A stretch of DNA of 64,000 nucleotides from positions 123,822 to 187,821 of the forward strand of contig NZ_KE557282.1 in the NCBI RefSeq assembly GCF_000442255.1, written 5' to 3'. This DNA is from Salipiger mucosus DSM 16094 (GTDB taxonomy: Bacteria > Pseudomonadota > Alphaproteobacteria > Rhodobacterales > Rhodobacteraceae). The notes below the pieces were generated by a model. The model made no database searches, was not told where the DNA came from, and worked only from the letters and a program-made list of their open reading frames with translations. Within the stretch, counting starts at the first letter, position 1. Each line of letters starts with the position of its first letter. Positions 1 through 64,000 of the stretch are shown here, piece after piece. A program made the position numbers and the translations under genes.

Positions 1-2
1 TG

Positions 3-416
3 GTGGCCACGAACCTCGGGATCATCATCGGCCACTGTGTCATCGCCATGCCCATCGTCTTCGTGGTACTCTTGACCACCTTCAAGGGCTACGACTGGCG
101 TCTCAACGACGTGAGCCTGACACTGGGCGCCTCACGCCTGCAGAGCTGGCGCCGCATCACCCTGCCGCTGATGAAGGGCGGGCTGATCGCGGGCTTCGTC
201 ACCGGCTTCCTGCAGAGCTTCGACGAGCTGACCGTGGCGCTCTTCGTGGGCGGCGGACTGAAGACGACGCTCCCCCGGCAGATGTGGGACAGCATCAACC
301 TGCAGGCCACCCCCATCATCGCGGCGGCATCCGTGCTCGTGCTGGTCATCGTGCTGCTGTTCTTCGGCGCGATGGAACTGGCGCAGATGCGCCGCAGGAC
401 CGCAACGAAAGGCTGA
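3..416 (+). CDS. ABC transporter permease, PotC type (5'-truncated by window edge)
   Basis: This is the C-terminal 137 residues of an inner-membrane permease of a spermidine/putrescine-type ABC importer; the gene begins before the window. The cytoplasmic EAA loop, which docks on the ATPase, is visible around residues 40-58 (LGASRLQSWRRITLPLMKG). Hydrophobic segments flank it at about residues 5-25, 60-80 and 104-124. The stop lies 4 bp before the next gene, so permease and aldolase are probably co-transcribed and the transporter may import the substrate of the following enzymes. The family call is strong; the transported compound cannot be read from this fragment. Confidence 0.85.
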   Translation: MATNLGIIIGHCVIAMPIVFVVLLTTFKGYDWRLNDVSLTLGASRLQSWRRITLPLMKGGLIAGFVTGFLQSFDELTVALFVGGGLKTTLPRQMWDSINLQATPIIAAASVLVLVIVLLFFGAMELAQMRRRTATKG

Positions 417-420
417 ATCA

Positions 421-1155
421 ATGGACATGAAGACCGACACCATCGACGAGACGCAGGCGCGCATCGACCTTGCCGCCGCGCTGCGGATGACGGCGCGCGC
501 CAACATGCACGAGGCGGTCGCCAACCACTACTCCATCGCGCTCAGCGCCGACGGCTCGCGGTTCCTCATCAATCCCAAGTGGATGCACTGGGGGCGGGTC
601 CGGGCCTCGGACCTCGTGCTGGTGGACACGAACGCGGGCGAACCCGAGAACGTCGACCGCACCGCCATGGCGATCCACGGCCAGGTGCACCGGCTCTGCC
701 CCTCGGCGCGGGTCGTGATGCACCTGCACCCGATCTCGACCACGGCGCTGGCCTCGATCGACCCGCCGGGCATGCCGCCCATCGACCAGAACTCGGCGCG
801 CTATTTCAACCGCGTGGCGGTGGACCTGCAGTTCGGCGGCATGGCCAACTCGGACGAGGAGGGCGCGCGCCTGGCCAAGCTGCTGGGCGACAAGTCGCGG
901 CTGCTGATGGGCAACCACGGCGTGATGATCGCCGCCGAGACCATGGGCGAGGCCTGGGACGACATCTACACCTTCGACCGCGCCGCGCAGATCGTGGTGG
1001 CGGCGATGTCGACCGGGCGGCCGCTCAAGGTGCTCGACGACGAGACCGCCGAGCAGACGGCGCAGGACTGGCTGTCGATCCGCGACTTCTCGATCCGGCA
1101 CTTCGAGGAGATGAAATGCATCCTCGACGCCGAGTGCCCGGACTACCGCGACTGA
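421..1155 (+). CDS. Class II aldolase/adducin family protein
   Basis: A 244-residue cytoplasmic protein of the class II aldolase/adducin fold, whose enzymes use a metal ion to cleave or epimerise sugar phosphates and hydroxy acids. Metal-binding candidates are the HLHP motif near residues 101-104 and His in the GNHGV motif near residue 163. The length fits the family. An in-frame ATG two codons downstream is an equally possible start. It follows the ABC permease by 4 bp and precedes a flavin reductase by about 115 bp. Several members in similar clusters have unknown substrates, so no reaction is assigned. Confidence 0.8.
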   Translation: MDMKTDTIDETQARIDLAAALRMTARANMHEAVANHYSIALSADGSRFLINPKWMHWGRVRASDLVLVDTNAGEPENVDRTAMAIHGQVHRLCPSARVVMHLHPISTTALASIDPPGMPPIDQNSARYFNRVAVDLQFGGMANSDEEGARLAKLLGDKSRLLMGNHGVMIAAETMGEAWDDIYTFDRAAQIVVAAMSTGRPLKVLDDETAEQTAQDWLSIRDFSIRHFEEMKCILDAECPDYRD

Positions 1156-1271
1156 ACCGACACGACACCCGCGGGGCGCGGCTTTCGCGCGCCGCGCACG
1201 GCACATGGAAGACTGTCCCCGCGGGGACGGCCGGGCCTCCGTGCGCCCCGGGGACAGGGAAAGGACGAGAG

Positions 1272-1796
1272 ATGACAGCAATTGCCGAGGCCCCTCAGGG
1301 CGCCGAAAGCGCGACCGAGATCACGCGGGAGGCCTTTCGCGACGGGATGGCCTGCCTTGCCGGGGCGGTGAACATCGTCACCACCGACGGGCCGGGCGGG
1401 CGCGCGGGGCTCACCGCCTCGGCGGTCTGCGCGGTCACCGACGAGCCGCCGACGCTGCTGGTCTGCGTGAACCGCGGGTCATCGGCTGGCCCTGCCTTCC
1501 TCGAGAACGAGGCCCTCTGCGTGAACACGGTGGGCCCGGATCATCGCGAGACGGCCATGCTCTTCGGCGGCAAGACCCCGATGGCCGAGCGCTTCTCCGG
1601 GGCCGACTGGGGCACCGGCCCCTCGGGCGCGCCGGTGCTGGCGGGGGCGGTCGTGTCCTTCGACTGCCGGGTGCGCGAGCGCAGCCCGCAAGGCACGCAC
1701 GAGGTGCTGTTCTGCGAGATCCTGCGCATCCAGAGCCGCCCCGGCGCGGCCGGGCTGGCCTACTTCGGCCGGACTTTCCATGACCTCGAAGGGTGA
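1272..1796 (+). CDS. Flavin reductase family protein (first copy)
   Basis: A 174-residue member of the flavin reductase-like (split-barrel FMN-binding) family, which supplies reduced FMN to a partner monooxygenase or acts as an FMN oxidoreductase. The start is ATG 1272, preceded by GGGAAAGGACGAGAG, rather than the long upstream extension of the frame, which has no protein-like composition. Family features include the early GAVNIVTTDGPGGRAGLTAS segment and the central serine-rich FMN-binding region. It overlaps or abuts the start of the RibB-like gene. A second flavin reductase sits at 5997-6482, so this locus probably feeds reduced flavin to the FAD/FMN enzymes nearby. Confidence 0.85.
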   Translation: MTAIAEAPQGAESATEITREAFRDGMACLAGAVNIVTTDGPGGRAGLTASAVCAVTDEPPTLLVCVNRGSSAGPAFLENEALCVNTVGPDHRETAMLFGGKTPMAERFSGADWGTGPSGAPVLAGAVVSFDCRVRERSPQGTHEVLFCEILRIQSRPGAAGLAYFGRTFHDLEG

Positions 1797-1800
1797 CGCC

Positions 1801-2388
1801 ATGCCGAACGATCTTTCCCCCGTATCGATGACCCCCGACGTCGCCCCCGAGATCACCGACCGCATCGCGGACGGCGAAGTCGTGGTCGTGACCGGCGTGT
1901 CCGGCGGCCCCTTCATGCTCGCGGCGGCCGAGACGGTCACCTCCGAGGTGGTGAACCTCATGGCGACCCATGCGCGCGGCCTCGTCGGCATCGCCCTGCG
2001 CGCGTCGCGCGCCGATGCGCTGGGGCTGGAGCCGCAGCCGCGCCGGGGCTGGAAGTCAGGGCCGGACTACACGCTCTCGATCGAGGCGGCGCAGGGCACG
2101 ACCACCGGCATCTCCGCAGAGGAGCGCGCGATCACCATCCGCGCCGCGGTCTTCGGCGGTGCCGCGGACATCGTGACGCCCGGGCACATCTTTCCGCAGG
2201 TCTGCGACGGGCGCGGCACCGGGGCCGGCGATTGCGCGCTGCGCCTGGTCGAGACGGCGGGCCGGGCGCCCGTGGCCGTGATCTGCACCATGCTCGACGC
2301 CTCCGGCAACGTCGCCGGGTCGGCGGCGGCGCGGGCTCTGGCCGATCGCCTTGGCCTGGGCTGCACCGATGCCGGGGGCGGCGAATAG
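1801..2388 (+). CDS. RibB-like protein lacking the DHBP synthase active-site motifs
   Basis: About 195 residues matching 3,4-dihydroxy-2-butanone-4-phosphate synthase over the whole fold: FMATHARGL-like segment, the TTGIS loop and the PGHIFP motif are present. The catalytic acidic motif of RibB (DEDRENEGD) is replaced by TGVSGGPFM, the GHTEA histidine motif by GAGDC, and the later catalytic Glu (CEL) by Thr (CTM). It therefore should not make the riboflavin precursor. ATG 1801 is chosen; an in-frame ATG at 1780 overlaps the flavin reductase. It sits between a flavin reductase and an FAD enzyme, suggesting a flavin-linked or altered lyase role, which is inference. Confidence 0.75.
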   Translation: MPNDLSPVSMTPDVAPEITDRIADGEVVVVTGVSGGPFMLAAAETVTSEVVNLMATHARGLVGIALRASRADALGLEPQPRRGWKSGPDYTLSIEAAQGTTTGISAEERAITIRAAVFGGAADIVTPGHIFPQVCDGRGTGAGDCALRLVETAGRAPVAVICTMLDASGNVAGSAAARALADRLGLGCTDAGGGE

Positions 2389-2507
2389 GCGGAGGCTAAT
2401 CACTGATGAATACAACTATAATTTCCCCGAATGCTGGGCGGCGGTAGAAGGGGACTGGCCGGGGCGAGGCGTGCGCGCCTTTGCACCGCGAACAAGAGGT
2501 AACGAAG

Positions 2508-3806
2508 ATGACTACGGAACGAACGGATACGCTTGTCGTCGGGGGCGGCCAGGCCGGTATCGCGATGAGCGAGCACCTCGGCCGGATGGGCGTGCCGCAT
2601 CTCGTGCTGGAAAAGGCGCGCGTCGCGGAAAGCTGGCGCAGCGAGCGCTGGGATTCGCTGGTGGCCAACGGCCCCGCCTGGCACGACCGTTTCCCGGGCA
2701 TGGCGTTCCCCGGCGCCGACCCGGACGCCTTCGTCGGCAAGGAGGCGGTGGCCGAATACTTCGCCGCCTACGCGCGGATGATCGACGCGCCCCTGCGCTG
2801 CGGCGTCGAGGTCGAGTCGGTGAAGCGCCTCGAGGGGCGTGCCGGTTTCCGGGCCGAAACCTCGCAGGGCACGATCGAGGCCGCGCATGTCGTCGCTGCA
2901 ACCGGACCGTTCCAGAAGCCCGTGATCCCACCCGTCGTGCCGGCTGAAAGCGGCTACCTCCAGATCCACTCGCGCGGCTATCGCAATCCCGGCCAGCTGC
3001 CCGAGGGCGGCGTGCTGGTGGTCGGTGCGGGCTCGTCCGGCGTGCAGATCGCGGACGAGCTGTCGCGCGCGGGTCGCGACGTCTACCTCTCGGTCGGGCC
3101 GCACGACCGGCCCCCGCGCAGCTATCGCGGCCGGGATTTCGTCTGGTGGCTGGGCGTGCTCGGCAAGTGGGATGCCGAGACGCAGGACCAGGGCAGCGAG
3201 CATGTCACCATCGCGGTGAGCGGCGCGCGCGGCGGCGAGACCATCGACTTCCGCCGGCTCGCGGCGCAGGGCATCACGCTGGTCGGCCGGACGGAAAGCT
3301 ATTCCGAGGGGGTCGTGCGCTTTGCCGACACGCTGGCCGAGACCATCGCGCGGGGCGATGCCAACTACCTCTCGCTGCTCGACGAGGCCGACGCCCATGT
3401 CGCGCGTTACGGGCTCGATCTGCCCGAGGAGCCCGAGGCGCGCCGCTTCGGCCCGGACCCGGCCTGCGTGACGCATCCCCTGGCGTCGCTCGATCTCGAG
3501 GCGGCGGGCGTGCGGACGATCATCTGGGCCACGGGCTACGAGCTCGACTTCGGCTGGCTCCAGGTCGAGGCTTTCGACGCCGAGGGGCGGCCGAACCACA
3601 GCCGCGGGATTTCCGCCGAACCGGGGGTCTATTTCCTCGGCCTGCCATGGCAGACCCGGCGCGGATCGAGTTTCATCTGGGGCGTCTGGCACGACGCCAA
3701 GTACCTTGCCGACCACATCGCCGGGCGCCGCAAGTACGACGCCTACCACGACGAGGCCCGTCAGCGCGAAACCGCCGTGCCGCCGCTGGCCGAGGGCCGC
3801 GGCTGA
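2508..3806 (+). CDS. FAD/NAD(P)-dependent oxidoreductase (flavin monooxygenase-like)
   Basis: A 432-residue two-dinucleotide-binding-domain flavoprotein. GGGQAG near residue 12 is the FAD Rossmann motif and GAGSSGVQIADEL near residue 180 the NAD(P) motif; ATGY appears before the C-terminal part. The spacing resembles Class B flavin monooxygenases and CzcO-like proteins. The start ATG 2508 follows AAGAGGTAACGA; a TTG at 2481 in frame is less likely. It would oxidise an N- or S-containing or ketone substrate with NADPH and O2, but the substrate is unknown. It is followed by a RidA gene, a common pairing when an unstable imine or enamine product is formed. Confidence 0.85.
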   Translation: MTTERTDTLVVGGGQAGIAMSEHLGRMGVPHLVLEKARVAESWRSERWDSLVANGPAWHDRFPGMAFPGADPDAFVGKEAVAEYFAAYARMIDAPLRCGVEVESVKRLEGRAGFRAETSQGTIEAAHVVAATGPFQKPVIPPVVPAESGYLQIHSRGYRNPGQLPEGGVLVVGAGSSGVQIADELSRAGRDVYLSVGPHDRPPRSYRGRDFVWWLGVLGKWDAETQDQGSEHVTIAVSGARGGETIDFRRLAAQGITLVGRTESYSEGVVRFADTLAETIARGDANYLSLLDEADAHVARYGLDLPEEPEARRFGPDPACVTHPLASLDLEAAGVRTIIWATGYELDFGWLQVEAFDAEGRPNHSRGISAEPGVYFLGLPWQTRRGSSFIWGVWHDAKYLADHIAGRRKYDAYHDEARQRETAVPPLAEGRG

Positions 3807-3834
3807 GCCCGGCCCCAGGAATACGGAGACCGAG

Positions 3835-4260
3835 ATGGCCCACGAACGCATCCGCACCTTCAACACGCGCCACACCTACCCCGAGCAGAACCTCGACAAC
3901 GACCTCGCGCAGGCGGTGGTGACGCGCGGGGGGCGCACCGTTTGGCTGCGCGGGCAATGCCCGCAGAACCTGGACGACGCGAAGAACATCGAGAGCCACG
4001 ATCCCGTGGAGCAGACCCACAAGGTCATGCAGAACATCCGCCAGCTCATCGAAGAGGCGGGCGGGCGCATGGAGCACCTCGTGAAGGTGGTGGTCTACAT
4101 CACCGACGTGCGCCACCGCGAGGCGGTCTACCGCACAATGGGCGAGTACATCCGCGGCGTGCACCCGGTCTCGACCGGGCTGGTGGTGCAGGCCCTGGCG
4201 CGGCCCGAGTGGCTGGTCGAGATCGACGGCACAGCCGTCATCCCCGACGAGGAGGGCTGA
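3835..4260 (+). CDS. RidA family (YjgF/YER057c/UK114) protein
   Basis: A 141-residue RidA-family protein. RidA proteins hydrolyse reactive enamine/imine intermediates; subgroups also act as deaminases in catabolic clusters. The family core is seen as LRGQCPQNLDD, QTHKVMQNIRQLIEEAGG, LVKVVVYITDVR and the C-terminal ALARPEWLVEIDGTAVIP, where the EIDGTA segment corresponds to the usual EIEAIA strand. The canonical catalytic Arg of archetypal RidA (in the xCxR segment near the end) is not obvious here, so it may belong to a divergent Rid subgroup. ATG 3835 has GGAGACCGAG upstream. It ends 4 bp before the DUF1028 gene. Confidence 0.88.
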   Translation: MAHERIRTFNTRHTYPEQNLDNDLAQAVVTRGGRTVWLRGQCPQNLDDAKNIESHDPVEQTHKVMQNIRQLIEEAGGRMEHLVKVVVYITDVRHREAVYRTMGEYIRGVHPVSTGLVVQALARPEWLVEIDGTAVIPDEEG

Positions 4261-4264
4261 GCGC

Positions 4265-4939
4265 ATGACCTTCTCGCTTGTCGCCCGCTGCCCGGACACC
4301 GGCATGTTCGGCGTTGCCATCTCCTCGTCCTCGCCCGCCGTGGCGGCGCGCTGCGCCTATGTCCGCGCGGGCGTGGGGGCGGTCTCCTCGCAGAACGTGA
4401 CCGACCCCACGCTGGGGCCGCGCGCGCTCGACCTCATGCAGGGCGGCATGAGCGCCGAGGAGGCCGTGGCCGAGATCCGCGAGACCGCGCCCTTCATCGA
4501 GTACAGGCAGGTGCTGGCGGTTGATGCCCGTGGCGGCACCGCGATCCACTCGGGGCCGAACTCGCTGGGCCTCTGGACCGAGGCGCGGGCGACGGATGTC
4601 GCCTCGGGGGGCAACCTGCTGGCCAACGAGGGCGTGCCGCAGGCCATCGTCGATGGCTATCTCGGCGCCGCGGGCCATATCGGTGACCGCCTGATCGCGG
4701 CCCTGCGCGCCGGGCTGGCGGCGGGCGGCGAGGCCGGGCCGGTGCATTCCGCCGGCATGCTGATCGTCGACGACGTGGCCTGGCCGGTGGCCGACCTGCG
4801 CTGCGATTGGACCGAGGATTGCCCGGTCGAGGCCGTCGCGACCGCCTGGGAGGTCTACAAGCCGCAGCTGCGCGCCTACGTGCAACGCGCGCTCGACCCG
4901 CGCGAGGCGCCGTCCTACGGCGTGCCGGGCGACGAGTGA
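4265..4939 (+). CDS. DUF1028 domain-containing protein
   Basis: A 224-residue protein that starts with MTFSLVARCPDTGMFGVAISSSS, the hallmark of the DUF1028 family (predicted Ntn-hydrolase-like fold). The conserved segments ARCAYVRAGVGAVSSQN, GGNLLANEGV and the basic/acidic C-terminal half are present at expected spacing. Family members are often found next to RidA, M20 peptidases and flavin enzymes, and a role in amide-bond hydrolysis has been proposed for some, but the function of this one is not established. It is translated immediately after RidA (4 bp gap). It ends convergent with the LysR gene. Confidence 0.85.
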   Translation: MTFSLVARCPDTGMFGVAISSSSPAVAARCAYVRAGVGAVSSQNVTDPTLGPRALDLMQGGMSAEEAVAEIRETAPFIEYRQVLAVDARGGTAIHSGPNSLGLWTEARATDVASGGNLLANEGVPQAIVDGYLGAAGHIGDRLIAALRAGLAAGGEAGPVHSAGMLIVDDVAWPVADLRCDWTEDCPVEAVATAWEVYKPQLRAYVQRALDPREAPSYGVPGDE

Positions 4940-4957
4940 ATGCGCCGTGCCGCGCGC

Positions 4958-5905
4958 TCAGGAGATCCGGCGAGGCTCCATGATCGGCGCTTCCATGCCC
5001 GGGATGTAGCTGTTCGAGATGAAGGTCCCGCAGTGGTCCATGAAGGTCGAGACCAGCCGCGTCGGCTGCTGCCGCGCCACGCGCAGGAGGCCCAGCCGCA
5101 TCGGCTTGTGCTCGCCCGCGATGCGCAGGCGCACCAGCTTGCGCCCGTCGAGCGCCGTGGTCGAACGCGGCCGGATGTTGGCGATGGTATAGCCGAAGCG
5201 GTTGGCGACCATCGTGCGGATCACGTCCTGCTGCTGCAGCCGGGCGGTGATGCGCGGCGTCACCCCGGCGCGGGCGAAGAGCCCCATGAAGTAGTCGCGC
5301 GAGAGCGGCAGGTCGAGCAGGATCAAGTCCCGGTCGGCCATCTCCTCGAGCGTGACCGCCGACTGCGCGGCGAGCGGATCGCTTTCGCCCACCAGCACGT
5401 GCGGCGGCAGCTCGGCCAGCGGCACGAACTCGAACTCGTCGGGCACCTCGAGGTCGTAGCTCAGCGCCACGTCCAGCTCGGCACGCTCCAGCTTCTTGAG
5501 CAGTGTGCCCTGGTCGGCCACCTCGGGCAGCACCCGGACGCCGGTGTGTTCCGAGGCGAAGCTGTGCGTGATCTCGGGCAGCACCATCGGCGCGAAGGTC
5601 ACGAGGCATCCCAGCGCCAGCGTGCCGCGCACCGTTTCGGTCGCCTCCGAGGCCGACTGGTAGAGCCGCTCGGCCTGGTCGACCAGCTGCTTGGCCTCGA
5701 CCAGCAGCTCGCGCCCCACCGGCGTCAGCGACAGCCCCTGCGCGTGGCGGCGCAGGAAAAGCTGCGCGCCCAGTTCCGTCTCGAGCTGCGAGATCGCCGT
5801 CGAGATGGACGGCTGCGAGATGTTGATCCGCTCGGAGGCGAGCGTGATCGAGCCAAGCTCGGCGGTGGCGATGAAGTATTCGATCTGGCGCAGCGTGTAT
5901 CGCAT
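4958..5905 (-). CDS. LysR family transcriptional regulator
   Basis: A 315-residue LysR-type regulator. The N-terminal winged helix-turn-helix (residues about 1-60) contains RQIEYFIATAELGSITLAS and ISQPSISTAISQLETELG; the rest is the periplasmic-binding-like effector domain. The reading frame is open far upstream, but Met at 5905 gives the standard N-terminus. It is divergent from the second flavin reductase (5997) and convergent with DUF1028, so it probably controls one or both flanking operons in response to the cluster's substrate. No clear T-N11-A operator was distinguished in the 91-bp intergenic gap. Confidence 0.9.
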   Translation of the reverse strand: MRYTLRQIEYFIATAELGSITLASERINISQPSISTAISQLETELGAQLFLRRHAQGLSLTPVGRELLVEAKQLVDQAERLYQSASEATETVRGTLALGCLVTFAPMVLPEITHSFASEHTGVRVLPEVADQGTLLKKLERAELDVALSYDLEVPDEFEFVPLAELPPHVLVGESDPLAAQSAVTLEEMADRDLILLDLPLSRDYFMGLFARAGVTPRITARLQQQDVIRTMVANRFGYTIANIRPRSTTALDGRKLVRLRIAGEHKPMRLGLLRVARQQPTRLVSTFMDHCGTFISNSYIPGMEAPIMEPRRIS

Positions 5906-5996
5906 GACGCCAATCTCCGCCGGTCGCGCGTGACTGGCAAGGGGCCTTTTGGCTTCGCGCGCGGAGCTGCGCCAACAGCAATGGCACGGAGGGCGC

Positions 5997-6482
5997 ATGA
6001 ACAGCGCAAGGGATGAGATCACGGTGGGCGATTTCTGGCGCACGCTGGGCGAGCGCGCCATCGGCGCGACGGTGGTGACGGCAGACAGCGCCGAGGGGCC
6101 GCGCGGCTTTCTCGGGCTCTCGGCGGCGCATGTCTCGGCCGACCCGCCGCGGATGCTGGTCTCGATCGACCGCAAGACCTCTGCGCTGGACGGCGTGCTG
6201 GAACAGCGCCACTTCGCGATCAACATCCTGCCCGAGGGGCAGGCGGCACTGGCCTCGGCTTTCGGCGGCAAGGGCGAAAAGCCCTTCGCGCCGGAGGAGT
6301 GGACCACGCTCGCGACCGGGGCGCCGGTCTTTGCAGCCGCGCTCGGCGTCTTCGACTGCGAGGTCGAGCAGGTCGTCGATCTGGACGGCACCGCCGTCGT
6401 CATCGGCCGCGTCCGCGCGGTCCGCGCCGCCGGCGAGGGCGAGCCGCTGGTCTTCTTCCGCGGCAAGTTCCTGTCGGACTGA
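5997..6482 (+). CDS. Flavin reductase family protein (second copy)
   Basis: A 161-residue flavin reductase-like protein, shorter than and clearly diverged from the copy at 1272. The family pattern is seen in RAIGATVVTADSAEGPRGFLGLS, DPPRMLVSIDR and the HFAINIL segment. ATG 5997 follows GGAGGGCGC. It likely donates FMNH2 to a partner oxygenase. It is divergently oriented from the LysR gene and followed after 24 bp by the M20 deacylase, implying a two-gene operon under that regulator. Confidence 0.85.
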   Translation: MNSARDEITVGDFWRTLGERAIGATVVTADSAEGPRGFLGLSAAHVSADPPRMLVSIDRKTSALDGVLEQRHFAINILPEGQAALASAFGGKGEKPFAPEEWTTLATGAPVFAAALGVFDCEVEQVVDLDGTAVVIGRVRAVRAAGEGEPLVFFRGKFLSD

Positions 6483-6506
6483 GCCGCAAGACATCCCGGA
6501 GAGCAC

Positions 6507-7662
6507 ATGACGACACATTTCACCCCCGCCGCGATGCTGGAACGGCTGGTCGCCCACGCAACCGTGGTTGGCACGCCGAACGGTGCCCTGGTCGATTTCG
6601 TTGCCGACTATCTCGAGGCGCATGGCGCGCGCGTCCAGGTCCTGCCTGGGCCGGAGGGCGACCGCTCGAACCTCTTCGCCACCATCGGTCCCGAGGACCG
6701 GCGCGGCCTGATCCTGTCGGGGCATCTCGACGTGGTGCCGGCGGAGGAGCCCGGCTGGCAGGCCGACCCCTTCGTGCTGCGCGCCGAGGCGGGCCGGCTG
6801 ATCGGGCGCGGCGCCTGCGACATGAAGGGCTTTGTCGCGGCGGTGCTCGCGGCGGTGCCGGCTATGGCGGAGACGCAGTTGGAGACGCCCCTGCACATCG
6901 CGCTGTCCTACGACGAGGAGGCCGGATGCCGGGGCGTCGGGCACATGATCGACCGTCTGCCCGAGCTCTGTCCGCCGCCGCTGGGCTGCATCGTGGGCGA
7001 GCCGACGGGCCTCGCCCCGGTGCTGAGCCACAAGGGCAAGGCAGCGGTGCGGCTCGTGGCCAGGGGCATCGCCGGGCACAGTGCGCGCCCCGACCTCGGG
7101 CGCAACGCGATCCACGCGCTGCTGCCCGCGCTCGCCCGTGTCGCCGAGGAGGCCGCGCGGCTGACCGCCGAGGGCCCCTTCGACGACGGTTTCGCGCCGC
7201 CGCATCACACCATGCAGGTCGGCACCATGTCCGGCGGCGAGGCGCTGAACGTGCTGCCCGATCACGCCGAGGCGCGGATCGAGGCGCGCGTCCTGCCCGG
7301 CGCCGATCCGCTCGAGGTGCTGCGGCCCGTTCTGGACCTTGTCGCCGCGACAGAGCACGTCGAGGCCGAGATCCTCGCAGCCTATCCGCCCCTCGCGCAG
7401 GAGGCGGAGGTGCCGCTCGTGCGGCTGGTCGAGGGGATTTCCGGCAACGCGGCGCAGAGCGCCGTCAGTTTCGGCACCGAGGCGGGGCTCTTCCGCGCGG
7501 CGGGCATGCCGGCGGTGCTCTGCCGGGCCGGGCGACATGGGGCGCGCCCACAAACCCGAGGAATACATCCTCGAAAGCGAACTCGAGGCCGCGCACGAGA
7601 TGATCCTCGGGCTGATCCGGCAGCTTGCCGGCGGCGGCGCCGAGGTGCTCCGCATGCGGTAG
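6507..7662 (+). pseudogene. M20 family acetylornithine deacetylase-like peptidase, frameshifted near the C-terminus
   Basis: A metal-dependent deacylase of the ArgE/M20 family. Ligand motifs are present in order: SGHLDVVPAEE, GACDMKGF, and YDEEAGCRG. Reading stays in frame to VLC at 7523; there one extra C (7523-7524) shifts the frame. Removing it restores the family end GPGDMGRAHKPEEYILESE and the stop at 7660-7662. The shift removes the C-terminal metal-ligand His (RAHKPEEY) and replaces it with unrelated residues to 7784. This is either a genuine recent pseudogene or a sequencing error in a G/C-rich run; the rest of the gene shows no decay, which favours error. It follows the flavin reductase. 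Confidence 0.8.
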
Positions 7663-7690
7663 CAGCCCGGGCCCTCGCCCGCATTGGCGG

Positions 7691-8455
7691 TCAGAGCTCG
7701 CCGGTCCTCGGTTGCCAGGTGGTCCCCTCCGGCCCCTTGTCGGGGGCGAGGTCGAGCTCGAATTCGTACATGTCCGGCCGGTAGAGCGCCCGGATGCGCT
7801 CCAGCGCCCGGCCGTCGGCATCGCGGACGACCCGGGTGATGCAGAGCAGCGGCGCGCCGACGCCGATTTGCAGCAGGGCGGCGACCTCGGCATCGGCCGC
7901 GCTGGCCGTGACGCGCTGATGCGCGCCTGAAATGCGTGCGCCCGACGCCTCGATGAGACGCAGCAGCGGGGTGCGGGTCAGGTCTTCGGCCTCGAAGGTC
8001 CGCCCGATGTCCTCGGGCACATGCGTGATCGCGTGGGAAAAGGGGATGCCGTCCACCGAGCGCAGGCGCGTCGCCTGCTGGACGACAGTGCCGGGCGCGA
8101 TCTTCATGTCCTGCGCTATGTCGTGAGGCGCGGGCGCGTAGTCGAAGGCCAGCACCTCGACACGCGTGCGCAGCCCCATCGCCAGCAGGTTGTCCACCAG
8201 CCCGCGGATATCGGCCTGCGGCGCGGCGGCCTGGGCCGGCGGCGTCGCGAAGGTGCCGCGCCCGCGCTCGCGCCGGATCAGCCCCTCGCTTTCCAGCCGC
8301 TCGAGGGTCCGCCGCAGGGTCACCCGCGAGACGGAGAAGGTCCGCGACAGCTCGGGCTCGCTGGGCATCGGCCGGTCCGGCGGGAACCGGTGGCCGAGGA
8401 TCTGTTCGCGCAGGACGATGTAGATCCGGTGGTAGAGTGGCGTCGGGTCATGCAT
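7691..8455 (-). CDS. GntR family regulator with UTRA domain (HutC subfamily)
   Basis: A 254-residue regulator. The N-terminal GntR winged helix spans about residues 5-70 (LYHRIYIVLREQI, SEPELSRTFSVSRVTLRRTLERLESEGLI, RGRGTF), followed by a UTRA ligand domain (residues about 90-240). ATG 8455 is taken as the start; the open frame upstream has no conserved sequence. It faces away from the acyl-CoA synthetase gene across 183 bp that includes TTGTATTAAA, a 10-mer repeated in the large dyad upstream of the TPP gene, so it may control 8.6-15.6 kb. The effector is unknown. Confidence 0.9.
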   Translation of the reverse strand: MHDPTPLYHRIYIVLREQILGHRFPPDRPMPSEPELSRTFSVSRVTLRRTLERLESEGLIRRERGRGTFATPPAQAAAPQADIRGLVDNLLAMGLRTRVEVLAFDYAPAPHDIAQDMKIAPGTVVQQATRLRSVDGIPFSHAITHVPEDIGRTFEAEDLTRTPLLRLIEASGARISGAHQRVTASAADAEVAALLQIGVGAPLLCITRVVRDADGRALERIRALYRPDMYEFELDLAPDKGPEGTTWQPRTGEL

Positions 8456-8533
8456 GGCAGTCCGATTCTTAAGCGCTGTGGCAGTCTGCGCGAGGAAAAA
8501 CATCCGACGCGGGCGAAATGGCTGGCCACAAAG

Positions 8534-8543
8534 TTGTATTAAA
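8534..8543. promoter_or_regulatory. Candidate GntR half-site TTGTATTAAA
   Basis: The 10-mer TTGTATTAAA lies in an AT-rich patch between the divergent GntR and acyl-CoA synthetase genes, with an ACAATA half-element 20 bp further on. The same 10-mer forms part of the dyad at 13946-13978. In DNA this GC-rich a chance repeat is not expected often, but binding is inference. Confidence 0.35.
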
Positions 8544-8638
8544 GTAAAGTCAACCAGACAATATGCGAAGGGCAGGTGGATGCGGACGATCTTCGACACT
8601 CTCCAGCGGGGCGCATTCGGCGCCGCCGAAGGCCGCCC

Positions 8639-10756
8639 GTGACCCGCGCCGCCGACGTCCTCGGAGACGGCAGCCTGGCGCGTGCGCTGTTCGCCCCGCG
8701 CGCGGTTGCGCTCATCGGCGCCTCCTCCGACCCGGGCAAGACCACGGCGCGGCCGCTGCGCTACCTCCGCAAGCACGGCTTCGAGGGGCGGGTCTTTCCC
8801 ATCCATCCGACCGCCGCGACGGTCGGCGGGACAACGGCATATCCGGACCTCGCCTCCGTGCCCGAGCCGGTCGACCACGCCTTCATCCTGCTCGCGGCGC
8901 CTCTCGTGCCCGCGGCGGTGCGCGCCTGCGCCGAGGCCGGCGTGCGCTGCGTGACCGTGCTGAGCGACGGCTTCGCCGAGACCGGCCCCGAGGGGCTGGC
9001 CCGCCAGCGCGCGCTGGTCGAGACCGCCCGCGCGCACGGCGTGAGATTGCTGGGCCCCAACTCGATCGGCGTGGTGGATACCGACGGCTTTGCCTGCAGC
9101 GCCAACGCCGCGCTCGAGATGCCGGAGCTGCCGCGCGCGGGATACGGCGTGATCTCGCAGAGCGGCAGCATGATCGGAGCGCTGCTGTCGCAGGGCGCGG
9201 CGCGCGGGATCGGGTTCTCGAGCCTCGTTTCGGTGGGCAACGAATGCGATCTCTCGGTCGGAGAGATCGGCGAGCTCATGCTGGCGGACCCCCGCTGCAC
9301 CGCGATCCTGCTTTTCCTGGAGGCGATCCGCGACCGCGCGGCGCTGGCCCGATTCGCCCGCGCGGCCGAGGCCGCGGGGAAGCCCGTGCTGGCCTGCAAG
9401 CTCGGCCGCTCGACGGCGGGACAGGCGCTGGCCGCGACGCATACCGGCGCGCTGTCAGGCGACGACCGTTCGGCCGAGGCGCTGTTCCGGCATCTCGGGA
9501 TCGCCCGAGTGAACATGCTCGAAACGCTCTACGAGGCGCCACCGCTTTTCTTCGGTTCCGGTCGGCCCGAGGGCGGCCGCGTGGCCGTGGTGACCACGAC
9601 CGGCGGCGGTGGCGCTCTGGTGGTCGATGCGCTGGCCTCGAACGGACTCGACATCGCCGCCGTTCCGGCCACGGTCCGCGCGCGGCTGGAGCGGCAGGGC
9701 GTGTCGGTGGGCCAGAGCGGCCTGATCGACCTGACGCTCGCCGGGACGGGCCCCGAGGTCGTGCGCGACGTGCTCGACCTGCTCATGGCCGCTGAGGGCG
9801 TCGATGCCGTTGCCATGGTTATCGGCTCCTCGGCGCAGTTCCGGCCCGACCTTGCCGTCGCGCCGCTGCACGGGCTGGCCGAAAGCCCCAAGCCGCTGGC
9901 CATCCATCTCGTGCCCGCGGCCGAACGCTCGCGCGCGATGCTTTCCGCCGAGGGGCTGGCGGTGTTCCGCACGGCCGAGTCCTGCGCCGAGGGCCTGCGC
10001 GCGAGGCTGCAGCGCCGCGCGCCGGGTGACGTGCCGGCGACGCCTGCAGAGGGCCTTGCCGAACGGGTGGCGGCAGAGGTGGCGGGCGCCGCGGGCGCGG
10101 CGCTCGACGAGCCGACCTCGCGCCGCATCTGCGACCTGCTGGGCATCGAGGGTCCGCCGGGCCGTTGCGTCCGGACGCCGGACGAGGCGCGGGCGGCCTT
10201 CGCCGAGCTGGGAGGCGCGGCGGTGCTGAAGATCGTGTCGCCCGACATCCCCCACAAGTCCGACAGCGGCGGCATCCTTCTTGGTATCGACACGCCCGAG
10301 GCGGCCGCGCGCGGGGTCGCGCAGCTCTTGCAGACGCAGCGGGCGGCGCATCCGGGCGCGGACCTCCGGGGTGTGCTCATTCAGAAGATGGCCCGCGGCG
10401 TCGGCGAGGCGCTGATCGGCTTCCGCCGTGATCCCCAGTCCGGCCCCTTCGTCATGCTGGGGGCGGGCGGCGTGCTGGCCGAGGTCATGGACGACATCGC
10501 GATTCGCGTCGCGCCCGTCGATCTGGATACGGCCCGCGAGATGATCGCGGAGGTGCGCATGTTCCGGGCCTTTGCCGGGTATCGCGGGGCGCCCAAAGGC
10601 GACCTCGAGGCCGTCGCCCGGGCCGTCGTTTCCCTGTCGCGCCTGGCCCGTTGCCCCGAGGTCGCGGAGGCCGAGATCAATCCGTTTCTGATCGGTGCCG
10701 AGGGCGCGGGCGGGCTTGCGCTCGATGCGCTCGTCGTGGCCGCGGAGCGGCCATGA
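8639..10756 (+). CDS. Acetate--CoA ligase (ADP-forming) family protein
   Basis: A 705-residue single-chain acyl-CoA synthetase of the ADP-forming (Acd) family, which makes acyl-CoA from acid, CoA and ATP via a phosphohistidine. Domains in order: CoA-binding Rossmann fold (GASSDPGKTT near residue 27), succinyl-CoA ligase-like domains with the phosphorylated-His segment ATHTGALSGDD near residue 262, and a C-terminal ATP-grasp domain with PHKSDSGGI near residue 540. The start is uncertain: GTG 8639 is chosen from domain position, with GTG 8576 in frame upstream. It is divergent from the GntR gene and precedes the racemase-like gene. The acid substrate is unknown. Confidence 0.88.
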   Translation: MTRAADVLGDGSLARALFAPRAVALIGASSDPGKTTARPLRYLRKHGFEGRVFPIHPTAATVGGTTAYPDLASVPEPVDHAFILLAAPLVPAAVRACAEAGVRCVTVLSDGFAETGPEGLARQRALVETARAHGVRLLGPNSIGVVDTDGFACSANAALEMPELPRAGYGVISQSGSMIGALLSQGAARGIGFSSLVSVGNECDLSVGEIGELMLADPRCTAILLFLEAIRDRAALARFARAAEAAGKPVLACKLGRSTAGQALAATHTGALSGDDRSAEALFRHLGIARVNMLETLYEAPPLFFGSGRPEGGRVAVVTTTGGGGALVVDALASNGLDIAAVPATVRARLERQGVSVGQSGLIDLTLAGTGPEVVRDVLDLLMAAEGVDAVAMVIGSSAQFRPDLAVAPLHGLAESPKPLAIHLVPAAERSRAMLSAEGLAVFRTAESCAEGLRARLQRRAPGDVPATPAEGLAERVAAEVAGAAGAALDEPTSRRICDLLGIEGPPGRCVRTPDEARAAFAELGGAAVLKIVSPDIPHKSDSGGILLGIDTPEAAARGVAQLLQTQRAAHPGADLRGVLIQKMARGVGEALIGFRRDPQSGPFVMLGAGGVLAEVMDDIAIRVAPVDLDTAREMIAEVRMFRAFAGYRGAPKGDLEAVARAVVSLSRLARCPEVAEAEINPFLIGAEGAGGLALDALVVAAERP

Positions 10757-10826
10757 CCGGGGCCACGATCATGTCCGCGCCCGGTGCGGCGCAGGACCAT
10801 GCACGGCGAAGGGAGGACCGTGAGCG

Positions 10827-11594
10827 ATGACCGAATATGCCCCCGACGGACTGTTCGGCCTGCTGACCCCGCAGGCGAACACCACGGTCGAGGCCGAGTT
10901 CCGCGTCTTCTGTCCGCCGGGCATGCTGCCGCTGACCGCGCGCATGACCAGCGGCAAGCCGGGCATGGAGGCGCGGCTCGTGGATTACGCCGAGCGGCTT
11001 GGCGAGACCGTGGACCGCTTTGCCAACGCGCCGCTCGGGGCCGTCGCGGTGGCCTGCACGGGCATGTCCTACCTCGTCGACCCGGCGCGCGAGGCGGAGG
11101 CGGCGTCGCGGATCTGCGACGCGCGCGGCTACCCGGTGCTGACCGCCGCCCAGGCATTGCGCACCGCGCTCGAGACGCTCGGGGCGCGGCGTATCGGGAT
11201 CGTGTCGCCCTACGGCGATGCACTGCACGAGGAGGGCCTGCGCTACTGGTCGAAGCTCGGGTTCGAGATCGGGCAGGCCGTGCGGCTCGCCGGAGACGAC
11301 AGCGCCTTCCACGCGATTTATGGCCTGTCGGGCGAGGCGTCGCGCAAGGGGCTCGCGGCCGTCGACACCGATGGTCTCGACGCGGTCGCGATCCTGGGGA
11401 CCGGGCTGCCGACGCTGGACACCCTGCTGGCGGCGCGCGGCGGGGCCGTCCCGGTGCTGACGCCGAACCTCGCGCTGGCCTGGCTGACCGTCTGCACCCT
11501 GCGGCAGGAGACACCGACGCCCGCCAGCCTTGCCTCCTGGACCGACGGCAGCGCCTGGGCGGCGCGCTACGTGACAAGGGACCGCCGGCCATGA
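10827..11594 (+). CDS. Asp/Glu/hydantoin racemase-type protein (maleate isomerase/arylmalonate decarboxylase-like)
   Basis: A 255-residue protein of the Asp/Glu racemase superfamily nearest to maleate isomerase and arylmalonate decarboxylase. Features: LLTPQANTTVEAEF at the N-terminus (substrate carboxylate loop), the first catalytic Cys in AVACTGMSYL near residue 77, and GIVSPYGDALHEEG near residue 130. The second catalytic-Cys region is replaced by TPNLALAW, so a one-Cys or isomerase-like chemistry must be considered. ATG 10827 has a GGAGG-like site upstream. It lies between the acyl-CoA synthetase and the SDR, in a set that looks built to process a small dicarboxylate or its amide. Confidence 0.8.
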   Translation: MTEYAPDGLFGLLTPQANTTVEAEFRVFCPPGMLPLTARMTSGKPGMEARLVDYAERLGETVDRFANAPLGAVAVACTGMSYLVDPAREAEAASRICDARGYPVLTAAQALRTALETLGARRIGIVSPYGDALHEEGLRYWSKLGFEIGQAVRLAGDDSAFHAIYGLSGEASRKGLAAVDTDGLDAVAILGTGLPTLDTLLAARGGAVPVLTPNLALAWLTVCTLRQETPTPASLASWTDGSAWAARYVTRDRRP

Positions 11595-11623
11595 CCCGGC
11601 CTGAGCGCGACCAGGCGCGGCCG

Positions 11624-12337
11624 TCACTGCGCGGTATAGCCGCCGTCCACCACCATGTCGCTGCCGGTCATGAAGCCGGCCTCGTCCGAGGCAAGGAAGA
11701 CCGCCGCGCCCGCGATCTCGGCGACATCTCCGATGCGGCCGATGGGATGCTTCGGCGCGAGCGCGGCGCTCGTGGCCTCTTCCGAGCCGTAGGCGGCGCG
11801 GAGCCGCTCGGTCATCACGGCACCGGGCGAGAGCGCATTGACGCGGATGCCGTCCCCGGCATGGTCGAGCGCCATCGCGCGGGTCAGCTGCAGGACACCG
11901 CCCTTGGAGGCGCAATAGGCCGCGTTGTTGCGCACGGCGACGCTGCCGAGCTGCGAGGCGACGTTGACGATCACGCCCGCGCCTTGCGTCCGCATCAGCC
12001 GCAGAACGGCGCGGCTGACCAGGAAGACACCGGTGAGGTTGACATCGATGCTGGCGCGCCAGTCCTTGAGCGTCAGATCGGCAACCGGGGCATTGGTGGA
12101 CAGCGCCGCGGCATTGTTGACGAGCACGTCGATCCGGCCGAAGCGGTCATGCACCTGCGCGATGGCGTCTTCGACGGCCCGCTCGTCGGTCACGTCGACC
12201 GCGAGCATGCCGGCCTCGGCGCTTCGATCCAGGCGGGCGACGCGCGCGCCTTCCGCCTCGAACCGCTCCGCGATCGCGCGACCGATGCCGCGCGCGGCCC
12301 CGGTCACGATTGCCGTCTTACCACCGAGCCTGCCCAA
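11624..12337 (-). CDS. SDR family NAD(P)-dependent oxidoreductase
   Basis: A 237-residue classical short-chain dehydrogenase. The cofactor motif TGAARGIG is at residues 12-19, NNA near 91, the catalytic Ser in VASQLGS near 127 and YCASK near 141-145. The C-terminal DMVVDGGYTAQ ending is typical. It probably oxidises a hydroxy substrate or reduces a keto one with NAD(P). It is on the opposite strand to its neighbours, convergent with the racemase-like gene and divergent from the amidase. Confidence 0.92.
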   Translation of the reverse strand: MGRLGGKTAIVTGAARGIGRAIAERFEAEGARVARLDRSAEAGMLAVDVTDERAVEDAIAQVHDRFGRIDVLVNNAAALSTNAPVADLTLKDWRASIDVNLTGVFLVSRAVLRLMRTQGAGVIVNVASQLGSVAVRNNAAYCASKGGVLQLTRAMALDHAGDGIRVNALSPGAVMTERLRAAYGSEEATSAALAPKHPIGRIGDVAEIAGAAVFLASDEAGFMTGSDMVVDGGYTAQ

Positions 12338-12423
12338 GTCGCGGTCCTTTCACTGGAATGGCCGAAGGCTAGGATCGGGCGCGGGGATGCGCAAGCGGAT
12401 GGCGTGGCAGCGGGGCTGCTTCG

Positions 12424-13823
12424 GTGAGCGGTCTGCACGAGCTGTCGATCCACGAGCTTTCAGGGCTCGTCTCGCGGCGCGAGCTCGGGGCGCTCGAACT
12501 GACGGACGCGCTGATCGCGCGCGCCGAGGCGGTGCCGGGCGTCTTCGTCACGCCGACCTTCGAGCTTGCGCGCGAGATGGCATGCGCCGCGGATCGCGAG
12601 ATCGCGCGGGGCGCATGGCGTGGCCCGCTGCACGGCATCCCCGTGGGCCTCAAGGACGCGCTCGATACCGCCGGGATCCCGACCGAGGTGGGCTCGCGAC
12701 TGCTGGCCGGGCGTCTCCCGTCGACCGACGCGGTCGCCTGGCAGCGCCTTCGGGAGGCCGGGGCGGTGCTGATGGGCAAGCTGCACTGCGCCGAACTCTG
12801 CCTCGGTGCGCCGGGAAGTGACGATGCCTTTCCCTGGCCGCGCCACCCGCTCGACGCTGCGCGCACGCCGGGGGGCTCCTCCTCCGGTGCGGCCGTGGCG
12901 CTGGCCCGGGGCCTCGTTCCGGCGGCGCTTGGCAGCGACACCGGCGGGTCGATCCGTATTCCGGCGGACTTCTGCGGCGTCTCGGGGCTGAAGCCCACCG
13001 ACGGGCGCGTGCCGGCCCAGGGGCTCTATCCGCTGGCGCCCTCGCTGGACCAGGTCGGCCCCATGGCGCGCTCCGCGCGTGACTGCGCCTTCCTGCTCGA
13101 CGCGCTGGATGGCACGAGCGGGCATGTGCGGGGTCTGACCGAGCGGCTGGACGGGATGCGGCTGGGCTACGTCGCCGGGTTCTGCGACCAGGGCGGCGTC
13201 GCGCCGGACCACCGGCGCTCGACCTGCTGCGCGCGCTGGGCGCCGAGGTGCGGGAGGTCACGTTGCCGGATCTTGCGGCCTTCACCCGCTGCCAGATGAC
13301 GCTGATGCTGAGCGAATCCTGGCCACTCGTCGGCGTGCAGGCCCGCCGGGCGATCGGCCGGGTCAGCCGCATCACGCGGACGCGCCTCGCGATGGGCGCG
13401 CGGCTGGGGCCCTCGGACGGCGAGGAAGCCCGGCAGACCCGCAAGGCGCTGGCCCGCGCGACCGAGGCGGCAATGGCGGGGTTCGGCGCGCTGATCTGGC
13501 CGGCCGTGCCGGGCGACCCGCCGCGCGTCGCCAAGATCCGGGCCCTCGACTACCTGCGCCGCCCGATGCTGTCGGTGCCGCCGAACGTCTCCGGCGGTCC
13601 CGCGGCCTCGGTGAGATGCGGGCGTTCGAAGGCCGGTTTCCCGGCGGCCTTCCAGGTGATGGGGCGGCGTTCGGGTGACAGGGCGGTGCTGAAGATCGCC
13701 CATGCCTACGAGGCCGCGACGCCGGAATTCGACAACCCTGTCATCGAGACCGGCGCCAATGAGCCGGCGCCGCGCGCCGACACCGCGCGCCTTCGGTGCG
13801 ATTCGCCGGATCTCCGGCACTGA
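12424..13823 (+). pseudogene. Amidase signature family enzyme, single frameshift
   Basis: An amidase with the complete Ser-cisSer-Lys machinery in the first half: Lys77 (GLKDALD), the GGSSSG segment at residues 150-155 and Ser176 in GSDTGGSIRIP. Start is GTG 12424. The frame breaks at about 13211-13217, where one base appears lost (HHR should read as HPALDLLRALGAEV); the continuation runs in another frame to the stop at 13821-13823 and ends in amidase-like sequence. The stop is followed directly by a GC hairpin (13831-13850), supporting that end. Only one base is wrong, so sequencing error or very recent inactivation are both possible. Confidence 0.82.
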
Positions 13824-13830
13824 GACGCGG

Positions 13831-13850
13831 CCGGCCCCGGGGCGGGCCGG
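13831..13850. terminator. GC hairpin after amidase
   Basis: Arms CCGGCCC (13831-13837) and GGGCCGG (13844-13850) with a 6-base loop, 8 bp beyond the amidase stop. There is no T-run, so it may act as an mRNA end-stabiliser or a weak intrinsic terminator. Confidence 0.45.
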
Positions 13851-13945
13851 AGCACAAATATGGCGCAGCGGCGGGCAGTTTCGCGGTTTCGCGCGGCCCG
13901 GGAGAGCCAAACCTCCGATTTTGCTTGATATGACTCAAGTTAAAT

Positions 13946-13978
13946 ACAGGAATTGTATTAAATCTAAACAATACCTGT
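13946..13978. promoter_or_regulatory. Large inverted repeat upstream of TPP enzyme (candidate GntR operator)
   Basis: Two 13-bp arms, ACAGGAATTGTAT at 13946-13958 and AAACAATACCTGT at 13966-13978, match as a dyad at 11 of 13 positions around a 7-bp centre. The surrounding 80 bp is strikingly AT-rich for this window and is the likely promoter of the gene starting at 14055. It contains TTGTATTAAA, also found upstream of the GntR gene. Together these suggest an operator; the regulator assignment is inference. Confidence 0.5.
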
Positions 13979-14054
13979 CTGGGGTGGAGCCGATGCGTAT
14001 GACTGCCCAAGTATCTGCGATTCATGTTTCGGCCGGCTCCGTGCCGGGTGTCCG

Positions 14055-15657
14055 ATGACCGAAGGGACCGTCGCCGAGCGGCTCGTGGAGGCGCTTCACC
14101 TGCGCGGCACGCGACGCATCTACGGGGTGCCCGGAGGGGGCTCCAGCCTCGACCTGATTGCCGCGGCCGAGGCGCTGGGCATGACCTTCGTGCTGGCCCG
14201 GACCGAGAACGCGGCGGTGATGATGGCGGCGACCGATGCCGACATGACCGGCACCCCCGGCGCCGCGCTGACCACCAAGGGGCCGGGGCTGGCGCAGGCG
14301 ATGAACGGGCTCGCGCATGCCGCGCTCGACCGGTCGCCGGTGGTGCTCGTGACCGACGGGTTCAGCGAGACGCTCGCCTCCTACGTGACGCATCAGGTCT
14401 TCGACCAGGCGGCGATGAGCGCGCCGGTCGTGAAGGGGCATAGCCGTCTCGATGGTGACGCGCCGGGAGACGAGATCGAGCGGCTTCTGGATCTTGCCCT
14501 GGCCCCGACGCAGGGGCCGGTGCATGTCGAGCTGACCGGCGTCGCCGCGCGCCGCCCGGCGGCCCCCGGCCTTGCCGCTTCGGGTTCCGGATCGCCCGGT
14601 CTGCCGGAACTCGCGGAGGCGCATGACCTTCTGTCGAAGGCGCGACGGCCGGTGGTCGTCCTGGGCCTCGAGACGCGCGCGACGGGCGTGTCGGACGCCG
14701 TCAGGCGCTTCGTCGATGCGCTGGGCTGCCCGGCGCTGACCACCTACAAGGCCAAGGGCGTCGTGCCCGAGGATCATCCCGCGCGCGTCGGTCTCTTCAC
14801 CGGCGGCGCGGCCGAGGCCCCGACGGTCGAGCAGGCGGATCTCGTCGTGCTGGTCGGGCTCGATCCGGTGGAACTGATCCTGCAGCCCTGGCGCTACGAC
14901 ATCCCCGTGCTCGACATCGCGACGGTGCCGCACAGGCCGCACTACGTCGAGGCCGAGGCGGGCGTCTACGGCCCGCTCGGGCCTGCGCTCGACGCGCTGG
15001 CCGCGCGCAACCGCGCGGGCGCCTGGGAGGCCGGGGAGATCGCGGCGCTGCGCGACGCGATGCACGCGGGGCTGTGCTTTCCTGCGCGCGGCTCGCTCGA
15101 TCCGAAGCGCATCGTGGAGCATGCGGCGGGCGTCTTTGGCGAGACCTCGCGCGCGACGGTCGATGCGGGCGCGCACATGCTGAGCGCCATGGCCTTCTGG
15201 CCCGCGCAGCGGCCCTGCGACGTGCAGATCTCGAACGGGCTGGCCTCCATGGCCTACGCGCTTCCGGCGGGCATCGCGGCCGCGCTGGCCGAGCCCGAGC
15301 GGCCCGTCCTGGCCTTCACTGGGCGACGGCGGGCTGATGATGTGCGTCGGCGAGCTGGCGACGGCGGTGCAGTATGGCGCCGACGTGACCGTGATCGTCT
15401 TCAACGACGGCGCGCTCAGCCTGATCGATCTCAAGCAGCAGCAACGGGGGATGAAGACCGCCGGGGTGCGCTGGCCGTCCTCGGATTTCGCGGCGGTGGC
15501 CCGGGGCTTCGGCGCGGCGGCCTGGCGGGTGGGAGACGCCCGAGGACTACGAGGCCGCCCTCCGTTGCCGCCCGCGCCACGAAGGGGCCGGGCACTGATC
15601 GACGTGGTGGTCGATCCCTCGGGCTATGCCGCCCAGCTCAAGGCATCGAGGGGCTAG
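14055..15657 (+). pseudogene. Thiamine-pyrophosphate-dependent enzyme (acetolactate synthase/benzoylformate decarboxylase family), multiple frameshifts
   Basis: A TPP enzyme of about 530 residues. The pyrimidine domain begins with YGVPGGG and has the catalytic Glu in ARTENAAVM near residue 57. The central and PP domains follow, and the GDGG Mg-TPP motif falls exactly at the first frameshift (one extra G at 15321-15323), after which MMCVGELATAVQYGAD reads in another frame. Near 15531-15535 a second extra G moves ETPEDYEAALR out of frame, and one or more further indels before 15600 return it to ALIDVVVDPSGY and the stop at 15657. So many indels in homopolymers suggest poor sequence here. Substrate (a 2-oxo acid) is unassigned. 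Confidence 0.78.
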
Positions 15658-15673
15658 CGCGATGCTCCCGAGA

Positions 15674-16441
15674 TCATCCGTCCCGCAGCGCGGAGAGACG
15701 CGCCCGTGCGCCCTGCATGAAGAGCGTGGTGTCGTTGCCCGCGAGCACGAAATGCATGCCCAGCTCGATGTAGCGGCGGGCCATGGCGGCGTCGGCGACA
15801 CCGCCGAAGCCCGCGATCTTGCCGTGACGGCGCGCGGCCTCCGCGACGCGGGTCATGGCCTCGACCACGCGGGGATCGTCGTAGGCGCTGGGCACGCCAA
15901 GCTGGAAGGTCAGGTCCGAGGCGCCCACGAAGAGAATGTCGACGCCCTCCACGGCGGCGATCTCGTCGACGGCCTCGACCGCGCGGGCGCTTTCGATCAT
16001 CACCGTGCAGAGTGTGAGCGGATCGAGCTTCTCGGCCGCCTCGCGGAAGGTGATCGGCGTGTAGCCGAGTTGCGGCAGCAGGCCGGGCACCGAGCGGTCG
16101 CCGAGCGGCGGAAAGCGGCACTGGCGGGCGATGTGGGCGGCGGTCTCGGGGTCGTCCACGTGCGGCACGATGATGCCCATCGCCCCGTTCGACAGCACCC
16201 GGTGGATCGGTCCGGGCGACGGGTCGGGCACCCTGACCATCGGCGTCACGCCGGCAGCGACGCCCGCCAGAGCCTGCTGGCAGACCTGGTCGAAACCCAG
16301 CGGTCCGTGCTCGAGGTCGAGGAACATCCAGTCGTAGCCGGCGTCGCGCAGCATCATGGCGATGTCCGCGGTACGCGTGAGGCGGCAGCTCATCCCGAAG
16401 CAGGGACGTTCGGCGAGGCGATCGCGCAGGCTGACGGTCAT
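15674..16441 (-). CDS. HpcH/HpaI aldolase/citrate lyase family protein
   Basis: A 255-residue class II pyruvate aldolase-type protein that cleaves or forms 2-oxo-hydroxy acids with a divalent metal. Motifs: FLDLEHGPLGFDQ near residue 38, MVRVPD near 67, VMIESARAVEAVDEIAAVEGVD near 140-162 (metal-binding Glu) and LFVGASDL near 165. The start at 16441 overlaps the stop of the upstream DUF1445 gene by 4 bp (ATGA type), so the two are translated together. It is convergent with the TPP gene. Confidence 0.9.
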   Translation of the reverse strand: MTVSLRDRLAERPCFGMSCRLTRTADIAMMLRDAGYDWMFLDLEHGPLGFDQVCQQALAGVAAGVTPMVRVPDPSPGPIHRVLSNGAMGIIVPHVDDPETAAHIARQCRFPPLGDRSVPGLLPQLGYTPITFREAAEKLDPLTLCTVMIESARAVEAVDEIAAVEGVDILFVGASDLTFQLGVPSAYDDPRVVEAMTRVAEAARRHGKIAGFGGVADAAMARRYIELGMHFVLAGNDTTLFMQGARARLSALRDG

Positions 16442-17256
16442 TGGGCGATGTCCTTCATGGTCAGATCGGTGAGCAGCATATGACCGGTCGCATGGGTCAT
16501 CATCAGCGGTATGCCGGCGGCCATCGCGATGGCCTGCGGGGTCACGCCGCAGCCCCAGAAGACCGGCACGTCGTCGTCGCCGATCTCGGGCGGGGCGCCC
16601 CAGTCGACCGCGTTCACGTCGTGGATGCCGATCTCGGCGGGATCGCCCACGTGCACCGGGGCGCCGTGGGTCGCGGGATAGCGGCGGGTCACGTCGATGA
16701 CCCGGTCGAGCTGATCCTTCGGGATCGGCCGCAGCGAGACCACCATCGGCCCGGCAAAGGGGCCGGCCGGAGCACATTCGATGCCCGAGGTGTAGACCGC
16801 GATTCGTCCGCCCGGTCGCCGCAGGTGCGCGACGTCGAGCCCATTCTCGAGCAGCACCTGGTCGAAGGACAGCGAGCAGCCCATCGCGAAGGCGACGAGG
16901 TCGTCGCGCCAGTGTTCGCGCAGGTCGGGGACCTCCTCGGCGCGCTGCCCGTCGCGGTAGATCACGTAGCGCGAAAGATCGCTCCGGACGTCCGATCCGG
17001 GGGCGATCTGTGCGAACTCGGGGCTGCCCGTGTCGGTCACGTCGAGCACCGGGCAGGGTTTGGGGTTCCGGTGGCAAAACCGCATGAAATCAAGAGCATA
17101 AGCCTCGGGCACGATGGCGAGGTTCGCCTGCACGTGACCCCGTGCAAGGCCATGCGTCGTGCCGGTCCAGCGCCCCGCGCGGATCGCCTCGCGGGTGGCG
17201 CGGGCGGGGCCCTGGGCAAGCTCGTTGCGAAGGTCTTCGAGAATGGGTTCGGCCAT
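16438..17256 (-). CDS. DUF1445 family putative hydro-lyase (D-glutamate cyclase-like)
   Basis: A 272-residue protein of the DUF1445 family; the mammalian relative is D-glutamate cyclase, which makes 5-oxo-D-proline, and bacterial members are annotated as hydro-lyases. Conserved stretches include HVQANLAIVP, DFMRFCHRNPKPCPVLDVTD, FAMGCSLSFDQVLL, and the C-terminal DDVPVFWGCGVTPQA and MTHATGHMLLTDL. It is co-translated with the HpcH aldolase and divergent from the TctC gene. The nearby HyuA/HyuB pair is of the 5-oxoprolinase family, which makes a 5-oxoproline connection attractive but unproven. Confidence 0.85.
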   Translation of the reverse strand: MAEPILEDLRNELAQGPARATREAIRAGRWTGTTHGLARGHVQANLAIVPEAYALDFMRFCHRNPKPCPVLDVTDTGSPEFAQIAPGSDVRSDLSRYVIYRDGQRAEEVPDLREHWRDDLVAFAMGCSLSFDQVLLENGLDVAHLRRPGGRIAVYTSGIECAPAGPFAGPMVVSLRPIPKDQLDRVIDVTRRYPATHGAPVHVGDPAEIGIHDVNAVDWGAPPEIGDDDVPVFWGCGVTPQAIAMAAGIPLMMTHATGHMLLTDLTMKDIAQ

Positions 17257-17402
17257 GCCGGACTCTCCGTCTTCAGTGCCGGGAGCGGACGGACAGTCCC
17301 GTCCCCCTCCGGCATTGCAAGAGCGCTGTTCCGGAGCGTGCCGCGGGCCGCTTCAGCGCAAGAAATGCGCCAGGGGCGCGACTACCAGCACAGGAGAAGA
17401 GG

Positions 17403-18353
17403 ATGATCGACAAACTTGTCAAGGGCGCCCTCGCGCTCGCGCTATCGGCGGGAACGGCCGCCGCACAGGACTATCCATCGGAGCCGATCCTGCTGATCGT
17501 GCCCTATTCGCCGGGCGGAAACGGGGACATCACCTCGCGCTTCATCGCCGACCAGGCGAGCGACATTCTGGGCGTGAATTTCGTGGTCGAGAACCGCGCC
17601 GGCGGCGGGGCCTTCATCGGGATCAACAGCTGCGCCAACGCGGATCCCGACGGCTACACGATCTGCTTCATCTCGACGAGCCCGATCACCGTGCGTCCGC
17701 ATGTCATCGAGGCGCCCTACGATCCCATGACCGACCTGTCCTACCTCGGGCAGTACATGCTGTCCAAGCAGCCGGTGATCGTGCGCAACGACGGCAAGTA
17801 CGACAGCATCGAGGACGTCATCGCCTTCGCCAAGGAGAACCCGGGCCAGCTGCGATGGTCGGCGGCCGTGCCGCGCGGCGGTCCGCACCTCGCGACCGAG
17901 GCGATGTTCCGTGCCGAGGAAGCCGTGACCACCTTCCTGCCCTCGAAGGGTGGCGCGATCGAACTGGCGAACCTGCTCTCGGGCACGATCGACCTCGCGG
18001 TGATCTCGGACTACGGGCCCGCGCTCGACAACGGCGAGATCAAGATCCTTGCCGAGACCAGCCCGGGCCGGAACCCGCAGGCCCCCGATGCCCCCACGCT
18101 GGGCGAGCTGGGCTACCCGCTGGAGCTGGCGAGCTTCTTCGCGCTGGCCGCGCCGGCAGGCCTTCCGGACGAGGTGATCTCGGTCTGGGACGACACGCTC
18201 GCGCAGATCTCGGAGACCGAGCAGTTCGCCCAGCTCATGGAGCGGATCAAGGCCGAGGGTGCCTACCTGAACTCGGCCGACTTCACCGCGCGGGTGCGCG
18301 GCGACTTCGAGGCCATGGGCGAGGCGACCGAAACCTACGGGCTCGCCGAGTGA
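17403..18353 (+). CDS. tctC: Tripartite tricarboxylate transporter substrate-binding protein (TctC/Bug family)
   Basis: A 316-residue periplasmic binding protein. A Sec signal peptide occupies residues 1-22 (LVKGALALALSAGTAAA, cleavage before QDYP). Family motifs include IVPYSPGGNGDITSR near residue 32 and VENRAGGG near 62. It starts at ATG 17403 behind an AGGAGAAGAGG ribosome site. It binds a carboxylate ligand and hands it to TctB/TctA encoded next. The gene is divergent from the DUF1445 gene and followed by a perfect hairpin at 18368-18390. Confidence 0.92.
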   Translation: MIDKLVKGALALALSAGTAAAQDYPSEPILLIVPYSPGGNGDITSRFIADQASDILGVNFVVENRAGGGAFIGINSCANADPDGYTICFISTSPITVRPHVIEAPYDPMTDLSYLGQYMLSKQPVIVRNDGKYDSIEDVIAFAKENPGQLRWSAAVPRGGPHLATEAMFRAEEAVTTFLPSKGGAIELANLLSGTIDLAVISDYGPALDNGEIKILAETSPGRNPQAPDAPTLGELGYPLELASFFALAAPAGLPDEVISVWDDTLAQISETEQFAQLMERIKAEGAYLNSADFTARVRGDFEAMGEATETYGLAE

Positions 18354-18367
18354 TCCCCGCAACCGTT

Positions 18368-18390
18368 CCGGAGGCCCTCGCGGCCTCCGG
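18368..18390 (+). terminator. Perfect hairpin between tctC and tctB
   Basis: Arms CCGGAGGCC (18368-18376) and GGCCTCCGG (18382-18390) around CTCGC; a T-A pair extends the stem. It lies 14 bp after the tctC stop with no T-run. Position matches hairpins that protect or partly end binding-protein messages so that they exceed permease levels. Confidence 0.65.
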
Positions 18391-18415
18391 ACATCCAGCC
18401 GACGGAGCCTGAAAG

Positions 18416-18934
18416 ATGCCGCGACACCTGCAACGGGAACTGCTGATCATTGCCCTGATGCTGCTGCTCCTTGCGGCCTTCGCCTTCTGGTACGTGCCGC
18501 TCTCCATCGACGTGCCGGCCGGCTTCGGCTCGGACAGCGAGGTCTCACCGCGCTTCGCGCCCTACCTTCTGGCCGCGATCATGGCCCTGGCGACGATCCT
18601 CCGGATCCTGTCGTTGGCCCTGGCCTGGGCCAAGGGCGGCCTTGACGAGATGACGGACGACATCAGCGAAGACCTCGGGACTCCGGACGAGACCCGGAAC
18701 GGGATCTTCATGAACCTGCTGACCAATTTCTACGCCTTCGTGCTGATCCCGGTCGCGGGCTTCTACCTCGCCAGCATCGCGCTGGTTGCCTACCTGGTCC
18801 GCCGCCTGGGCGAGCAACGCCCCTGGATGGTCGCGCTGACCGGCGTCGCCTGCGCGGTCTTCGTCTACCTCCTTTTCGGCCGTCTCCTGAGCGTCCGCCT
18901 TCCCGGCGGTCTGCTTGGTGACCTTCTGGATTAA
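18416..18934 (+). CDS. tctB: Tripartite tricarboxylate transporter small membrane subunit TctB
   Basis: A 172-residue membrane protein with four hydrophobic segments: about residues 8-28, 48-68, 100-125 and 135-155. Length, topology and position between TctC and TctA identify it as the small subunit of a TTT transporter. It works with TctA in the inner membrane to import the ligand bound by TctC using an ion gradient. The start follows GACGGAGCCTGAAAG. Confidence 0.88.
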   Translation: MPRHLQRELLIIALMLLLLAAFAFWYVPLSIDVPAGFGSDSEVSPRFAPYLLAAIMALATILRILSLALAWAKGGLDEMTDDISEDLGTPDETRNGIFMNLLTNFYAFVLIPVAGFYLASIALVAYLVRRLGEQRPWMVALTGVACAVFVYLLFGRLLSVRLPGGLLGDLLD

Positions 18935-18951
18935 ATCGAGAGTTCAAGCAC

Positions 18952-20478
18952 ATGGATAGCATCATCGCGGGCGCGCAGCTTGCACTGACATGGCAATCGC
19001 TCCTGGCCGTCCTGGCCGGGGTCGTGGTCGGGCAGGTCCTGGGCGCCGTTCCCGGCCTCACCGCGACGATGACCGTCGCGCTCCTGATCCCCTACACCTA
19101 CTACCTCGATCCCTGGGTCGGCGTGCCGATGCTGATCGGCATGTTCAAGGGCTCGCTCTTCGGCAGCTCGGTCACGGCGATCCTGATCAAGACGCCGGGC
19201 ACCCCGGCCGCCGCCGCCACGGTGATGGACGGCTATCCGCTCGCGCAGCAGGGCAAGGGCGAGAAGGCCTGCAAGATGGCGCTCTATTCCTCGGTCTTCG
19301 GCGACAGCTTCTCGGACATCGTGCTGATCTTCGGCGCCTCCTTCCTCGCGGCCATTGCGCTGAACTTCGGTCCGGCGGAATACACGCTGCTGGTGGCTTT
19401 CTCGCTGATCACCATGGGGTTCATCTCGGGCGCCCGGATCTGGAAGGGCATCGTCGCCATGGGCATGGGGATGCTGCTGGGCATCATCGGGCTCGACCCG
19501 GTCACGGCGACTCCGCGCATGACGATGGGCTTTCTCGAGCTGGAAGAGGGCATCGGCCTGATCCCGATGCTGATCGGCTTCCTCGCCGTGGCCGAGGTCC
19601 TGCGCCAGATGGAGCACCCGGTCGAGAAGCTGGCCACCAGCGCGGTGACCTTCTCGGAGAAGCGCGAGGACCGGCGCGTGTCCTGGGCCGAGTTCCGCAG
19701 CGTGCTTCCGACGCTGCTGAAGTCCTCGTCTCTGGGCACGGCCGTCGGTGCGCTGCCCGGCATCAGCGCGACGGTGGCGGCCTTCCTCGCCTACAACGAG
19801 GCGCGCCGGACCTCCAAGGCCCCCGAGACCTTCGGCAAGGGCGCGCTCGACGGCATCGCGGCCCCGGAAAGCGCGAACAACGCGGTTTCGGGCGCGAACC
19901 TGATCCCGATGATGGCCTTCGGCATCCCCGGTGACATCGCCGCGGCGCTGATCCTGTCCGCCCTGCTGATCCAGGGGATCACGCCCGGTCCGGTGGTCTT
20001 CCGGGACAACCCCGAGCCGATCTACGCGGTCTTCACCGCGCTGCTGCTGGCGAACGCGATCAACCTCGTCCTCGGGCACGGGCTGGTCCACATGGCTCGC
20101 CGCGTCGTCACGGTGCCCAAGCGCATCCTCTTTCCGGTGGTCATCGTGATCGCCGCCGCCGGCGCCTACGCGATGCGCGGCTCGGTCTTCGACGTCCAGC
20201 TTGTCTTCCTCTTCGGCCTGCTGGGCTGGGGCCTGACGAAGCTTGCCTTCCCGACGGTGCCGCTGCTCATCGGCTTCATCCTGATGCCGATCCTCGAGAG
20301 CAACCTGCGCATCTCGATGCTGATCGCGGGGTCGGTGCCCAATCCTCTGGGCTACTTCTTCGCCCGCCCGGCCTTCATCGCGCTGCTGGGCGCGATGGCG
20401 CTGCTGCTGATCCTCGTGCTGCGCCGTCTGCTGCGGGACCGGCAGGCGATGCGCGCGGCCGACATGGCGGGAGGCTGA
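18952..20478 (+). CDS. tctA: Tripartite tricarboxylate transporter large permease TctA
   Basis: A 508-residue large permease with about 12 transmembrane segments. Family landmarks: GVVVGQVLGAVPGLTATM at residues 22-40, GIMLG-like segments, PGTPAAAATVMDGYP near 85, and the duplicated ALPGISATVAAFLAYNEAR near 265. It forms the translocation path with TctB. It is separated from tctB by 17 bp and from the aminotransferase by 1 bp, so transporter and enzymes form one operon. Confidence 0.93.
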   Translation: MDSIIAGAQLALTWQSLLAVLAGVVVGQVLGAVPGLTATMTVALLIPYTYYLDPWVGVPMLIGMFKGSLFGSSVTAILIKTPGTPAAAATVMDGYPLAQQGKGEKACKMALYSSVFGDSFSDIVLIFGASFLAAIALNFGPAEYTLLVAFSLITMGFISGARIWKGIVAMGMGMLLGIIGLDPVTATPRMTMGFLELEEGIGLIPMLIGFLAVAEVLRQMEHPVEKLATSAVTFSEKREDRRVSWAEFRSVLPTLLKSSSLGTAVGALPGISATVAAFLAYNEARRTSKAPETFGKGALDGIAAPESANNAVSGANLIPMMAFGIPGDIAAALILSALLIQGITPGPVVFRDNPEPIYAVFTALLLANAINLVLGHGLVHMARRVVTVPKRILFPVVIVIAAAGAYAMRGSVFDVQLVFLFGLLGWGLTKLAFPTVPLLIGFILMPILESNLRISMLIAGSVPNPLGYFFARPAFIALLGAMALLLILVLRRLLRDRQAMRAADMAGG

Positions 20479-20479
20479 G

Positions 20480-21430
20480 ATGGCAGGCGGCGCTCCCTAT
20501 TTCGTCGGCTACCTCGACGGCGCCTTCATCCCGGTCGAGGACGTGCGCCTGCCGCTGCTGGCGCCCGGCGTGACCTACGCGGCCTCGGTCTTCGAGGGCA
20601 TCCGGGCCTACCGCGGGGCCGACGGCGGTGATCTCGCGCTTTTCCGGATGCGCGAGCACCTCGAGCGGCTCGTCACCTCCTGCAAGGTGCTGTGTCTCGA
20701 CGAGATACCGGACGTGGCGGACCTGGAGGCGGCGACGCTCGGCGTGCTGGAGCGTTCCGGCGCGCAGGAGGACTGCTACATCCGCATCCAGGTCTACGTC
20801 GGCGGCGACGGCGAGATGACCGCGCGCGGCCCGACCGGCGTGGCCGTGATCGCCCGCCCCAGGCCGCAGCTTGCCGCGCGGCTGCAAGACGGCCTGCGCT
20901 GCCAGGTCTCGAGCTGGCGGCGCATCTCGGACAACGCCAGCCCGGCGCGGGTGAAGGCGGCGGCGAACTACCTCAACGGTCGCCTCGCCGGGCTCCAGGC
21001 GAAGGCGGACGGCTACGACACCGCCCTGCTGCTGACCGAGGCCGGAGAGGTGGCCGAGGCGCCGGGGGCCTGCGTGCTGATCGTCCGCGACGGCGTGCTG
21101 ATCGCGCCGCCGGTGACGGCGGACATCCTCGAGAGCCTGACGCGCGACACGGTGCTGGCCTGCGCGCGGCAGGGCAGGGCGGTCTCCGAGGTAATCGAGC
21201 GGCCGGTCGACCGCACGGAACTGCACGCCGCGAGCGAGGTCATGCTCGTCGGCACGGGCATGGAGGTAACCCCCGTCGTCGGCATCGACCGCTTCGAGGT
21301 GGGTGACGGCCGGCCCGGTCCGGTCTCGCGCGCCCTGCAGGACGACTACTTCGCGCTGGTGCGCGGCACATCCGCCGCGCCCCGGGGCTGGCTTACCCCT
21401 ATCGCATCGCAACGGGAGACTACGGAATGA
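20480..21430 (+). CDS. Class IV aminotransferase (branched-chain/D-amino acid aminotransferase-like)
   Basis: A 316-residue fold-type IV PLP enzyme. N-terminal VGYLDGAFIPVEDVRLPLLAPGV and SVFEGIRAYRG match BCAT proteins. The PLP Lys is probably in NASPARVKAAANYLNG near residue 160. The C-terminal EVMLVGTGMEVTPVVGIDRF is the cofactor-phosphate region. It would transfer an amino group to or from a small 2-oxo acid. It overlaps the HyuB start by 4 bp, so its amino acid is likely part of the same pathway. Stereospecificity is not read from sequence. Confidence 0.88.
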   Translation: MAGGAPYFVGYLDGAFIPVEDVRLPLLAPGVTYAASVFEGIRAYRGADGGDLALFRMREHLERLVTSCKVLCLDEIPDVADLEAATLGVLERSGAQEDCYIRIQVYVGGDGEMTARGPTGVAVIARPRPQLAARLQDGLRCQVSSWRRISDNASPARVKAAANYLNGRLAGLQAKADGYDTALLLTEAGEVAEAPGACVLIVRDGVLIAPPVTADILESLTRDTVLACARQGRAVSEVIERPVDRTELHAASEVMLVGTGMEVTPVVGIDRFEVGDGRPGPVSRALQDDYFALVRGTSAAPRGWLTPIASQRETTE

Positions 21431-23061
21431 CGGAACTGAGCCCGGTCAAGGTCGGCATCGTCTGGGCGCGCATGAGCGGCCTCATGGACCAGGTCGGCGA
21501 GACCTGCGTGCGCACGTCGTTTTCCTCGGTCGTGCGCGAGAATTACGACTTCGCCATCGGTCTGCTCGACGCGCGCGGCCGCCAGATCGCGCAGAGCCGC
21601 CGCAGCGTGCCCTCCTTCATCGGGACGATGTCGCGCACCCTTCAGGCGATGCTCGAGAAATTCCCGGTCGAGACGCTGGACGACGGCGACGTGCTGATCA
21701 CCAACGACGGCTGGCTCGGCACGGGGCACCTCAACGACATCACCATGATCAAGCCGCTCTTCCGCAACGGGCTGCACCTCGGCTTCATCGGGTCGATCTT
21801 CCATACGGTGGACATCGGCGGCGCCCCGTCGCCGGCGGCGCGGGACTGCTACGAGGAGGGGCTCAACATCCCGCCCTCGAAGATCCTCGTGAAGGGCGAG
21901 GAGAACGCGCTGATCGTCGACATCATGAAGGCCAACCTGCGCGAGCCGGACGAGACGCTCGGCGACATCCGCGCGCAGTTCGCGGCCTATCACACCTGCG
22001 CGGCGCGGCTCTTCCGGTTGCTGGACGAGGAGGACCTCGGCGATCTCGAGGCGTTTGCCGACGAGGCGCTGGACCGCTCCGAGGCCAGTCTGCGCCGCGC
22101 CATCGAGGCGCTGCCGGACGGCACCTATACCGACGAGCTGACCGCCGACGGCTTCGAGCATCCGCTCGCGATCCGCTGCAGCCTGACGGTGAGCGGCTCC
22201 GAGATCACCGTCGACTTCACCGGCACCAGCGACCAGATCGACCACCCGGTCAATTCGCCCCTGACCTTCACGCAGGCATACAGCTGCTACGCGATCAAGT
22301 GCGCGCTCGATCCGGGCACGCCGATCAACGACGGCGCTTTCCGCCCGATCAAGGTGACCGCGCCCGAGGGCAGCCTCGTGAACCCGTCGCGGCCGGCGCC
22401 GGTCTGGGGGCGGCACCTGACCGGGCACTACATGCCGCCGGTGGTCTACGGCGCGCTCTCGGCCGTGGCGCCGGACAAGATCATCGCCGACTGCGGCTCG
22501 CCGCTCTGGAACGTCTATTTCAAGGGTCGCCGCGAGGGGGCGGACCGGCCCTTCGTCAAGATGTTCTTCATGAACGGCGGCCACGGCGCCCGGCCCACGC
22601 AGGACGGCCCGGGCTGCCTCAGCTTCCCTTCGAACGTGTCGAACCAGGCCATCGAGCAGTTCGAGAACCAGACCCCGCTGCTGGTCGAGGAAAAGGCGCT
22701 GGTGCCCGACACCGGCGGCGCCGGGCGGTTCCGCGGCGGCAACGCGCAGCGCCTGTCGTTCCGCAACATCGGCAAGGCGCCGGTCACCGTGACGATCCGG
22801 CACGAGCGGGTCGACAACCCGCCGCGCGGCCTGCTGGGCGGCGGAGCCGGGGCCGCGGGGCTCGACCTGCTGAACGGCGAGCGCATCCCGGCCAAGACGC
22901 AGACCCGGATCGCCCCCGGCGATGTCATCACCTTCCAGCCCCCAGGCGGGGGCGGCATGGGCGCGCCCTCCGAGCGCGACCCCGAGGCGATCCGCGCAGA
23001 TATCGCGAGCGGGCTGGTCAGCCCGCAGCACGCAACCGCCAAGTATGGATACGAGACATGA
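21427..23061 (+). CDS. Hydantoinase B/oxoprolinase family protein (HyuB)
   Basis: A 544-residue beta subunit of an ATP-dependent hydantoinase/5-oxoprolinase. Family signatures: GLLDARGRQIAQSRRSVPSF near residues 47-66, GDVLITNDGWLGTGHLNDI near 86-104 with metal-ligand Asp/His, and the C-terminal FQPPGGGGMGAPSERDP. It acts with HyuA to open a cyclic amide ring. Both flanking junctions overlap by 4 bp (ATGA), signalling tight co-translation with the aminotransferase and HyuA. Confidence 0.92.
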   Translation: MTELSPVKVGIVWARMSGLMDQVGETCVRTSFSSVVRENYDFAIGLLDARGRQIAQSRRSVPSFIGTMSRTLQAMLEKFPVETLDDGDVLITNDGWLGTGHLNDITMIKPLFRNGLHLGFIGSIFHTVDIGGAPSPAARDCYEEGLNIPPSKILVKGEENALIVDIMKANLREPDETLGDIRAQFAAYHTCAARLFRLLDEEDLGDLEAFADEALDRSEASLRRAIEALPDGTYTDELTADGFEHPLAIRCSLTVSGSEITVDFTGTSDQIDHPVNSPLTFTQAYSCYAIKCALDPGTPINDGAFRPIKVTAPEGSLVNPSRPAPVWGRHLTGHYMPPVVYGALSAVAPDKIIADCGSPLWNVYFKGRREGADRPFVKMFFMNGGHGARPTQDGPGCLSFPSNVSNQAIEQFENQTPLLVEEKALVPDTGGAGRFRGGNAQRLSFRNIGKAPVTVTIRHERVDNPPRGLLGGGAGAAGLDLLNGERIPAKTQTRIAPGDVITFQPPGGGGMGAPSERDPEAIRADIASGLVSPQHATAKYGYET

Positions 23062-25142
23062 ACGCAGTAGACGCCCACTTTCGCATCGGTGTCGATATCG
23101 GCGGGACCTTCACCGATGTCGTGATGCTCGACACTGGGTCGGGCCGGCTGGCCAACGAAAAGGTCCTGACCACGCCCAGCGACCCGGCCGAGGGCGTTCT
23201 TGACGGCGTCACGCGCATCCTTGGCGCGAACGAGGTCACCGCGCAGGAGGTCCGCACCGTCATCCACGGCACCACGCTGGTCGCCAACGCGCTGATCGAG
23301 CGCAAGGGCGTGCGGACGGCGCTGGTCACCACGCGCGGTTTCCGCGACGTGCTCGAGATCGGGCGCGAGCTTCGCTACTCGATCTACGATCTCTTCATCG
23401 ACATGCCCGAGGTGCTGGTCCCGCGCGGCCTGCGTTTCGAGATCGACGAACGCATGCAGGCCGACGGCGAGGTGCTGCGCGCCCCCCGCGAGGACGAGAT
23501 CCGCGCGCTGGCCGCCAATCTCCGGGAGGCCGGGGTCGAGGCGGTGGCGGTGGTCTTCCTGCACGCCTTCCGCAACGACGCCAATGAACGCATGGTCAAG
23601 GCGATCCTCGCCGAGGAACTGCCCGGGGTGACAGTCTGCACCTCCTTCGAGGTGATGCCGCAGATCGGCGAGTACGAGCGGACTTCGACGGCGGTCGCGA
23701 ATGCCTTCGTGCAGCCGATCTTCCGCAACTACGTCGAGCGGCTGGTCTCGGAGATGGGGCGGCGCAGCCTGCCGCAGGACCTTTATCTCATGCTCGCCGA
23801 CGGCGGCACCGTGCGGCACGACACGGCGGTCGAGTTCCCCATCCGGCTCGTGCAGTCGGGTCCGGCCGGCGGCGCGCAGGCGGCCGCGATCTATGGCAAG
23901 TTCGCGGGCGAAAAGGACCTGCTGTGCTTCGACATGGGCGGCACCACCGCCAAGGCCTGCCTGATCCAGGACGGCGAGCCGCTCAAGAGCGACACCTTCG
24001 AGGTCGCGCGGGTCTTCCGCTTCGCGAAGGGCAGCGGCCTGCCTCTGCAGGTGCCCGTCATCGACATGATCGAGATCGGCGCCGGTGGCGGCTCCATCGC
24101 GCAGGTCGACAAGCTGGGCCTCGTGAAGGTCGGCCCCGAAAGCGCGAGCTCCGAGCCCGGCCCGGCCTGCTACGGGCGCGGCGGGCGGCAGCCCACGGTC
24201 ACAGATGCGGACCTCGTGCTGGGATACCTCGACGCGGGCTCCTTCCTGGGCGGCGACATGGCACTCGACAAGGCCGCCGCCGAGGAGACGATCCGCCGCG
24301 AGCTGGCCGAGCCGCTGGGCCTGTCGGTGGTCGAGGCGGCCTGGGGCGTCTACGAGACCGTCAACGAGAGCATGGCGCAGGCGGCGACGATCCACGCGCT
24401 GGAAAGCGGCCGCAAGGTGCAGGATTTCGCCCTGCTGGCCATCGGCGGGGCGGGCCCGGTGCACGCCACGAACCTTGGCCGGCGCATGGGCGTCCGGCGG
24501 GTGATCTGTCCGCTCGGGGCAGGGGTGGCCTCGGCCTTCGGGTTCCTCGCCTCGCCGACCTCGTTCGAATTCGTGCGTGCGGCAATGGAGCCGCTGGCGG
24601 GGCTCGATTTCGCGCGCGTCGCCGCGATGGTGGACGAACTCGAAAAGGAAGGCCTGTCGCTCGTGGCCTCGGCCGGGGTGTTGCCCGAGACGGCCACTAC
24701 CACGATCAGCGCGCTGATGCGCTACGAGGGGCAGGGCTTCGAGGTCGAGGTCGCCATGCCGCTGTCGGTGATCGAGGCGGGCGATACCGCAGCCCTGCGC
24801 GGTCTTTTCGAGGACCGCTACCGTGTCCTCTTCGGACGTGCCGAGACCATGCAGCCCGAAATCATCTCTTGGCGGGTCGTCGTCGCCGGGCCGCGGCCGG
24901 CCCTCGAGCCCCGGTCGACCCCGCGCGGGGGCGACAGCCTGACCGGCCGCCGCCAGGTGTATTTCAGCGAGGCCGGCGATTTTGTCGAGACCCCGGTGCA
25001 CGATCGCTACCGCGTGGTCCCGGGCCTGCCGATCGCCGGTCCGGCGGTCTTCGAAGAGCGGGAGTCGACCATCATCGTGCCGCCGGACTCCACGGCCACG
25101 GTCGACGACCACGGCAACCTCATCATCGACCTCGACGGCTGA
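23058..25142 (+). CDS. Hydantoinase/oxoprolinase family protein, ATP-binding subunit (HyuA)
   Basis: A 694-residue alpha subunit. The phosphate-1 motif GVDIGGTFTDVV is at residues 10-21, HGTTLVANALIERKG near 72-86 and LCFDMGGTTAKACLI near 290 (second nucleotide loop). It phosphorylates the ring amide so that HyuB can complete hydrolysis, as in 5-oxoprolinase. ATG 23058 overlaps the hyuB stop. The neighbouring TTT transporter, aminotransferase and DUF1445 gene would fit a lactam such as 5-oxoproline or a hydantoin, which is inference. Confidence 0.93.
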   Translation: MNAVDAHFRIGVDIGGTFTDVVMLDTGSGRLANEKVLTTPSDPAEGVLDGVTRILGANEVTAQEVRTVIHGTTLVANALIERKGVRTALVTTRGFRDVLEIGRELRYSIYDLFIDMPEVLVPRGLRFEIDERMQADGEVLRAPREDEIRALAANLREAGVEAVAVVFLHAFRNDANERMVKAILAEELPGVTVCTSFEVMPQIGEYERTSTAVANAFVQPIFRNYVERLVSEMGRRSLPQDLYLMLADGGTVRHDTAVEFPIRLVQSGPAGGAQAAAIYGKFAGEKDLLCFDMGGTTAKACLIQDGEPLKSDTFEVARVFRFAKGSGLPLQVPVIDMIEIGAGGGSIAQVDKLGLVKVGPESASSEPGPACYGRGGRQPTVTDADLVLGYLDAGSFLGGDMALDKAAAEETIRRELAEPLGLSVVEAAWGVYETVNESMAQAATIHALESGRKVQDFALLAIGGAGPVHATNLGRRMGVRRVICPLGAGVASAFGFLASPTSFEFVRAAMEPLAGLDFARVAAMVDELEKEGLSLVASAGVLPETATTTISALMRYEGQGFEVEVAMPLSVIEAGDTAALRGLFEDRYRVLFGRAETMQPEIISWRVVVAGPRPALEPRSTPRGGDSLTGRRQVYFSEAGDFVETPVHDRYRVVPGLPIAGPAVFEERESTIIVPPDSTATVDDHGNLIIDLDG

Positions 25143-25181
25143 CCGCGCCGAAACCTAACGACCCCTGGAAGGCAGACGACC

Positions 25182-26339
25182 TTGGACTTTGAACTCGACA
25201 CGGAACGCAGGCTCTTTCAGAGCACCGTCGGCAAACTGGCCGAACAGCATCTCAAGGACGGCGCGCTCGCACGCGTGAGAGCGCCGGACTATCCCTTCGA
25301 CGTGGCGCGGCTCTTTGCCGAAAACGGCCTTTTCGGGATCACGATCCCCGAAGAGAAGGGCGGACAGGGGGGCACGCTGCTCGATGCCGTGATCGCCATC
25401 GAGCAGATCGCGCTGGTCTGTCCCAAGAGCGCCGACATCATCCAGGCTGGCAACTTCGGCGCGATCCGCACCCTCGCGGAATACGCCACGGCGGCGCAGC
25501 GCGAGAAGTACCTCGCCCCGCTTCTTCGGGGCGAGACGGTCATCGGACTTGGCATGACCGAGGCAGGCGCCGGCTCGGCCGTGACCGACCTTCAGACCAC
25601 AGCGCGACCGGACGGCGCGGGTTACCGGGTCACGGGCGGCAAGGTCTTCACCAGCCACTCCGCCGATGCCGACACCTTTCTCGTCTACCTTCGGTTCGGG
25701 CCCGGGACGGGCGGCATCGGGTCGGTCATCCTCGAGCGGGGCATGGAGGGCTTCTTCTTCGGCGAGCCGTCGTCCTACATGAACGGAGAGCGCTGGTGCG
25801 CGCTCTACTTCGACGAGGTCTACGTGCCGCCCGAGAACGTGCTGCTCGGCCCCGGCGGGTTCAAGAAGCAGATCAGCGGCTTCAACGCCGAGCGGATCGG
25901 CAACGCCGCACGGGCCCAGGCGCTGGGGCGCTTCGCCTTCGACACGGCGCGGGACTACGTGCACGAGCGGCGGCAGTTCGGCCGCCCGCTGGCCGAGTTC
26001 CAAGGCCTGCAATGGAAATTCGCCGATAGCCTGATGAAGCTCGAGGCCGCGCGCCTGCTGCTCTTTCGTGCCGCTGCCGGTGCGGACCGGGGCCTGCCCG
26101 ACGCGCAGCAGACGGCGCTCGCCAAGCTGGCCTGCAACCTCGCGGGGTTCGAGGCCTGCAACGAGGCGCTTCAGGCGATGGGGGGCCTCGGGTTCTGCGA
26201 CGAAAGCCTTGTCGAGTACTGCTTCCGGAAATCCCGGGGCTGGCAGATCGCGGGCGGGTCGCTGGAGATGATGCGCAACCGGATCGCCGAGGGAATCTTC
26301 GAGCGCCGCTTCCCGCAACGCCCCGAGGTCGTGCGATGA
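25182..26339 (+). CDS. Acyl-CoA dehydrogenase family protein
   Basis: A 385-residue FAD enzyme of the acyl-CoA dehydrogenase fold. The N-terminal helical domain (1-120), beta domain (GLGMTEAGAGSAVTD near 122-136) and C-terminal helical domain (RRQFGRPLAEFQ near 262) are all present. The usual catalytic Glu of the YEGT motif is Gly (IAGGSLEM), but Glu237 in NAERIG aligns with the isovaleryl-CoA dehydrogenase catalytic position. Start is TTG 25182, the only start close to a good ribosome site (GGAAGGCAG). It follows HyuA by 39 bp and precedes the aldehyde dehydrogenase. Confidence 0.88.
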   Translation: MDFELDTERRLFQSTVGKLAEQHLKDGALARVRAPDYPFDVARLFAENGLFGITIPEEKGGQGGTLLDAVIAIEQIALVCPKSADIIQAGNFGAIRTLAEYATAAQREKYLAPLLRGETVIGLGMTEAGAGSAVTDLQTTARPDGAGYRVTGGKVFTSHSADADTFLVYLRFGPGTGGIGSVILERGMEGFFFGEPSSYMNGERWCALYFDEVYVPPENVLLGPGGFKKQISGFNAERIGNAARAQALGRFAFDTARDYVHERRQFGRPLAEFQGLQWKFADSLMKLEAARLLLFRAAAGADRGLPDAQQTALAKLACNLAGFEACNEALQAMGGLGFCDESLVEYCFRKSRGWQIAGGSLEMMRNRIAEGIFERRFPQRPEVVR

Positions 26340-26376
26340 GCGCGGCCGGCGCGGCGCGAAACAGACGGAGGCATTG

Positions 26377-27852
26377 ATGCAGGACTACCGTATGTGGATC
26401 GGGGGCGACTGGCTCCCCGCGGAAAACGGCGAGACCTTCGCCTCGGCCAATCCCTACACCGGCGAGGACTGGGCCCGGTTCCCGCGCGCCGGCGCCCGCG
26501 ACGTGGACCGCGCCGTGCAGGCCGCACACGCGGCCTTCACCGAGGGCGACTGGCCGCGATGGACCGCCAGTGCGCGCGGTGCGGCGCTGGTGCGTCTTTC
26601 GGGCCTGATCGCGGAGAATGCCGACCGGCTGGCCGAGATCGAGGTCCGCGACAACGGCAAGCTGTTGGCCGAAATGTCGAACCAGTGCCGATACATGGCC
26701 AACTGGTATGCCTACTACGGCGGCATGGCGGACAAGGTCGAGGGGCGCGTGCCGCCCATCGACAAGCCCGGCGTGGTCAACATGGTGACCTACGAGCCGG
26801 TGGGCGTCTGCGCGCTCATCACGCCCTGGAACTCGCCGCTGTTGCTGCTTGCATGGAAGCTCGCCCCGGCGCTGGCGGCGGGGAATACCGTGGTCATCAA
26901 GCCCTCGGAATACACCACTGCCTCGACGGTGGAGCTGATGCATCTGGTCGAGGCGGCGGGCATCCCGCCGGGCGTCGTCAACGTCGTGACCGGCTTCGGC
27001 CAGGAGGCCGGAATGCCGCTCGTCACGCATCCGCTGGTGCGCAAGGTGGCCTTCACCGGCGGCGAGGCGGCCGGGCGCGAGATCAACGCGGCGGCGGCCC
27101 GCGACTTCAAGAAGGTGACGCTCGAGCTTGGCGGCAAGTCCCCCAACATCGTCTTCGACGACGCCGATCTCGACGCGGCGGTGCCGGGTGCGGTCTCGGG
27201 CATCTTCGCGGCCTCGGGGCAGACCTGCATCGCCGGATCGCGGCTCTTGCTGCACGAAAGTCTTCACGACGAATTCCTCGACCGCCTCGTCGGGCTGGCC
27301 AAGGCGGCGCGGCTCGGCGATCCGATGGACCCGGAGACCAACATCTCGCCGGTGGCCACCGCCGCGCAGCACGACAAGATCCTGTCCTGTATCGAGACCG
27401 CGCGCGGCGAGGGCGCGCGCTGCGTGCTTGGCGGAAACTCGGCGCGGCCCGCAGGGTCGGGCGGCTATTTCGTCGAGCCCACGATCTTCGACGGCGTGCG
27501 CAACGACATGCGCATCGCGCAGGAAGAGGTCTTCGGCCCCGTGCTGAGCGTGCTCACCTTCCGCGACGAGCACGAGGCGGTCGCCATCGCCAACGACGTG
27601 CTCTACGGGCTCGCCGCGGGGGTCTGGACCTGCGACCTCAACCGCGCGCTGCGCATGTCGCGCCGGTTGCAGGCCGGGACGGTCTGGGTGAACACCTACC
27701 GCTCCACCAGCTACACCACCCCCTTCGGCGGCTGGAAGCGCAGCGGGCTCGGGCACGAGAACGGCCGCGAGGCGATCATGGAATACCTGCAGCCGAAATC
27801 GGTCTGGCTGGCCGAACCCCAGGTCGTGGCCAATCCCTTCATCCGGCGCTGA
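26377..27852 (+). CDS. Aldehyde dehydrogenase family protein
   Basis: A 491-residue NAD(P)-dependent aldehyde dehydrogenase. The catalytic Glu is in VTLELGGKSP near residue 250 and the nucleophilic Cys in SGQTCIAGSR near 285; the cofactor-binding TPWNSPLLL and KPSEYT stretches are intact. ATG 26377 follows an ACGGAGGC ribosome site; TTG 26374 is one codon upstream. It would oxidise a semialdehyde or aldehyde from the upstream enzymes to an acid. It is convergent with the Lrp-family gene. Confidence 0.93.
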   Translation: MQDYRMWIGGDWLPAENGETFASANPYTGEDWARFPRAGARDVDRAVQAAHAAFTEGDWPRWTASARGAALVRLSGLIAENADRLAEIEVRDNGKLLAEMSNQCRYMANWYAYYGGMADKVEGRVPPIDKPGVVNMVTYEPVGVCALITPWNSPLLLLAWKLAPALAAGNTVVIKPSEYTTASTVELMHLVEAAGIPPGVVNVVTGFGQEAGMPLVTHPLVRKVAFTGGEAAGREINAAAARDFKKVTLELGGKSPNIVFDDADLDAAVPGAVSGIFAASGQTCIAGSRLLLHESLHDEFLDRLVGLAKAARLGDPMDPETNISPVATAAQHDKILSCIETARGEGARCVLGGNSARPAGSGGYFVEPTIFDGVRNDMRIAQEEVFGPVLSVLTFRDEHEAVAIANDVLYGLAAGVWTCDLNRALRMSRRLQAGTVWVNTYRSTSYTTPFGGWKRSGLGHENGREAIMEYLQPKSVWLAEPQVVANPFIRR

Positions 27853-27861
27853 CCGGGTCCG

Positions 27862-28326
27862 TCATCCCATCGGGATCGGGCGCTGCTCCTCGATGGCTTC
27901 CATCGCGAAGTACGAGGTCACGGTCTCCAGTTCGATCTCCTCGATGAGGCGTTTGTAGACCTCGTCGTAGCTGTTCATGTCACGGGTGATGATCTTGAGC
28001 AGGTAGTCGTATTCTCCGCCGATGCGGTAGAAGTCGATCACGTCGGGGATCGACGAGACATGCTTGCGGAACTGCTTGAGCCAGTCGGCCGAGTGGTGCC
28101 GCGTCTTGACCATCACGAAGACGACAAGCCCCGCGTCGAGCTGGTTCCGGTCGAGCGTGACCGTGTGATTGACGATGATCCCCGCCGCGTCAAGCGCCTT
28201 GAGCCGGCGCCAACAGGCGTTCTGCGACAGCCCCACACGCTCGCTCAGGGCGCGCTGGGACTGCGACGAGTCGCGCTGGAGTTCGCGCAGGATGCGATAA
28301 TCAGTCTGATCGAGATGACGGGGCAT
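27862..28326 (-). CDS. Lrp/AsnC family transcriptional regulator
   Basis: A 154-residue feast/famine regulator. The N-terminal helix-turn-helix reads LDQTDYRILRELQRDSSQSQRALSERVGLSQN followed by the alpha/beta RAM ligand domain (FVMVKTRH, GEYDYLLKIITRDMNSYDEVYKRL). It is divergent from the PLP enzyme gene across an AT-rich spacer with a dyad at 28364-28386, so it probably regulates the 28.4-39 kb operons in response to an amino acid. Confidence 0.92.
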   Translation of the reverse strand: MPRHLDQTDYRILRELQRDSSQSQRALSERVGLSQNACWRRLKALDAAGIIVNHTVTLDRNQLDAGLVVFVMVKTRHHSADWLKQFRKHVSSIPDVIDFYRIGGEYDYLLKIITRDMNSYDEVYKRLIEEIELETVTSYFAMEAIEEQRPIPMG

Positions 28327-28363
28327 TTTCGGATCATATGACCCAATTCAGGGAATATGAAGG

Positions 28364-28386
28364 TGAAAATTTGTGAACATTTTTCA
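28364..28386. promoter_or_regulatory. AT-rich dyad, candidate Lrp-family binding site
   Basis: TGAAAAT (28364-28370) and ATTTTTCA (28379-28386) form an imperfect inverted repeat in the AT-rich gap between the divergent Lrp gene and the PLP enzyme gene. Lrp proteins prefer such sequences. Binding is inferred from position. Confidence 0.4.
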
Positions 28387-28448
28387 GATCGAGGTGACAT
28401 GCTTTGCGGAAACTCATGCAACGAACGACCCAACCCAACGGAGCGGCC

Positions 28449-29900
28449 ATGGCCCCCCTCGACGACTTTGCCCAATCCCTGAAGCGCCCGGACCTGCTCG
28501 ACTGGCTGCGCGCCGGGCTGATCGGAGACGGGGTCGAGATCGACGGCCCCTTCGGACCGAAACCGCTGGTCTATGCCGACTACGTGGCCTCGGGCCGGGC
28601 GCTGGCGCAGGTCGAGGATTTCATCCGCGACCGGGTGCTGCCCTATTACGCCAACAGCCACACGCAGGCCTCGTTCTGCGGCGCCTTCTGCACCAAACTG
28701 CGCGAGGCCGCACGCGCCGAGATTGCCCGCATGACCGGCGCCGGAGAGGGCACGAGCGTGGTCTTCACCGGTTCGGGCAGCACGGCGGGGCTCAACCGCA
28801 TCGTGGGGCTGCTGGACATCGCGGGCACCGTGGCGCGCGGCGGCCGGGCCGTGGTGCTGATCGGCCCCTACGAACACCATTCGAACCTGCTGCCCTGGCG
28901 CGAGAGCGGCGCCGAGGTCATCGAGATCCCCGAGGGCGCCGAGGGCGGCCCCGACATGGACCGGCTCGAGGCCGAGCTGACGGCGGCGCAGGGCGCGGAG
29001 CTGATCGTCGGCGCCTTCTCGGCCGCCTCGAACGTCACCGGCATCCTGACCGACACCGACGCGGTGACGCGCCTGCTGAAACGCCACGGCGCGGTGGCTG
29101 TCTGGGACTATGCCGGCGGTGCCCCCTACATCCCCATGAGCATGGGGCAGGGCGATGCCGCGAAGGACGCCATCGTCTTCTCGCCGCACAAGTTTCCGGG
29201 CGGGCCGGGCGCCTCGGGCGCCATGGTCCTGCGCGACGACATCGCGCGGCGCGACACGCCCACGCTGCCCGGCGGCGGCACTGTCAGCTTCGTCTCGCCC
29301 TGGGGGCACACCTACTCCGGCAGCCTTGCCGCGCGCGAGGAGGGCGGCACCCCCAACGTGGTGGGTGACATCCGCGTCGCGCTGGTGATGCTGGTCAAGG
29401 AAGCGCTGGGCGCCGGCTGGATGGCCGCGCGGCAACGCGAGCTGCGCGCGCGGGCCGAGACGGCGTGGCGCGATAATCCGCGCATCGAGATGCTGGGGCT
29501 GCAGAAGCCCGACGCGCTGCCGATCTTCTCCTTCCGCGTGCGCGACGGGCAGGGCGGGCTGGTGCACCACCAGTTCTTCACCCGGCTGCTGAGCGACGTG
29601 TACGGCATCCAGGCGCGCGGCGGATGCGCCTGTGCGGGGGCCTACGCCCACCGTCTGCTGGGCCTCGACGAAACGGGATCGGCCGCGACGGAAGCCGCCA
29701 TTGAGGGCGGAGACGAGCTTGCCAAACCCGGCTGGGTGCGATTGAACCTCTCGGCGCTGATGACAGACGACAAGGCTGATATGATCGTGGCGGCGGTGGA
29801 CAACCTTGCCCGGGACGCCGCAGACTACGGGCCGAAGTATCGCGCGGACGGCAGCACCGCCCGTTTCGCGCCTGATGACACCGAAAGGGAAAGCGCCTGA
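28449..29900 (+). CDS. Class V PLP-dependent aminotransferase / cysteine desulfurase-like
   Basis: A 483-residue fold-type I PLP enzyme of the class V (cysteine desulfurase/kynureninase-like) group. Features: VVFTGSGSTAGLNRIV near residue 98, GPYEHHSNLLPWRE (PLP-stacking His) near 140, WDYAGGAPY (PLP Asp) near 220 and SPHKFPGGPGASG carrying the Schiff-base Lys near 245. A Cys-containing loop RGGCACAGAY near 393 resembles the desulfurase active-site region. ATG 28449 is chosen for its GGAG site; ATG 28416 and TTG 28404 are in frame. It begins the cluster with the MFS carrier, so it may act on an amino acid rather than serve Fe-S assembly. Confidence 0.85.
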   Translation: MAPLDDFAQSLKRPDLLDWLRAGLIGDGVEIDGPFGPKPLVYADYVASGRALAQVEDFIRDRVLPYYANSHTQASFCGAFCTKLREAARAEIARMTGAGEGTSVVFTGSGSTAGLNRIVGLLDIAGTVARGGRAVVLIGPYEHHSNLLPWRESGAEVIEIPEGAEGGPDMDRLEAELTAAQGAELIVGAFSAASNVTGILTDTDAVTRLLKRHGAVAVWDYAGGAPYIPMSMGQGDAAKDAIVFSPHKFPGGPGASGAMVLRDDIARRDTPTLPGGGTVSFVSPWGHTYSGSLAAREEGGTPNVVGDIRVALVMLVKEALGAGWMAARQRELRARAETAWRDNPRIEMLGLQKPDALPIFSFRVRDGQGGLVHHQFFTRLLSDVYGIQARGGCACAGAYAHRLLGLDETGSAATEAAIEGGDELAKPGWVRLNLSALMTDDKADMIVAAVDNLARDAADYGPKYRADGSTARFAPDDTERESA

Positions 29901-29902
29901 CC

Positions 29903-31240
29903 GTGACAAGCCCGCTCGCCAACCGCTCGTTCCGCACGCTCTTTGCGGCGCAGGTCTGCTCGCTGCTCGCGGTGGGCCTGCTGACGGTGGCGCTCTCGCT
30001 GGCCGCCTACGACATCGGCGGACCCGAGGCGGGCGGCCGCGTTCTGGGACTGCTTCTGGCGCTCAAGATGGTGGCCTACGTCGGGCTCGCGCCTTTCGCG
30101 GAAAGCCTGCTGTCGGCGGTGCCGCGCAAGCGGGCGATGGTCGGGCTGGACTTCGGGCGCATGTTGCTGCTGCTGCCGATGGTCTTCGTCACGCAGACCT
30201 GGCAGATCGGCGCGCTGGCCTTCGTCTTCTTCGTGCTGGCGGCAGGGTTCACGCCGCTCTTCCAGTCGGTCATTCCCGACGTGCTGCCCGAGGAAGAGAC
30301 CTATACCCGCGCGCTCGCCTGGTCGCGCATCGCCTACACGCTGGAGTCGGTGCTGAGCCCGGTGATCGCCGCTGCTGTGCTCAAGATCGTGGCCCCAGAG
30401 GCCCTGTTCCTCTGCGCGGCGCTGTCCTTTGTCGGCTCGGTGGTCTTCCTGCTGGCCACGCCCTTCCCGCCGCGCGGCCATGTCGCCGGCAAGGGGCCGT
30501 TTCTCAAGCGCGCCCTCAAGGGCATGACGATCTACTCTCGCACCCCGCGCCTGCGCGGGCTGTTCCTGCTGAATTTCGCGCTCTCGCTTGCCATGGCCTG
30601 GGTGCTGGTCAACACCGTGGTCTATGCTGGCGCCCGACTGGGCGATGCCGAGGGGCGCTATCCGTTGCTCATGGCGGGCTACGGTTTCGGCGCGGCGCTG
30701 GGCGCGGTGCTGGTCCCGCGCCTCGTGCGGCGCACGAACGAGCGCGTCTCGATGCTCACCGGTATCTTCGCCTTCGCCACCGTAGGGGCGGCCTTTGCGC
30801 TGCTGCCGCAACCGCCGCTGGCGGGGCTGGAGCTGGTCTGGGCCGCCTTCGGCCTGGCCTCCTCGCTGGTGCTGACGCCCGGCGGGCTGGTCATCACCCG
30901 TTCGGCCAACCGCTCGGACCGGGCGGCGGTCTTCGCCGCGCAGTTCTCGCTCAGCCACGCGGGCTGGCTGGTGGCCTACCCGCTGGCGGGCTGGCTCGCG
31001 AGCTTCGTTTCGCTGGAGCACGCGCTGCTGACGCTCTGCGTGATGTCGGCGACGGTCGCGCTGATCGCCACGCGGGTCTGGCCCGCGAACGATCCGGTCG
31101 AACTGTCTCACGAGCATCCCGACCTGCCGGCCGACCACCCGCACCTGCGCGACCACCCCGGTCAGGGCCCGCGGCAGGGCCACGCGCATGCCTACCACAT
31201 AGACGAGCTGCATCCGAGCTGGGTTCGCAGCCCCGCTTGA
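29903..31240 (+). CDS. MFS transporter with C-terminal His-rich tail
   Basis: A 445-residue major facilitator with about 10-12 transmembrane segments; start GTG 29903 is 2 bp after the PLP gene. After the last membrane helix (about residue 395) comes a soluble His-rich tail with HEHPDLPADHPHLRDH, QGHAHAYHIDELH. Such tails bind Ni, Co or Zn and are seen in metal-linked carriers, so this may move a metal or a metal complex, or a metabolite under metal control. The stop overlaps an upstream start candidate of the next gene. Confidence 0.85.
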   Translation: MTSPLANRSFRTLFAAQVCSLLAVGLLTVALSLAAYDIGGPEAGGRVLGLLLALKMVAYVGLAPFAESLLSAVPRKRAMVGLDFGRMLLLLPMVFVTQTWQIGALAFVFFVLAAGFTPLFQSVIPDVLPEEETYTRALAWSRIAYTLESVLSPVIAAAVLKIVAPEALFLCAALSFVGSVVFLLATPFPPRGHVAGKGPFLKRALKGMTIYSRTPRLRGLFLLNFALSLAMAWVLVNTVVYAGARLGDAEGRYPLLMAGYGFGAALGAVLVPRLVRRTNERVSMLTGIFAFATVGAAFALLPQPPLAGLELVWAAFGLASSLVLTPGGLVITRSANRSDRAAVFAAQFSLSHAGWLVAYPLAGWLASFVSLEHALLTLCVMSATVALIATRVWPANDPVELSHEHPDLPADHPHLRDHPGQGPRQGHAHAYHIDELHPSWVRSPA

Positions 31241-31278
31241 TGCTGAACCGCAACACGATTTCCCGTAGGATGATTCGT

Positions 31279-32751
31279 ATGCAGACGAATGACCCCACCC
31301 CCATCGACGCGCAGGGCCTGCCGGCCCTCGAAGCCCGCCTGCGCGAGGATCTCGAGTTCCTGTGCTACCCCGGCAAGGACTGGGTGCCGCAGCGCGATGG
31401 CGTGACCGACGTGGTCATCATCGGCGGCGGCATGTGCGGCATGGTCGCCTGGCTGGGCCTGACCACCGGCGGCGTGCGCAACATCCGCGTGCTCGACCGC
31501 AGCCCTGAGGGCTACGAGGGCCCCTGGCTCAACTACGCCCGGATGCAGACCCTGCGCTCGCCCAAGACGCTCACCGGCCCGGCCTTCGGCCACGGGGCGC
31601 TGACCTTTCAGGCCTGGTTCCGCGCGCAGTTCGGCGCCCACGCCTGGGACGAGCTGGACAAGATCCCGCGCGCGATGTGGATGGACTACCTGCGTTGGTA
31701 TCGCCACGCACTGGGCGTGCCGGTCGAGAACGGCGTCTCGGTCGACCGCGTCGAACCCGAGGGCGACCTGCTGCGCCTGCACCTGTCCGGCGCCGAGGAG
31801 GACAGCATCCTCTGCCGCAAGCTGGTCTTCGCCACCGGCCGTGACGGCACCGGCGGGCCGAACATCCCCGGCTTCGTGCAGGACCTGCCGCGCCGCTTCT
31901 GGGCGCACAGCGCGGACGACATCGACTTCGACAGCCTCAAGGGCAAGCGCGTCGGCGTGATCGGCGTGGGGGCTTCGGCCGTCGACAACGCCGCCGAGGC
32001 GCTGGAGCACGGCGCGGCCGAGGTGCGCCACCTCGTGCGCCGCAAGGAGATGCCGACGGTCAACAAGATGATGGGCATCGGCAGCTACGGCTTCACCGCC
32101 GGCTTCGCGGAACTGCCCGACGAATGGCGCTGGCGCTTCATGCAGTACAGCTTCTCGACGCAGACGCCCTCGCCGCACGGCTCGACCCTGCGCGTCAGCC
32201 GTCATCCCAACGCGTATTTCCACTTCGGCAAGGCCACCACGCGGATCGAGGATCGTGGCGACGAGATCGAGATCTTCTTCGCCGACGGCACTTCCTACGT
32301 CTGCGACTTCGTGATCCTGGGCACGGGCTTCGTCATCGATCCGATGGCACGCACCGAGTTCGGAGAGGTCGCCGGCCGCATCCAGTTGTGGCAGGATGTC
32401 TATACCCCGCCCGAGGGCGAGGAGCAGGCCGACCTGGGGCGCTTCCCCTACCTGAACCCGGACTTCACCTTCCGCCCGAAGGAGCCGGGCATGGACCCCT
32501 GGCTGAGCAATGTCTACTGCTTCAACTACGGCGCCTCGGCGAGCCTGGGCAAAGTCTCGGGCGACATCCCGGGCGTCTCGGACGGGGCCTCGTGGCTCGC
32601 GCGCTCGATGGCCGCGACGCTCTACCAGGAGGACCTCGAGGCGCACTGGCAGGCCATGCTGGACTACGAAACGCCCGAGCTCGACGGCAGCGAATGGACA
32701 GCCACCGAACTGGAGCCGGCGCAACAGAAGAAAGAAGGACAGGTCGCATGA
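31279..32751 (+). CDS. FAD/NAD(P)-dependent oxidoreductase
   Basis: A 490-residue flavoprotein. GGGMCGMVAWLG near residue 47 is the FAD motif, GVIGVGASAVDNAAEAL near 227 the NAD(P) motif, and FVILGTGFVID near 345 the ATG-type motif; the region RRFWAHSADDIDF near 207 resembles the monooxygenase fingerprint FxGxxxHxxxF. It would hydroxylate or oxidise an N-containing or similar substrate. ATG 31279 has AGGA eight bases upstream; ATG 31240 overlaps the MFS stop. It is directly followed by two CMD-fold genes. Confidence 0.85.
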   Translation: MQTNDPTPIDAQGLPALEARLREDLEFLCYPGKDWVPQRDGVTDVVIIGGGMCGMVAWLGLTTGGVRNIRVLDRSPEGYEGPWLNYARMQTLRSPKTLTGPAFGHGALTFQAWFRAQFGAHAWDELDKIPRAMWMDYLRWYRHALGVPVENGVSVDRVEPEGDLLRLHLSGAEEDSILCRKLVFATGRDGTGGPNIPGFVQDLPRRFWAHSADDIDFDSLKGKRVGVIGVGASAVDNAAEALEHGAAEVRHLVRRKEMPTVNKMMGIGSYGFTAGFAELPDEWRWRFMQYSFSTQTPSPHGSTLRVSRHPNAYFHFGKATTRIEDRGDEIEIFFADGTSYVCDFVILGTGFVIDPMARTEFGEVAGRIQLWQDVYTPPEGEEQADLGRFPYLNPDFTFRPKEPGMDPWLSNVYCFNYGASASLGKVSGDIPGVSDGASWLARSMAATLYQEDLEAHWQAMLDYETPELDGSEWTATELEPAQQKKEGQVA

Positions 32752-33227
32752 CCATCTACGACACCACCACCCTTGGCGCCGCCGGTGTGACAGGCGGGCG
32801 CGTCGGCGCCGCCGTCGAGACCCGGGCCAACATCATGGAGGCGACCCAGGCCGCCGAGGATGCCGTGCTCGCGCCCAACGATCCGGGCGCGTTTCCGCAC
32901 CCGCTGCGCGCCGCTCTGGCCGCCCGCGTGGCCGCGCTGGGCGGCGAGCCCGCGCTGGCCGAGCGTCACGCCGCCCGTGCCGGCGCCAGCGCCGCGCTGG
33001 CCGACCCGGCGCAGGACGGCACCGACCAGGGGCTCTCACACCTCGTGGCCTTCGTCGACAAGGTCGCCAACGACACCCGCAACATCGCGGCCGAGGACAT
33101 CGCCGGGCTGCAGACGGCCGGGGTCGCGGATGCCGACATCGTGCGCATCTGCGAGCTGGTCGCCTTCGTCGCCTACCAACTGCGCGTGGTCGCCGGCCTG
33201 CGCCTGATGCAGGGAGCCGCCGCATGA
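32748..33227 (+). CDS. CMD domain protein, Avi_7170-like family (no CxxC)
   Basis: A 159-residue protein resembling the CMD-fold family named for Avi_7170. The AhpD-like core is visible as ELVAFVAYQLRVVAGLRLM near the C-terminus, but the catalytic CxxCxxxH pair is absent; the only nearby Cys is in RICELV. It is translated by 4-bp overlaps from the FAD gene and into the peroxidase-related gene. Its companion carries the cysteines, so it may be a non-catalytic partner or bind a substrate. Confidence 0.7.
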   Translation: MTIYDTTTLGAAGVTGGRVGAAVETRANIMEATQAAEDAVLAPNDPGAFPHPLRAALAARVAALGGEPALAERHAARAGASAALADPAQDGTDQGLSHLVAFVDKVANDTRNIAAEDIAGLQTAGVADADIVRICELVAFVAYQLRVVAGLRLMQGAAA

Positions 33228-33811
33228 GCCGCGTCGTTCACAAGTTCACCCGCACCGTCCCCACCTGGCAGCCGCGCGTGACGCCGGTCGACCTGCAGCA
33301 GGCCACGAAGGAACAGCTCGAGGCGCTCCAGGTCACGCCGTCCAACACCAAGGTCTCGGCCTATGTGCTGACGCTGGCGCACGACGTGGAAAGCCTCAAG
33401 GTGCGCTCGCCGCTCTTCAACGCGATCATGTACGACTCCGGCGGCATGTCCCGCGCCGAGCGCGAGATCGGCGCGCTGGCGGCCTCCATGGTCAACCGCT
33501 GCATCTACTGCGCGGCGGTCCACGCCGACCGGCACGCCAAGCTGGAGAAAGACACCACCGTCACCGACGAGCTTTTCGCCAAGGGCGAGAACGCCGACCT
33601 GAGCCAGCGCGACCGCGCGATCTTCGACTTCGCGCGCAAGCTGTCCGAGGCGCCGACCGGCGCGACCGAGGACGACATGGCGACGCTGCGCGAGGCGGGC
33701 CTGACCGAGGAGGAGATCCTCGACCTGATCCTGTCGTCCTCGCTCTTCGGCTGGGCGAACCGGCTGATGCATGTGCTTGGCGATCCCGTCCGCGAAGAGG
33801 TGCCGGCATGA
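33224..33811 (+). CDS. Alkylhydroperoxidase domain protein, Avi_7169-like family (CMD fold)
   Basis: A 195-residue peroxidase-related CMD-fold protein. The active-site motif NRCIYCAAVHA (CxxC plus His) is near residues 90-100, and the helical scaffold ALAASMVNRC/ LSLFGWANRLMHVLG is typical. Family members reduce peroxides or act as decarboxylase-like enzymes in catabolic clusters. It overlaps the preceding CMD gene and the octopine-dehydrogenase-like gene by 4 bp each. Confidence 0.8.
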   Translation: MSRVVHKFTRTVPTWQPRVTPVDLQQATKEQLEALQVTPSNTKVSAYVLTLAHDVESLKVRSPLFNAIMYDSGGMSRAEREIGALAASMVNRCIYCAAVHADRHAKLEKDTTVTDELFAKGENADLSQRDRAIFDFARKLSEAPTGATEDDMATLREAGLTEEEILDLILSSSLFGWANRLMHVLGDPVREEVPA

Positions 33812-34908
33812 GCTGCAAGGTCGGCATCGCGGGCGCGGGCTCCATCGCCTTCGGCTCGGCCGCCCTGCTGCACCAGAACGGGCACGACCCGATGCTCTGG
33901 TCGCCCTCGGGCGCCTCGACCAGGGTGCTGGCCGACGCGCCGCTCACCGCGACGGGCGCCATCGAGGCGGAGTTCTCGCCGCGCGTCGCCACCTCGGCGC
34001 AGCAGCTGGCCGAGGAGAACGACGCGATCCTGATCGCGCTGCCCGCCTACGGGCACAAAGCCGTCTTCGACGCGCTGGCGCCGCACATCCGGGACGGGCA
34101 GCACATCATCGTCAGCAGCCACGCCTCGCTGGGCGCGCTCTACCTGATGCAGCTGCTCGAGGCGCGCGGCGTGCAGGCGCCGATCACCGCCTGGGGCACG
34201 ACCGCCGTCACCGGCCGCCGGGGCGAGGGCGCGACCGTCAAGGTCAACACCGTGCGCAAGAAGGTCGATCTGTGCACCGTGCCCGAGCCGCGCAGCGACT
34301 GCGCGCTGGCGGTCTGCACGCGGCTCTTCGGCGATGTCTTCGTCCCCCGCGAGGGGCTGCTGGCGATCTCGCTGTCGAATCTCAACCCGCAGAACCATCT
34401 CGGTATCGCCCTGGGCAACATCACCCGGATGGAGCGCGGCGAGACCTGGAGCCAGGGCCAGAACGTGACCCCCAAGGTGGGCGCGCTGCTCGAGGCGCTG
34501 GACGCCGAGCGGCTGGCCATCGCGGAGTCGCTGAGCCTGCAGACCAAGACGATCTTCGAGCATTTCAGCCTCAGCTTCCACGTGCCCGAGGCGAGCGTCT
34601 CGGAGATGAACCAGCAGATGCACGCGCAGGGCAACGGCGGCACCGGACCGGCCACGGCCGACAGCCGCTACGTCACCGAGGACGTGCCCTACGGGCTGCA
34701 GCTGACCGCCGTCCTTGGCCGGCTGACCGGCCACCGGGCCGAGCTGCACGAGGCGGGCATCAGCATCTTTTCCGCCATGTACGGTCGCGATTTCGCCGCC
34801 GAGAACGAGTTGTTGAACGCGCTGGAGCTCGACGGCTTCAGCCTTGACGATCTGCGCCAGGCCGCCCGTACCGGCCTGCTGCGGAAGACGCCCGAACCGG
34901 CGTCGTGA
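33808..34908 (+). CDS. NAD/NADP octopine/nopaline dehydrogenase family protein
   Basis: A 366-residue enzyme with an N-terminal NAD(P) Rossmann fold (VGIAGAGSIAFGSA at residues 5-18) and a C-terminal octopine-DH domain (residues about 175-330), with conserved N.NPQNHLGIALGN near 190 and His/Glu residues typical of the opine dehydrogenase fold. Such enzymes reversibly join or split an amino acid and a 2-oxo acid through an imine. It overlaps the upstream CMD gene and precedes the ABC operon by 41 bp, so it may act on an opine or secondary amine imported by that transporter. Confidence 0.85.
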   Translation: MSCKVGIAGAGSIAFGSAALLHQNGHDPMLWSPSGASTRVLADAPLTATGAIEAEFSPRVATSAQQLAEENDAILIALPAYGHKAVFDALAPHIRDGQHIIVSSHASLGALYLMQLLEARGVQAPITAWGTTAVTGRRGEGATVKVNTVRKKVDLCTVPEPRSDCALAVCTRLFGDVFVPREGLLAISLSNLNPQNHLGIALGNITRMERGETWSQGQNVTPKVGALLEALDAERLAIAESLSLQTKTIFEHFSLSFHVPEASVSEMNQQMHAQGNGGTGPATADSRYVTEDVPYGLQLTAVLGRLTGHRAELHEAGISIFSAMYGRDFAAENELLNALELDGFSLDDLRQAARTGLLRKTPEPAS

Positions 34909-34949
34909 TCCAAAAAAGATACGGACCAAACCCACAGGGAGACGCGATC

Positions 34950-36056
34950 ATGTCGAAACTCATCCTCAACCGCCGCAAGCTGCTCACCACCGCCGCCGCC
35001 TCGGGCGTGGCGCTGGCCAGCCCGGCCTATCTGCGCCGCGCCAACGCCCAGGGCGGCGAGGTCAACGTCTGGACTTACAACGACTTCGTGCCCGAGGCCT
35101 TCAAGGAGCAGTTCGAGGCCGAAACGGGCATCAGGATCAACGTCCGCCTCGTCGACGACCAGGGCAAGCAGTTCAACCTGCTGGCGGCCGAGCAGCCCAA
35201 CCCCTCGGTGGACATCATGACGGTGGCCGGCCACCGCTTCCTGCAGTTCATCGACAGCGACCTGCTGGCGCCGCTCGACACCGACCGCCTCAGCAACTGG
35301 GGCAACATCAACCCCACCTTCTCGGAGTCGGACTGGTCGACCATCCAGGGCGAGAAGTGGGGCGCGCCGATCCTGTCCGGCATGGAGGTGCTGGCCTACA
35401 ACACCGACTACGTCTCGGCCGAGGAGGCGCTGACCTGGAACACCCTCTTCTCCGAGGAATACAGCGGCCGGACCGCCTATATCATCCAGGACATGATGTC
35501 GATCGTGATGCTGATGATGGGCTACGACGGCAACATGGTCGAATACATGGACGACCCCGACAAGGCCGCGGCCATCGTCGAGGAGGCCAAGAACTTCCTG
35601 ATCGAGCACAAGCCGCTCGTGCGCAAGTACTATGACGGCGGCGCCGAGTTCCAGCAGATGATGGTCAACCAGGACATCGTGCTGGGCCACTCGTGGAACG
35701 GCCCCGCCGCGGCGCTCATCAACGACGGCTTCCCGCTGGGCATGGCGATCCCGAACGAAGGCTCCTACGGCTTCGTCTACACCTACAACATCGCCAAGAA
35801 CTGCCCGAACCCCGACAACGCCTATACCTTCCTCGACGCGATCCTCGCATCGCCCGAGATCGGCGCGGCGATGACCAAGGCCTCGGGCTTCATCTCGACC
35901 TACAAGGGCGCGTCGGAATACCTGACCGACCTCGAGAAGGCCTCGACCTCCTTCCCGGACGAGCAGCTGGCGAACCTGCAGTTCTTCCGCGCCGAGGCGA
36001 ACGAGATGAAATACGGTCTCGTCGATCCCGCGGTCGAGGCAATCAAGGCCGCCTGA
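34950..36056 (+). CDS. Polyamine-type ABC transporter substrate-binding protein (PotD-like)
   Basis: A 368-residue periplasmic binding protein. The N-terminus NRRKLLTTAAASGVALASPA has a twin-Arg-like export signal (residues 8-28). The mature part begins GEVNVWTYNDFVPEAFKEQFEAETG, the PotD pattern. It binds a small cationic or amine ligand for the permeases encoded downstream. ATG 34950 follows AGGGAGACGCG. A perfect hairpin (36077-36107) separates it from the permease gene. Confidence 0.9.
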   Translation: MSKLILNRRKLLTTAAASGVALASPAYLRRANAQGGEVNVWTYNDFVPEAFKEQFEAETGIRINVRLVDDQGKQFNLLAAEQPNPSVDIMTVAGHRFLQFIDSDLLAPLDTDRLSNWGNINPTFSESDWSTIQGEKWGAPILSGMEVLAYNTDYVSAEEALTWNTLFSEEYSGRTAYIIQDMMSIVMLMMGYDGNMVEYMDDPDKAAAIVEEAKNFLIEHKPLVRKYYDGGAEFQQMMVNQDIVLGHSWNGPAAALINDGFPLGMAIPNEGSYGFVYTYNIAKNCPNPDNAYTFLDAILASPEIGAAMTKASGFISTYKGASEYLTDLEKASTSFPDEQLANLQFFRAEANEMKYGLVDPAVEAIKAA

Positions 36057-36076
36057 TCCGGCCGACCCGCCTTCGT

Positions 36077-36107
36077 CCCTGTCCGGCCGCCACACGGCCG
36101 GGCAGGG
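36077..36107 (+). terminator. Perfect 13-bp hairpin after binding-protein gene
   Basis: Arms 36077-36089 and 36095-36107 (CCCTGTCCGGCCG / CGGCCGGGCAGGG, one G-T pair) around CCACA. It lies 20 bp after the binding-protein stop and 43 bp before the permease start, without a T-run. It probably stabilises or partly terminates the upstream message. Confidence 0.65.
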
Positions 36108-36150
36108 GCTGTGACACCTTCCCGACGTCTCCTTCCGAAAGGGCGACACA

Positions 36151-37137
36151 ATGACCTACGAGGCATCCGCGCGGAAAGAACGCGGCGCCGCCGAGAAGGC
36201 CCCGGCCGACCGCACCTTCTGGGGCCGGCTCTCTGCCTGGGCGCCCTACCGGGCCCTCGCCGCAATGGCGACCGCCTCGCCGCGGCGCCAGTTCCTGATC
36301 CTCGCGATCTTCCCGATTCTCTGGGTGCTGACGCAGCACCTTGGCCCGATGCTCCAGATGCTGCGCGTGTCGCTGACCGATGCCTACCCGGTCGCGCCCG
36401 GCGTCGAACAGCATTTCACCTTCGACAGCTACCTGCGCTTCTTCCAGGACCCGCTGTTCTGGATGCCCTTCTTCCGCACGCTGATCTTTGCAGGGGTGTT
36501 CACCTTCTGCACGCTGATCCTGACCTACCCGGTGGCCTACTTCCTGGCCCGGCATGTGAGCCGCAAGAACCAGATGCTCTTCCTGCTGCTGCTGCTGATC
36601 CCCTTCTGGGTGGGCGAGATCGTGCGGACCTATGCCATCATGATCCTGCTCGGCAACACCGGGGCGGTGAACCTCGTGCTGCGCTGGATCGGGCTGATCG
36701 ACCGGCCGATCCCCTTCATGTACACGAGCTTTTCCATGGGTGTCGGCATCGTCTACCTGACCGCGCTCTACATGCTGCTGCCGCTCTACTCGGCGCTGGA
36801 AAAGCTGCCGAAATCCATGAACGAGGCCGCCGCCGACCTCGGCGCGGGCGCATGGACGCGCTTCCGAAGGGTGACGCTGCCGCTGACGCTGGAGGGCATA
36901 TCCTCGGGGTGCACGCTGGTCTTCCTGATCTCGACCGGCTTCTACGCGACGCCTGTGCTGCTGGGCGGCCCTTCGACCACGGTCTTCGCCGAAACCATCG
37001 CCGGCTTCTTCCACGTCGCGGGTGACGAATGGCCGACGGGTGCGGCCTTCGCCGTGATCATGTTCCTCGCCGCGCTGGGGATCTCGGCCGCGTTCCAGCG
37101 GCTGATGAGCGCCCTGCGCAAGGGAGACACGAAATGA
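36151..37137 (+). CDS. ABC transporter permease (PotB-like)
   Basis: A 328-residue permease with six transmembrane segments; the N-terminal soluble 45 residues are longer than usual. The EAA loop ADLGAGAWTRFRRVTLPLTLEG is near residues 228-250. It pairs with the next permease to form the translocation pore. It overlaps the PotC-like start by 4 bp (ATGA). Confidence 0.93.
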   Translation: MTYEASARKERGAAEKAPADRTFWGRLSAWAPYRALAAMATASPRRQFLILAIFPILWVLTQHLGPMLQMLRVSLTDAYPVAPGVEQHFTFDSYLRFFQDPLFWMPFFRTLIFAGVFTFCTLILTYPVAYFLARHVSRKNQMLFLLLLLIPFWVGEIVRTYAIMILLGNTGAVNLVLRWIGLIDRPIPFMYTSFSMGVGIVYLTALYMLLPLYSALEKLPKSMNEAAADLGAGAWTRFRRVTLPLTLEGISSGCTLVFLISTGFYATPVLLGGPSTTVFAETIAGFFHVAGDEWPTGAAFAVIMFLAALGISAAFQRLMSALRKGDTK

Positions 37138-37919
37138 ACCGGAAGAACCGCATCATCCTGTCCTGCGTCTACTGGGCCTTCGTCGCCTATGTGTTCGTGC
37201 CGCTGATCCTCATGGTGCTCATGGGGTTCAAGGACAGCAACTTCATCGGCTTCCCGATCCGCAGCTACACGCTGGAGTGGTACACCGGCGTCTTCGACGA
37301 CGCCGAGACCATCTCGGCCTTCGTCTACTCGGTCGCCATCGCGGTGCTCTCGACGGTGATCTCGATCCTCGTCGGCACCTGGATCGCGGTGCTGCTCGAG
37401 GGGCGCAGCTTCTGGGGGCGCGCCGTGGTCTTCGGCATGACCGTGCTGCCGGCGCTGATCCCCGGCATCATCTCGGCCATCGCGTTCCGCATCTATGCCC
37501 GCTACCTCGGGATCGAGCCCGGCATGGGCGCGATCATCTGGGCCCACGCGGTGCACAACGTGCCCTTCGTGGTGCTGGTGGTCATGGCGCGGCTCTCGAC
37601 CCTGCCGAAGAGCCAGATCGAGGCGGCGCGCGACCTGGGCGCCGACCCGCTGATCGCCTTTCTGCGGATCACCTTTCCCTACCTCGTGCCCGCGATCATG
37701 GGGGCGAGCATCTTCTGCCTTCTTCTCAGCTTCGACGACTTTGTCCGGTCCTTCTTCCTCGGCGGCTACGAGCCGACCCTGCCGGTGCTGATCTTCGCCA
37801 AGCTGAAGTCGGGCATGTCGCCCGAAATCAACGCCATCGCGACCGTGGCGCTGGTGCTCACCGCCGTGATCGGCGTCTGGGCCGAGCGCTTCACGCGCCG
37901 CATGAACAAGGACAGCTGA
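37134..37919 (+). CDS. ABC transporter permease (PotC-like)
   Basis: A 261-residue permease with six transmembrane segments. The EAA loop AARDLGADPLIAFLRITFPYLVP is near residues 165-188. ATG 37134 overlaps the previous gene and the stop is 3 bp before the ATPase, as usual for a polyamine-type operon. Confidence 0.93.
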   Translation: MNRKNRIILSCVYWAFVAYVFVPLILMVLMGFKDSNFIGFPIRSYTLEWYTGVFDDAETISAFVYSVAIAVLSTVISILVGTWIAVLLEGRSFWGRAVVFGMTVLPALIPGIISAIAFRIYARYLGIEPGMGAIIWAHAVHNVPFVVLVVMARLSTLPKSQIEAARDLGADPLIAFLRITFPYLVPAIMGASIFCLLLSFDDFVRSFFLGGYEPTLPVLIFAKLKSGMSPEINAIATVALVLTAVIGVWAERFTRRMNKDS

Positions 37920-37922
37920 GCC

Positions 37923-39007
37923 ATGGCCAACGATCCTCTCGTCCGTCTCGACGGCATCACCAAGCGTTTCGGCGACACCGTGGCGCTGGACAACCTCACG
38001 CTCGACATCGCGCAGGGCGAATTCGTCACCTTCCTCGGGCCCTCGGGCTGCGGCAAGTCCACCACGCTGCGCATCCTGGGCGGTTTCGAGCAGCCCAGCG
38101 AAGGGCGCGTCCTGCTTCGCGGCGAAGACGTGACCAGGCGTCCGCCGGAAAAGCGCAACGTGAACATGGTCTTCCAGGACTACGCGCTTTTCCCGCACAT
38201 GACCGTGCGCCAGAACATCGGCTTCGGCCTTGAACTCAAGGGCATGGGCAAGTCCGAGATCCGCGCCCGCCAGGACGAGATCATGGCCTTTCTCGAACTC
38301 GAAGCCTTCGGCGACCGCTACCCGGCGCAGCTTTCGGGCGGTCAGCGGCAGCGCGTCGCGCTGTCGCGGGCGCTGGCGCCGGACCCGGCGCTGCTGCTGC
38401 TCGACGAGCCTCTGGGCGCGCTCGACGCCAAGCTGCGCGCGCAGGTCCAGCAGGAGCTGAAGTCGATCCAGCGGCGCACCAACAAGACCTTCTTCTTCGT
38501 GACCCACGACCAGGAAGAGGCGCTGACCATGTCCGACCGCATCGTCGTGATGAGCAACGGCCGGGTCGAGCAGGACGGCACGCCGGAAGAGCTGTATTTC
38601 CACCCCGCGAGCCGTTTCGTGGCAGAGTTCATCGGCGAGACGAACCTGCTGAACGGCGAGCTGCGCGGGACCGACGGCGATGCCGTGGTGATGGACTGGT
38701 TCGGCCAGACCCTGCGCGGCCACGCGCCGGCCGGCGTGCCGCCCAAGGGCGCGCCGATCACCGCCTCGGTCCGTCTGGAAAAGCTGGACTTCCACAAGGA
38801 GCGCCCGGCGACCGCCAACGCGGTGCAGGGCCGGGTGGTCGGCAAGACCTTCCTCGGCAGCCGCATGGCCGTGGACCTCACGGTCGAGGACGCGCAGGGC
38901 GCGCACCTCAAGGCCTATGTCGATGCCGAAACCGGCCAGTCGGTCGGCGACGCCCCGGTCTGGATCGGCTGGGACGGAAAGACAGCATGGCGGTGCTGCG
39001 CGACTGA
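37923..39007 (+). CDS. ABC transporter ATP-binding protein (PotA-like), probable frameshift at the last codons
   Basis: An ATPase of about 361 residues. Walker A GPSGCGKSTT is at residues 40-49, the signature LSGGQRQRVALSRAL near 138-152, Walker B LLLLDEPLGALD near 157 and the H-loop THDQEEALT after it; a C-terminal TOBE domain follows. In the literal frame the protein runs to 39131, through a strong hairpin and over the convergent gene. A one-base loss near 38977 would instead give the family-like end DSMAVLRD and a stop at 39005-39007, just before the hairpin. I take the latter as the likely true end. Confidence 0.85.
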
Positions 39008-39016
39008 GATCCGTTG

Positions 39017-39044
39017 CCCGGGCCGCCCTTTCGGACGGCCCGGG
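39017..39044. terminator. Hairpin terminator between convergent PotA-like and His-rich genes
   Basis: Arms CCCGGGCCG (39017-39025) and CGGCCCGGG (39036-39044), loop CCCTTTCGGA. It lies 9 bp beyond the corrected ATPase stop and 8 bp before the stop of the minus-strand gene, so it can serve both directions. No T-run is present. Confidence 0.65.
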
Positions 39045-39052
39045 ATCGCCCT

Positions 39053-39511
39053 TCAGCCCTCGATCTCGTGCTTCCGCGCGCGCAGGAAGTCGCGGATGTC
39101 GAGGGCCGATTTTTCATCCATCGAGACATAGACCAGCGACATGTTGGTGCGCTCGCGGACCATCTCGCCGGGGAAGGGCAGGTAGCTCAGCTCCCGCGAC
39201 CCGAAGGACGGCGAGGCGGTGCCCACCTGCCAGTCCGTCGTGAGCTCGACATCCACCAGTTTCAGTGCCGTCGCCCCCGAGGCCGAGGCCCGCTCGAAGG
39301 GCACGCCGGCGAGCTTGAGATAGCTCGTCTTGTCCTTGGCCTGCAGGAAGCCGTCGATGAACTGCGTCGCCAGCACCTGCAGGTCCGCCGCCTCGTCGGC
39401 GTGGTGCATGTGGCTGTGCAGGTGCTCGCCGTCCTGCGGGTGGTTGTGGTCGTGCGGGTGGTGATGGTGATGATGGTGGTGGTGCCCGTGCGGGCCGTGA
39501 TCATGTGGCAT
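39053..39511 (-). CDS. Small His-rich protein of the guanidine operon (candidate nickel-binding accessory)
   Basis: A 152-residue cytoplasmic protein with 20 His in the first 37 residues, including nine in a row, then a folded-looking domain (residues 40-152) with DLQVLATQFIDGFLQAKDK, ELTTDWQVGTASPSFGSRELSYLPFPG and DIRDFLRARKHEIEG. It does not resemble a family I can name. Its start overlaps the 3' end of the guanidine hydrolase-like gene by 11 bp, so the two are co-translated. Ureohydrolases of the GdmH type need nickel; a poly-His protein beside one suggests nickel storage or insertion, which is inference. Confidence 0.75.
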   Translation of the reverse strand: MPHDHGPHGHHHHHHHHHPHDHNHPQDGEHLHSHMHHADEAADLQVLATQFIDGFLQAKDKTSYLKLAGVPFERASASGATALKLVDVELTTDWQVGTASPSFGSRELSYLPFPGEMVRERTNMSLVYVSMDEKSALDIRDFLRARKHEIEG

Positions 39512-40754
39512 TGGACCACCTCTTTCCCTCGAATTCGCCGTGCGGCACCGAGACGGGCTTGTCGATGAACTGCTTGTGCTTGCCCAGCGTGCCGTTCGAG
39601 ACCATGGCCCCGAGCACGTCCACGATGACCCGCGTGCCCATGAGCGCCGTGATGTCTGAGGTGTCGTAGGGCGGCGAGACCTCGACCAGCTCCATCCCGC
39701 AGATGCCCTGTGCCGCCACCTTCGAGGCCAGCGCCAGCGCCTCGCGCGGGAGGAAGCCGCCGGGCTCGGGCCAGCCGGTGCCGGGCACGAACCCGCAGTC
39801 GATGCTGTCGATGTCGAAGGACATGTAGACGATGTCGACACCGTCCCAGGCCATCTCGAGCGCCATCTCGGCGGTCTTGTCGATGCCCATGCGCTCCATG
39901 TCGGACATGGTAATGATGTTGGTCTGCCGCTCGCGCGCGACCTTGACCGCCTCGCGCGGGACCTGCCAGCCGCCGATGCCCACCTGCACGAGGTTCTTGG
40001 CCGGCACGTTGGGCATGTTGGTGGCGTGGAACCACGGCGTCGTGTGCATCCGCTCGTCGAGATCCTTTTCCTGAATGTCGGCGTGGCGGTCGAAGTGCAC
40101 GATCCCGATCTTCTTGCTCGTGCACTCGGCGATGCCGCGCACGCAGGGGAAGCCGATCGAGTGGTCGCCGCCGATCATGATGGGCAGCGAGCCCGACGAG
40201 AAGACGTGGCTTACAGCGCGGCTGATCTGGTCGAAGCTCTTCTCGATGTTGGCAGGGATCGTGAAGACGTCGCCCGCGTCGCACATCGTCATCTGCTCGC
40301 GCAGGTCGACGCCGATCTCGTAGTTGTAGGGCGTGTAGAGCGCGCTGATCTTGCGCACCCCCTGCGGGCCGAAGCGCGTGCCCGGCCGGTAGGTGGTGCC
40401 GCCATCGAAGGGGATGCCCAGCACGGTGGCGTCGTAGTTGGCCACCTCGAGCACGTCCTCGGCGTAGGGCGCCTTGAGGAAGGTGTTGATGCCCGCGTAG
40501 TGCGGCAGCTCGCCCCGGGCGAAGGTCGGGATGGACTTGTCGTCGATGCTCTCGGCGCCGGTCAGGCCCATGCGCAGCGCCCAGCGGCGCTCCTCGTCCC
40601 AGCGGCCCTCGGGCAGCTCGCCCTCCTTCTGCAACGCCTTCCACCCGGCGAGCTTGGTCAGGTCCGGGTGGTGCTGGCGCCGCTCGCGCAGGGCATGGCG
40701 GGCGGCGGCATCGCGCGGATGGTGCGAGGGCCTCTGTCTGAACTCCGAAAACAT
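39501..40754 (-). CDS. gdmH: Guanidine hydrolase-like ureohydrolase (agmatinase family, GdmH type)
   Basis: A 417-residue ureohydrolase. All metal ligands are present: His198 (GGDHS), Asp222, His224 and Asp226 (HFDRHADIQ), Asp314 and Asp316 (SFDIDSID). An N-terminal extension of about 100 residues and the motifs MHTTPWFHATNM and GTGWPEPGG separate it from ordinary agmatinase and resemble cyanobacterial guanidine hydrolase Sll1077, a Ni-dependent enzyme making urea and ammonia. Riboswitch control of the operon supports guanidine as substrate. ATG 40754 follows GGAGACAGGA; ATG 40766 is in frame upstream. Annotation pipelines may call it speB. Confidence 0.82.
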   Translation of the reverse strand: MFSEFRQRPSHHPRDAAARHALRERRQHHPDLTKLAGWKALQKEGELPEGRWDEERRWALRMGLTGAESIDDKSIPTFARGELPHYAGINTFLKAPYAEDVLEVANYDATVLGIPFDGGTTYRPGTRFGPQGVRKISALYTPYNYEIGVDLREQMTMCDAGDVFTIPANIEKSFDQISRAVSHVFSSGSLPIMIGGDHSIGFPCVRGIAECTSKKIGIVHFDRHADIQEKDLDERMHTTPWFHATNMPNVPAKNLVQVGIGGWQVPREAVKVARERQTNIITMSDMERMGIDKTAEMALEMAWDGVDIVYMSFDIDSIDCGFVPGTGWPEPGGFLPREALALASKVAAQGICGMELVEVSPPYDTSDITALMGTRVIVDVLGAMVSNGTLGKHKQFIDKPVSVPHGEFEGKRWSNAT

Positions 40755-40856
40755 TCCTGTCTCCATGTGTCGTGTCCGGCGCACGGCCGGGGCTTCCGGG
40801 CCTTGGTGACGGCCTGCGCGCGGGGCCCGGCGGCGCGCGCGGCGAAGGCGCCGGCC

Positions 40857-41648
40857 TCAGCCCGTGGCGTCGGCCGGCACCGGGGCCGGGCCCAGCGAGG
40901 GCAGCCCGTCGAGGATGTTCTGATACGGGATGCCGCGATCGCGGGCGTCGAAATCGTAGGTGATGGTGGCGCCATAGAGGCCCGGGTCCTGCGGGTCCCA
41001 GCGCGGCTTGTCGAAGACCAGCACGCGGTCGCCCAGCTTGAAGCCCTCCTCGAGGTCGTGGGTGACCATGAAGACGGTCATGCTGGTCTCGGCCCGCAGC
41101 TCGGTGAGGAAGTCGTGCATCGAGAGCCGCGTGCCCGGGTCGAGCGCGCCGAAGGGCTCGTCCAGCAGCAGCACGCGCGGCCGCGCCGTCAGCGCCTGCC
41201 CGATGGCCAGCCGCTGCTGCATCCCCCCCGAGAGCGTCGCGGGGTAGTTGTCGGCGACATGCGACAGCCCGATGCGGGCGAGGGTCGCGTCGGCCTCTTC
41301 CCGCGCCTGCCGCAGCCGCGCGCCGAAGAAACGGCCCAACGGACGCTGGAAGCTCTGCCCGGCGACGATATTGTCGCGCACGCTCATGTGCGGAAAGACC
41401 GAGTAGCGCTGGAAGACGACGCCGCGCTCGATCCCCGGCTCGCGGGCCGGCGCGCCGCCGTCGATGGTGATGCTGCCCCGGGTGGGTTGCTCGTCGGCCA
41501 GCAGGAGCCGCAGGAAGGTGGACTTGCCGCAGCCCGAGGCTCCGACGATCGAGACGAACTCGCCCTCGGCCACGTCGATGTTCACGCGTTCGATGATCGG
41601 GCGGCCGCCGTAGCTCTGCCAGACGTCTCGGACGGATACGAAGCTCAT
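40857..41648 (-). CDS. NitT/TauT-type ABC transporter ATP-binding protein (guanidine operon)
   Basis: A 263-residue ATPase. Walker A GASGCGKST is near residues 38-46, the signature LSGGMQQRLAIGQAL near 138-152, Walker B VLLLDEPFGALD near 156, and the H-loop VTHDLEEG. It powers import by the permease and binding protein encoded upstream. Its ATG overlaps the permease stop by 4 bp. The riboswitch context points to guanidine as cargo. Confidence 0.92.
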   Translation of the reverse strand: MSFVSVRDVWQSYGGRPIIERVNIDVAEGEFVSIVGASGCGKSTFLRLLLADEQPTRGSITIDGGAPAREPGIERGVVFQRYSVFPHMSVRDNIVAGQSFQRPLGRFFGARLRQAREEADATLARIGLSHVADNYPATLSGGMQQRLAIGQALTARPRVLLLDEPFGALDPGTRLSMHDFLTELRAETSMTVFMVTHDLEEGFKLGDRVLVFDKPRWDPQDPGLYGATITYDFDARDRGIPYQNILDGLPSLGPAPVPADATG

Positions 41649-42457
41649 AGTCCCGCCCCCATCCACGGAAAGGCCCGGCGCGACAGCGTCTTGAGGCCCC
41701 AGTCGATCAGGAAGGCGAGCGCGGTGATCCAGATGACGTAGGTCAGGATGATGTCCATCGCGAGATAGCGCCGCACGAGGAAGATGCGGTAGCCCAGCCC
41801 GGTGTCGGCGGCGACCGCCTCGGCGGCGATGAGGAACAGCCAGGCGGCGCCCAGCGAGAGGCGCACGGCGGCGATGAGGCGCGGCAGGATCTGCGGCAGG
41901 ACCACGCGGGTGGCGATGGTCGTGGTCGAGGCGCCCAGCGTCTGCGCCTTGACGATCTCCTCGTGCGGGATGTCGAGCACGCGCTGGCTGAGGTCGCGGA
42001 TCAGGAAGGGCGTGATGCCGATCACGATGAGCACGACCTTCGAGGTCTCGCCCAGGCCGAAGACGATGAAGAGGATCGGCAGCAGCGCCAGCGGCGGCAC
42101 CATCGACAGCACCGCCACGAAGTCCGAGAAGGTGCGCCGCGCGTAGGGCAGCAGGCCGATGAGCAGCCCCGTCACCAGCGAGATCAGCGCTGAGATGCCC
42201 ACGCCAAGGCCCAGCCGCCGCAGGCTGGCGGCGGTGTCGTGCCAGAGCAGGATCGCGCCGGTGCGGCGGTCGCCCTCGGTGAAGAGGCGCAGCGCCGTGT
42301 CGCCGATGGTCGAGGGCGCCGGCAGCAGCTTGTCCTGCGGGTTCGCGCTGAGGCGGATGTCCGAGCCGATGACATAGGCCGCCGCGAACAGCACGAAGGG
42401 CAGCGCTGCGAGGAAGACGGCCATCGGCCGCGAGGGGCGTCGGTTGATGAGGCGCAT
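41645..42457 (-). CDS. NitT/TauT-type ABC transporter permease (guanidine operon)
   Basis: A 270-residue permease with six hydrophobic segments. The EAA loop AQTLGASTTTIATRVVLPQILPR is near residues 165-187 and matches nitrate/sulfonate/taurine-type permeases. It is separated from the binding-protein gene by a 10-bp perfect hairpin and overlaps the ATPase gene by 4 bp. Confidence 0.93.
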   Translation of the reverse strand: MRLINRRPSRPMAVFLAALPFVLFAAAYVIGSDIRLSANPQDKLLPAPSTIGDTALRLFTEGDRRTGAILLWHDTAASLRRLGLGVGISALISLVTGLLIGLLPYARRTFSDFVAVLSMVPPLALLPILFIVFGLGETSKVVLIVIGITPFLIRDLSQRVLDIPHEEIVKAQTLGASTTTIATRVVLPQILPRLIAAVRLSLGAAWLFLIAAEAVAADTGLGYRIFLVRRYLAMDIILTYVIWITALAFLIDWGLKTLSRRAFPWMGAGL

Positions 42458-42485
42458 CGTCGGGCCTTTCGCGGAAAGGGGCGCG

Positions 42486-42511
42486 GCGGCCCCGGGCCAT
42501 GCCGGGGCCGC
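42486..42511 (-). terminator. Perfect hairpin between binding-protein and permease genes
   Basis: Arms GCGGCCCCGG (42486-42495) and CCGGGGCCGC (42502-42511) around GCCATG, 14 bp after the binding-protein stop. No T-run. It has the same position as the hairpins after tctC and the PotD-like gene. Confidence 0.6.
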
Positions 42512-42525
42512 GCGGGTCTCCGGTC

Positions 42526-43590
42526 TCAGAGGCTGCCGTCGGCGGCCATCTGCATGTAGGTCGTGTCGAAGCGGAACATCACGTTGTCGGTGTTGCCCGT
42601 GGTCGACCCGTCCGGGTAGGCGATGCCCACGAAGTCGGGCGAGGGTGCGTTGACGCCGAGGATGCCCTTGTCGAACAGGAAGTTCGCGACGTTGGTCATG
42701 GTCTCGGGCAGGTCCCCGGAGGCGGCCTGTGCCACGGCATCGGCCGGGTCGAAGAACATTTCCGTCGCCGCGAGCTGCGCCTTGTAGCCTTCGAGGTCGG
42801 TGCCCGAGGCCTCGGCCATGGCGGTCAGCGCCTCCTCGTCGCCCTCGGCCATGAGCGACATGACCTCGTACCAGGCGCCCGCGACGGCCCTGCCGAAGTC
42901 GGGGTTCGCCTCGAGCGTCTCGGTGTTCACCACCATGAGGTCGAGGATCTCGCCCGGGATCTGAGAGCTGTCGAAGATGTTGGTCGCATCCGGGTTCGAG
43001 GACAGGATTTCCGAGACGAGCGGGTTCCAGGTCACCACGGCCTCGACCTCGGGCGCGGCATAGGCGGCGATCATGTCGGCGTCCGAGGTGTTGACCACGC
43101 CGTCGAGGTCGGCCTCGGACAGGCCCACGCTGTCCAGCCCGCGCGCGAGCAGGTAGTGCGAGACCGAGAGCTCCACGAGGTTCACCGGCTTGCCGGCGAG
43201 ATCCTCGAGCGATCCCTCGCCCTTCAGGATGACCGCGTCGTTTCCGTCTGAATAGTCGCCGATGATCAGCGCGGTGGTGTCGACGCCGCCGCCCGCAGGG
43301 ATCGAGAGCGTGTCCATGTTGGTGGCAGAGACACCGTCGAATTCGCCCGCGGTATACTGGTTGATGGATTCGACGTAGTCGTTGATCTGCACGATATCGA
43401 CGGTGATGCCGTACTTCTCGGCCCACTTGTCCATGATGCCGCTGTCGTCGAGATAGCCCCAGGGCATCCAGCCCACGTAGATCGACCAGGCGAGGCGGAA
43501 GTCGGTCTTTTCTTGCGCCATCGCCGGGCCGGTGGCTGCGAGAACGCCCAGAGAGAGCGCCGTGGCTGTCAGGAGGGTCTGTCTGGTCAT
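42526..43590 (-). CDS. NitT/TauT-type ABC transporter substrate-binding protein (guanidine operon)
   Basis: A 354-residue periplasmic binding protein. Residues 1-24 are a Sec signal (LLTATALSLGVLAATGPAMA, then QEKTDF). The mature protein has the FRLAWSIYVGWMPWGYLDDSGIMDKW start and the VEAVVTWNPLVSEI segment of nitrate/taurine-type binding proteins. ATG 43590 follows a GGGGAAG ribosome site. It is the first gene after the guanidine-I riboswitch, consistent with riboswitch-associated transporters of this type known in other bacteria. Confidence 0.92.
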   Translation of the reverse strand: MTRQTLLTATALSLGVLAATGPAMAQEKTDFRLAWSIYVGWMPWGYLDDSGIMDKWAEKYGITVDIVQINDYVESINQYTAGEFDGVSATNMDTLSIPAGGGVDTTALIIGDYSDGNDAVILKGEGSLEDLAGKPVNLVELSVSHYLLARGLDSVGLSEADLDGVVNTSDADMIAAYAAPEVEAVVTWNPLVSEILSSNPDATNIFDSSQIPGEILDLMVVNTETLEANPDFGRAVAGAWYEVMSLMAEGDEEALTAMAEASGTDLEGYKAQLAATEMFFDPADAVAQAASGDLPETMTNVANFLFDKGILGVNAPSPDFVGIAYPDGSTTGNTDNVMFRFDTTYMQMAADGSL

Positions 43591-43679
43591 GGTCTTCCCC
43601 GTTGGCAAGCGTCCCGCCGATATTGGTTTTCGGTCAGCCCGCTGGCGGAACAAGGAGACAAGGGCGCGGACGAGACCTG

Positions 43680-43794
43680 CGCAGTGTATCTCCCGGGATT
43701 TTGGCCCGCCGTGTGCCCGCCCGGAATTTGCCGGGCAGGTTGTGCTTCTCGGACCAGGCTTCGCCGTGGCGAACGGAACCCTAAGCACGCTGCC
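43680..43794 (-). promoter_or_regulatory. Guanidine-I (ykkC) riboswitch
   Basis: Read on the minus strand, the conserved elements occur in the right order: AGGGTTCCG (43782-43774), CTGGTCCGAGA (43757-43747), ACGG (43712-43709) and CCCGGGAGA (43697-43689). Flanking GCAGCGTG and CACTGC can close the P1 stem. This element binds guanidinium and turns on downstream genes. It lies about 90 bp before the start of the ABC binding-protein gene. I could not decide whether control is by termination or by ribosome access; a leader segment with CCGCC...GGCGG follows. Confidence 0.9.
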
Positions 43795-43947
43795 CCTTCA
43801 GTCAGCCCCGGCGGCGGCGATCATGGCAAAGAAAAATGTGAGCCTGCTCGGGATGCCCGCCGGGAATGCACTCGAATTGTGCAGCCAGGGCGGGCGCGGA
43901 CCCCCGAATTCATGCTCCCGCAGTCGCCTCGAGCGCGCAGTGGAGGC

Positions 43948-44880
43948 TCAACCCGCCTGCCGACGGAATCGCGAGGGGCTGTCGCCGGTGGCCTGCCGAA
44001 AGGCGGTCGCGAAGGCGGTGGGGGTCTCGTATCCCGCCAGCCGCGCCGCCTCGGAGACCGTGGCACCGCGCCGCAGAGCCGCCGCCGCCTGTTCCATCCG
44101 CCGCCGTCGCAGGCAGGTCATGACCGGCTCGCCATAGGCCCGGCGGAAGAGTCGCCGCATGGTCGAGACGCTCGTGCCCCCGGCGGCGGCGATCCGCTCC
44201 AAGGCGGGGATGGGCCCGGGCCGGTCCGCGAGGGCCTCCATCCGGGCCAGCCGGTCGCGTTCGTCCGGCCTCAGGCCATTGCCGTGCGGCACGAGCCTCT
44301 CGATCGCATCCCGCAGCAGCGCCAATGCGAGGGCCTCCTTGGCGAAGGTGCCCGACGGCCCCGGGTCCGGGGTATCGAGCAACGCGCGGACCTGCGCGAT
44401 GACGCCGGGCGGAGCCACCCAGCTTTCCAGCCGGTGGGTGCGGCCCGCCAGGATGTCCTCTCGCGTGACGGCGCGCGCCGCGAGCCAGTCCCAGGACAGC
44501 CCCACCGTGAGCTTGCGCAGGCGTTCGCCCCGGCTCGCGCTGCGGCGGAAGGGCAGCGGGCTGGAGAGCGCGCTGAAGACGATCCGCACGGGCGCGCCGG
44601 GCCGGCGTCCGATCTCCAGCGCCTCGTCGCCGAGCCGGGCGCTGACCCGGCCCTCGAGCACGACGTGCAGCAGTACGTTTGCGGGCCGCGTCATGTACGT
44701 TTCGAAATCCGCCGCGGCGCGCGTGTCCTGCAGGTTGACCGTCAGGCCCGAGGGCAGCGTGGCCGTGGCGCGACCGCCGTGCAGGACGATGCGGTCCGGC
44801 GGCAGCGTGGCGCCGTGATCCCGGATTCCCGTGCGCAGCGAACGCGTGATGTCTTGAAGGCTGATTCCGGCCGGCGCCAT
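43948..44880 (-). CDS. AraC family transcriptional regulator (siderophore locus)
   Basis: A 310-residue regulator. The C-terminal AraC DNA-binding domain (residues about 210-310) has two helix-turn-helix motifs, including IAAAGGTSVSTMRRLFRRAYG and ATVSEAARLAGYETPTAFATAFRQATGDSPSRFR. The N-terminal domain resembles regulators of siderophore uptake such as PchR/YbtA. Start 44880 has GGAGAGAGG upstream. It is divergent from the TonB receptor gene, so it most likely activates that gene rather than the guanidine operon. Confidence 0.9.
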   Translation of the reverse strand: MAPAGISLQDITRSLRTGIRDHGATLPPDRIVLHGGRATATLPSGLTVNLQDTRAAADFETYMTRPANVLLHVVLEGRVSARLGDEALEIGRRPGAPVRIVFSALSSPLPFRRSASRGERLRKLTVGLSWDWLAARAVTREDILAGRTHRLESWVAPPGVIAQVRALLDTPDPGPSGTFAKEALALALLRDAIERLVPHGNGLRPDERDRLARMEALADRPGPIPALERIAAAGGTSVSTMRRLFRRAYGEPVMTCLRRRRMEQAAAALRRGATVSEAARLAGYETPTAFATAFRQATGDSPSRFRRQAG

Positions 44881-44969
44881 GGCCTCTCTCCGCATTTTGG
44901 CGTTTTCGAAAAGCTTTCCGAACGGCGTGCGAAGGTCGCTGGCTGGTTCGGCCCCTCTCTACCCGATAA

Positions 44970-44993
44970 AAATCTATAAAAATAGTCAGATTT
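44970..44993. promoter_or_regulatory. Inverted repeat AAATCT-N12-AGATTT upstream of siderophore receptor
   Basis: Six-bp arms at 44970-44975 and 44988-44993 in an AT-rich patch just before the receptor ribosome site (AAAGAGG). It could be an operator of the divergent AraC regulator or an iron regulator. The arms are short, so chance is not excluded. Confidence 0.35.
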
Positions 44994-45009
44994 AAAGAGG
45001 ATCCCGCGC

Positions 45010-47115
45010 ATGACGCCCTCCGTGCCCCGCCCGACACGCCTGGCCCTTCTGGTCACCACCGCGCTCACCGGCCCCGCGCTGGCGCAGGACGAGCCCGTCT
45101 ACCTTGGCGAGATCACCATCGACGGCGCCAGCTACGAGACCGAGGACAGCGACAGCTACTCGACCGACCTGGTCTCGGTCGGGGAAAAGGCCACGATGAG
45201 CCCGCGCGAGGTGCCGCAGTCCACCTCGGTGGTGACGCGCAAGCAGATCGACGACGGCGGCTACACCGCGCTGGAAGAGGCGCTGGCCGATACCCCGGGG
45301 ATCATGATCCTCAACAACGACACCGGCCGGTCGTCGATCTTCTCGCGCGGCTACGAGTTCGACTACCTCTACTTCGACGGCCTGCCGGCGCCGGTGAGTT
45401 CGATCTACGGCACGCAGCCCGATCTCTCGATCGTGGACCACATCGAGGTGCTCAAGGGCCCCGCTGGCCTCTTCATCGGCACGGGCGAGCCTGCGGGGTC
45501 GATCAACATGCGTCTGAAGCAGGCGACGGCGACCGAGCCCAAGGGTTACGCGACCCTGTCGGGCGACTCCAACGGGCAGGCACGGGCCGAGGTCGACGTC
45601 TCGGGCGCGCTGAACGAGGAGGGCACGCTGCGCGGCCGCGTGGTGGGGGCCTATGGCGATGGCGGTGATTTCGTCGACGGCGTGGAGAACGGCGTGCGCT
45701 CGCTCTACGGCACGCTGGCCTGGGACGTGACGCCGGACACCGAGCTGACCTTTTCGCTCAGCCACATGCAGCGCGACATCGCGCCTTTCAACGGACTGCC
45801 GACCGATGACGACGGCGACCTGATCTGGACCGATGTCTCTGCCACCACGGGGCCCGACTGGAACGATTTCGAGAACGCCACGACCGACGCCGTGCTGGCG
45901 GCCGAGCATTTCCTCGCCAACGGCGCGCGGGTGAAGTTCTCGATGCGCAAGTCGCGGCAGGAAGCGGATTTCCTCTACGGCTATTCCGGGTCCACCGCCG
46001 ACGAGAACAACATGATCTCGCGGCTGTCCTGGCTGGCGCAGGACTTCGAACAGGACAGCCTTGCCTTCGACGTGCACGCCGAGATGCCTTTCGCGCTGGC
46101 CGGCTGGACCGGCACCGCGATCCTCGGCGCCGACTGGCAGAAGGTCGACAGCACCCGGCACCAGGCGCGCGGGGCGATCTCGGGCAGCTGGGATCTGGAC
46201 GACTGGGACGGCGGCGTTGCCCGGCCGGATGCAAGCTACACCAGCCGCACCGACACCGAGACGACCTCGACCGGGCTCTACTCGCAGGTGCGCCTGTCGC
46301 CGGTGGATGCGCTGACGCTCATCGGGGGCGCGCGGCTGAGCTGGTATGACGGCACCGTCGACTCCAGGACGCTGGCCACCGGCGAGGTCTCGACCGCGCG
46401 TTACGATGTCGAGGCGAAGGTGACGCCCTTTGCCGGCCTGACCTATGACATCACCGACAACGCGACGCTCTACGCCAGCTATTCCGAAATCTTCATCCCG
46501 CAGTCCGAACTGGACGACGACGGCGACCTGCTGGAACCTGTCGAGGGGCGCCAGGTCGAGATCGGGGCCAAGGCCCGGCTGGGCTACGGGCTGGATGTCT
46601 CGGCCGCGCTCTTCGACCTGCGCGAGGTTAACCGGCCCGTCTCCGTCGTGGGCGAGGACTACTACGTCGCCGAGGAGGAGGTCGTCTCGCGCGGGTTCGA
46701 GCTGGAGGTCGCGGGCGAGGTGGCGCCGGATGTCCACCTGGCGGCGGGCTACACCTACACCGATACCGAGTATCTCAACGGCGACAACGAGGGCGATGCC
46801 TTCTCGACCTACACGCCCGAGCACATGTTCAAGCTCACCGGCGCCTACGACGTGACCTCCGGCGCGCTCGAAGGCTGGAGCCTTGGCGGCCGGCTGACCT
46901 GGATGTCGGAGTTCTCCTCGCGCGGGATCGAGGCGCCGGGCTATGGCGTCGTCGACCTGACGGCTTCGCGGACCTTCGCCAACGACCTCGAACTGCGGGT
47001 CGGCATCGATAACGCCTTCGACCGCGACTACTACAGCCGCGTCGGCGGCACGACGGTGTTCAACTTCCGGGGCGAGCCGCGCACCTTCAACGTGTCGCTG
47101 ACCCGCTCGTTCTGA
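45010..47115 (+). CDS. TonB-dependent siderophore receptor
   Basis: A 701-residue outer-membrane receptor. Signal peptide residues 1-25 (LALLVTTALTGPALA), a plug domain (REVPQSTSVVTRKQIDDGGYTALEEALADTPGI, VLKGPAGLFIGTGEPAGSINM) and a beta-barrel ending in Phe (FNVSLTRSF). A TonB box-like region follows the signal. It imports ferric siderophore with TonB energy. The stop overlaps the ATG of the esterase gene, and an AraC gene is divergent. Confidence 0.95.
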   Translation: MTPSVPRPTRLALLVTTALTGPALAQDEPVYLGEITIDGASYETEDSDSYSTDLVSVGEKATMSPREVPQSTSVVTRKQIDDGGYTALEEALADTPGIMILNNDTGRSSIFSRGYEFDYLYFDGLPAPVSSIYGTQPDLSIVDHIEVLKGPAGLFIGTGEPAGSINMRLKQATATEPKGYATLSGDSNGQARAEVDVSGALNEEGTLRGRVVGAYGDGGDFVDGVENGVRSLYGTLAWDVTPDTELTFSLSHMQRDIAPFNGLPTDDDGDLIWTDVSATTGPDWNDFENATTDAVLAAEHFLANGARVKFSMRKSRQEADFLYGYSGSTADENNMISRLSWLAQDFEQDSLAFDVHAEMPFALAGWTGTAILGADWQKVDSTRHQARGAISGSWDLDDWDGGVARPDASYTSRTDTETTSTGLYSQVRLSPVDALTLIGGARLSWYDGTVDSRTLATGEVSTARYDVEAKVTPFAGLTYDITDNATLYASYSEIFIPQSELDDDGDLLEPVEGRQVEIGAKARLGYGLDVSAALFDLREVNRPVSVVGEDYYVAEEEVVSRGFELEVAGEVAPDVHLAAGYTYTDTEYLNGDNEGDAFSTYTPEHMFKLTGAYDVTSGALEGWSLGGRLTWMSEFSSRGIEAPGYGVVDLTASRTFANDLELRVGIDNAFDRDYYSRVGGTTVFNFRGEPRTFNVSLTRSF

Positions 47116-47972
47116 TGCGTCCGGGCCTTGCAGCCACGGCGGCCTGTGTCGCGATGCTGAGCCTCGGTGCCGCGGCGGTTGCCGACCCCGCCCCGCGCGC
47201 CGAAGACCTCGGCGCGGCCTGGACACCGGCGGACACCGCGCAGTTCGAGGTGGGGCCGCCGGAGCACCGGTTCCGGGTGCTCGTCTCCGTCCCCTCGGCC
47301 GAGCCGCCGGCGCAGGGCTACGGCGTCATCTACGCGCTCGACGCGGGCTGGACCTTCGGCACGCTGCGCGACGTGGTCGGGCTGCGTGCGCTCGGCGGCG
47401 CGCAGGGCACGGCGACCCCGACAGTGATCGTCGGCATCGGCTGGCCGGGTGCGAGCCTCGTGGACCTCGACCGTCGCGGCCCGGACCTCGTGGCACGGCC
47501 GCCGCAGGGGGGCGGGCCCGAGGCCACGCTGGAGGTGATCGAGACCGAGCTGATCCCGGCCATCGAGGACCGTCTGCCCGTCGATCCCGCCCGCAGGATG
47601 CTGCTGGGTCACAGCTTCGGCGGCGCCTTCGCGCTGGCGGCGCATGCGCGGCGGCCGGGCCTTTTTTCGCACGTGGCGGCGGGCAGCCCCTCGATCTGGA
47701 CGGACCCCGAAGGCCTGCTCGGCGAGCCGGACCCGAACGGGGCCGAGGTGCTCGTCACCATCGGCGGGCTCGAGGCCCCGGCGGCGGCCGAGGCCGCGAA
47801 CCAGCCCCCGGATCGCGTCGCGCGGCTGCGCGAGCGCGATATGACGGGCCGCGCGAGGCAAATGGCCGAGGCGCTGGGGGCAAAATTCGTTACCTTCCCG
47901 GGCGAAACGCATGGCTCGTCCGTTAGCGCCTTCCTCGCGCGGGCGGTGGCCTTTCTCTGGCAGGCCGGGTGA
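47115..47972 (+). CDS. Alpha/beta hydrolase, exported siderophore esterase-like (IroE/Fes family)
   Basis: A 285-residue alpha/beta hydrolase. Residues 1-23 look like a Sec signal (MLSLGAAAVADP). The nucleophile elbow GHSFGGAF is near residue 165; Asp and His for the triad would lie in the C-terminal part (HGSSV near 265). IroE/Fes-like proteins cut triscatecholate siderophores, here probably in the periplasm after uptake. It overlaps the receptor stop (TGATG) and is co-expressed with it. Confidence 0.82.
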   Translation: MRPGLAATAACVAMLSLGAAAVADPAPRAEDLGAAWTPADTAQFEVGPPEHRFRVLVSVPSAEPPAQGYGVIYALDAGWTFGTLRDVVGLRALGGAQGTATPTVIVGIGWPGASLVDLDRRGPDLVARPPQGGGPEATLEVIETELIPAIEDRLPVDPARRMLLGHSFGGAFALAAHARRPGLFSHVAAGSPSIWTDPEGLLGEPDPNGAEVLVTIGGLEAPAAAEAANQPPDRVARLRERDMTGRARQMAEALGAKFVTFPGETHGSSVSAFLARAVAFLWQAG

Positions 47973-47988
47973 TCCCAACCCGCGCGGC

Positions 47989-50025
47989 TCAGATCGCCTT
48001 GACCAGCCGCAGCGCGTCGTAGATCGCCGCATGGGTGTTGCGCGCGGCGACCGCGTCGCCGATGCGGAACAGCCTGTAGGTGCCCTCGGGGTTGCGCGTG
48101 GCCGCCTGCGGGCGGCCCTCGATCAGCGCCTCGTAGTCGACCTCGCCAAGGTTCGACGAGGCGGGGCGCAGGTCGAAGTAGAGGTCGTCGAGCGGGCGCG
48201 TGCCGTGGTTCACCACCACCTGGTCGACCTCGCGCGTGCGGGTCACGCCGCCGTAGTCGCTGCCGATGGTGGCGCGCAGGGCGTTGCCCTCGCGGTGCAC
48301 GGCGTCGAGCTTCCACGAGACGGTGAAGGTCACGTCCTGCTTTTGCAGCTCGCGCATGGAAGGCGTCAGCGACATCGCCATGACCTCGGGCGAGATGGCG
48401 CGGTCGCGGGTCATGACCTCGACCGAGGCGCCTGTGGCGGCGATCGCCTCGGCCGCCTGCAACGCGGGGTAGTCGCCCGCGTCGTCGTAGATCAGCACGT
48501 TCGATCCGGGCCGCGCGTCGCCCGACAGGATGTCCCAGGCCGAAACCACGAGGTCGTTGCCCTTTTCCAGCACTTCGGTATGGGGCAGGCCGCCGGTAGC
48601 GACGATGACAACGTCCGGCGCGTCGGCCGCGACGGTCTCGGCGTCGGCGAAGCTGTTGAAGCGGAAGGTCACGCCCATCCGGGTGCATTCCTCGAAGCGC
48701 CACTGGATCAGCTGGATCATCTCGTGGCGGCGCGGAGTCTGCGCGGTCAGGCGGACCTGGCCGCCGGGGTCGTTGGCGGCCTCGTGCACGATCACCTCGT
48801 GCCCGCGCGCGGCCGCGACACGCGCCGCCTCGAGGCCGGCGGGCCCGGCGCCCACGATCACCACGCGGCGTTCCCCGGCGGCGGCGGGCACCTCGTGCGG
48901 CTGCTCCAGCTCGCGCCCGGTGGCGGGGTTGTGCAGGCAGAGTGCCATGCCGCCCTGGTAGATGCGGTCGAGGCAGTAGTTGGCGCCGACGCAGGGGCGG
49001 ATGCGCTCTTCCTCGCCGCGCATGATCTTGGCGACGATATGCGGATCGGCCATGTGGGCGCGGGTCATGCCGACCATGTCCAGCTTGCCGCTCGCGATGG
49101 CGTGGCGGGCGGTGGCGACATCCTGGATCTTGGCGGCGTGGAAGGTCGGGAAGTCGGTCGAGGCGCGGATCCGGCCCGCGAAATCGAGATGCGGGGCACT
49201 GCGCATGCCCTGCACGGGGATCAGGTCGGTCAGGCCGGGATCGGTGTCGATATGGCCGCGTACCACGTTGAGGAAGTCGACCATGCCGCAGTCCTTCAGG
49301 CGGTGCGACACGGCCATGCCCTCCTCGGGGCCGTTGCCGCCGGGCAGGCATTCATCCCCCGAGTAGCGCACCCCGACGATGAAGTCGTCGCCCACGCGGG
49401 CCCGGATGGCGCGCAGCACCTCCATCGTGAAATGCAGCCGCGCGTCCAGGTCGCCGCCCCAGGGCGCGTCGAGCGCGTTGGTCAGCGGCGACATGAACTG
49501 CTCCATCAGGTGCCCGTAGGCCTCGAGCTCGATCCCGTCGAGCCCGGCGGCCTGCATCCGCTCGGCGGCATCGGCGTAGTCCTCGATGATGCGGGCGATG
49601 TCCCAGTCCTCGGCCATCTTCGGGAAAGCCCTGTGCGCCACCTCGCGCTCGTGCCCGGCAGAGACGACCGGGAGCCAGTCGCCCTTGTCCCAGCGGGTGC
49701 GGCGGCCAAGGTGGCTGAGCTGGATCATCACCGCGCAGCCGTGGTCGTGGCATTCGTCGGTGAGCGCCTTCATCCAGCCGACGACCTCGTCCTTCCAGGC
49801 CAGGATGTTGTTGAAGACCGGCGGGCTGTCGCGCGAGACGCTGGCCGATCCGGCGGTCATGGTCAGCGCGACGCCGGCGCGCGCCCGCTCCGCGTGATAG
49901 GCCCGGTACCGCTCCTTGGGCATCCCGTCCTCGGGGTAGGCGGGTTCGTGGCTCGAGATCATCAGCCGGTTTTTCAGGGTCAGATGTTTCAGCCGGTAGG
50001 GCTGGAGGAGCGGATCGTTGGTCAT
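47989..50025 (-). CDS. NADH:flavin oxidoreductase/2-enoate reductase-type N-demethylase
   Basis: A 678-residue enzyme. Residues 1-375 form an old-yellow-enzyme TIM barrel (QLSHLGRRTRW, SPLTNALDAPWGGDLDARLHF). Next comes a Cys cluster for a 4Fe-4S centre (IRPCVGANYCLDR and GMALCLHNP), then FAD and NAD domains (VIVGAGPAGLEAARVAAARGHEV). It resembles DgcA and stachydrine/N-methylproline demethylases, which remove methyl groups from quaternary or tertiary amines. A Rieske oxygenase lies nearby. Confidence 0.88.
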   Translation of the reverse strand: MTNDPLLQPYRLKHLTLKNRLMISSHEPAYPEDGMPKERYRAYHAERARAGVALTMTAGSASVSRDSPPVFNNILAWKDEVVGWMKALTDECHDHGCAVMIQLSHLGRRTRWDKGDWLPVVSAGHEREVAHRAFPKMAEDWDIARIIEDYADAAERMQAAGLDGIELEAYGHLMEQFMSPLTNALDAPWGGDLDARLHFTMEVLRAIRARVGDDFIVGVRYSGDECLPGGNGPEEGMAVSHRLKDCGMVDFLNVVRGHIDTDPGLTDLIPVQGMRSAPHLDFAGRIRASTDFPTFHAAKIQDVATARHAIASGKLDMVGMTRAHMADPHIVAKIMRGEEERIRPCVGANYCLDRIYQGGMALCLHNPATGRELEQPHEVPAAAGERRVVIVGAGPAGLEAARVAAARGHEVIVHEAANDPGGQVRLTAQTPRRHEMIQLIQWRFEECTRMGVTFRFNSFADAETVAADAPDVVIVATGGLPHTEVLEKGNDLVVSAWDILSGDARPGSNVLIYDDAGDYPALQAAEAIAATGASVEVMTRDRAISPEVMAMSLTPSMRELQKQDVTFTVSWKLDAVHREGNALRATIGSDYGGVTRTREVDQVVVNHGTRPLDDLYFDLRPASSNLGEVDYEALIEGRPQAATRNPEGTYRLFRIGDAVAARNTHAAIYDALRLVKAI

Positions 50026-50062
50026 GGCGGTCTCCCTTGTCGCCTTCCGGATTCCACAAAAT

Positions 50063-50094
50063 GTTCATCGGTGTCAAGTATGCGTTCATCGATG
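50063..50094. promoter_or_regulatory. Direct repeats GTTCATCGGTG / GTTCATCGATG
   Basis: Two 11-bp copies at 50063-50073 and 50084-50094 differ at one base and start 21 bp apart (two helical turns), between the divergent demethylase and TetR genes. They are a likely operator for the TetR protein. Confidence 0.5.
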
Positions 50095-50139
50095 TATATT
50101 CCTGTTGTCGCCCGGTGGGCGCGGCGATAGGATGCGGCC

Positions 50140-50883
50140 ATGACGACAACGGATGCACAGGACGCGGAGACCGAGGACCGCAAGGGCTGGCGCGGCTCGC
50201 GCGAGCTGTGGCTGGATGCGGCCAAGGCGGCCTTTCTCGACAGCGGACTCGAGGCGGTGAAGATCCAGCCGCTGGCCGCGCGCCTGAACCTGTCGCGCAC
50301 CAGCTTCTACTGGTTCTTCAAGGACCGCGCGGCGATCCTCGGCGCGCTGCTGGACAGCTGGGACGAGACCAACACCGAGGCGCTTGTCGCGGGCTGCGAG
50401 GCCTATGCCGAGACCGTCTCCGAGGCGGTGCTGAACGTGATCGGCGTCTTCCTCGACGAGACGCGGTTCGAGCCTCGTTTCGATCTTGCCGTGCGCGGCT
50501 GGGCGCATCGCTCGGACGCCGTGATGGCGCGGGTGGCGGCGGCGGATGCTCGCCGGCTCGACGCGATCCGGGCGATGTTCGCGCGCTTCGGCTTCGATGC
50601 CGCCGAGGCCGACGTGCGCGCGCGCACCGTCTATCTCGTGCAGGTCGGCTATATCTCCCTGCAGACGCAGGAGAGCCTCGAGGAGCGTATGGTGCGCATC
50701 CCGGCCTACGTGAAGACCTTCGCAGGGCAGGCGGCGACCGAGTCGGAGCTGGCGCGGTTCCGCGCCCGGCTGGGGCTACGAGCCCCGGGGCGGGGCGGAG
50801 GGCTAGCTCAGCGGTGCGCGGCCACCAGCCAGTCGCGAAAGATCCGGGCCCGGCCGGAGGCGCGCGGATGGGTGCGCAGGTAG
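50140..50883 (+). CDS. TetR family transcriptional regulator
   Basis: A 247-residue regulator in the literal frame. The N-terminal helix-turn-helix is LWLDAAKAAFLDSGLEAVKIQPLAARLNLSRTSFYWFFKDR. The last 30 residues are Arg/Gly-rich and overlap the convergent LysR gene by 76 bp. A one-base indel in the CCCCGGGGCGGGGC run near 50783-50797 would give a stop at about 50803, avoiding the overlap. It likely controls the divergent demethylase gene through the repeats at 50063-50094. Confidence 0.87.
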   Translation: MTTTDAQDAETEDRKGWRGSRELWLDAAKAAFLDSGLEAVKIQPLAARLNLSRTSFYWFFKDRAAILGALLDSWDETNTEALVAGCEAYAETVSEAVLNVIGVFLDETRFEPRFDLAVRGWAHRSDAVMARVAAADARRLDAIRAMFARFGFDAAEADVRARTVYLVQVGYISLQTQESLEERMVRIPAYVKTFAGQAATESELARFRARLGLRAPGRGGGLAQRCAATSQSRKIRARPEARGWVRR

Positions 50884-51689
50884 AAGACTTGCGGCGAGGG
50901 CACCCGTTCGGGCACCAGCTGGACCAGTTCGCCGCTGTCGAGAAGCGGCCCGATGAGGCCGGTCCAGCCCAGCACGGCCCCGGCCCCGTCGCGGGCGAGT
51001 TGCAGGGCGATCATGTGGTTGTTGACCGCGATGCGCCGCCCGCCCGGTGGCGGCCACCCGAGCGCGCCCAGCCAGTCGGGCCAGCCGGTCCAGTCGGTCT
51101 CGTCCGCCTGCATGTGGATCAGCGGCGCCGGCAGCAGGTCCTCGACCGAGGCGATGCCCTGCGCCCGGGCGTAGGTGGGAGTGCCCACGGCGACGATCTC
51201 GTCGTGGAAGAGCAGCCGGCAGTCGGGGTCGTCCGCCGGCATGGTGCCGTAGTGGATGCTGAGATCGGCCCGGCCCGAGGGCGCGGCGATATCGCTGACG
51301 ATCTGCGAGACGACGATCTCGGGGCGGGTCTGCCAGAAGGCGGCGATCTGCGGCGTGAGCCAGAAGGCGCTGACGGCGGTGGTGGCCTGCACGATCACGT
51401 CCTCGGTCTCGGCGGGGCCGCGAATTTCGCCGACCGCGTCCGAGATCCCCTCGAACCCGCGTTGCAGCGCCACGAAGAGATAGGCCCCGGTTTCCGTCAG
51501 ATCGACGCCCCGGTGCTGGCGGCGGAAGAGCGGCACGCTCAGCTCGGCCTCGAGCGCCTTGACCTGGTGGCTGATCGCCGCCGGGGTCACGTTGAGCTCG
51601 GAGGCGGCGGCCTTGAAGCTCAAATTTCGGGCAGCCGCCTCGAAGCAGACGAGCGCGGTCATCGAGGGAAGATCGTAGGGGCGGGCCAT
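50808..51689 (-). CDS. LysR family transcriptional regulator (GcvA-like)
   Basis: A 293-residue LysR regulator. The N-terminal HTH has MTALVCFEAAARNLSFKAAASELNVTPAAISHQVKALE as in GcvA, which responds to glycine. The effector domain contains ADLSIHYG near residue 145. Start 51689. It is divergent from the Rieske oxygenase gene and likely its activator, with the TGAATTCA repeats in the spacer as candidate sites. Confidence 0.9.
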   Translation of the reverse strand: MARPYDLPSMTALVCFEAAARNLSFKAAASELNVTPAAISHQVKALEAELSVPLFRRQHRGVDLTETGAYLFVALQRGFEGISDAVGEIRGPAETEDVIVQATTAVSAFWLTPQIAAFWQTRPEIVVSQIVSDIAAPSGRADLSIHYGTMPADDPDCRLLFHDEIVAVGTPTYARAQGIASVEDLLPAPLIHMQADETDWTGWPDWLGALGWPPPGGRRIAVNNHMIALQLARDGAGAVLGWTGLIGPLLDSGELVQLVPERVPSPQVFYLRTHPRASGRARIFRDWLVAAHR

Positions 51690-51726
51690 GCGGTCGTTTT
51701 CCGTCCAGCAGGAGTCGCAAAGGCGA

Positions 51727-53068
<1,342 letters not shown>

Positions 53069-53073
53069 ACGCG

Positions 53074-54138
53074 ATGACCGCCATGACCCCCACGCTTGCG
53101 TTCTGGACCGACGACGAGCCGCTGGAATGCGTCTCGTCGCTGCCCGAGGCGCCCAACGTCGTCACCTTCACCTTCCAGGCGCCCTCGGGCGCGCTGTTCC
53201 GCTTCAAGCCGGGGCAGTTCATCACGCTGGAGCTGCCGGTGCCGGGCGGGCCGCTGCACCGGACCTACACGATCTCGTCCTCGCCCTCGCGGCCGACGGC
53301 GCTGACGATCACAGTCAAGGCGCAGGAGGGCTCGCTCGGGACGCGCTGGATGCTCGACAACCTGCGTCCCGGCGTGCGGCTGCGGGCGACGGGACCGGGC
53401 GGGGCCTTTTCCCACCTGAACCACCCGTCCGAGAAATACCTTTTCATCTCGGCCGGCTCGGGCATCACCCCGATGATGTCGATGACGACCTACATGTTCG
53501 ACGGCGGCCGCGATCCGGACATCGTCTTCATCAACTGCGCGCGGCGCCCCTCCGAGATCATCTTCCGCCAGCGGCTCGAGCACATGGCCTCGCGCATCAC
53601 CGGGATCGAGCTCGCCTGGGTCGTGCAGGACACCGACCGCTACCAGCCCTGGACGGGCTTCCGCGGCCAGTTCAACCAGCTTCTGCTGGGGCTTGCGGCC
53701 TCGGACTACCTCGACCGCGAGGTCTTCTGCTGCGGGCCCGAGCCCTTCATGACGGCGGTGCGCGAGGCGCTGGCGGGTCTCGGCTACGACATGGACCGCT
53801 ACCACCAGGAAAGCTTCCACGCCCCCGTGGGGTCGACCGAGGAGGTGCCCGAGGGCATCACGCTCGACGACGACATCAAGGCGCAGGTCGAGTTCACCGC
53901 GTCGGGTCTCACCATCGAGTGTGCCGAGACCGAGACGCTGCTGGCGGCCGCGCGTTCGGCCGGGCTGGTGATCCCCTCGGGCTGCACCTTCGGCGTTTGC
54001 GGAACCTGCAAGGTGCGCAAGACGGAAGGGCAGGTGCACATGGTGCACAACGGCGGCATCACCGAGGAGGACATCGAGGAGGGCTACATCCTCGCCTGCT
54101 GTTCCAACCCGATGGGCAAGGTCAAGATCGAGGCCTGA
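53074..54138 (+). CDS. Hybrid-cluster NADH oxidoreductase (reductase partner, GbcB/Stc3-like)
   Basis: A 354-residue reductase. The FAD-binding domain has RTYTISSSP near residue 67 and the NAD domain GSGITPMMSM near 128; the C-terminal ferredoxin domain carries CTFGVCGTC and a later Cys (CCSN). It passes electrons from NADH to the Rieske oxygenase, 5 bp upstream. It ends before a 12-bp perfect hairpin. Confidence 0.9.
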   Translation: MTAMTPTLAFWTDDEPLECVSSLPEAPNVVTFTFQAPSGALFRFKPGQFITLELPVPGGPLHRTYTISSSPSRPTALTITVKAQEGSLGTRWMLDNLRPGVRLRATGPGGAFSHLNHPSEKYLFISAGSGITPMMSMTTYMFDGGRDPDIVFINCARRPSEIIFRQRLEHMASRITGIELAWVVQDTDRYQPWTGFRGQFNQLLLGLAASDYLDREVFCCGPEPFMTAVREALAGLGYDMDRYHQESFHAPVGSTEEVPEGITLDDDIKAQVEFTASGLTIECAETETLLAAARSAGLVIPSGCTFGVCGTCKVRKTEGQVHMVHNGGITEEDIEEGYILACCSNPMGKVKIEA

Positions 54139-54180
54139 CTGCCTCTTGCCTGCCGACAAGGCGGGCGCGGCACCGCGACA

Positions 54181-54213
54181 CCCGCCGCCGGCACGTGAGA
54201 AGCCGGCGGCGGG
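54181..54213. terminator. Perfect 12-bp hairpin between convergent genes
   Basis: Arms CCCGCCGCCGGC (54181-54192) and GCCGGCGGCGGG (54202-54213) around ACGTGAGAA, lying 43 bp after the reductase stop and 7 bp before the cytochrome stop. A short T-run (CCTTT) follows on the plus strand. Probably a bidirectional terminator. Confidence 0.75.
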
Positions 54214-54219
54214 GTCCTT

Positions 54220-55407
54220 TCAGCGCAGCAGGTTGAGCGAGGCGAAGTCCGTGTCGAGCTGACCGGCGAGGTCCTCGGCCGAGTCGTAGATCAACTCCAG
54301 CGCGTAGTGCGGGTTGTGCACGTGGATGCCGTGATCGGCGTTCACGAATTTCCAGTTGTAGGCGGCTTTCAGAAGGCGCGGGGTCCAGCTTGCGTATTTG
54401 ATGCGCGACCCGTCGCGTTCGTCGGCCAGCCCGTCGCCATTGGCGTCGGCGAAGAAGTAGGGATAGTGCCCGCCGTCGTAGACGATCGGCGTGCCCGCCA
54501 CCTCTGCGGCGTAGTCCGAGATCAGCGACATCAGCAGCTCGGAGTTCGCCTCGATGTCGCTGCGGATGCCCTTGGATGTGTTGCCGCTGCCGTCATAGCT
54601 CTGGCGCGAGATGCGGATCTCGGCCGGATCGCCGGTCTGGTGGCACATCAGGCAGGTGTCCTGCGTCACCTCGAGGCTGTGCGGATCGTGGCACGAGAGG
54701 CAGGTCGAGACCGGCTTGGCGTGCAGGAAGCGGCCCGTGTAGGTCTTGCCCGGATACTGGTAGCCAAGCCCGCCGTAGCCGCCCAGCGAGCTGGCCGCGG
54801 CGAGCGCGTAGTGCGGATTGACGAAGCCCAGGTCCTCGTTCGGGGAATCCTCGGGCAGCTCGTCCACAGCCTTCGTCACGGAACTGCCCGCCGCGCGGCC
54901 CTGGTGGCAGGTCACGCAGGCCGCTTCGCCGACGATGACGGGGTGATCGACCCCCGAGGACAGCGTGATCTGCTCGACCGCGCCGAGGTTGCGGTTGTGA
55001 CAGGTCTCGCAGTCGACCACGCCGCCCGTCGGCACGGGCTGTTCGGGCAGGCCCGGGGCGCTGCCGTCGAGGCCGTGGAAGGCGCGGAATCCGGCGCCGG
55101 AGTGGCAGGTCGCGCAGACCGGCGGGATGCTGCCCTCCTCGTCCCAGTGCGTGAAGGCCTCGGACGAGGCATCCGAGTGGCCCGAGCGCACCCATGCCGC
55201 GATGGCGCGGGCGTTGGGAATGGTGATCTCGTTTGGCGAGAACGGCCCGCTCGGCGGCATCACGAAGGTCGGCAGGCCCTCGACCGAGTCGATGCTGTTC
55301 GAGGACTGAGCGGCCGCCGGAGGAGCCGCGGTCAGCCCGATGGTGGTCACCGCCGCGACGGCGAGACCATGAAAGAGGCATGTGACGAAATGGCGAATTC
55401 TGGACAT
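54220..55407 (-). CDS. Pentaheme c-type cytochrome
   Basis: A 395-residue exported protein. A Sec signal lies at residues 1-33 (LAVAAVTTIGLTAAPPAAA). Five CxxCH heme sites are at residues 98-102, 133-137, 164-168, 236-240 and 252-256. The C-terminal 130 residues lack heme sites. It is a periplasmic electron carrier or terminal reductase. It is divergent from nqrA by 116 bp, so it may exchange electrons with the NQR complex. I do not recognise a named family. Confidence 0.88.
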   Translation of the reverse strand: MSRIRHFVTCLFHGLAVAAVTTIGLTAAPPAAAQSSNSIDSVEGLPTFVMPPSGPFSPNEITIPNARAIAAWVRSGHSDASSEAFTHWDEEGSIPPVCATCHSGAGFRAFHGLDGSAPGLPEQPVPTGGVVDCETCHNRNLGAVEQITLSSGVDHPVIVGEAACVTCHQGRAAGSSVTKAVDELPEDSPNEDLGFVNPHYALAAASSLGGYGGLGYQYPGKTYTGRFLHAKPVSTCLSCHDPHSLEVTQDTCLMCHQTGDPAEIRISRQSYDGSGNTSKGIRSDIEANSELLMSLISDYAAEVAGTPIVYDGGHYPYFFADANGDGLADERDGSRIKYASWTPRLLKAAYNWKFVNADHGIHVHNPHYALELIYDSAEDLAGQLDTDFASLNLLR

Positions 55408-55523
55408 GGCGATCTGGCTTGATGAATTGGCTTCACACGATATCGTGATCGTATGGGCGCCTCGTGAGTCTCGCAAGCGTCGTGAGCAAAACGGGCGGCA
55501 TATCGAGCGGTAGAGGATACACC

Positions 55524-56792
55524 GTGTCTGCTTTCTGGACGACCGGCCTGCCCCTTCAGGGCCGAGTTGCCGACGCGGCGTCGGCCCCGGAGCGGGTCAT
55601 CACTGCCGAGGCAACGCTGACGGCCACCGCGCGGGACGATCTGCGCGTCGAACCGCTCGTCTCCGAGGGCGACACCGTGGCGCAGGGCGCGCCACTGCTG
55701 CGGCTGCGGCGCGCGCATGGGCTGGTCATCACCGCACCGATGCCGGGACGCATCGCGCATCTCGACCTCGGGCCGGGGCAGCGGCTGGAGCGGATCGAGC
55801 TGTTTCACGAGCCGGACGCCGGTCGCCACCGCCACGAGCCGCCCGGTGACGAGACGGACGCCGCCGCCCTGCGCGCCCTGCTGCAGACCAGCGGGCTCTG
55901 GCGCAGCCTGCGCTCGCGCCCTTTCGGTCATGTGCCCGCGCCCGACGAGAGGCCTGCGGCGATCTTCGTCATGGCGCTCGACACGCGGCCCGGGGCGCCA
56001 TCGCCCGCCACGGCCCTCGCGGGCGACGAGGCTGCTTTCGCAAGGGGCCTGCGAGCGCTGGGAGCGCTGGCCTCGGAGGCGGTCTTCCTCTGCCAGGAGC
56101 AGGGGGCGGATCTCCTTCCCGCGAGCGAGGCGGTCCAAGGTCTGCGCATCCTCGAGAGCAAGGCGGTGCATCCCTGGGGGCTTGCCGGGCTGCAGATCCA
56201 TCGCAATTTCCCCGCCGCGCCGGGCCGGCCCGTCTGGGACGTCGCCGCCGAGGACGTGACCGCACTGGGCGAGCTGCTCGGGACCGGTTACCTGCGCGAC
56301 ACGCGACTGGTTTCCGTCACCGGCAGCGCCATGCGCACGCCCGTGCTGGTGCGCTGCCAGCCCTGGGCCGATCTGCGCGGGCTGGCGCAGGGCCACGTCC
56401 GGCCCGGTCCGCATGTGATCCTGTCGGGCTCTGCGCTCGACGGCCGCAAGGCCCGCTGGCTGCGGCCGGGCGACCGTCAGGCGGCGGTGCTGACGCCCGA
56501 AGACCATGCGCCGGTGGATCACTGGTTCCTGCGGGCCCTGCGCGGCGCCTCGCGCCCGCTGCCGCTCATCCCCAGCGCGGCGCTCGACCGGGCGCTCGGC
56601 GGCGAGATCCCGGCGGTGCCGCTGCTGCGCGCGCTTTCGGCGGGCGACGCAGAGGGCTTGATCCGGCTGGGCGCGCTGTCGCTGCTCGCTGAGGATCTCG
56701 CCCTGGCCGACTACGTCACCCGCGCCGAGCCGCGGCTCTCGCGAATGCTGGACAGCCTGCTGGAGCGGATCGAGGCGGAGGGCATCGCATGA
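55524..56792 (+). CDS. nqrA: Na+-NQR subunit A
   Basis: A 422-residue NqrA, slightly shorter than the usual 446. It has the biotin-lipoyl-like early region (EPLVSEGDTVAQGAPLLRLRRAHGLVITAPMPGRIAHL) and the LESKAVHPWGLAGLQIHRNFPAAPGRPVWDV segment. It is a cytoplasmic subunit that takes part in quinone reduction. GTG 55524 is chosen because MSAFWTTGLPLQGRV matches the family start and GAGG precedes it; an ATG at 55464 is in frame. It overlaps nqrB by 4 bp. Confidence 0.9.
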   Translation: MSAFWTTGLPLQGRVADAASAPERVITAEATLTATARDDLRVEPLVSEGDTVAQGAPLLRLRRAHGLVITAPMPGRIAHLDLGPGQRLERIELFHEPDAGRHRHEPPGDETDAAALRALLQTSGLWRSLRSRPFGHVPAPDERPAAIFVMALDTRPGAPSPATALAGDEAAFARGLRALGALASEAVFLCQEQGADLLPASEAVQGLRILESKAVHPWGLAGLQIHRNFPAAPGRPVWDVAAEDVTALGELLGTGYLRDTRLVSVTGSAMRTPVLVRCQPWADLRGLAQGHVRPGPHVILSGSALDGRKARWLRPGDRQAAVLTPEDHAPVDHWFLRALRGASRPLPLIPSAALDRALGGEIPAVPLLRALSAGDAEGLIRLGALSLLAEDLALADYVTRAEPRLSRMLDSLLERIEAEGIA

Positions 56793-57565
56793 TCCGGGGG
56801 CTCTGGGACCGCGAAACCGTCGCCATGATGCTACTGATCGCGATCTTTCCCGTGGTCGCGCTCTGGGTCATGGCCGAGGGGCTGGAGGCCGTCGCGCGGC
56901 TGCTCTTCTTCCTCGTGGTCGCGGGCGTCTGGCACGTGATCTGGATGCTGGCGCGGGCGCAGCCGCCCTCGATCGCGGGGGCGATGACGGCCATCTGCCT
57001 CGCCATGCTAGCGCCGCGCGAGCTGGGGCTGGTGGCGCTGCTGCTCTCGACCAGCTTCGGCGTGGTCATGGCCGAGCTCGCCTTCGGCGGTTGGGGGCGC
57101 AACGTGCTCAACCCGGCGACGGTGACGCTGGCCTTCATGGGCTTCGGCTACCCGGTGGCGCCCTGGCCGGATCTCGCGGTGCAGCTGGGCTGGGCCGCTG
57201 CGCCCGCGGCGTTGATCGGCATGGCAACGGGCGTGATCGCGGCGCCGCTGGTGGTTTCGACCGTCTTGGCGCTTGCGGTGGGGGCGGTGCTGGGTGTCGA
57301 CTATGCCGAGACCGGCACCGCAGTCGCCGTGGTGCTGGTGCTGCTGGTCTGCGATCCCGTGGCCAGCGCCGCGACGCGGCTGGGCCGCTGGCTGAACGGC
57401 GCGCTCTTCGGCGCGTTGGCTGCGGCTTTCACGGCACACTGGAGCGGCGCGGCGCCTGTGCAGGCGATGGTCTCGGCGGCGTTGCTCGCCTCGCTCGCCG
57501 CGCCGCTGCTCGACGAGCTGTCCATCGCGCTCTGGGTCAGACGACGGAGGAAACGGTTTGGCTGA
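56789..57565 (+). CDS. nqrB: Na+-NQR subunit B-like protein, short, lacks covalent FMN site
   Basis: A 258-residue membrane protein related to NqrB/RnfD, which are usually 350-415 residues. NqrB landmarks are kept: GGWGRNVLNPATVTLAFMGFGYP near residues 98-120 and CDPVASAATRLGRWLNGALFG near 188-208, with about nine to ten hydrophobic segments. The stretch between them that normally holds the S/T-G-A-T flavin attachment site and a periplasmic loop (about 45 residues in Vibrio NqrB) is missing. FMN cannot be attached here in the usual way. Reading frame and both junctions are intact, so this is not a frameshift. Confidence 0.85.
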   Translation: MIRGLWDRETVAMMLLIAIFPVVALWVMAEGLEAVARLLFFLVVAGVWHVIWMLARAQPPSIAGAMTAICLAMLAPRELGLVALLLSTSFGVVMAELAFGGWGRNVLNPATVTLAFMGFGYPVAPWPDLAVQLGWAAAPAALIGMATGVIAAPLVVSTVLALAVGAVLGVDYAETGTAVAVVLVLLVCDPVASAATRLGRWLNGALFGALAAAFTAHWSGAAPVQAMVSAALLASLAAPLLDELSIALWVRRRRKRFG

Positions 57566-58358
57566 TCTCAACCCGATCTCGGCCTGGCGGCGCCTGCTCG
57601 TGCTGCCAAACGAAAGCCGCACCAAGACGCTGTTCGTCGCTTTCCTGACGGCGGTGGTCTGCGCCGTGGTAGTGAGCGCGGCAACGGTGATCCTGCGACC
57701 CATCCAGGCGGCCAACCGCGCCGCCGAGGTGCAGGTCCGGCTCGAGGCGCTGCTGACGGCGATCCCGGGCATGGCCGACCTGCTGGACGAGGCCGAGGAC
57801 GCGACGCTGGTCTCGGTCGTGGTGAACCTCGACACGGGCCACGCGGCAAAGGACGTCACGCCCGAGACGCTCGAGACCGCGCTGCTGGACACGGCGAACT
57901 GGACCGCGCTCACGCCCGAGCAGGACCTCGCGGACATCGGCAACCGGCCCGACTTCGTGCGGGTCTACATGTTGCGCGAGGCGGACGAGGTCGAGCTGCT
58001 GGTGCTGCCGATCTTCGGCGCGGGCTACAACGGGCGCATCGAGGCGCTGATCGCGCTGCGCGGCGACATGGAAACCATCGCCGGGATGACGGTCACCGAC
58101 CAGTCCGAGACGCCGGGCCTGGGCGCGCGGATCGAGGAACCGGCATGGCAGGCGGAGTTCGCCGGCACCCGCTATGTCGACGACAGCGGCGAGATGCGCT
58201 TTGCGGTCGCGCACGGCCCAAGCACCAGCGACTACGAGGTCGACGGCATCACCGGCGCCACCCGCACGAGCAACGCCATGACGCGGATCGTGCGGTTCTG
58301 GCTGGGGCCGACGGGCTACGGCCCGCTGATCGAGTCCGTCCGCGACGGGGAGTTCTGA
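57558..58358 (+). CDS. nqrC: Na+-NQR subunit C (covalent FMN protein)
   Basis: A 266-residue protein with one N-terminal membrane helix (residues 24-45) and a periplasmic FMN-binding domain. The flavin attachment motif [13 protein letters not shown] has Thr235 as the FMN-linked residue. ApbE encoded downstream would add FMN. It overlaps nqrB by 8 bp. Its periplasmic FMN could pass electrons to the pentaheme cytochrome. Confidence 0.92.
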
Positions 58359-58361
58359 GCC

Positions 58362-59027
58362 ATGGCCGCCGACCCGCGCCTCCGCTCGGCCCTGATCGCG
58401 CCGCTGGTCGCGAAGAACCCGATCACGTTGCAGATCCTCGGCATCTGCTCGGCGCTGGCCGTGACGACCTCGCTCGACACGGCGCTGACCATGGCGGTCT
58501 CGCTGACCGTGGTGCTGGTGCTCTCGTCGCTCATCGTCAGCACGATCCGCCGGCATATCCCCGGCACGATCCGGCTGATCGTGCAGATCGTCATCGTCGC
58601 CTCGCTGGTGATCGTCATCGACCAGTTCCTGCAGGCCTACTTCTTCGACATCAGCCAGCGGCTGTCGGTCTTCGTGGCGCTCATCACGACCAACTGCCTC
58701 GTGCTGGGACGGACCGAGTCCTTCGCCCGCTCCAACCCGCCGCTGGCCTCCATGGCCGACGCGCTGGGCAACGGGCTGGGCTATTCGCTGGTGCTGGTGA
58801 CGATCGGTGCGATCCGCGAGCTTTTCGGCACGGGCACGCTGCTGGGCCTGCAGGTCTTCGAGACGGTGGACCAGGGCGGCTGGTTCACGCCGCTGAGCCT
58901 GATGCTGCTGGCCCCAAGCGCCTTCTTCCTGCTGGGCGGGCTGGTCTGGGCGGTGCGCAGCCTGTTGCCCGAGCAGGCCGAGGCCCGCGAGACGACCCCG
59001 CCCGAGGTCGAGGAGGCGCGCCCGTGA
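58362..59027 (+). CDS. nqrD: Na+-NQR subunit D
   Basis: A 221-residue integral membrane subunit of about six helices. The conserved Cys in [14 protein letters not shown] near residue 29 and NCLVLGR near residue 112 ligate the intramembrane 2Fe-2S centre shared with NqrE. The C-terminal 20 residues are hydrophilic. It overlaps nqrE by 4 bp. Confidence 0.93.
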
Positions 59028-59635
59028 GCGATCTGGCGGCCCTCTTCTTCCGTGCGATGTTCGTCGAGAACATGCCGCTGAGCTTCTTCCTGGGGCTCTG
59101 CACCTTTCTCGCGCTGTCGAAGCGGCCGGAGACGGCGGTGGGGCTGGGGGTCGCCATGATCGGGGTGATGGGCGCCACGGTGCCGCTCAACCAGGTGATC
59201 TACACCGGGCTGCTCGCCCCCGGCGCCTGGGCCTGGGCCGGGCGGCCGGACATCGACCTGTCCTACCTGTCGCTGCTGGCCTTCATAGGGCTCATCGCGG
59301 CCTTCGTGCAGCTGCTCGAAATGCTGCTCGAGCGCTTCTTTCCGGCGATCCATGCCGCCTTCGGGGTCTTCCTGCCGCTGCTGACCGTGCAATGCGCGAT
59401 CCTGGGCGGGAGCCTCTTCATGGTCGAACGCCGCTACGACCTGCCGGAGGCGGTGGTCTTCGGCCTGGGCAGCGGCGCGGGATTTGCCATCGCGGTGGTG
59501 ATGCTGGCCGCGATCCGGTCGCGGCTGGCCTATGCCGACATGCCCGCCGGGCTGCGCGGACTGGGCATCACCTTCATCCTCGCGGGGATGATGTCGATGG
59601 GCTTTTCCTCGTTCGGACAGATGGTGGCGCCATGA
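59024..59635 (+). CDS. nqrE: Na+-NQR subunit E
   Basis: A 203-residue six-helix membrane subunit starting with GTG 59024. [20 protein letters not shown] near residue 14 and [19 protein letters not shown] near residue 118 contain the conserved Cys for the 2Fe-2S centre. It overlaps nqrD and nqrF by 4 bp each. Confidence 0.93.
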
Positions 59636-60852
59636 TCGAGATCGCGCTGGGGTCCATCATCGTCGTCGCGCTGCTCGTGGCTCTGAGCCTGATGTTGCTG
59701 GTCGCGCGGCAGCGGCTGGTGCCGCAGGGGGCCGTCGTCGTGACCGTCAACGAGGGCCGCCAGATCAGTGCCCGGCGCGGCGAGACGCTGCTCTCGGTCC
59801 TGCATGGCGCGGGCATCGGCATCCCGGCGGGCTGCGGCGGCAGCGGCACCTGCGGGCTTTGCCGCGTCACCGCCGAGGGCGTGGGGGCGGGCGAGCCGCA
59901 GGCGACGGAAAAGGCCGTGGTCTCGGCTGCCGAGCGGCGCAGCCACGTGCGTCTCGCCTGCCAGGTCACGCTGCGCGGGCCGGTCGAGGTCTCGCTGCCG
60001 ACCGACCTGCTCTCGGTCGAGACCATGGCCTGCACCGTGGTCTCGAACCGAATGGTGGCGCCGCTCATCCGCGAGCTCGTGGTCGATCTGCCCGAGGAGC
60101 AGGACATGGATTTCCGCGCGGGCAGCTTCATGCAGATCACCGTGCCGCCCTACGAGCTGGACTTCCGCGACATCGAGGTTCCCGAGGCCTTTGCCGAGAC
60201 ATGGACCGACGCCGGCTGGCGGATGATGAAGGCGCGCGCGACAAAATCGGTGACGCGCGCCTATTCCATCGCCAACCGCCCCGAGGACGCCGGGCGTGCG
60301 GTCTTCAACATCCGCCTCGCCGCACCGCCGCCGGGGCGCGAGCACGAGGTGCCGCCGGGGCTGGTCTCCTCCTACCTGTTCGGGCTCTCGGCGGGCGACC
60401 GGCTGGACCTTTCGGGTCCCTTCGGCGACTTCCGCGTGCAGCCGACCGAGCGCGAGATGGTCTTCATCGGCGGCGGCGTGGGCATGGCGCCGCTGCGGGC
60501 GATGATCCACGAGCAGATCGCGCTGGGGACGACGCGGCGCATGTCCTACTTCTACGGCGCGCGCTCGGGGATCGACCTGTTCTATACCGAGGAATTCGAC
60601 GCCATCGCCGCGGCGCATCCCAACTTCACCTGGACGCCCGCACTGTCGGATCCCGCGCCGGGCGACCGCTGGACGGGGGCCACGGGCTTCATCCACGAGA
60701 CGGTGCGCGCGGCGCTCTCGAAGCACCCGGCGCCCGAGGACTGCGAATACTACCTCTGCGGCCCGCCGATGATGATCTCGGCGGTGCTCGCGATGCTGGA
60801 CAGGCTGGGCGTCGAGCGCCAGTCGATCTTCAACGACGATTTCGGAGCATGA
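59632..60852 (+). CDS. nqrF: Na+-NQR subunit F (NADH dehydrogenase)
   Basis: A 406-residue NADH-oxidising subunit. One N-terminal membrane helix (residues 4-25); 2Fe-2S ligands Cys68, Cys74, Cys77 and Cys110; an FAD domain with [11 protein letters not shown] near residue 210; and an NAD domain with [14 protein letters not shown] near residue 280 and YYLCGPPMM near 378. It feeds NADH electrons into the complex. Intact and typical in length. Confidence 0.95.
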
Positions 60853-60855
60853 GCC

Positions 60856-61842
60856 ATGGCACAGGCTGGATCTCACCCCGATAGACGCCGCGTCCTGCTG
60901 GGCGGCTGCGCCGCGCTGGCTTCCGGCCTCGGCGCGCCGCTGATCGCGGGGGCGCCGGCCACGGAAACGCTGCGCGGCCGGGCTTTCGGGACCGACTGGT
61001 CGGTGAGCCTGCCAGGGGGGGCGGCCCGTCCGGGGCTGGGGCGGCAATTGTCGGCGCTGCTGGCTGGGATCGACCGCGAGATGTCGCCCTGGCGGGCGGA
61101 CAGCACGCTGAGCGCGCTCAACCGTGCCGGGGCAGGGGCGCAGGGGATCGGCCCGGAGCTTGCCACCGTGACCGGCGCCGCGCTGAGCCTGGCCGAGACG
61201 ACCGGCGGGCTCTTCGATCCGACCCTCGGGCCGGCTGTGGCCCGCTGGGGCTTCGGGCCCATCGACACGGCGGCCGAAACGGGCTGGCGCGGCCTGTTGC
61301 TGGACGGCGAGGACCTGCACAAGGCCGAGGGCGCACTGACGCTCGACCTCTGCGGCATCGCCAAGGGGCGCGCGCTGGACCGCATGGGCGCGCATCTGGC
61401 GGCCGAGGGGGCGGAGGCGCATTTCATCGCCTTCGGCGGCGAGGTGCTGGCGGCGGGCCGTCACCCATCCGGCCGGGCCTGGCGCGTGGGTGTCGAGCAG
61501 CCGCTGCCCGGAGACGCAGGGCTTTACGGCCGGGTCGCGCTGGCCGATGCGGCCATCGCCACCTCGGGGATCAAGGCGAACAGCTACCTCCTGGGCGCGC
61601 GGCGCTACAGCCATATCATCGACAGTGGCACCCTGCGTCCCGTGGCGGGTGATCTGCTCTCGGTCTCGGTGCGTGCGCGCACCGCGATGGAGGCCGACGG
61701 CTGGGCGACCGCGCTGATGGCCGCAGGAGACGGCGGGCCGGGGGTGGCGCGGCAGAACGGGGTGGATGCGCTGTTTCTCTTCGGCGGCGCGGGTGCCCTG
61801 CGCGCCGAGGTGGCCGGGCGCTTCGCGCTCGAGCGGGGGTAG
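60856..61842 (+). CDS. apbE: FAD:protein FMN transferase ApbE
   Basis: A 328-residue ApbE. The N-terminus DRRRVLLGGCAALASG may be a Tat or lipoprotein-like export signal (residues 8-30), as FMN transfer occurs in the periplasm. Family features: ISRE-like DREMSPWRADSTLSALNRAG near 73, DLCGIAKGRALDRM near 166 and the GE-rich active-site stretch. It flavinylates NqrC (Thr235). NqrB lacks a site, so NqrC seems its only substrate here. Confidence 0.9.
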   Translation: MAQAGSHPDRRRVLLGGCAALASGLGAPLIAGAPATETLRGRAFGTDWSVSLPGGAARPGLGRQLSALLAGIDREMSPWRADSTLSALNRAGAGAQGIGPELATVTGAALSLAETTGGLFDPTLGPAVARWGFGPIDTAAETGWRGLLLDGEDLHKAEGALTLDLCGIAKGRALDRMGAHLAAEGAEAHFIAFGGEVLAAGRHPSGRAWRVGVEQPLPGDAGLYGRVALADAAIATSGIKANSYLLGARRYSHIIDSGTLRPVAGDLLSVSVRARTAMEADGWATALMAAGDGGPGVARQNGVDALFLFGGAGALRAEVAGRFALERG

Positions 61843-61846
61843 GCGG

Positions 61847-62023
61847 ATGGAGCTGCTCCTGGGCATCGGCATCGTGCTGCTCGCCGTCGGCGGGCTCTGC
61901 GCCGGGCTGCTGCTGACCGGCCGCCCGCCGCGAACCGCCTGCGACGGGATCGCCTGCGTCGGCGGCGGGCGCTGCGACGCCTGCCCGAAGCGCGCGGCAG
62001 CAAGGGAGCGGAGCGATGACTGA
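61847..62023 (+). CDS. nqrM: Na+-NQR maturation protein NqrM
   Basis: A 58-residue protein with one N-terminal membrane helix (residues 3-24) and a Cys-rich tail, ACDGIACVGGGRCDACPK, with four Cys. NqrM proteins deliver iron for the NqrD/E 2Fe-2S centre. The Cys spacing differs from the Vibrio pattern, but position after apbE is characteristic. It overlaps the CBS gene by 8 bp. Confidence 0.85.
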   Translation: MELLLGIGIVLLAVGGLCAGLLLTGRPPRTACDGIACVGGGRCDACPKRAAARERSDD

Positions 62024-62411
62024 CGCCGGCACCATCGAGCCCTACATGCGCACCGAGTTCCTGCGCCTGCACCCCGACACGGTGATCCGCCGCGCCATCG
62101 CCGAACTGCTGGCGAGCGGCGAGTCCGCCGCGCCCGTGGTCGACGACTCGGGGCACCTGGTCGGGATCTTCACGCAGAAGGACTGCTTCGCCCCGGCGCT
62201 GCAATCGGCCTACTACCAGAGCTGGCCCGACACCGTCGCGCGCTTCATGACCGCCGAGGTGCGGACGCTCGACGCGCATTGCGGGCTGATCGCGGCGGCC
62301 GAGATCTTTCATGGCGAGCCCTTCCGGGCCTTCCCGGTGACGCAGGGCGGCAGCCTCGTCGGCATGCTCAGCCGCGCCGACCTGCTCGCCGCGTTCATCG
62401 CCTTCGGGTAG
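62016..62411 (+). CDS. CBS domain-containing protein
   Basis: A 131-residue protein made of a CBS pair: MRTEFLRLHPDTVIRRAIAELLASGESAAPVVDDSGHLVGIFTQKDC and FMTAEVRTLDAHCGLIAAAEIFHGEPFRAFPVTQGGSLVGMLSRADLL. CBS pairs sense adenine nucleotides. Its overlap with nqrM suggests it regulates the NQR complex by energy state. Confidence 0.85.
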   Translation: MTDAGTIEPYMRTEFLRLHPDTVIRRAIAELLASGESAAPVVDDSGHLVGIFTQKDCFAPALQSAYYQSWPDTVARFMTAEVRTLDAHCGLIAAAEIFHGEPFRAFPVTQGGSLVGMLSRADLLAAFIAFG

Positions 62412-62465
62412 CGCCAGAGCGGCCGGTTGCCTTGCCCCGATGGCCGCGCGGCATAGACTTGACCC

Positions 62466-63071
62466 ATGGGCAAGGCATCCGACGACGACGACAAACTCTC
62501 GCGCTACCGCGACAAGCGGGATTTCTCGCGCAGCTCCGAGCCGCGCGGCAGCGCGGGTGGCGGGTCGAACCGCCCGCTTTTCGTGATCCAGAAGCACGAC
62601 GCCAGCAGCCTGCACTACGATGTCCGGCTCGAGGTGGACGGCGTGCTCAGGAGCTGGGCGGTGCCCAAGGGCCCGTCCACCGACCCGCGCGAAAAGCGCC
62701 TCGCGATCGCGACCGAAGACCATCCGCTCGACTACGCCGACTTCGAGGGGGTCATCCCCGAAAGCGACTACGGCGGCGGCACGGTGCTGATCTGGGATCG
62801 CGGCCCCTACGAGAACATCACCGAGAAGGAGGACGGCCTGCGCCCGATGTCAGAGGCTTTGGAGGCCGGGCACGCGCTGGTGTGGCTCGAGGGCGAGAAG
62901 CTTTCGGGTGGCTATGCCTTCCAGCGGATCGATGACGAGAAGGACCAGTGGCTCATGGTCAAGATGGACGACGAGGCGGCCGATGCCCGGCGCAACCCTG
63001 TCTCGACCGAACCGCTGTCTGCCGTCTCTGGCCGCGACCTGGACGAGATCGCGAAGGAGGAGGGATCATGA
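62466..63071 (+). CDS. DNA ligase D-type 3'-phosphoesterase (stand-alone)
   Basis: A 201-residue protein equal to the phosphoesterase domain of LigD, which trims 3'-phosphate ends in end joining. Active-site residues are in QKHDASSLHYDVRLEVDG near residues 41-58 and EDHPLDYADFEG near 85-96. The polymerase and ligase domains are not fused. It overlaps the ligase gene by 4 bp. Confidence 0.9.
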   Translation: MGKASDDDDKLSRYRDKRDFSRSSEPRGSAGGGSNRPLFVIQKHDASSLHYDVRLEVDGVLRSWAVPKGPSTDPREKRLAIATEDHPLDYADFEGVIPESDYGGGTVLIWDRGPYENITEKEDGLRPMSEALEAGHALVWLEGEKLSGGYAFQRIDDEKDQWLMVKMDDEAADARRNPVSTEPLSAVSGRDLDEIAKEEGS

Positions 63072-64000
63072 GCGGCACGGGCATCGAGGCAGTGGACGCA
63101 TTGCCGAAAAGCGGGCATCCCGACTGGATGTCGCCGATGCTGGCGGTGCTGACCGACGACCGTTTTTCCGATCCGGACTGGGTCTTCGAGCGCAAGCTCG
63201 ACGGTGAGCGGCTGCTGATCTTCCGCGACGGCGACCGCCTGCGGCTGATGACGCGCAACCGGAACGTGGTGAACGACACCTACCCGGAACTGGCCGAGGC
63301 GCTGGCCGGCCAGCCGGCGCAGGAACTCGTGGCCGATGGCGAGGTCGTGGCCTTCGACGGCGCGGTGAGCAGCTTTTCGCGGCTGCAGGGGCGGATGCAC
63401 GTCAAGGATCCCGCCAAGGCACGCGAGAGCGGCATCGCGGTCTATCTCTACCTTTTCGATCTGCTGCGCCTCGACGGGCACGACCTGGCAGGCCTGCCGT
63501 TGCGGGACCGCAAGGCGACGCTGCGCCGCGCGCTTCGGTTCGAGGATCCGCTGCGCTACACGCCCCACCGCAACGCCGATGGCGAGGCTTTTTTCAAAGA
63601 GGCCTGCGGCAAGGGCTGGGAGGGGCTGATCGCCAAGGATGCCGGAGCGGGCTACACCCACGGCCGCTCGCGCGACTGGCTCAAGTTCAAGTGCGGCAAA
63701 GGGCAGGAACTGGTGATCGGCGGCTTCACCGCGCCCGAGGGCACGCGGAAGGGCTTCGGCGCGCTGCTGCTGGGCTACTACGAGGACAGCGCGCTACGCT
63801 ACGCGGGCAAGGTGGGCACCGGTTTCGACGACGCCTTTCTCGAGAGCTTCCGCGAGACGCTGGAGGCGCGGCGGCGCGAGACCTCGCCCTTCGACGAGCC
63901 GGTGGACGAGGCGGCGACCTGGGTCGAGCCTGACCAGGTGGCCGAGATCGGCTTCACCGAGTGGACGGGCGCCGGCAAGCTGCGCCATCCGCGGTTCCTC
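63068..64000 (+). CDS. ATP-dependent DNA ligase (partial, runs off window)
   Basis: The first 311 codons of an ATP-dependent ligase of the LigC/LigD type. Motif I ERKLDGERLL has the AMP-linked Lys43; YLYLFDLLRLDGHDL, GKGWEGLIAKDAG (motif IV region) and WLKFKCGKGQELVIGGFT (motif V and start of the OB fold) follow. It seals nicks or double-strand breaks with the upstream phosphoesterase. The stop lies beyond the window. Confidence 0.92.
   Translation, partial: MSGTGIEAVDALPKSGHPDWMSPMLAVLTDDRFSDPDWVFERKLDGERLLIFRDGDRLRLMTRNRNVVNDTYPELAEALAGQPAQELVADGEVVAFDGAVSSFSRLQGRMHVKDPAKARESGIAVYLYLFDLLRLDGHDLAGLPLRDRKATLRRALRFEDPLRYTPHRNADGEAFFKEACGKGWEGLIAKDAGAGYTHGRSRDWLKFKCGKGQELVIGGFTAPEGTRKGFGALLLGYYEDSALRYAGKVGTGFDDAFLESFRETLEARRRETSPFDEPVDEAATWVEPDQVAEIGFTEWTGAGKLRHPRFL

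Follow-up and report, generated by a model that had tools for sequence, protein, structure and literature searches.

A riboswitch-headed operon in Salipiger mucosus pairs a probable guanidinase with a His-tailed protein of a conserved family

The window analyzed here is a 64,000-nt stretch of Salipiger mucosus DSM 16094 DNA that contains a five-gene operon on the minus strand. A Guanidine-I riboswitch stands at its head, followed in order by genes for a binding protein, a permease, an ATPase, a ureohydrolase (gdmH), and a His-rich protein. A first-pass annotation had proposed this riboswitch-headed arrangement of ABC transporter, ureohydrolase, and His-rich protein, and our Rfam, Pfam, NCBIfam, and PDB searches bear it out; its coordinates were correct, with the riboswitch end off by at most 1 base. 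The transporter genes, all on the minus strand, encode a substrate-binding protein presumed to bind guanidine (42526..43590; TIGR03427, 508.9 bits against a cut-off of 333.9), a permease (41645..42457; PF00528, 68 bits), and a NitT/TauT-type ATPase (40857..41648; PF00005, 114 bits), for which the best NCBIfam model, TIGR01184, scored under its cut-off. This gene order is kept in 41 of the 42 loci that we compared, and one exceptional locus has the riboswitch, gdmH, and the last gene without a transporter. Up to the enzyme gene, the operon is of a known type (cyanobacterial sll1077-1082). Novelty lies in the last gene, where a His tail is fused to a conserved domain, referred to below as the core.

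The aptamer (43688..43795, minus strand) matches the Guanidine-I (ykkC) model RF00442 over its full length (positions 1-107) with 81.7 bits (E 5.3e-13), above the gathering score of 63, so that the covariance search suggested with the first-pass annotation came out in its favor. On the strength of this match, we assign the aptamer to the Guanidine-I class and predict that it binds guanidine. No other Rfam match in the window reaches gathering level, and the search of the genome turned up no second RF00442. Upstream of the 42 loci, RF00442 reaches gathering level in 36; among the other six, L089 has a subthreshold match where the aptamer would be expected (41.1 bits, E 5e-4), the region of L087 is cut off by a contig end and gave no match, and L088, L091, G194 (L110, L130), and G008 (L112, L131) have no upstream match even at E ≤ 1.

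A candidate expression platform (43611..43671, minus strand) was delineated from an alignment of family leaders. It consists of stem A (43671-43666 with 43642-43637) and stem B (43651-43644 with 43618-43611), with the 5′ arm of stem B inside the loop of stem A and stem B itself just upstream of GGGGA, which resembles a ribosome-binding site. In the alignment, which comprises 19 of the 27 available leaders picked partly by eye after viewing many, stem A covaries (score 0.316 versus 0.160 for shuffled, 0/500), and stem B is conserved with hardly any variation. The eight leaders left out lack stem B in seven cases and have an altered form in L108; because the arms are found in only this one of the eight, the platform is not family-wide. 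A single-sequence fold of the leader is no better than its shuffles (z 0.20), and the leader holds no terminator-like site, the two such sites within 38600-44200 both lying elsewhere.

The ureohydrolase gene gdmH (39501..40754, minus strand; start codon of our choosing, with an in-frame GTG upstream) encodes a probable Ni-dependent guanidine hydrolase (guanidinase). The protein matches PF00491 with 260 bits, and its best relatives in the PDB are Sll1077 (7esr/7oi1, 554.6 bits) and the Nitrospira inopinata guanidinase (9fek, 537.5 bits). The next relative is far behind at 175 bits, agmatinases of known structure score at most 129.6 bits, and GdmH falls under the cut-off of the agmatinase model TIGR01230 (170.4 versus 174.3). 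In a 25-row maximum-likelihood tree, which took in no agmatinase of known structure, GdmH lies in a 20-row clade with Sll1077 and the N. inopinata enzyme (support 100/100), the grouping that the first-pass annotation had anticipated, and apart from proclavaminate amidino hydrolase, guanidinobutyrase, guanidinopropionase, and two paralogs from the same genome. On the PDB scores and the tree, we rejected an agmatinase identity. The motifs GGDHS, HFDRHAD, and SFDIDSID, which we take to be the binuclear metal-ligand motifs of ureohydrolases, are all present, as had been noted from the sequence, and in the forms GGDHS, HxDRHxD, and SFDxDSxD they occur in 38, 38, and 37 of 38 sequences, GdmH of the window included. 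By these comparisons GdmH belongs to the Sll1077-type guanidinases, and Ni-dependent guanidine hydrolysis is its probable activity.

An enzyme acting on some other guanidino compound, or a transporter for urea, with guanidine merely the inducer, would fit the NCBIfam name of TIGR03427 ("putative urea ABC transporter substrate-binding protein"). We regard this as very improbable: GdmH scores far higher against two proven guanidinases than against the next PDB relative, the guanidine riboswitch is characterized as highly specific in the portion of PMC11410670 available to us, and a similar transporter accompanies the cyanobacterial guanidinase in the available parts of PMC8390497 and PMC10119275.

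The last gene (39053-39511, minus strand) overlaps gdmH. Its product had been labeled a poly-His protein and given no role; the His-rich tail is real (residues 1-38, 20 His; 39398..39511), but the label undersells the protein, most of which is the conserved core (residues 39-152 plus stop; 39053..39397), a domain of ∼105 residues. In view of this conserved partner domain, we rejected a chance repeat as the source of the tail. Among 49 family proteins the tail is variable, with 1-28 His (median 16) and at least 6 in 45 of them. The other four have five or fewer, in one case a single His, so the tail is not essential everywhere. In the core, no His or Cys position is invariant or close to it, and the 49 cores contain 6 Cys in all.

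The whole protein has no match in Pfam (E ≤ 1), NCBIfam (E ≤ 0.01), or PHROGs; core family members have none in Pfam (18 members, E ≤ 0.1) or NCBIfam (52 members), and the core has no PDB sequence match at E < 1. PF01155 (HypA) matches neither the protein nor the 18 cores, and no HypB/UreG-type GTPase or UreE domain is found in the protein or its family members with Pfam or NCBIfam; on these searches we rejected a HypA, HypB, or UreE homolog. Two AlphaFold models, of the full-length protein and of the core, have a mean pLDDT of 75.4 and 87.1, respectively, the least certain part being a highly conserved loop at residues 97-117. Foldseek searches of the PDB with these models gave no match at E ≤ 0.001, and the best VIA Z values were 3.5 and 3.0. 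Weak matches to COMMD/CCC/Commander chains recur in two Foldseek searches (E from 0.10 and from 0.43), with COMM-domain chains at Z ≤ 2.6 over 46-60 residues. This lack of a fold match does not make the core fold new. We found no earlier description of the protein in the literature searched and provisionally consider its family undescribed.

Every alphaproteobacterial genome in which we detected this guanidinase also has the core domain (56 of 56). GdmH (cut-off E 1e-100 in the family and class draws, 1e-80 in the phylum draw) occurs in 44 of 295 family genomes, all within the 46 that match the His-rich protein; the pair lies on one contig, at most 0.6 kb apart, in 43 of the 44 and is split over two contig ends in G098. 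Family matches in G057 (60 residues at 38%, E 9e-4) and in the fragmentary genome G159 (two short pieces) were set aside as spurious. The class draw of 337 genomes yielded GdmH in 11, and the core profile matches these 11 plus a relic in G418, where the core copy is truncated, contains a stop, and has no gdmH within the 14 kb read. The phylum draw adds two genomes with both genes, and among its 349 genomes (6 positive) GdmH was not found outside Alphaproteobacteria at E ≤ 1e-80. The core gene follows gdmH in 42 of 42 loci (≤0.4 kb in 41, 0.6 kb in L109), even with the transporter displaced or absent. Its start and the gdmH stop are no more than 30 nt apart in 34 of 36 cases, 19 of them with an 11-nt overlap; a 37th row was left out for a wrongly chosen start. 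The non-alphaproteobacterial loci that we examined are four actinobacterial plasmid guanidinases, near none of which (15.7-17 kb read each) a core domain was found; cyanobacterial and Nitrospira loci are known to us from papers. The alphaproteobacterial guanidinases form one clade in the tree, and part of the co-occurrence is thus shared descent.

Small His-rich storage proteins offer a parallel for reading the last protein as one that passively stores nickel or buffers metal and is co-regulated by chance, with a core that only folds or oligomerizes it. The variability of the tail would suit such a role, as would L048, whose C-terminus carries a further His-rich extension. However, it is the core that is constant: it stays beside gdmH even in the near-tailless L086, L087, and L090, and away from gdmH it appears only as fragments and weak matches in draws of 295, 337, and 185 genomes (a match in G647, E 0.03 over 21 positions, was set aside). 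We find this reading distinctly unlikely.

We also looked at nickel supply and urease. HypA, one member of the nickel-loading pair associated with the cyanobacterial guanidinase, exceeds its cut-off in no more than 17 of 56 GdmH genomes, S. mucosus among them (a match in G052, E 5e-4, is under the cut-off and was scored absent). Urease alpha is found in 56 of 56 GdmH genomes versus 64 of 80 GdmH-negative family genomes (Fisher p 1.8e-4, kinship ignored). The match in S. mucosus is partial only; it makes a route from guanidine through urea to ammonia plausible. Immediately after the core gene, Sinorhizobium fredii NGR234 and G775 carry a gene for a HupE/UreJ nickel permease, which was seen in only 2 of the 45 regions searched. 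Elsewhere, as the available part of PMC12186494 describes, the Synechocystis guanidinase gene is accompanied by genes for Ni-delivery proteins that the enzyme needs for activity, and the metformin hydrolase, a GdmH relative, adjoins hypA, hypB, and hupE and requires HypA/HypB (PMC11399263, in part). The comammox guanidinase genomes have no obvious dedicated Ni loader, as far as the excerpted text of PMC11410670 states. Taken with the actinobacterial guanidinases that lack the core domain, this means that GdmH is not universally in need of such a factor; urease nickel proteins could also serve it.

Alternatively, the core might serve GdmH as a subunit, an assembly factor, or a regulator, with the His tail a secondary aid. 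The one-to-one pairing and overlapping genes, the low model confidence of the conserved loop, and the tail-poor relatives are all compatible with this, and the metformin hydrolase provides a parallel with its second subunit (PMC11399263, in part). Against it, the Sll1077 and N. inopinata enzymes are reported without such a partner in the available portions of PMC12186494 and PMC11410670, at least 6 tail His are kept in 45 of 49 proteins, and two operons have added a nickel permease gene. On balance we think it unlikely.

We consider it rather probable that this is a guanidine-inducible nitrogen-acquisition operon whose last protein is a dedicated Ni-delivery or maturation factor for GdmH. Guanidine binding to the riboswitch would allow expression, the ABC transporter would import guanidine, and GdmH, as a nickel ureohydrolase, would convert it to urea and ammonia, with a urease encoded elsewhere completing the breakdown of urea. 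The His tail would gather nickel and raise its local concentration, and the core would dock on apo-GdmH, probably via loop 97-117, for transfer of the metal. The protein would thereby take in Alphaproteobacteria the role of HypA/HypB for cyanobacterial GdmH. It is about an even bet that the last gene founds a new family, a GTPase-independent, GdmH-specific Ni chaperone, made of a nickel-collecting His tail and a docking domain whose fold is unrecognized, that evolved in Alphaproteobacteria as a nonhomologous HypA/HypB replacement and was inherited with gdmH. For a nickel factor we counted the strict pairing, the scarcity of HypA, the HupE/UreJ genes, urease alpha, and the cited Ni-delivery analogies; on the other side we counted the core without conserved His or Cys, the tail-poor proteins, HypA in 17 of 56 genomes, the core-free guanidinases, shared descent, and a nickel permease in just 2 of 45 regions.

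The guanidinase metal is nickel, manganese being commoner among ureohydrolases (PMC11399263, in part), and insertion of the correct metal is explained only for the HypA/HypB-assisted enzymes and left open for comammox in the part of PMC11410670 available. The constant partner gene in Alphaproteobacteria makes this question directly testable with two genes. Carriers of the partner gene include marine Rhodobacteraceae and S. fredii, and the operon suggests that guanidine supplies these groups with nitrogen.

HypB and UreE are nickel accessory proteins with His tails, and the Salipiger protein resembles them in combining a conserved domain with a variable, His-rich extension and in its link to a nickel enzyme; it differs in a core without GTPase, UreE, or HypA matches in Pfam/NCBIfam and without conserved His or Cys. 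Operons for the metformin/dimethylguanidine hydrolase likewise join a nickel ureohydrolase gene to accessory genes for nickel and to hupE, mirrored by the hupE-type gene after the core gene in two alphaproteobacterial loci, but the hydrolase is a two-subunit enzyme with HypA/HypB chaperones and another substrate (PMC11399263, in part). Comammox N. inopinata shares the riboswitch and an enzyme of the same clade, whereas its permease is of the APC type rather than an ABC transporter, and no dedicated Ni-loading protein was found there according to the excerpts of PMC11410670. A further close system is Synechocystis sll1077-1082, where hypA/hypB-type genes and those of an SsuA/NrtD-type transporter accompany gdmH; Guanidine-I control, enzyme family, and ABC transporter type are common to both operons, judging from the available parts of PMC12186494, PMC8390497, and PMC10119275. 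In the Salipiger operon, which is without hypA/hypB, a protein that has no sequence match to their products holds the accessory place directly after gdmH.

The guanidine operon runs on the minus strand from 43795 to 39053, in the order Guanidine-I riboswitch, substrate-binding protein, permease, ATPase, ureohydrolase and His-rich protein, and every part that the first-pass annotation had listed is present in the order that it gave. The ykkC element it proposed is matched by covariance model RF00442 at 81.7 bits against a gathering score of 63 (E 5.3e-13), the single copy found in a search of this genome. The binding protein exceeds the cut-off of NCBIfam TIGR03427, a model named for urea transport (508.9 versus 333.9 bits). 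A transporter of similar type likewise goes with the cyanobacterial guanidinase (PMC8390497, PMC10119275). The operon as first described is a sound addition to an already known type. Immediately upstream of the riboswitch, on the same strand, is an AraC-type regulator gene (43948-44895, minus); a receptor-like frame (45010-47115) is on the opposite strand. A polyamine-type transporter ATPase gene (37923-39131, plus) is convergent with the operon; its end is apparently out of frame, so that the open frame continues into the His-rich gene, overlapping it at the 3' end.

RF00442 is found at gathering level upstream in 36 of 42 loci. Between the aptamer and the first start codon (43611-43671, minus), two stems, A and B, are common to 19 Rhodobacteraceae leaders, which were picked partly by eye from the 27 available. 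Stem A covaries, with 11 cells altered on both sides (0.316 versus 0.160 shuffled, 0/500), and stem B is conserved and scarcely variable among the 19. In the eight omitted leaders, stem B is missing from seven and retained in one (L108), with compensating changes in both arms. Because the 5' arm of stem B falls within the loop of stem A, shortly 5' of the ribosome-binding site, the two stems would be pseudoknotted or mutually exclusive. No terminator-like site was found in the leader, and the single-sequence fold of the window leader was no better than shuffles. From the alignment, we regard stems A and B as a candidate translational expression platform for a subset of the Rhodobacteraceae Guanidine-I riboswitches.

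The ureohydrolase gene (39501-40754, minus), a probable gdmH, encodes a protein whose closest relatives of known structure are Synechocystis Sll1077 (554.6 bits) and the Nitrospira inopinata guanidinase (537.5 bits); the third-ranked is proclavaminate amidino hydrolase (175 bits), and the first named agmatinase scores 129.6 bits. In a 25-row tree, the enzyme groups with both guanidinases in a single clade of 20 guanidinase-like rows (support 100/100). Two further ureohydrolases encoded in this genome, both paralogs, fall outside that clade, as do guanidinobutyrase, guanidinopropionase and proclavaminate amidino hydrolase. Within the clade, the 14 alphaproteobacterial enzymes form a single sub-clade (100/99). 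The tree drew a tool warning of long branches joining at the outgroup; the guanidinase grouping is independently backed by the score gap (554.6 and 537.5 versus 175). The metal-ligand motifs first read from the sequence are intact in the window enzyme, and in a set of 38 sequences each is kept by 37 or by all. We infer that the enzyme is active on guanidine. A urease alpha match occurs in 56/56 guanidinase genomes versus 64/80 guanidinase-negative family genomes (Fisher p 1.8e-4, uncorrected for kinship), which fits conversion of guanidine to urea and then ammonia. The match in this genome (G000:C14:70620-70970) covers the model partially, in a 149-residue open frame, which may reflect a contig end or a disrupted gene copy.

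The last gene (39053-39511, minus) encodes 152 residues, comprising a 38-residue tail with 20 His and a 114-residue core. Among 295 Rhodobacteraceae genomes, a guanidinase was found in 44 and a match to the His-rich protein in 46, including the same 44; of the two extra matches, the one in G159 consists of short pieces and comes from a poor assembly, and the one in G057 is judged to be chance. The two genes share a contig, at most 0.6 kb apart, in 43 of the 44, and lie at two contig ends in the other (G098). A draw of 337 alphaproteobacterial genomes gave 11 with guanidinase and 12 with the core, the same 11 plus G418. The G418 core gene is a relic, truncated with a stop (L129 7103-7360), and gdmH is absent from the 14 kb read. 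All six guanidinase genomes among 349 Pseudomonadota were Alphaproteobacteria; two were new, and in both the core gene adjoins gdmH. In total, the core is present in 56/56 guanidinase genomes of the three draws, all Alphaproteobacteria. The pairing extends to Hyphomicrobiales, where Sinorhizobium fredii NGR234 has the riboswitch, transporter, gdmH and a His-rich relative (core identity 28-36%).

The core gene is 3' of gdmH in 42/42 loci that include flanks, its distance from the match being at most 0.4 kb except in L109 (0.6 kb). For 34 of 36 loci, its start maps no more than 30 nt from the stop codon of gdmH, which it overlaps by 11 nt in 19 (a 37th row was left out, its start wrongly chosen). 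Transporter gene order is preserved in 41/42 loci; in three, an insertion of 2-3 kb separates gdmH from the ATPase gene (L005 4580-6741, L110 2368-5492, L112 2881-6091). The transporter is also more distant in L110 and L112 (44-60% identity), and a riboswitch search of these two found none. A minimal two-gene version is seen in L127 (G703, 5796-7855, minus), where the riboswitch is directly 5' of gdmH and the core gene and no matching ABC transporter was found beside gdmH. Shared descent accounts for part of this co-occurrence. Patchy presence in the family (44/295), together with adjacency that survives rearrangement, argues for a functional pair. Such a pair might be enzyme and subunit, which we consider unlikely. 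The core domain is absent beside four actinobacterial guanidinases. On a Rubrobacter indicoceani plasmid (L068 7804-14723), a Guanidine-I riboswitch, a guanidinase-like gene, a sodium:solute symporter (a different importer candidate), formamidase and urease genes follow in order, with no core-domain protein.

Pfam gave no match to the His-rich protein at E ≤ 1, nor to 18 diverse cores at E ≤ 0.1, and NCBIfam gave none to 52 cores at E ≤ 0.1; no PDB sequence fell below E 1 against a profile of cores, and PHROGs gave no match. The His count of the tail ranges from 1 to 28 in 49 proteins, the window's included, with a median of 16; it reaches six or more in 45, and the other four tails are His-poor. 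The tail is lost in L090 and down to a few His in L086 and L087. The 49 cores hold 37 His and 6 Cys altogether, none invariant or nearly so. As tails vary or vanish while cores persist, the constant element is the core and it is the tail that can be adjusted, as also in other nickel accessory proteins. One relative (L048 1026-1508, minus) has a second, C-terminal His-rich extension with 13 His. The AlphaFold core model is confident (mean pLDDT 87.1, pTM 0.73) and is built of strands, two helices and a further helix at the C-terminus; structural comparison of the models gave no convincing match. Protein residues ~97-117 are the model's lowest-confidence stretch yet among the family's most conserved, which suggests a possible partner-binding loop. 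A literature search gave no earlier description of this protein, and a two-part, strictly guanidinase-linked, apparently unnamed protein appears to be the new element of the operon.

GdmH is described as nickel-dependent, and Synechocystis encodes it with delivery proteins needed for activity (PMC12186494). Metformin hydrolase, a GdmH relative, is HypA/HypB-dependent and is encoded together with hupE (PMC11399263), and for comammox no obvious dedicated Ni loader is reported (PMC11410670). HypA/HypB genes are absent from the window operon. HypA cannot be the general loader, since it is above cut-off in just 17/56 guanidinase genomes (16/51 of good quality at E ≤ 0.001). In this genome, hypA is on another contig, followed by a putative HypB frame with its own His-rich stretch (L001 1501-2684, contig 12), apart from the operon. 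A HupE/UreJ nickel permease gene lies directly 3' of the core gene in S. fredii NGR234 and G775 (PF04955, 153 and 169 bits), 2 of 45 regions searched. Close upstream of another guanidine operon (G389, contig 17) are a His-tailed, putative UreE frame (L088 922-1419, plus) and urease alpha. Urease nickel proteins could be additional helpers of GdmH. That the His-rich protein merely stores nickel on its tail seems quite improbable to us; we favor, as reasonably likely, a dedicated nickel-delivery or maturation factor, which would bind nickel. Counting against this reading are the four His-poor tails among 49, the four actinobacterial guanidinases with no core beside them, and the comammox case. 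Whereas the cyanobacterial operon carries HypA/HypB, the alphaproteobacterial operon has the two-part His-rich protein in the corresponding place.
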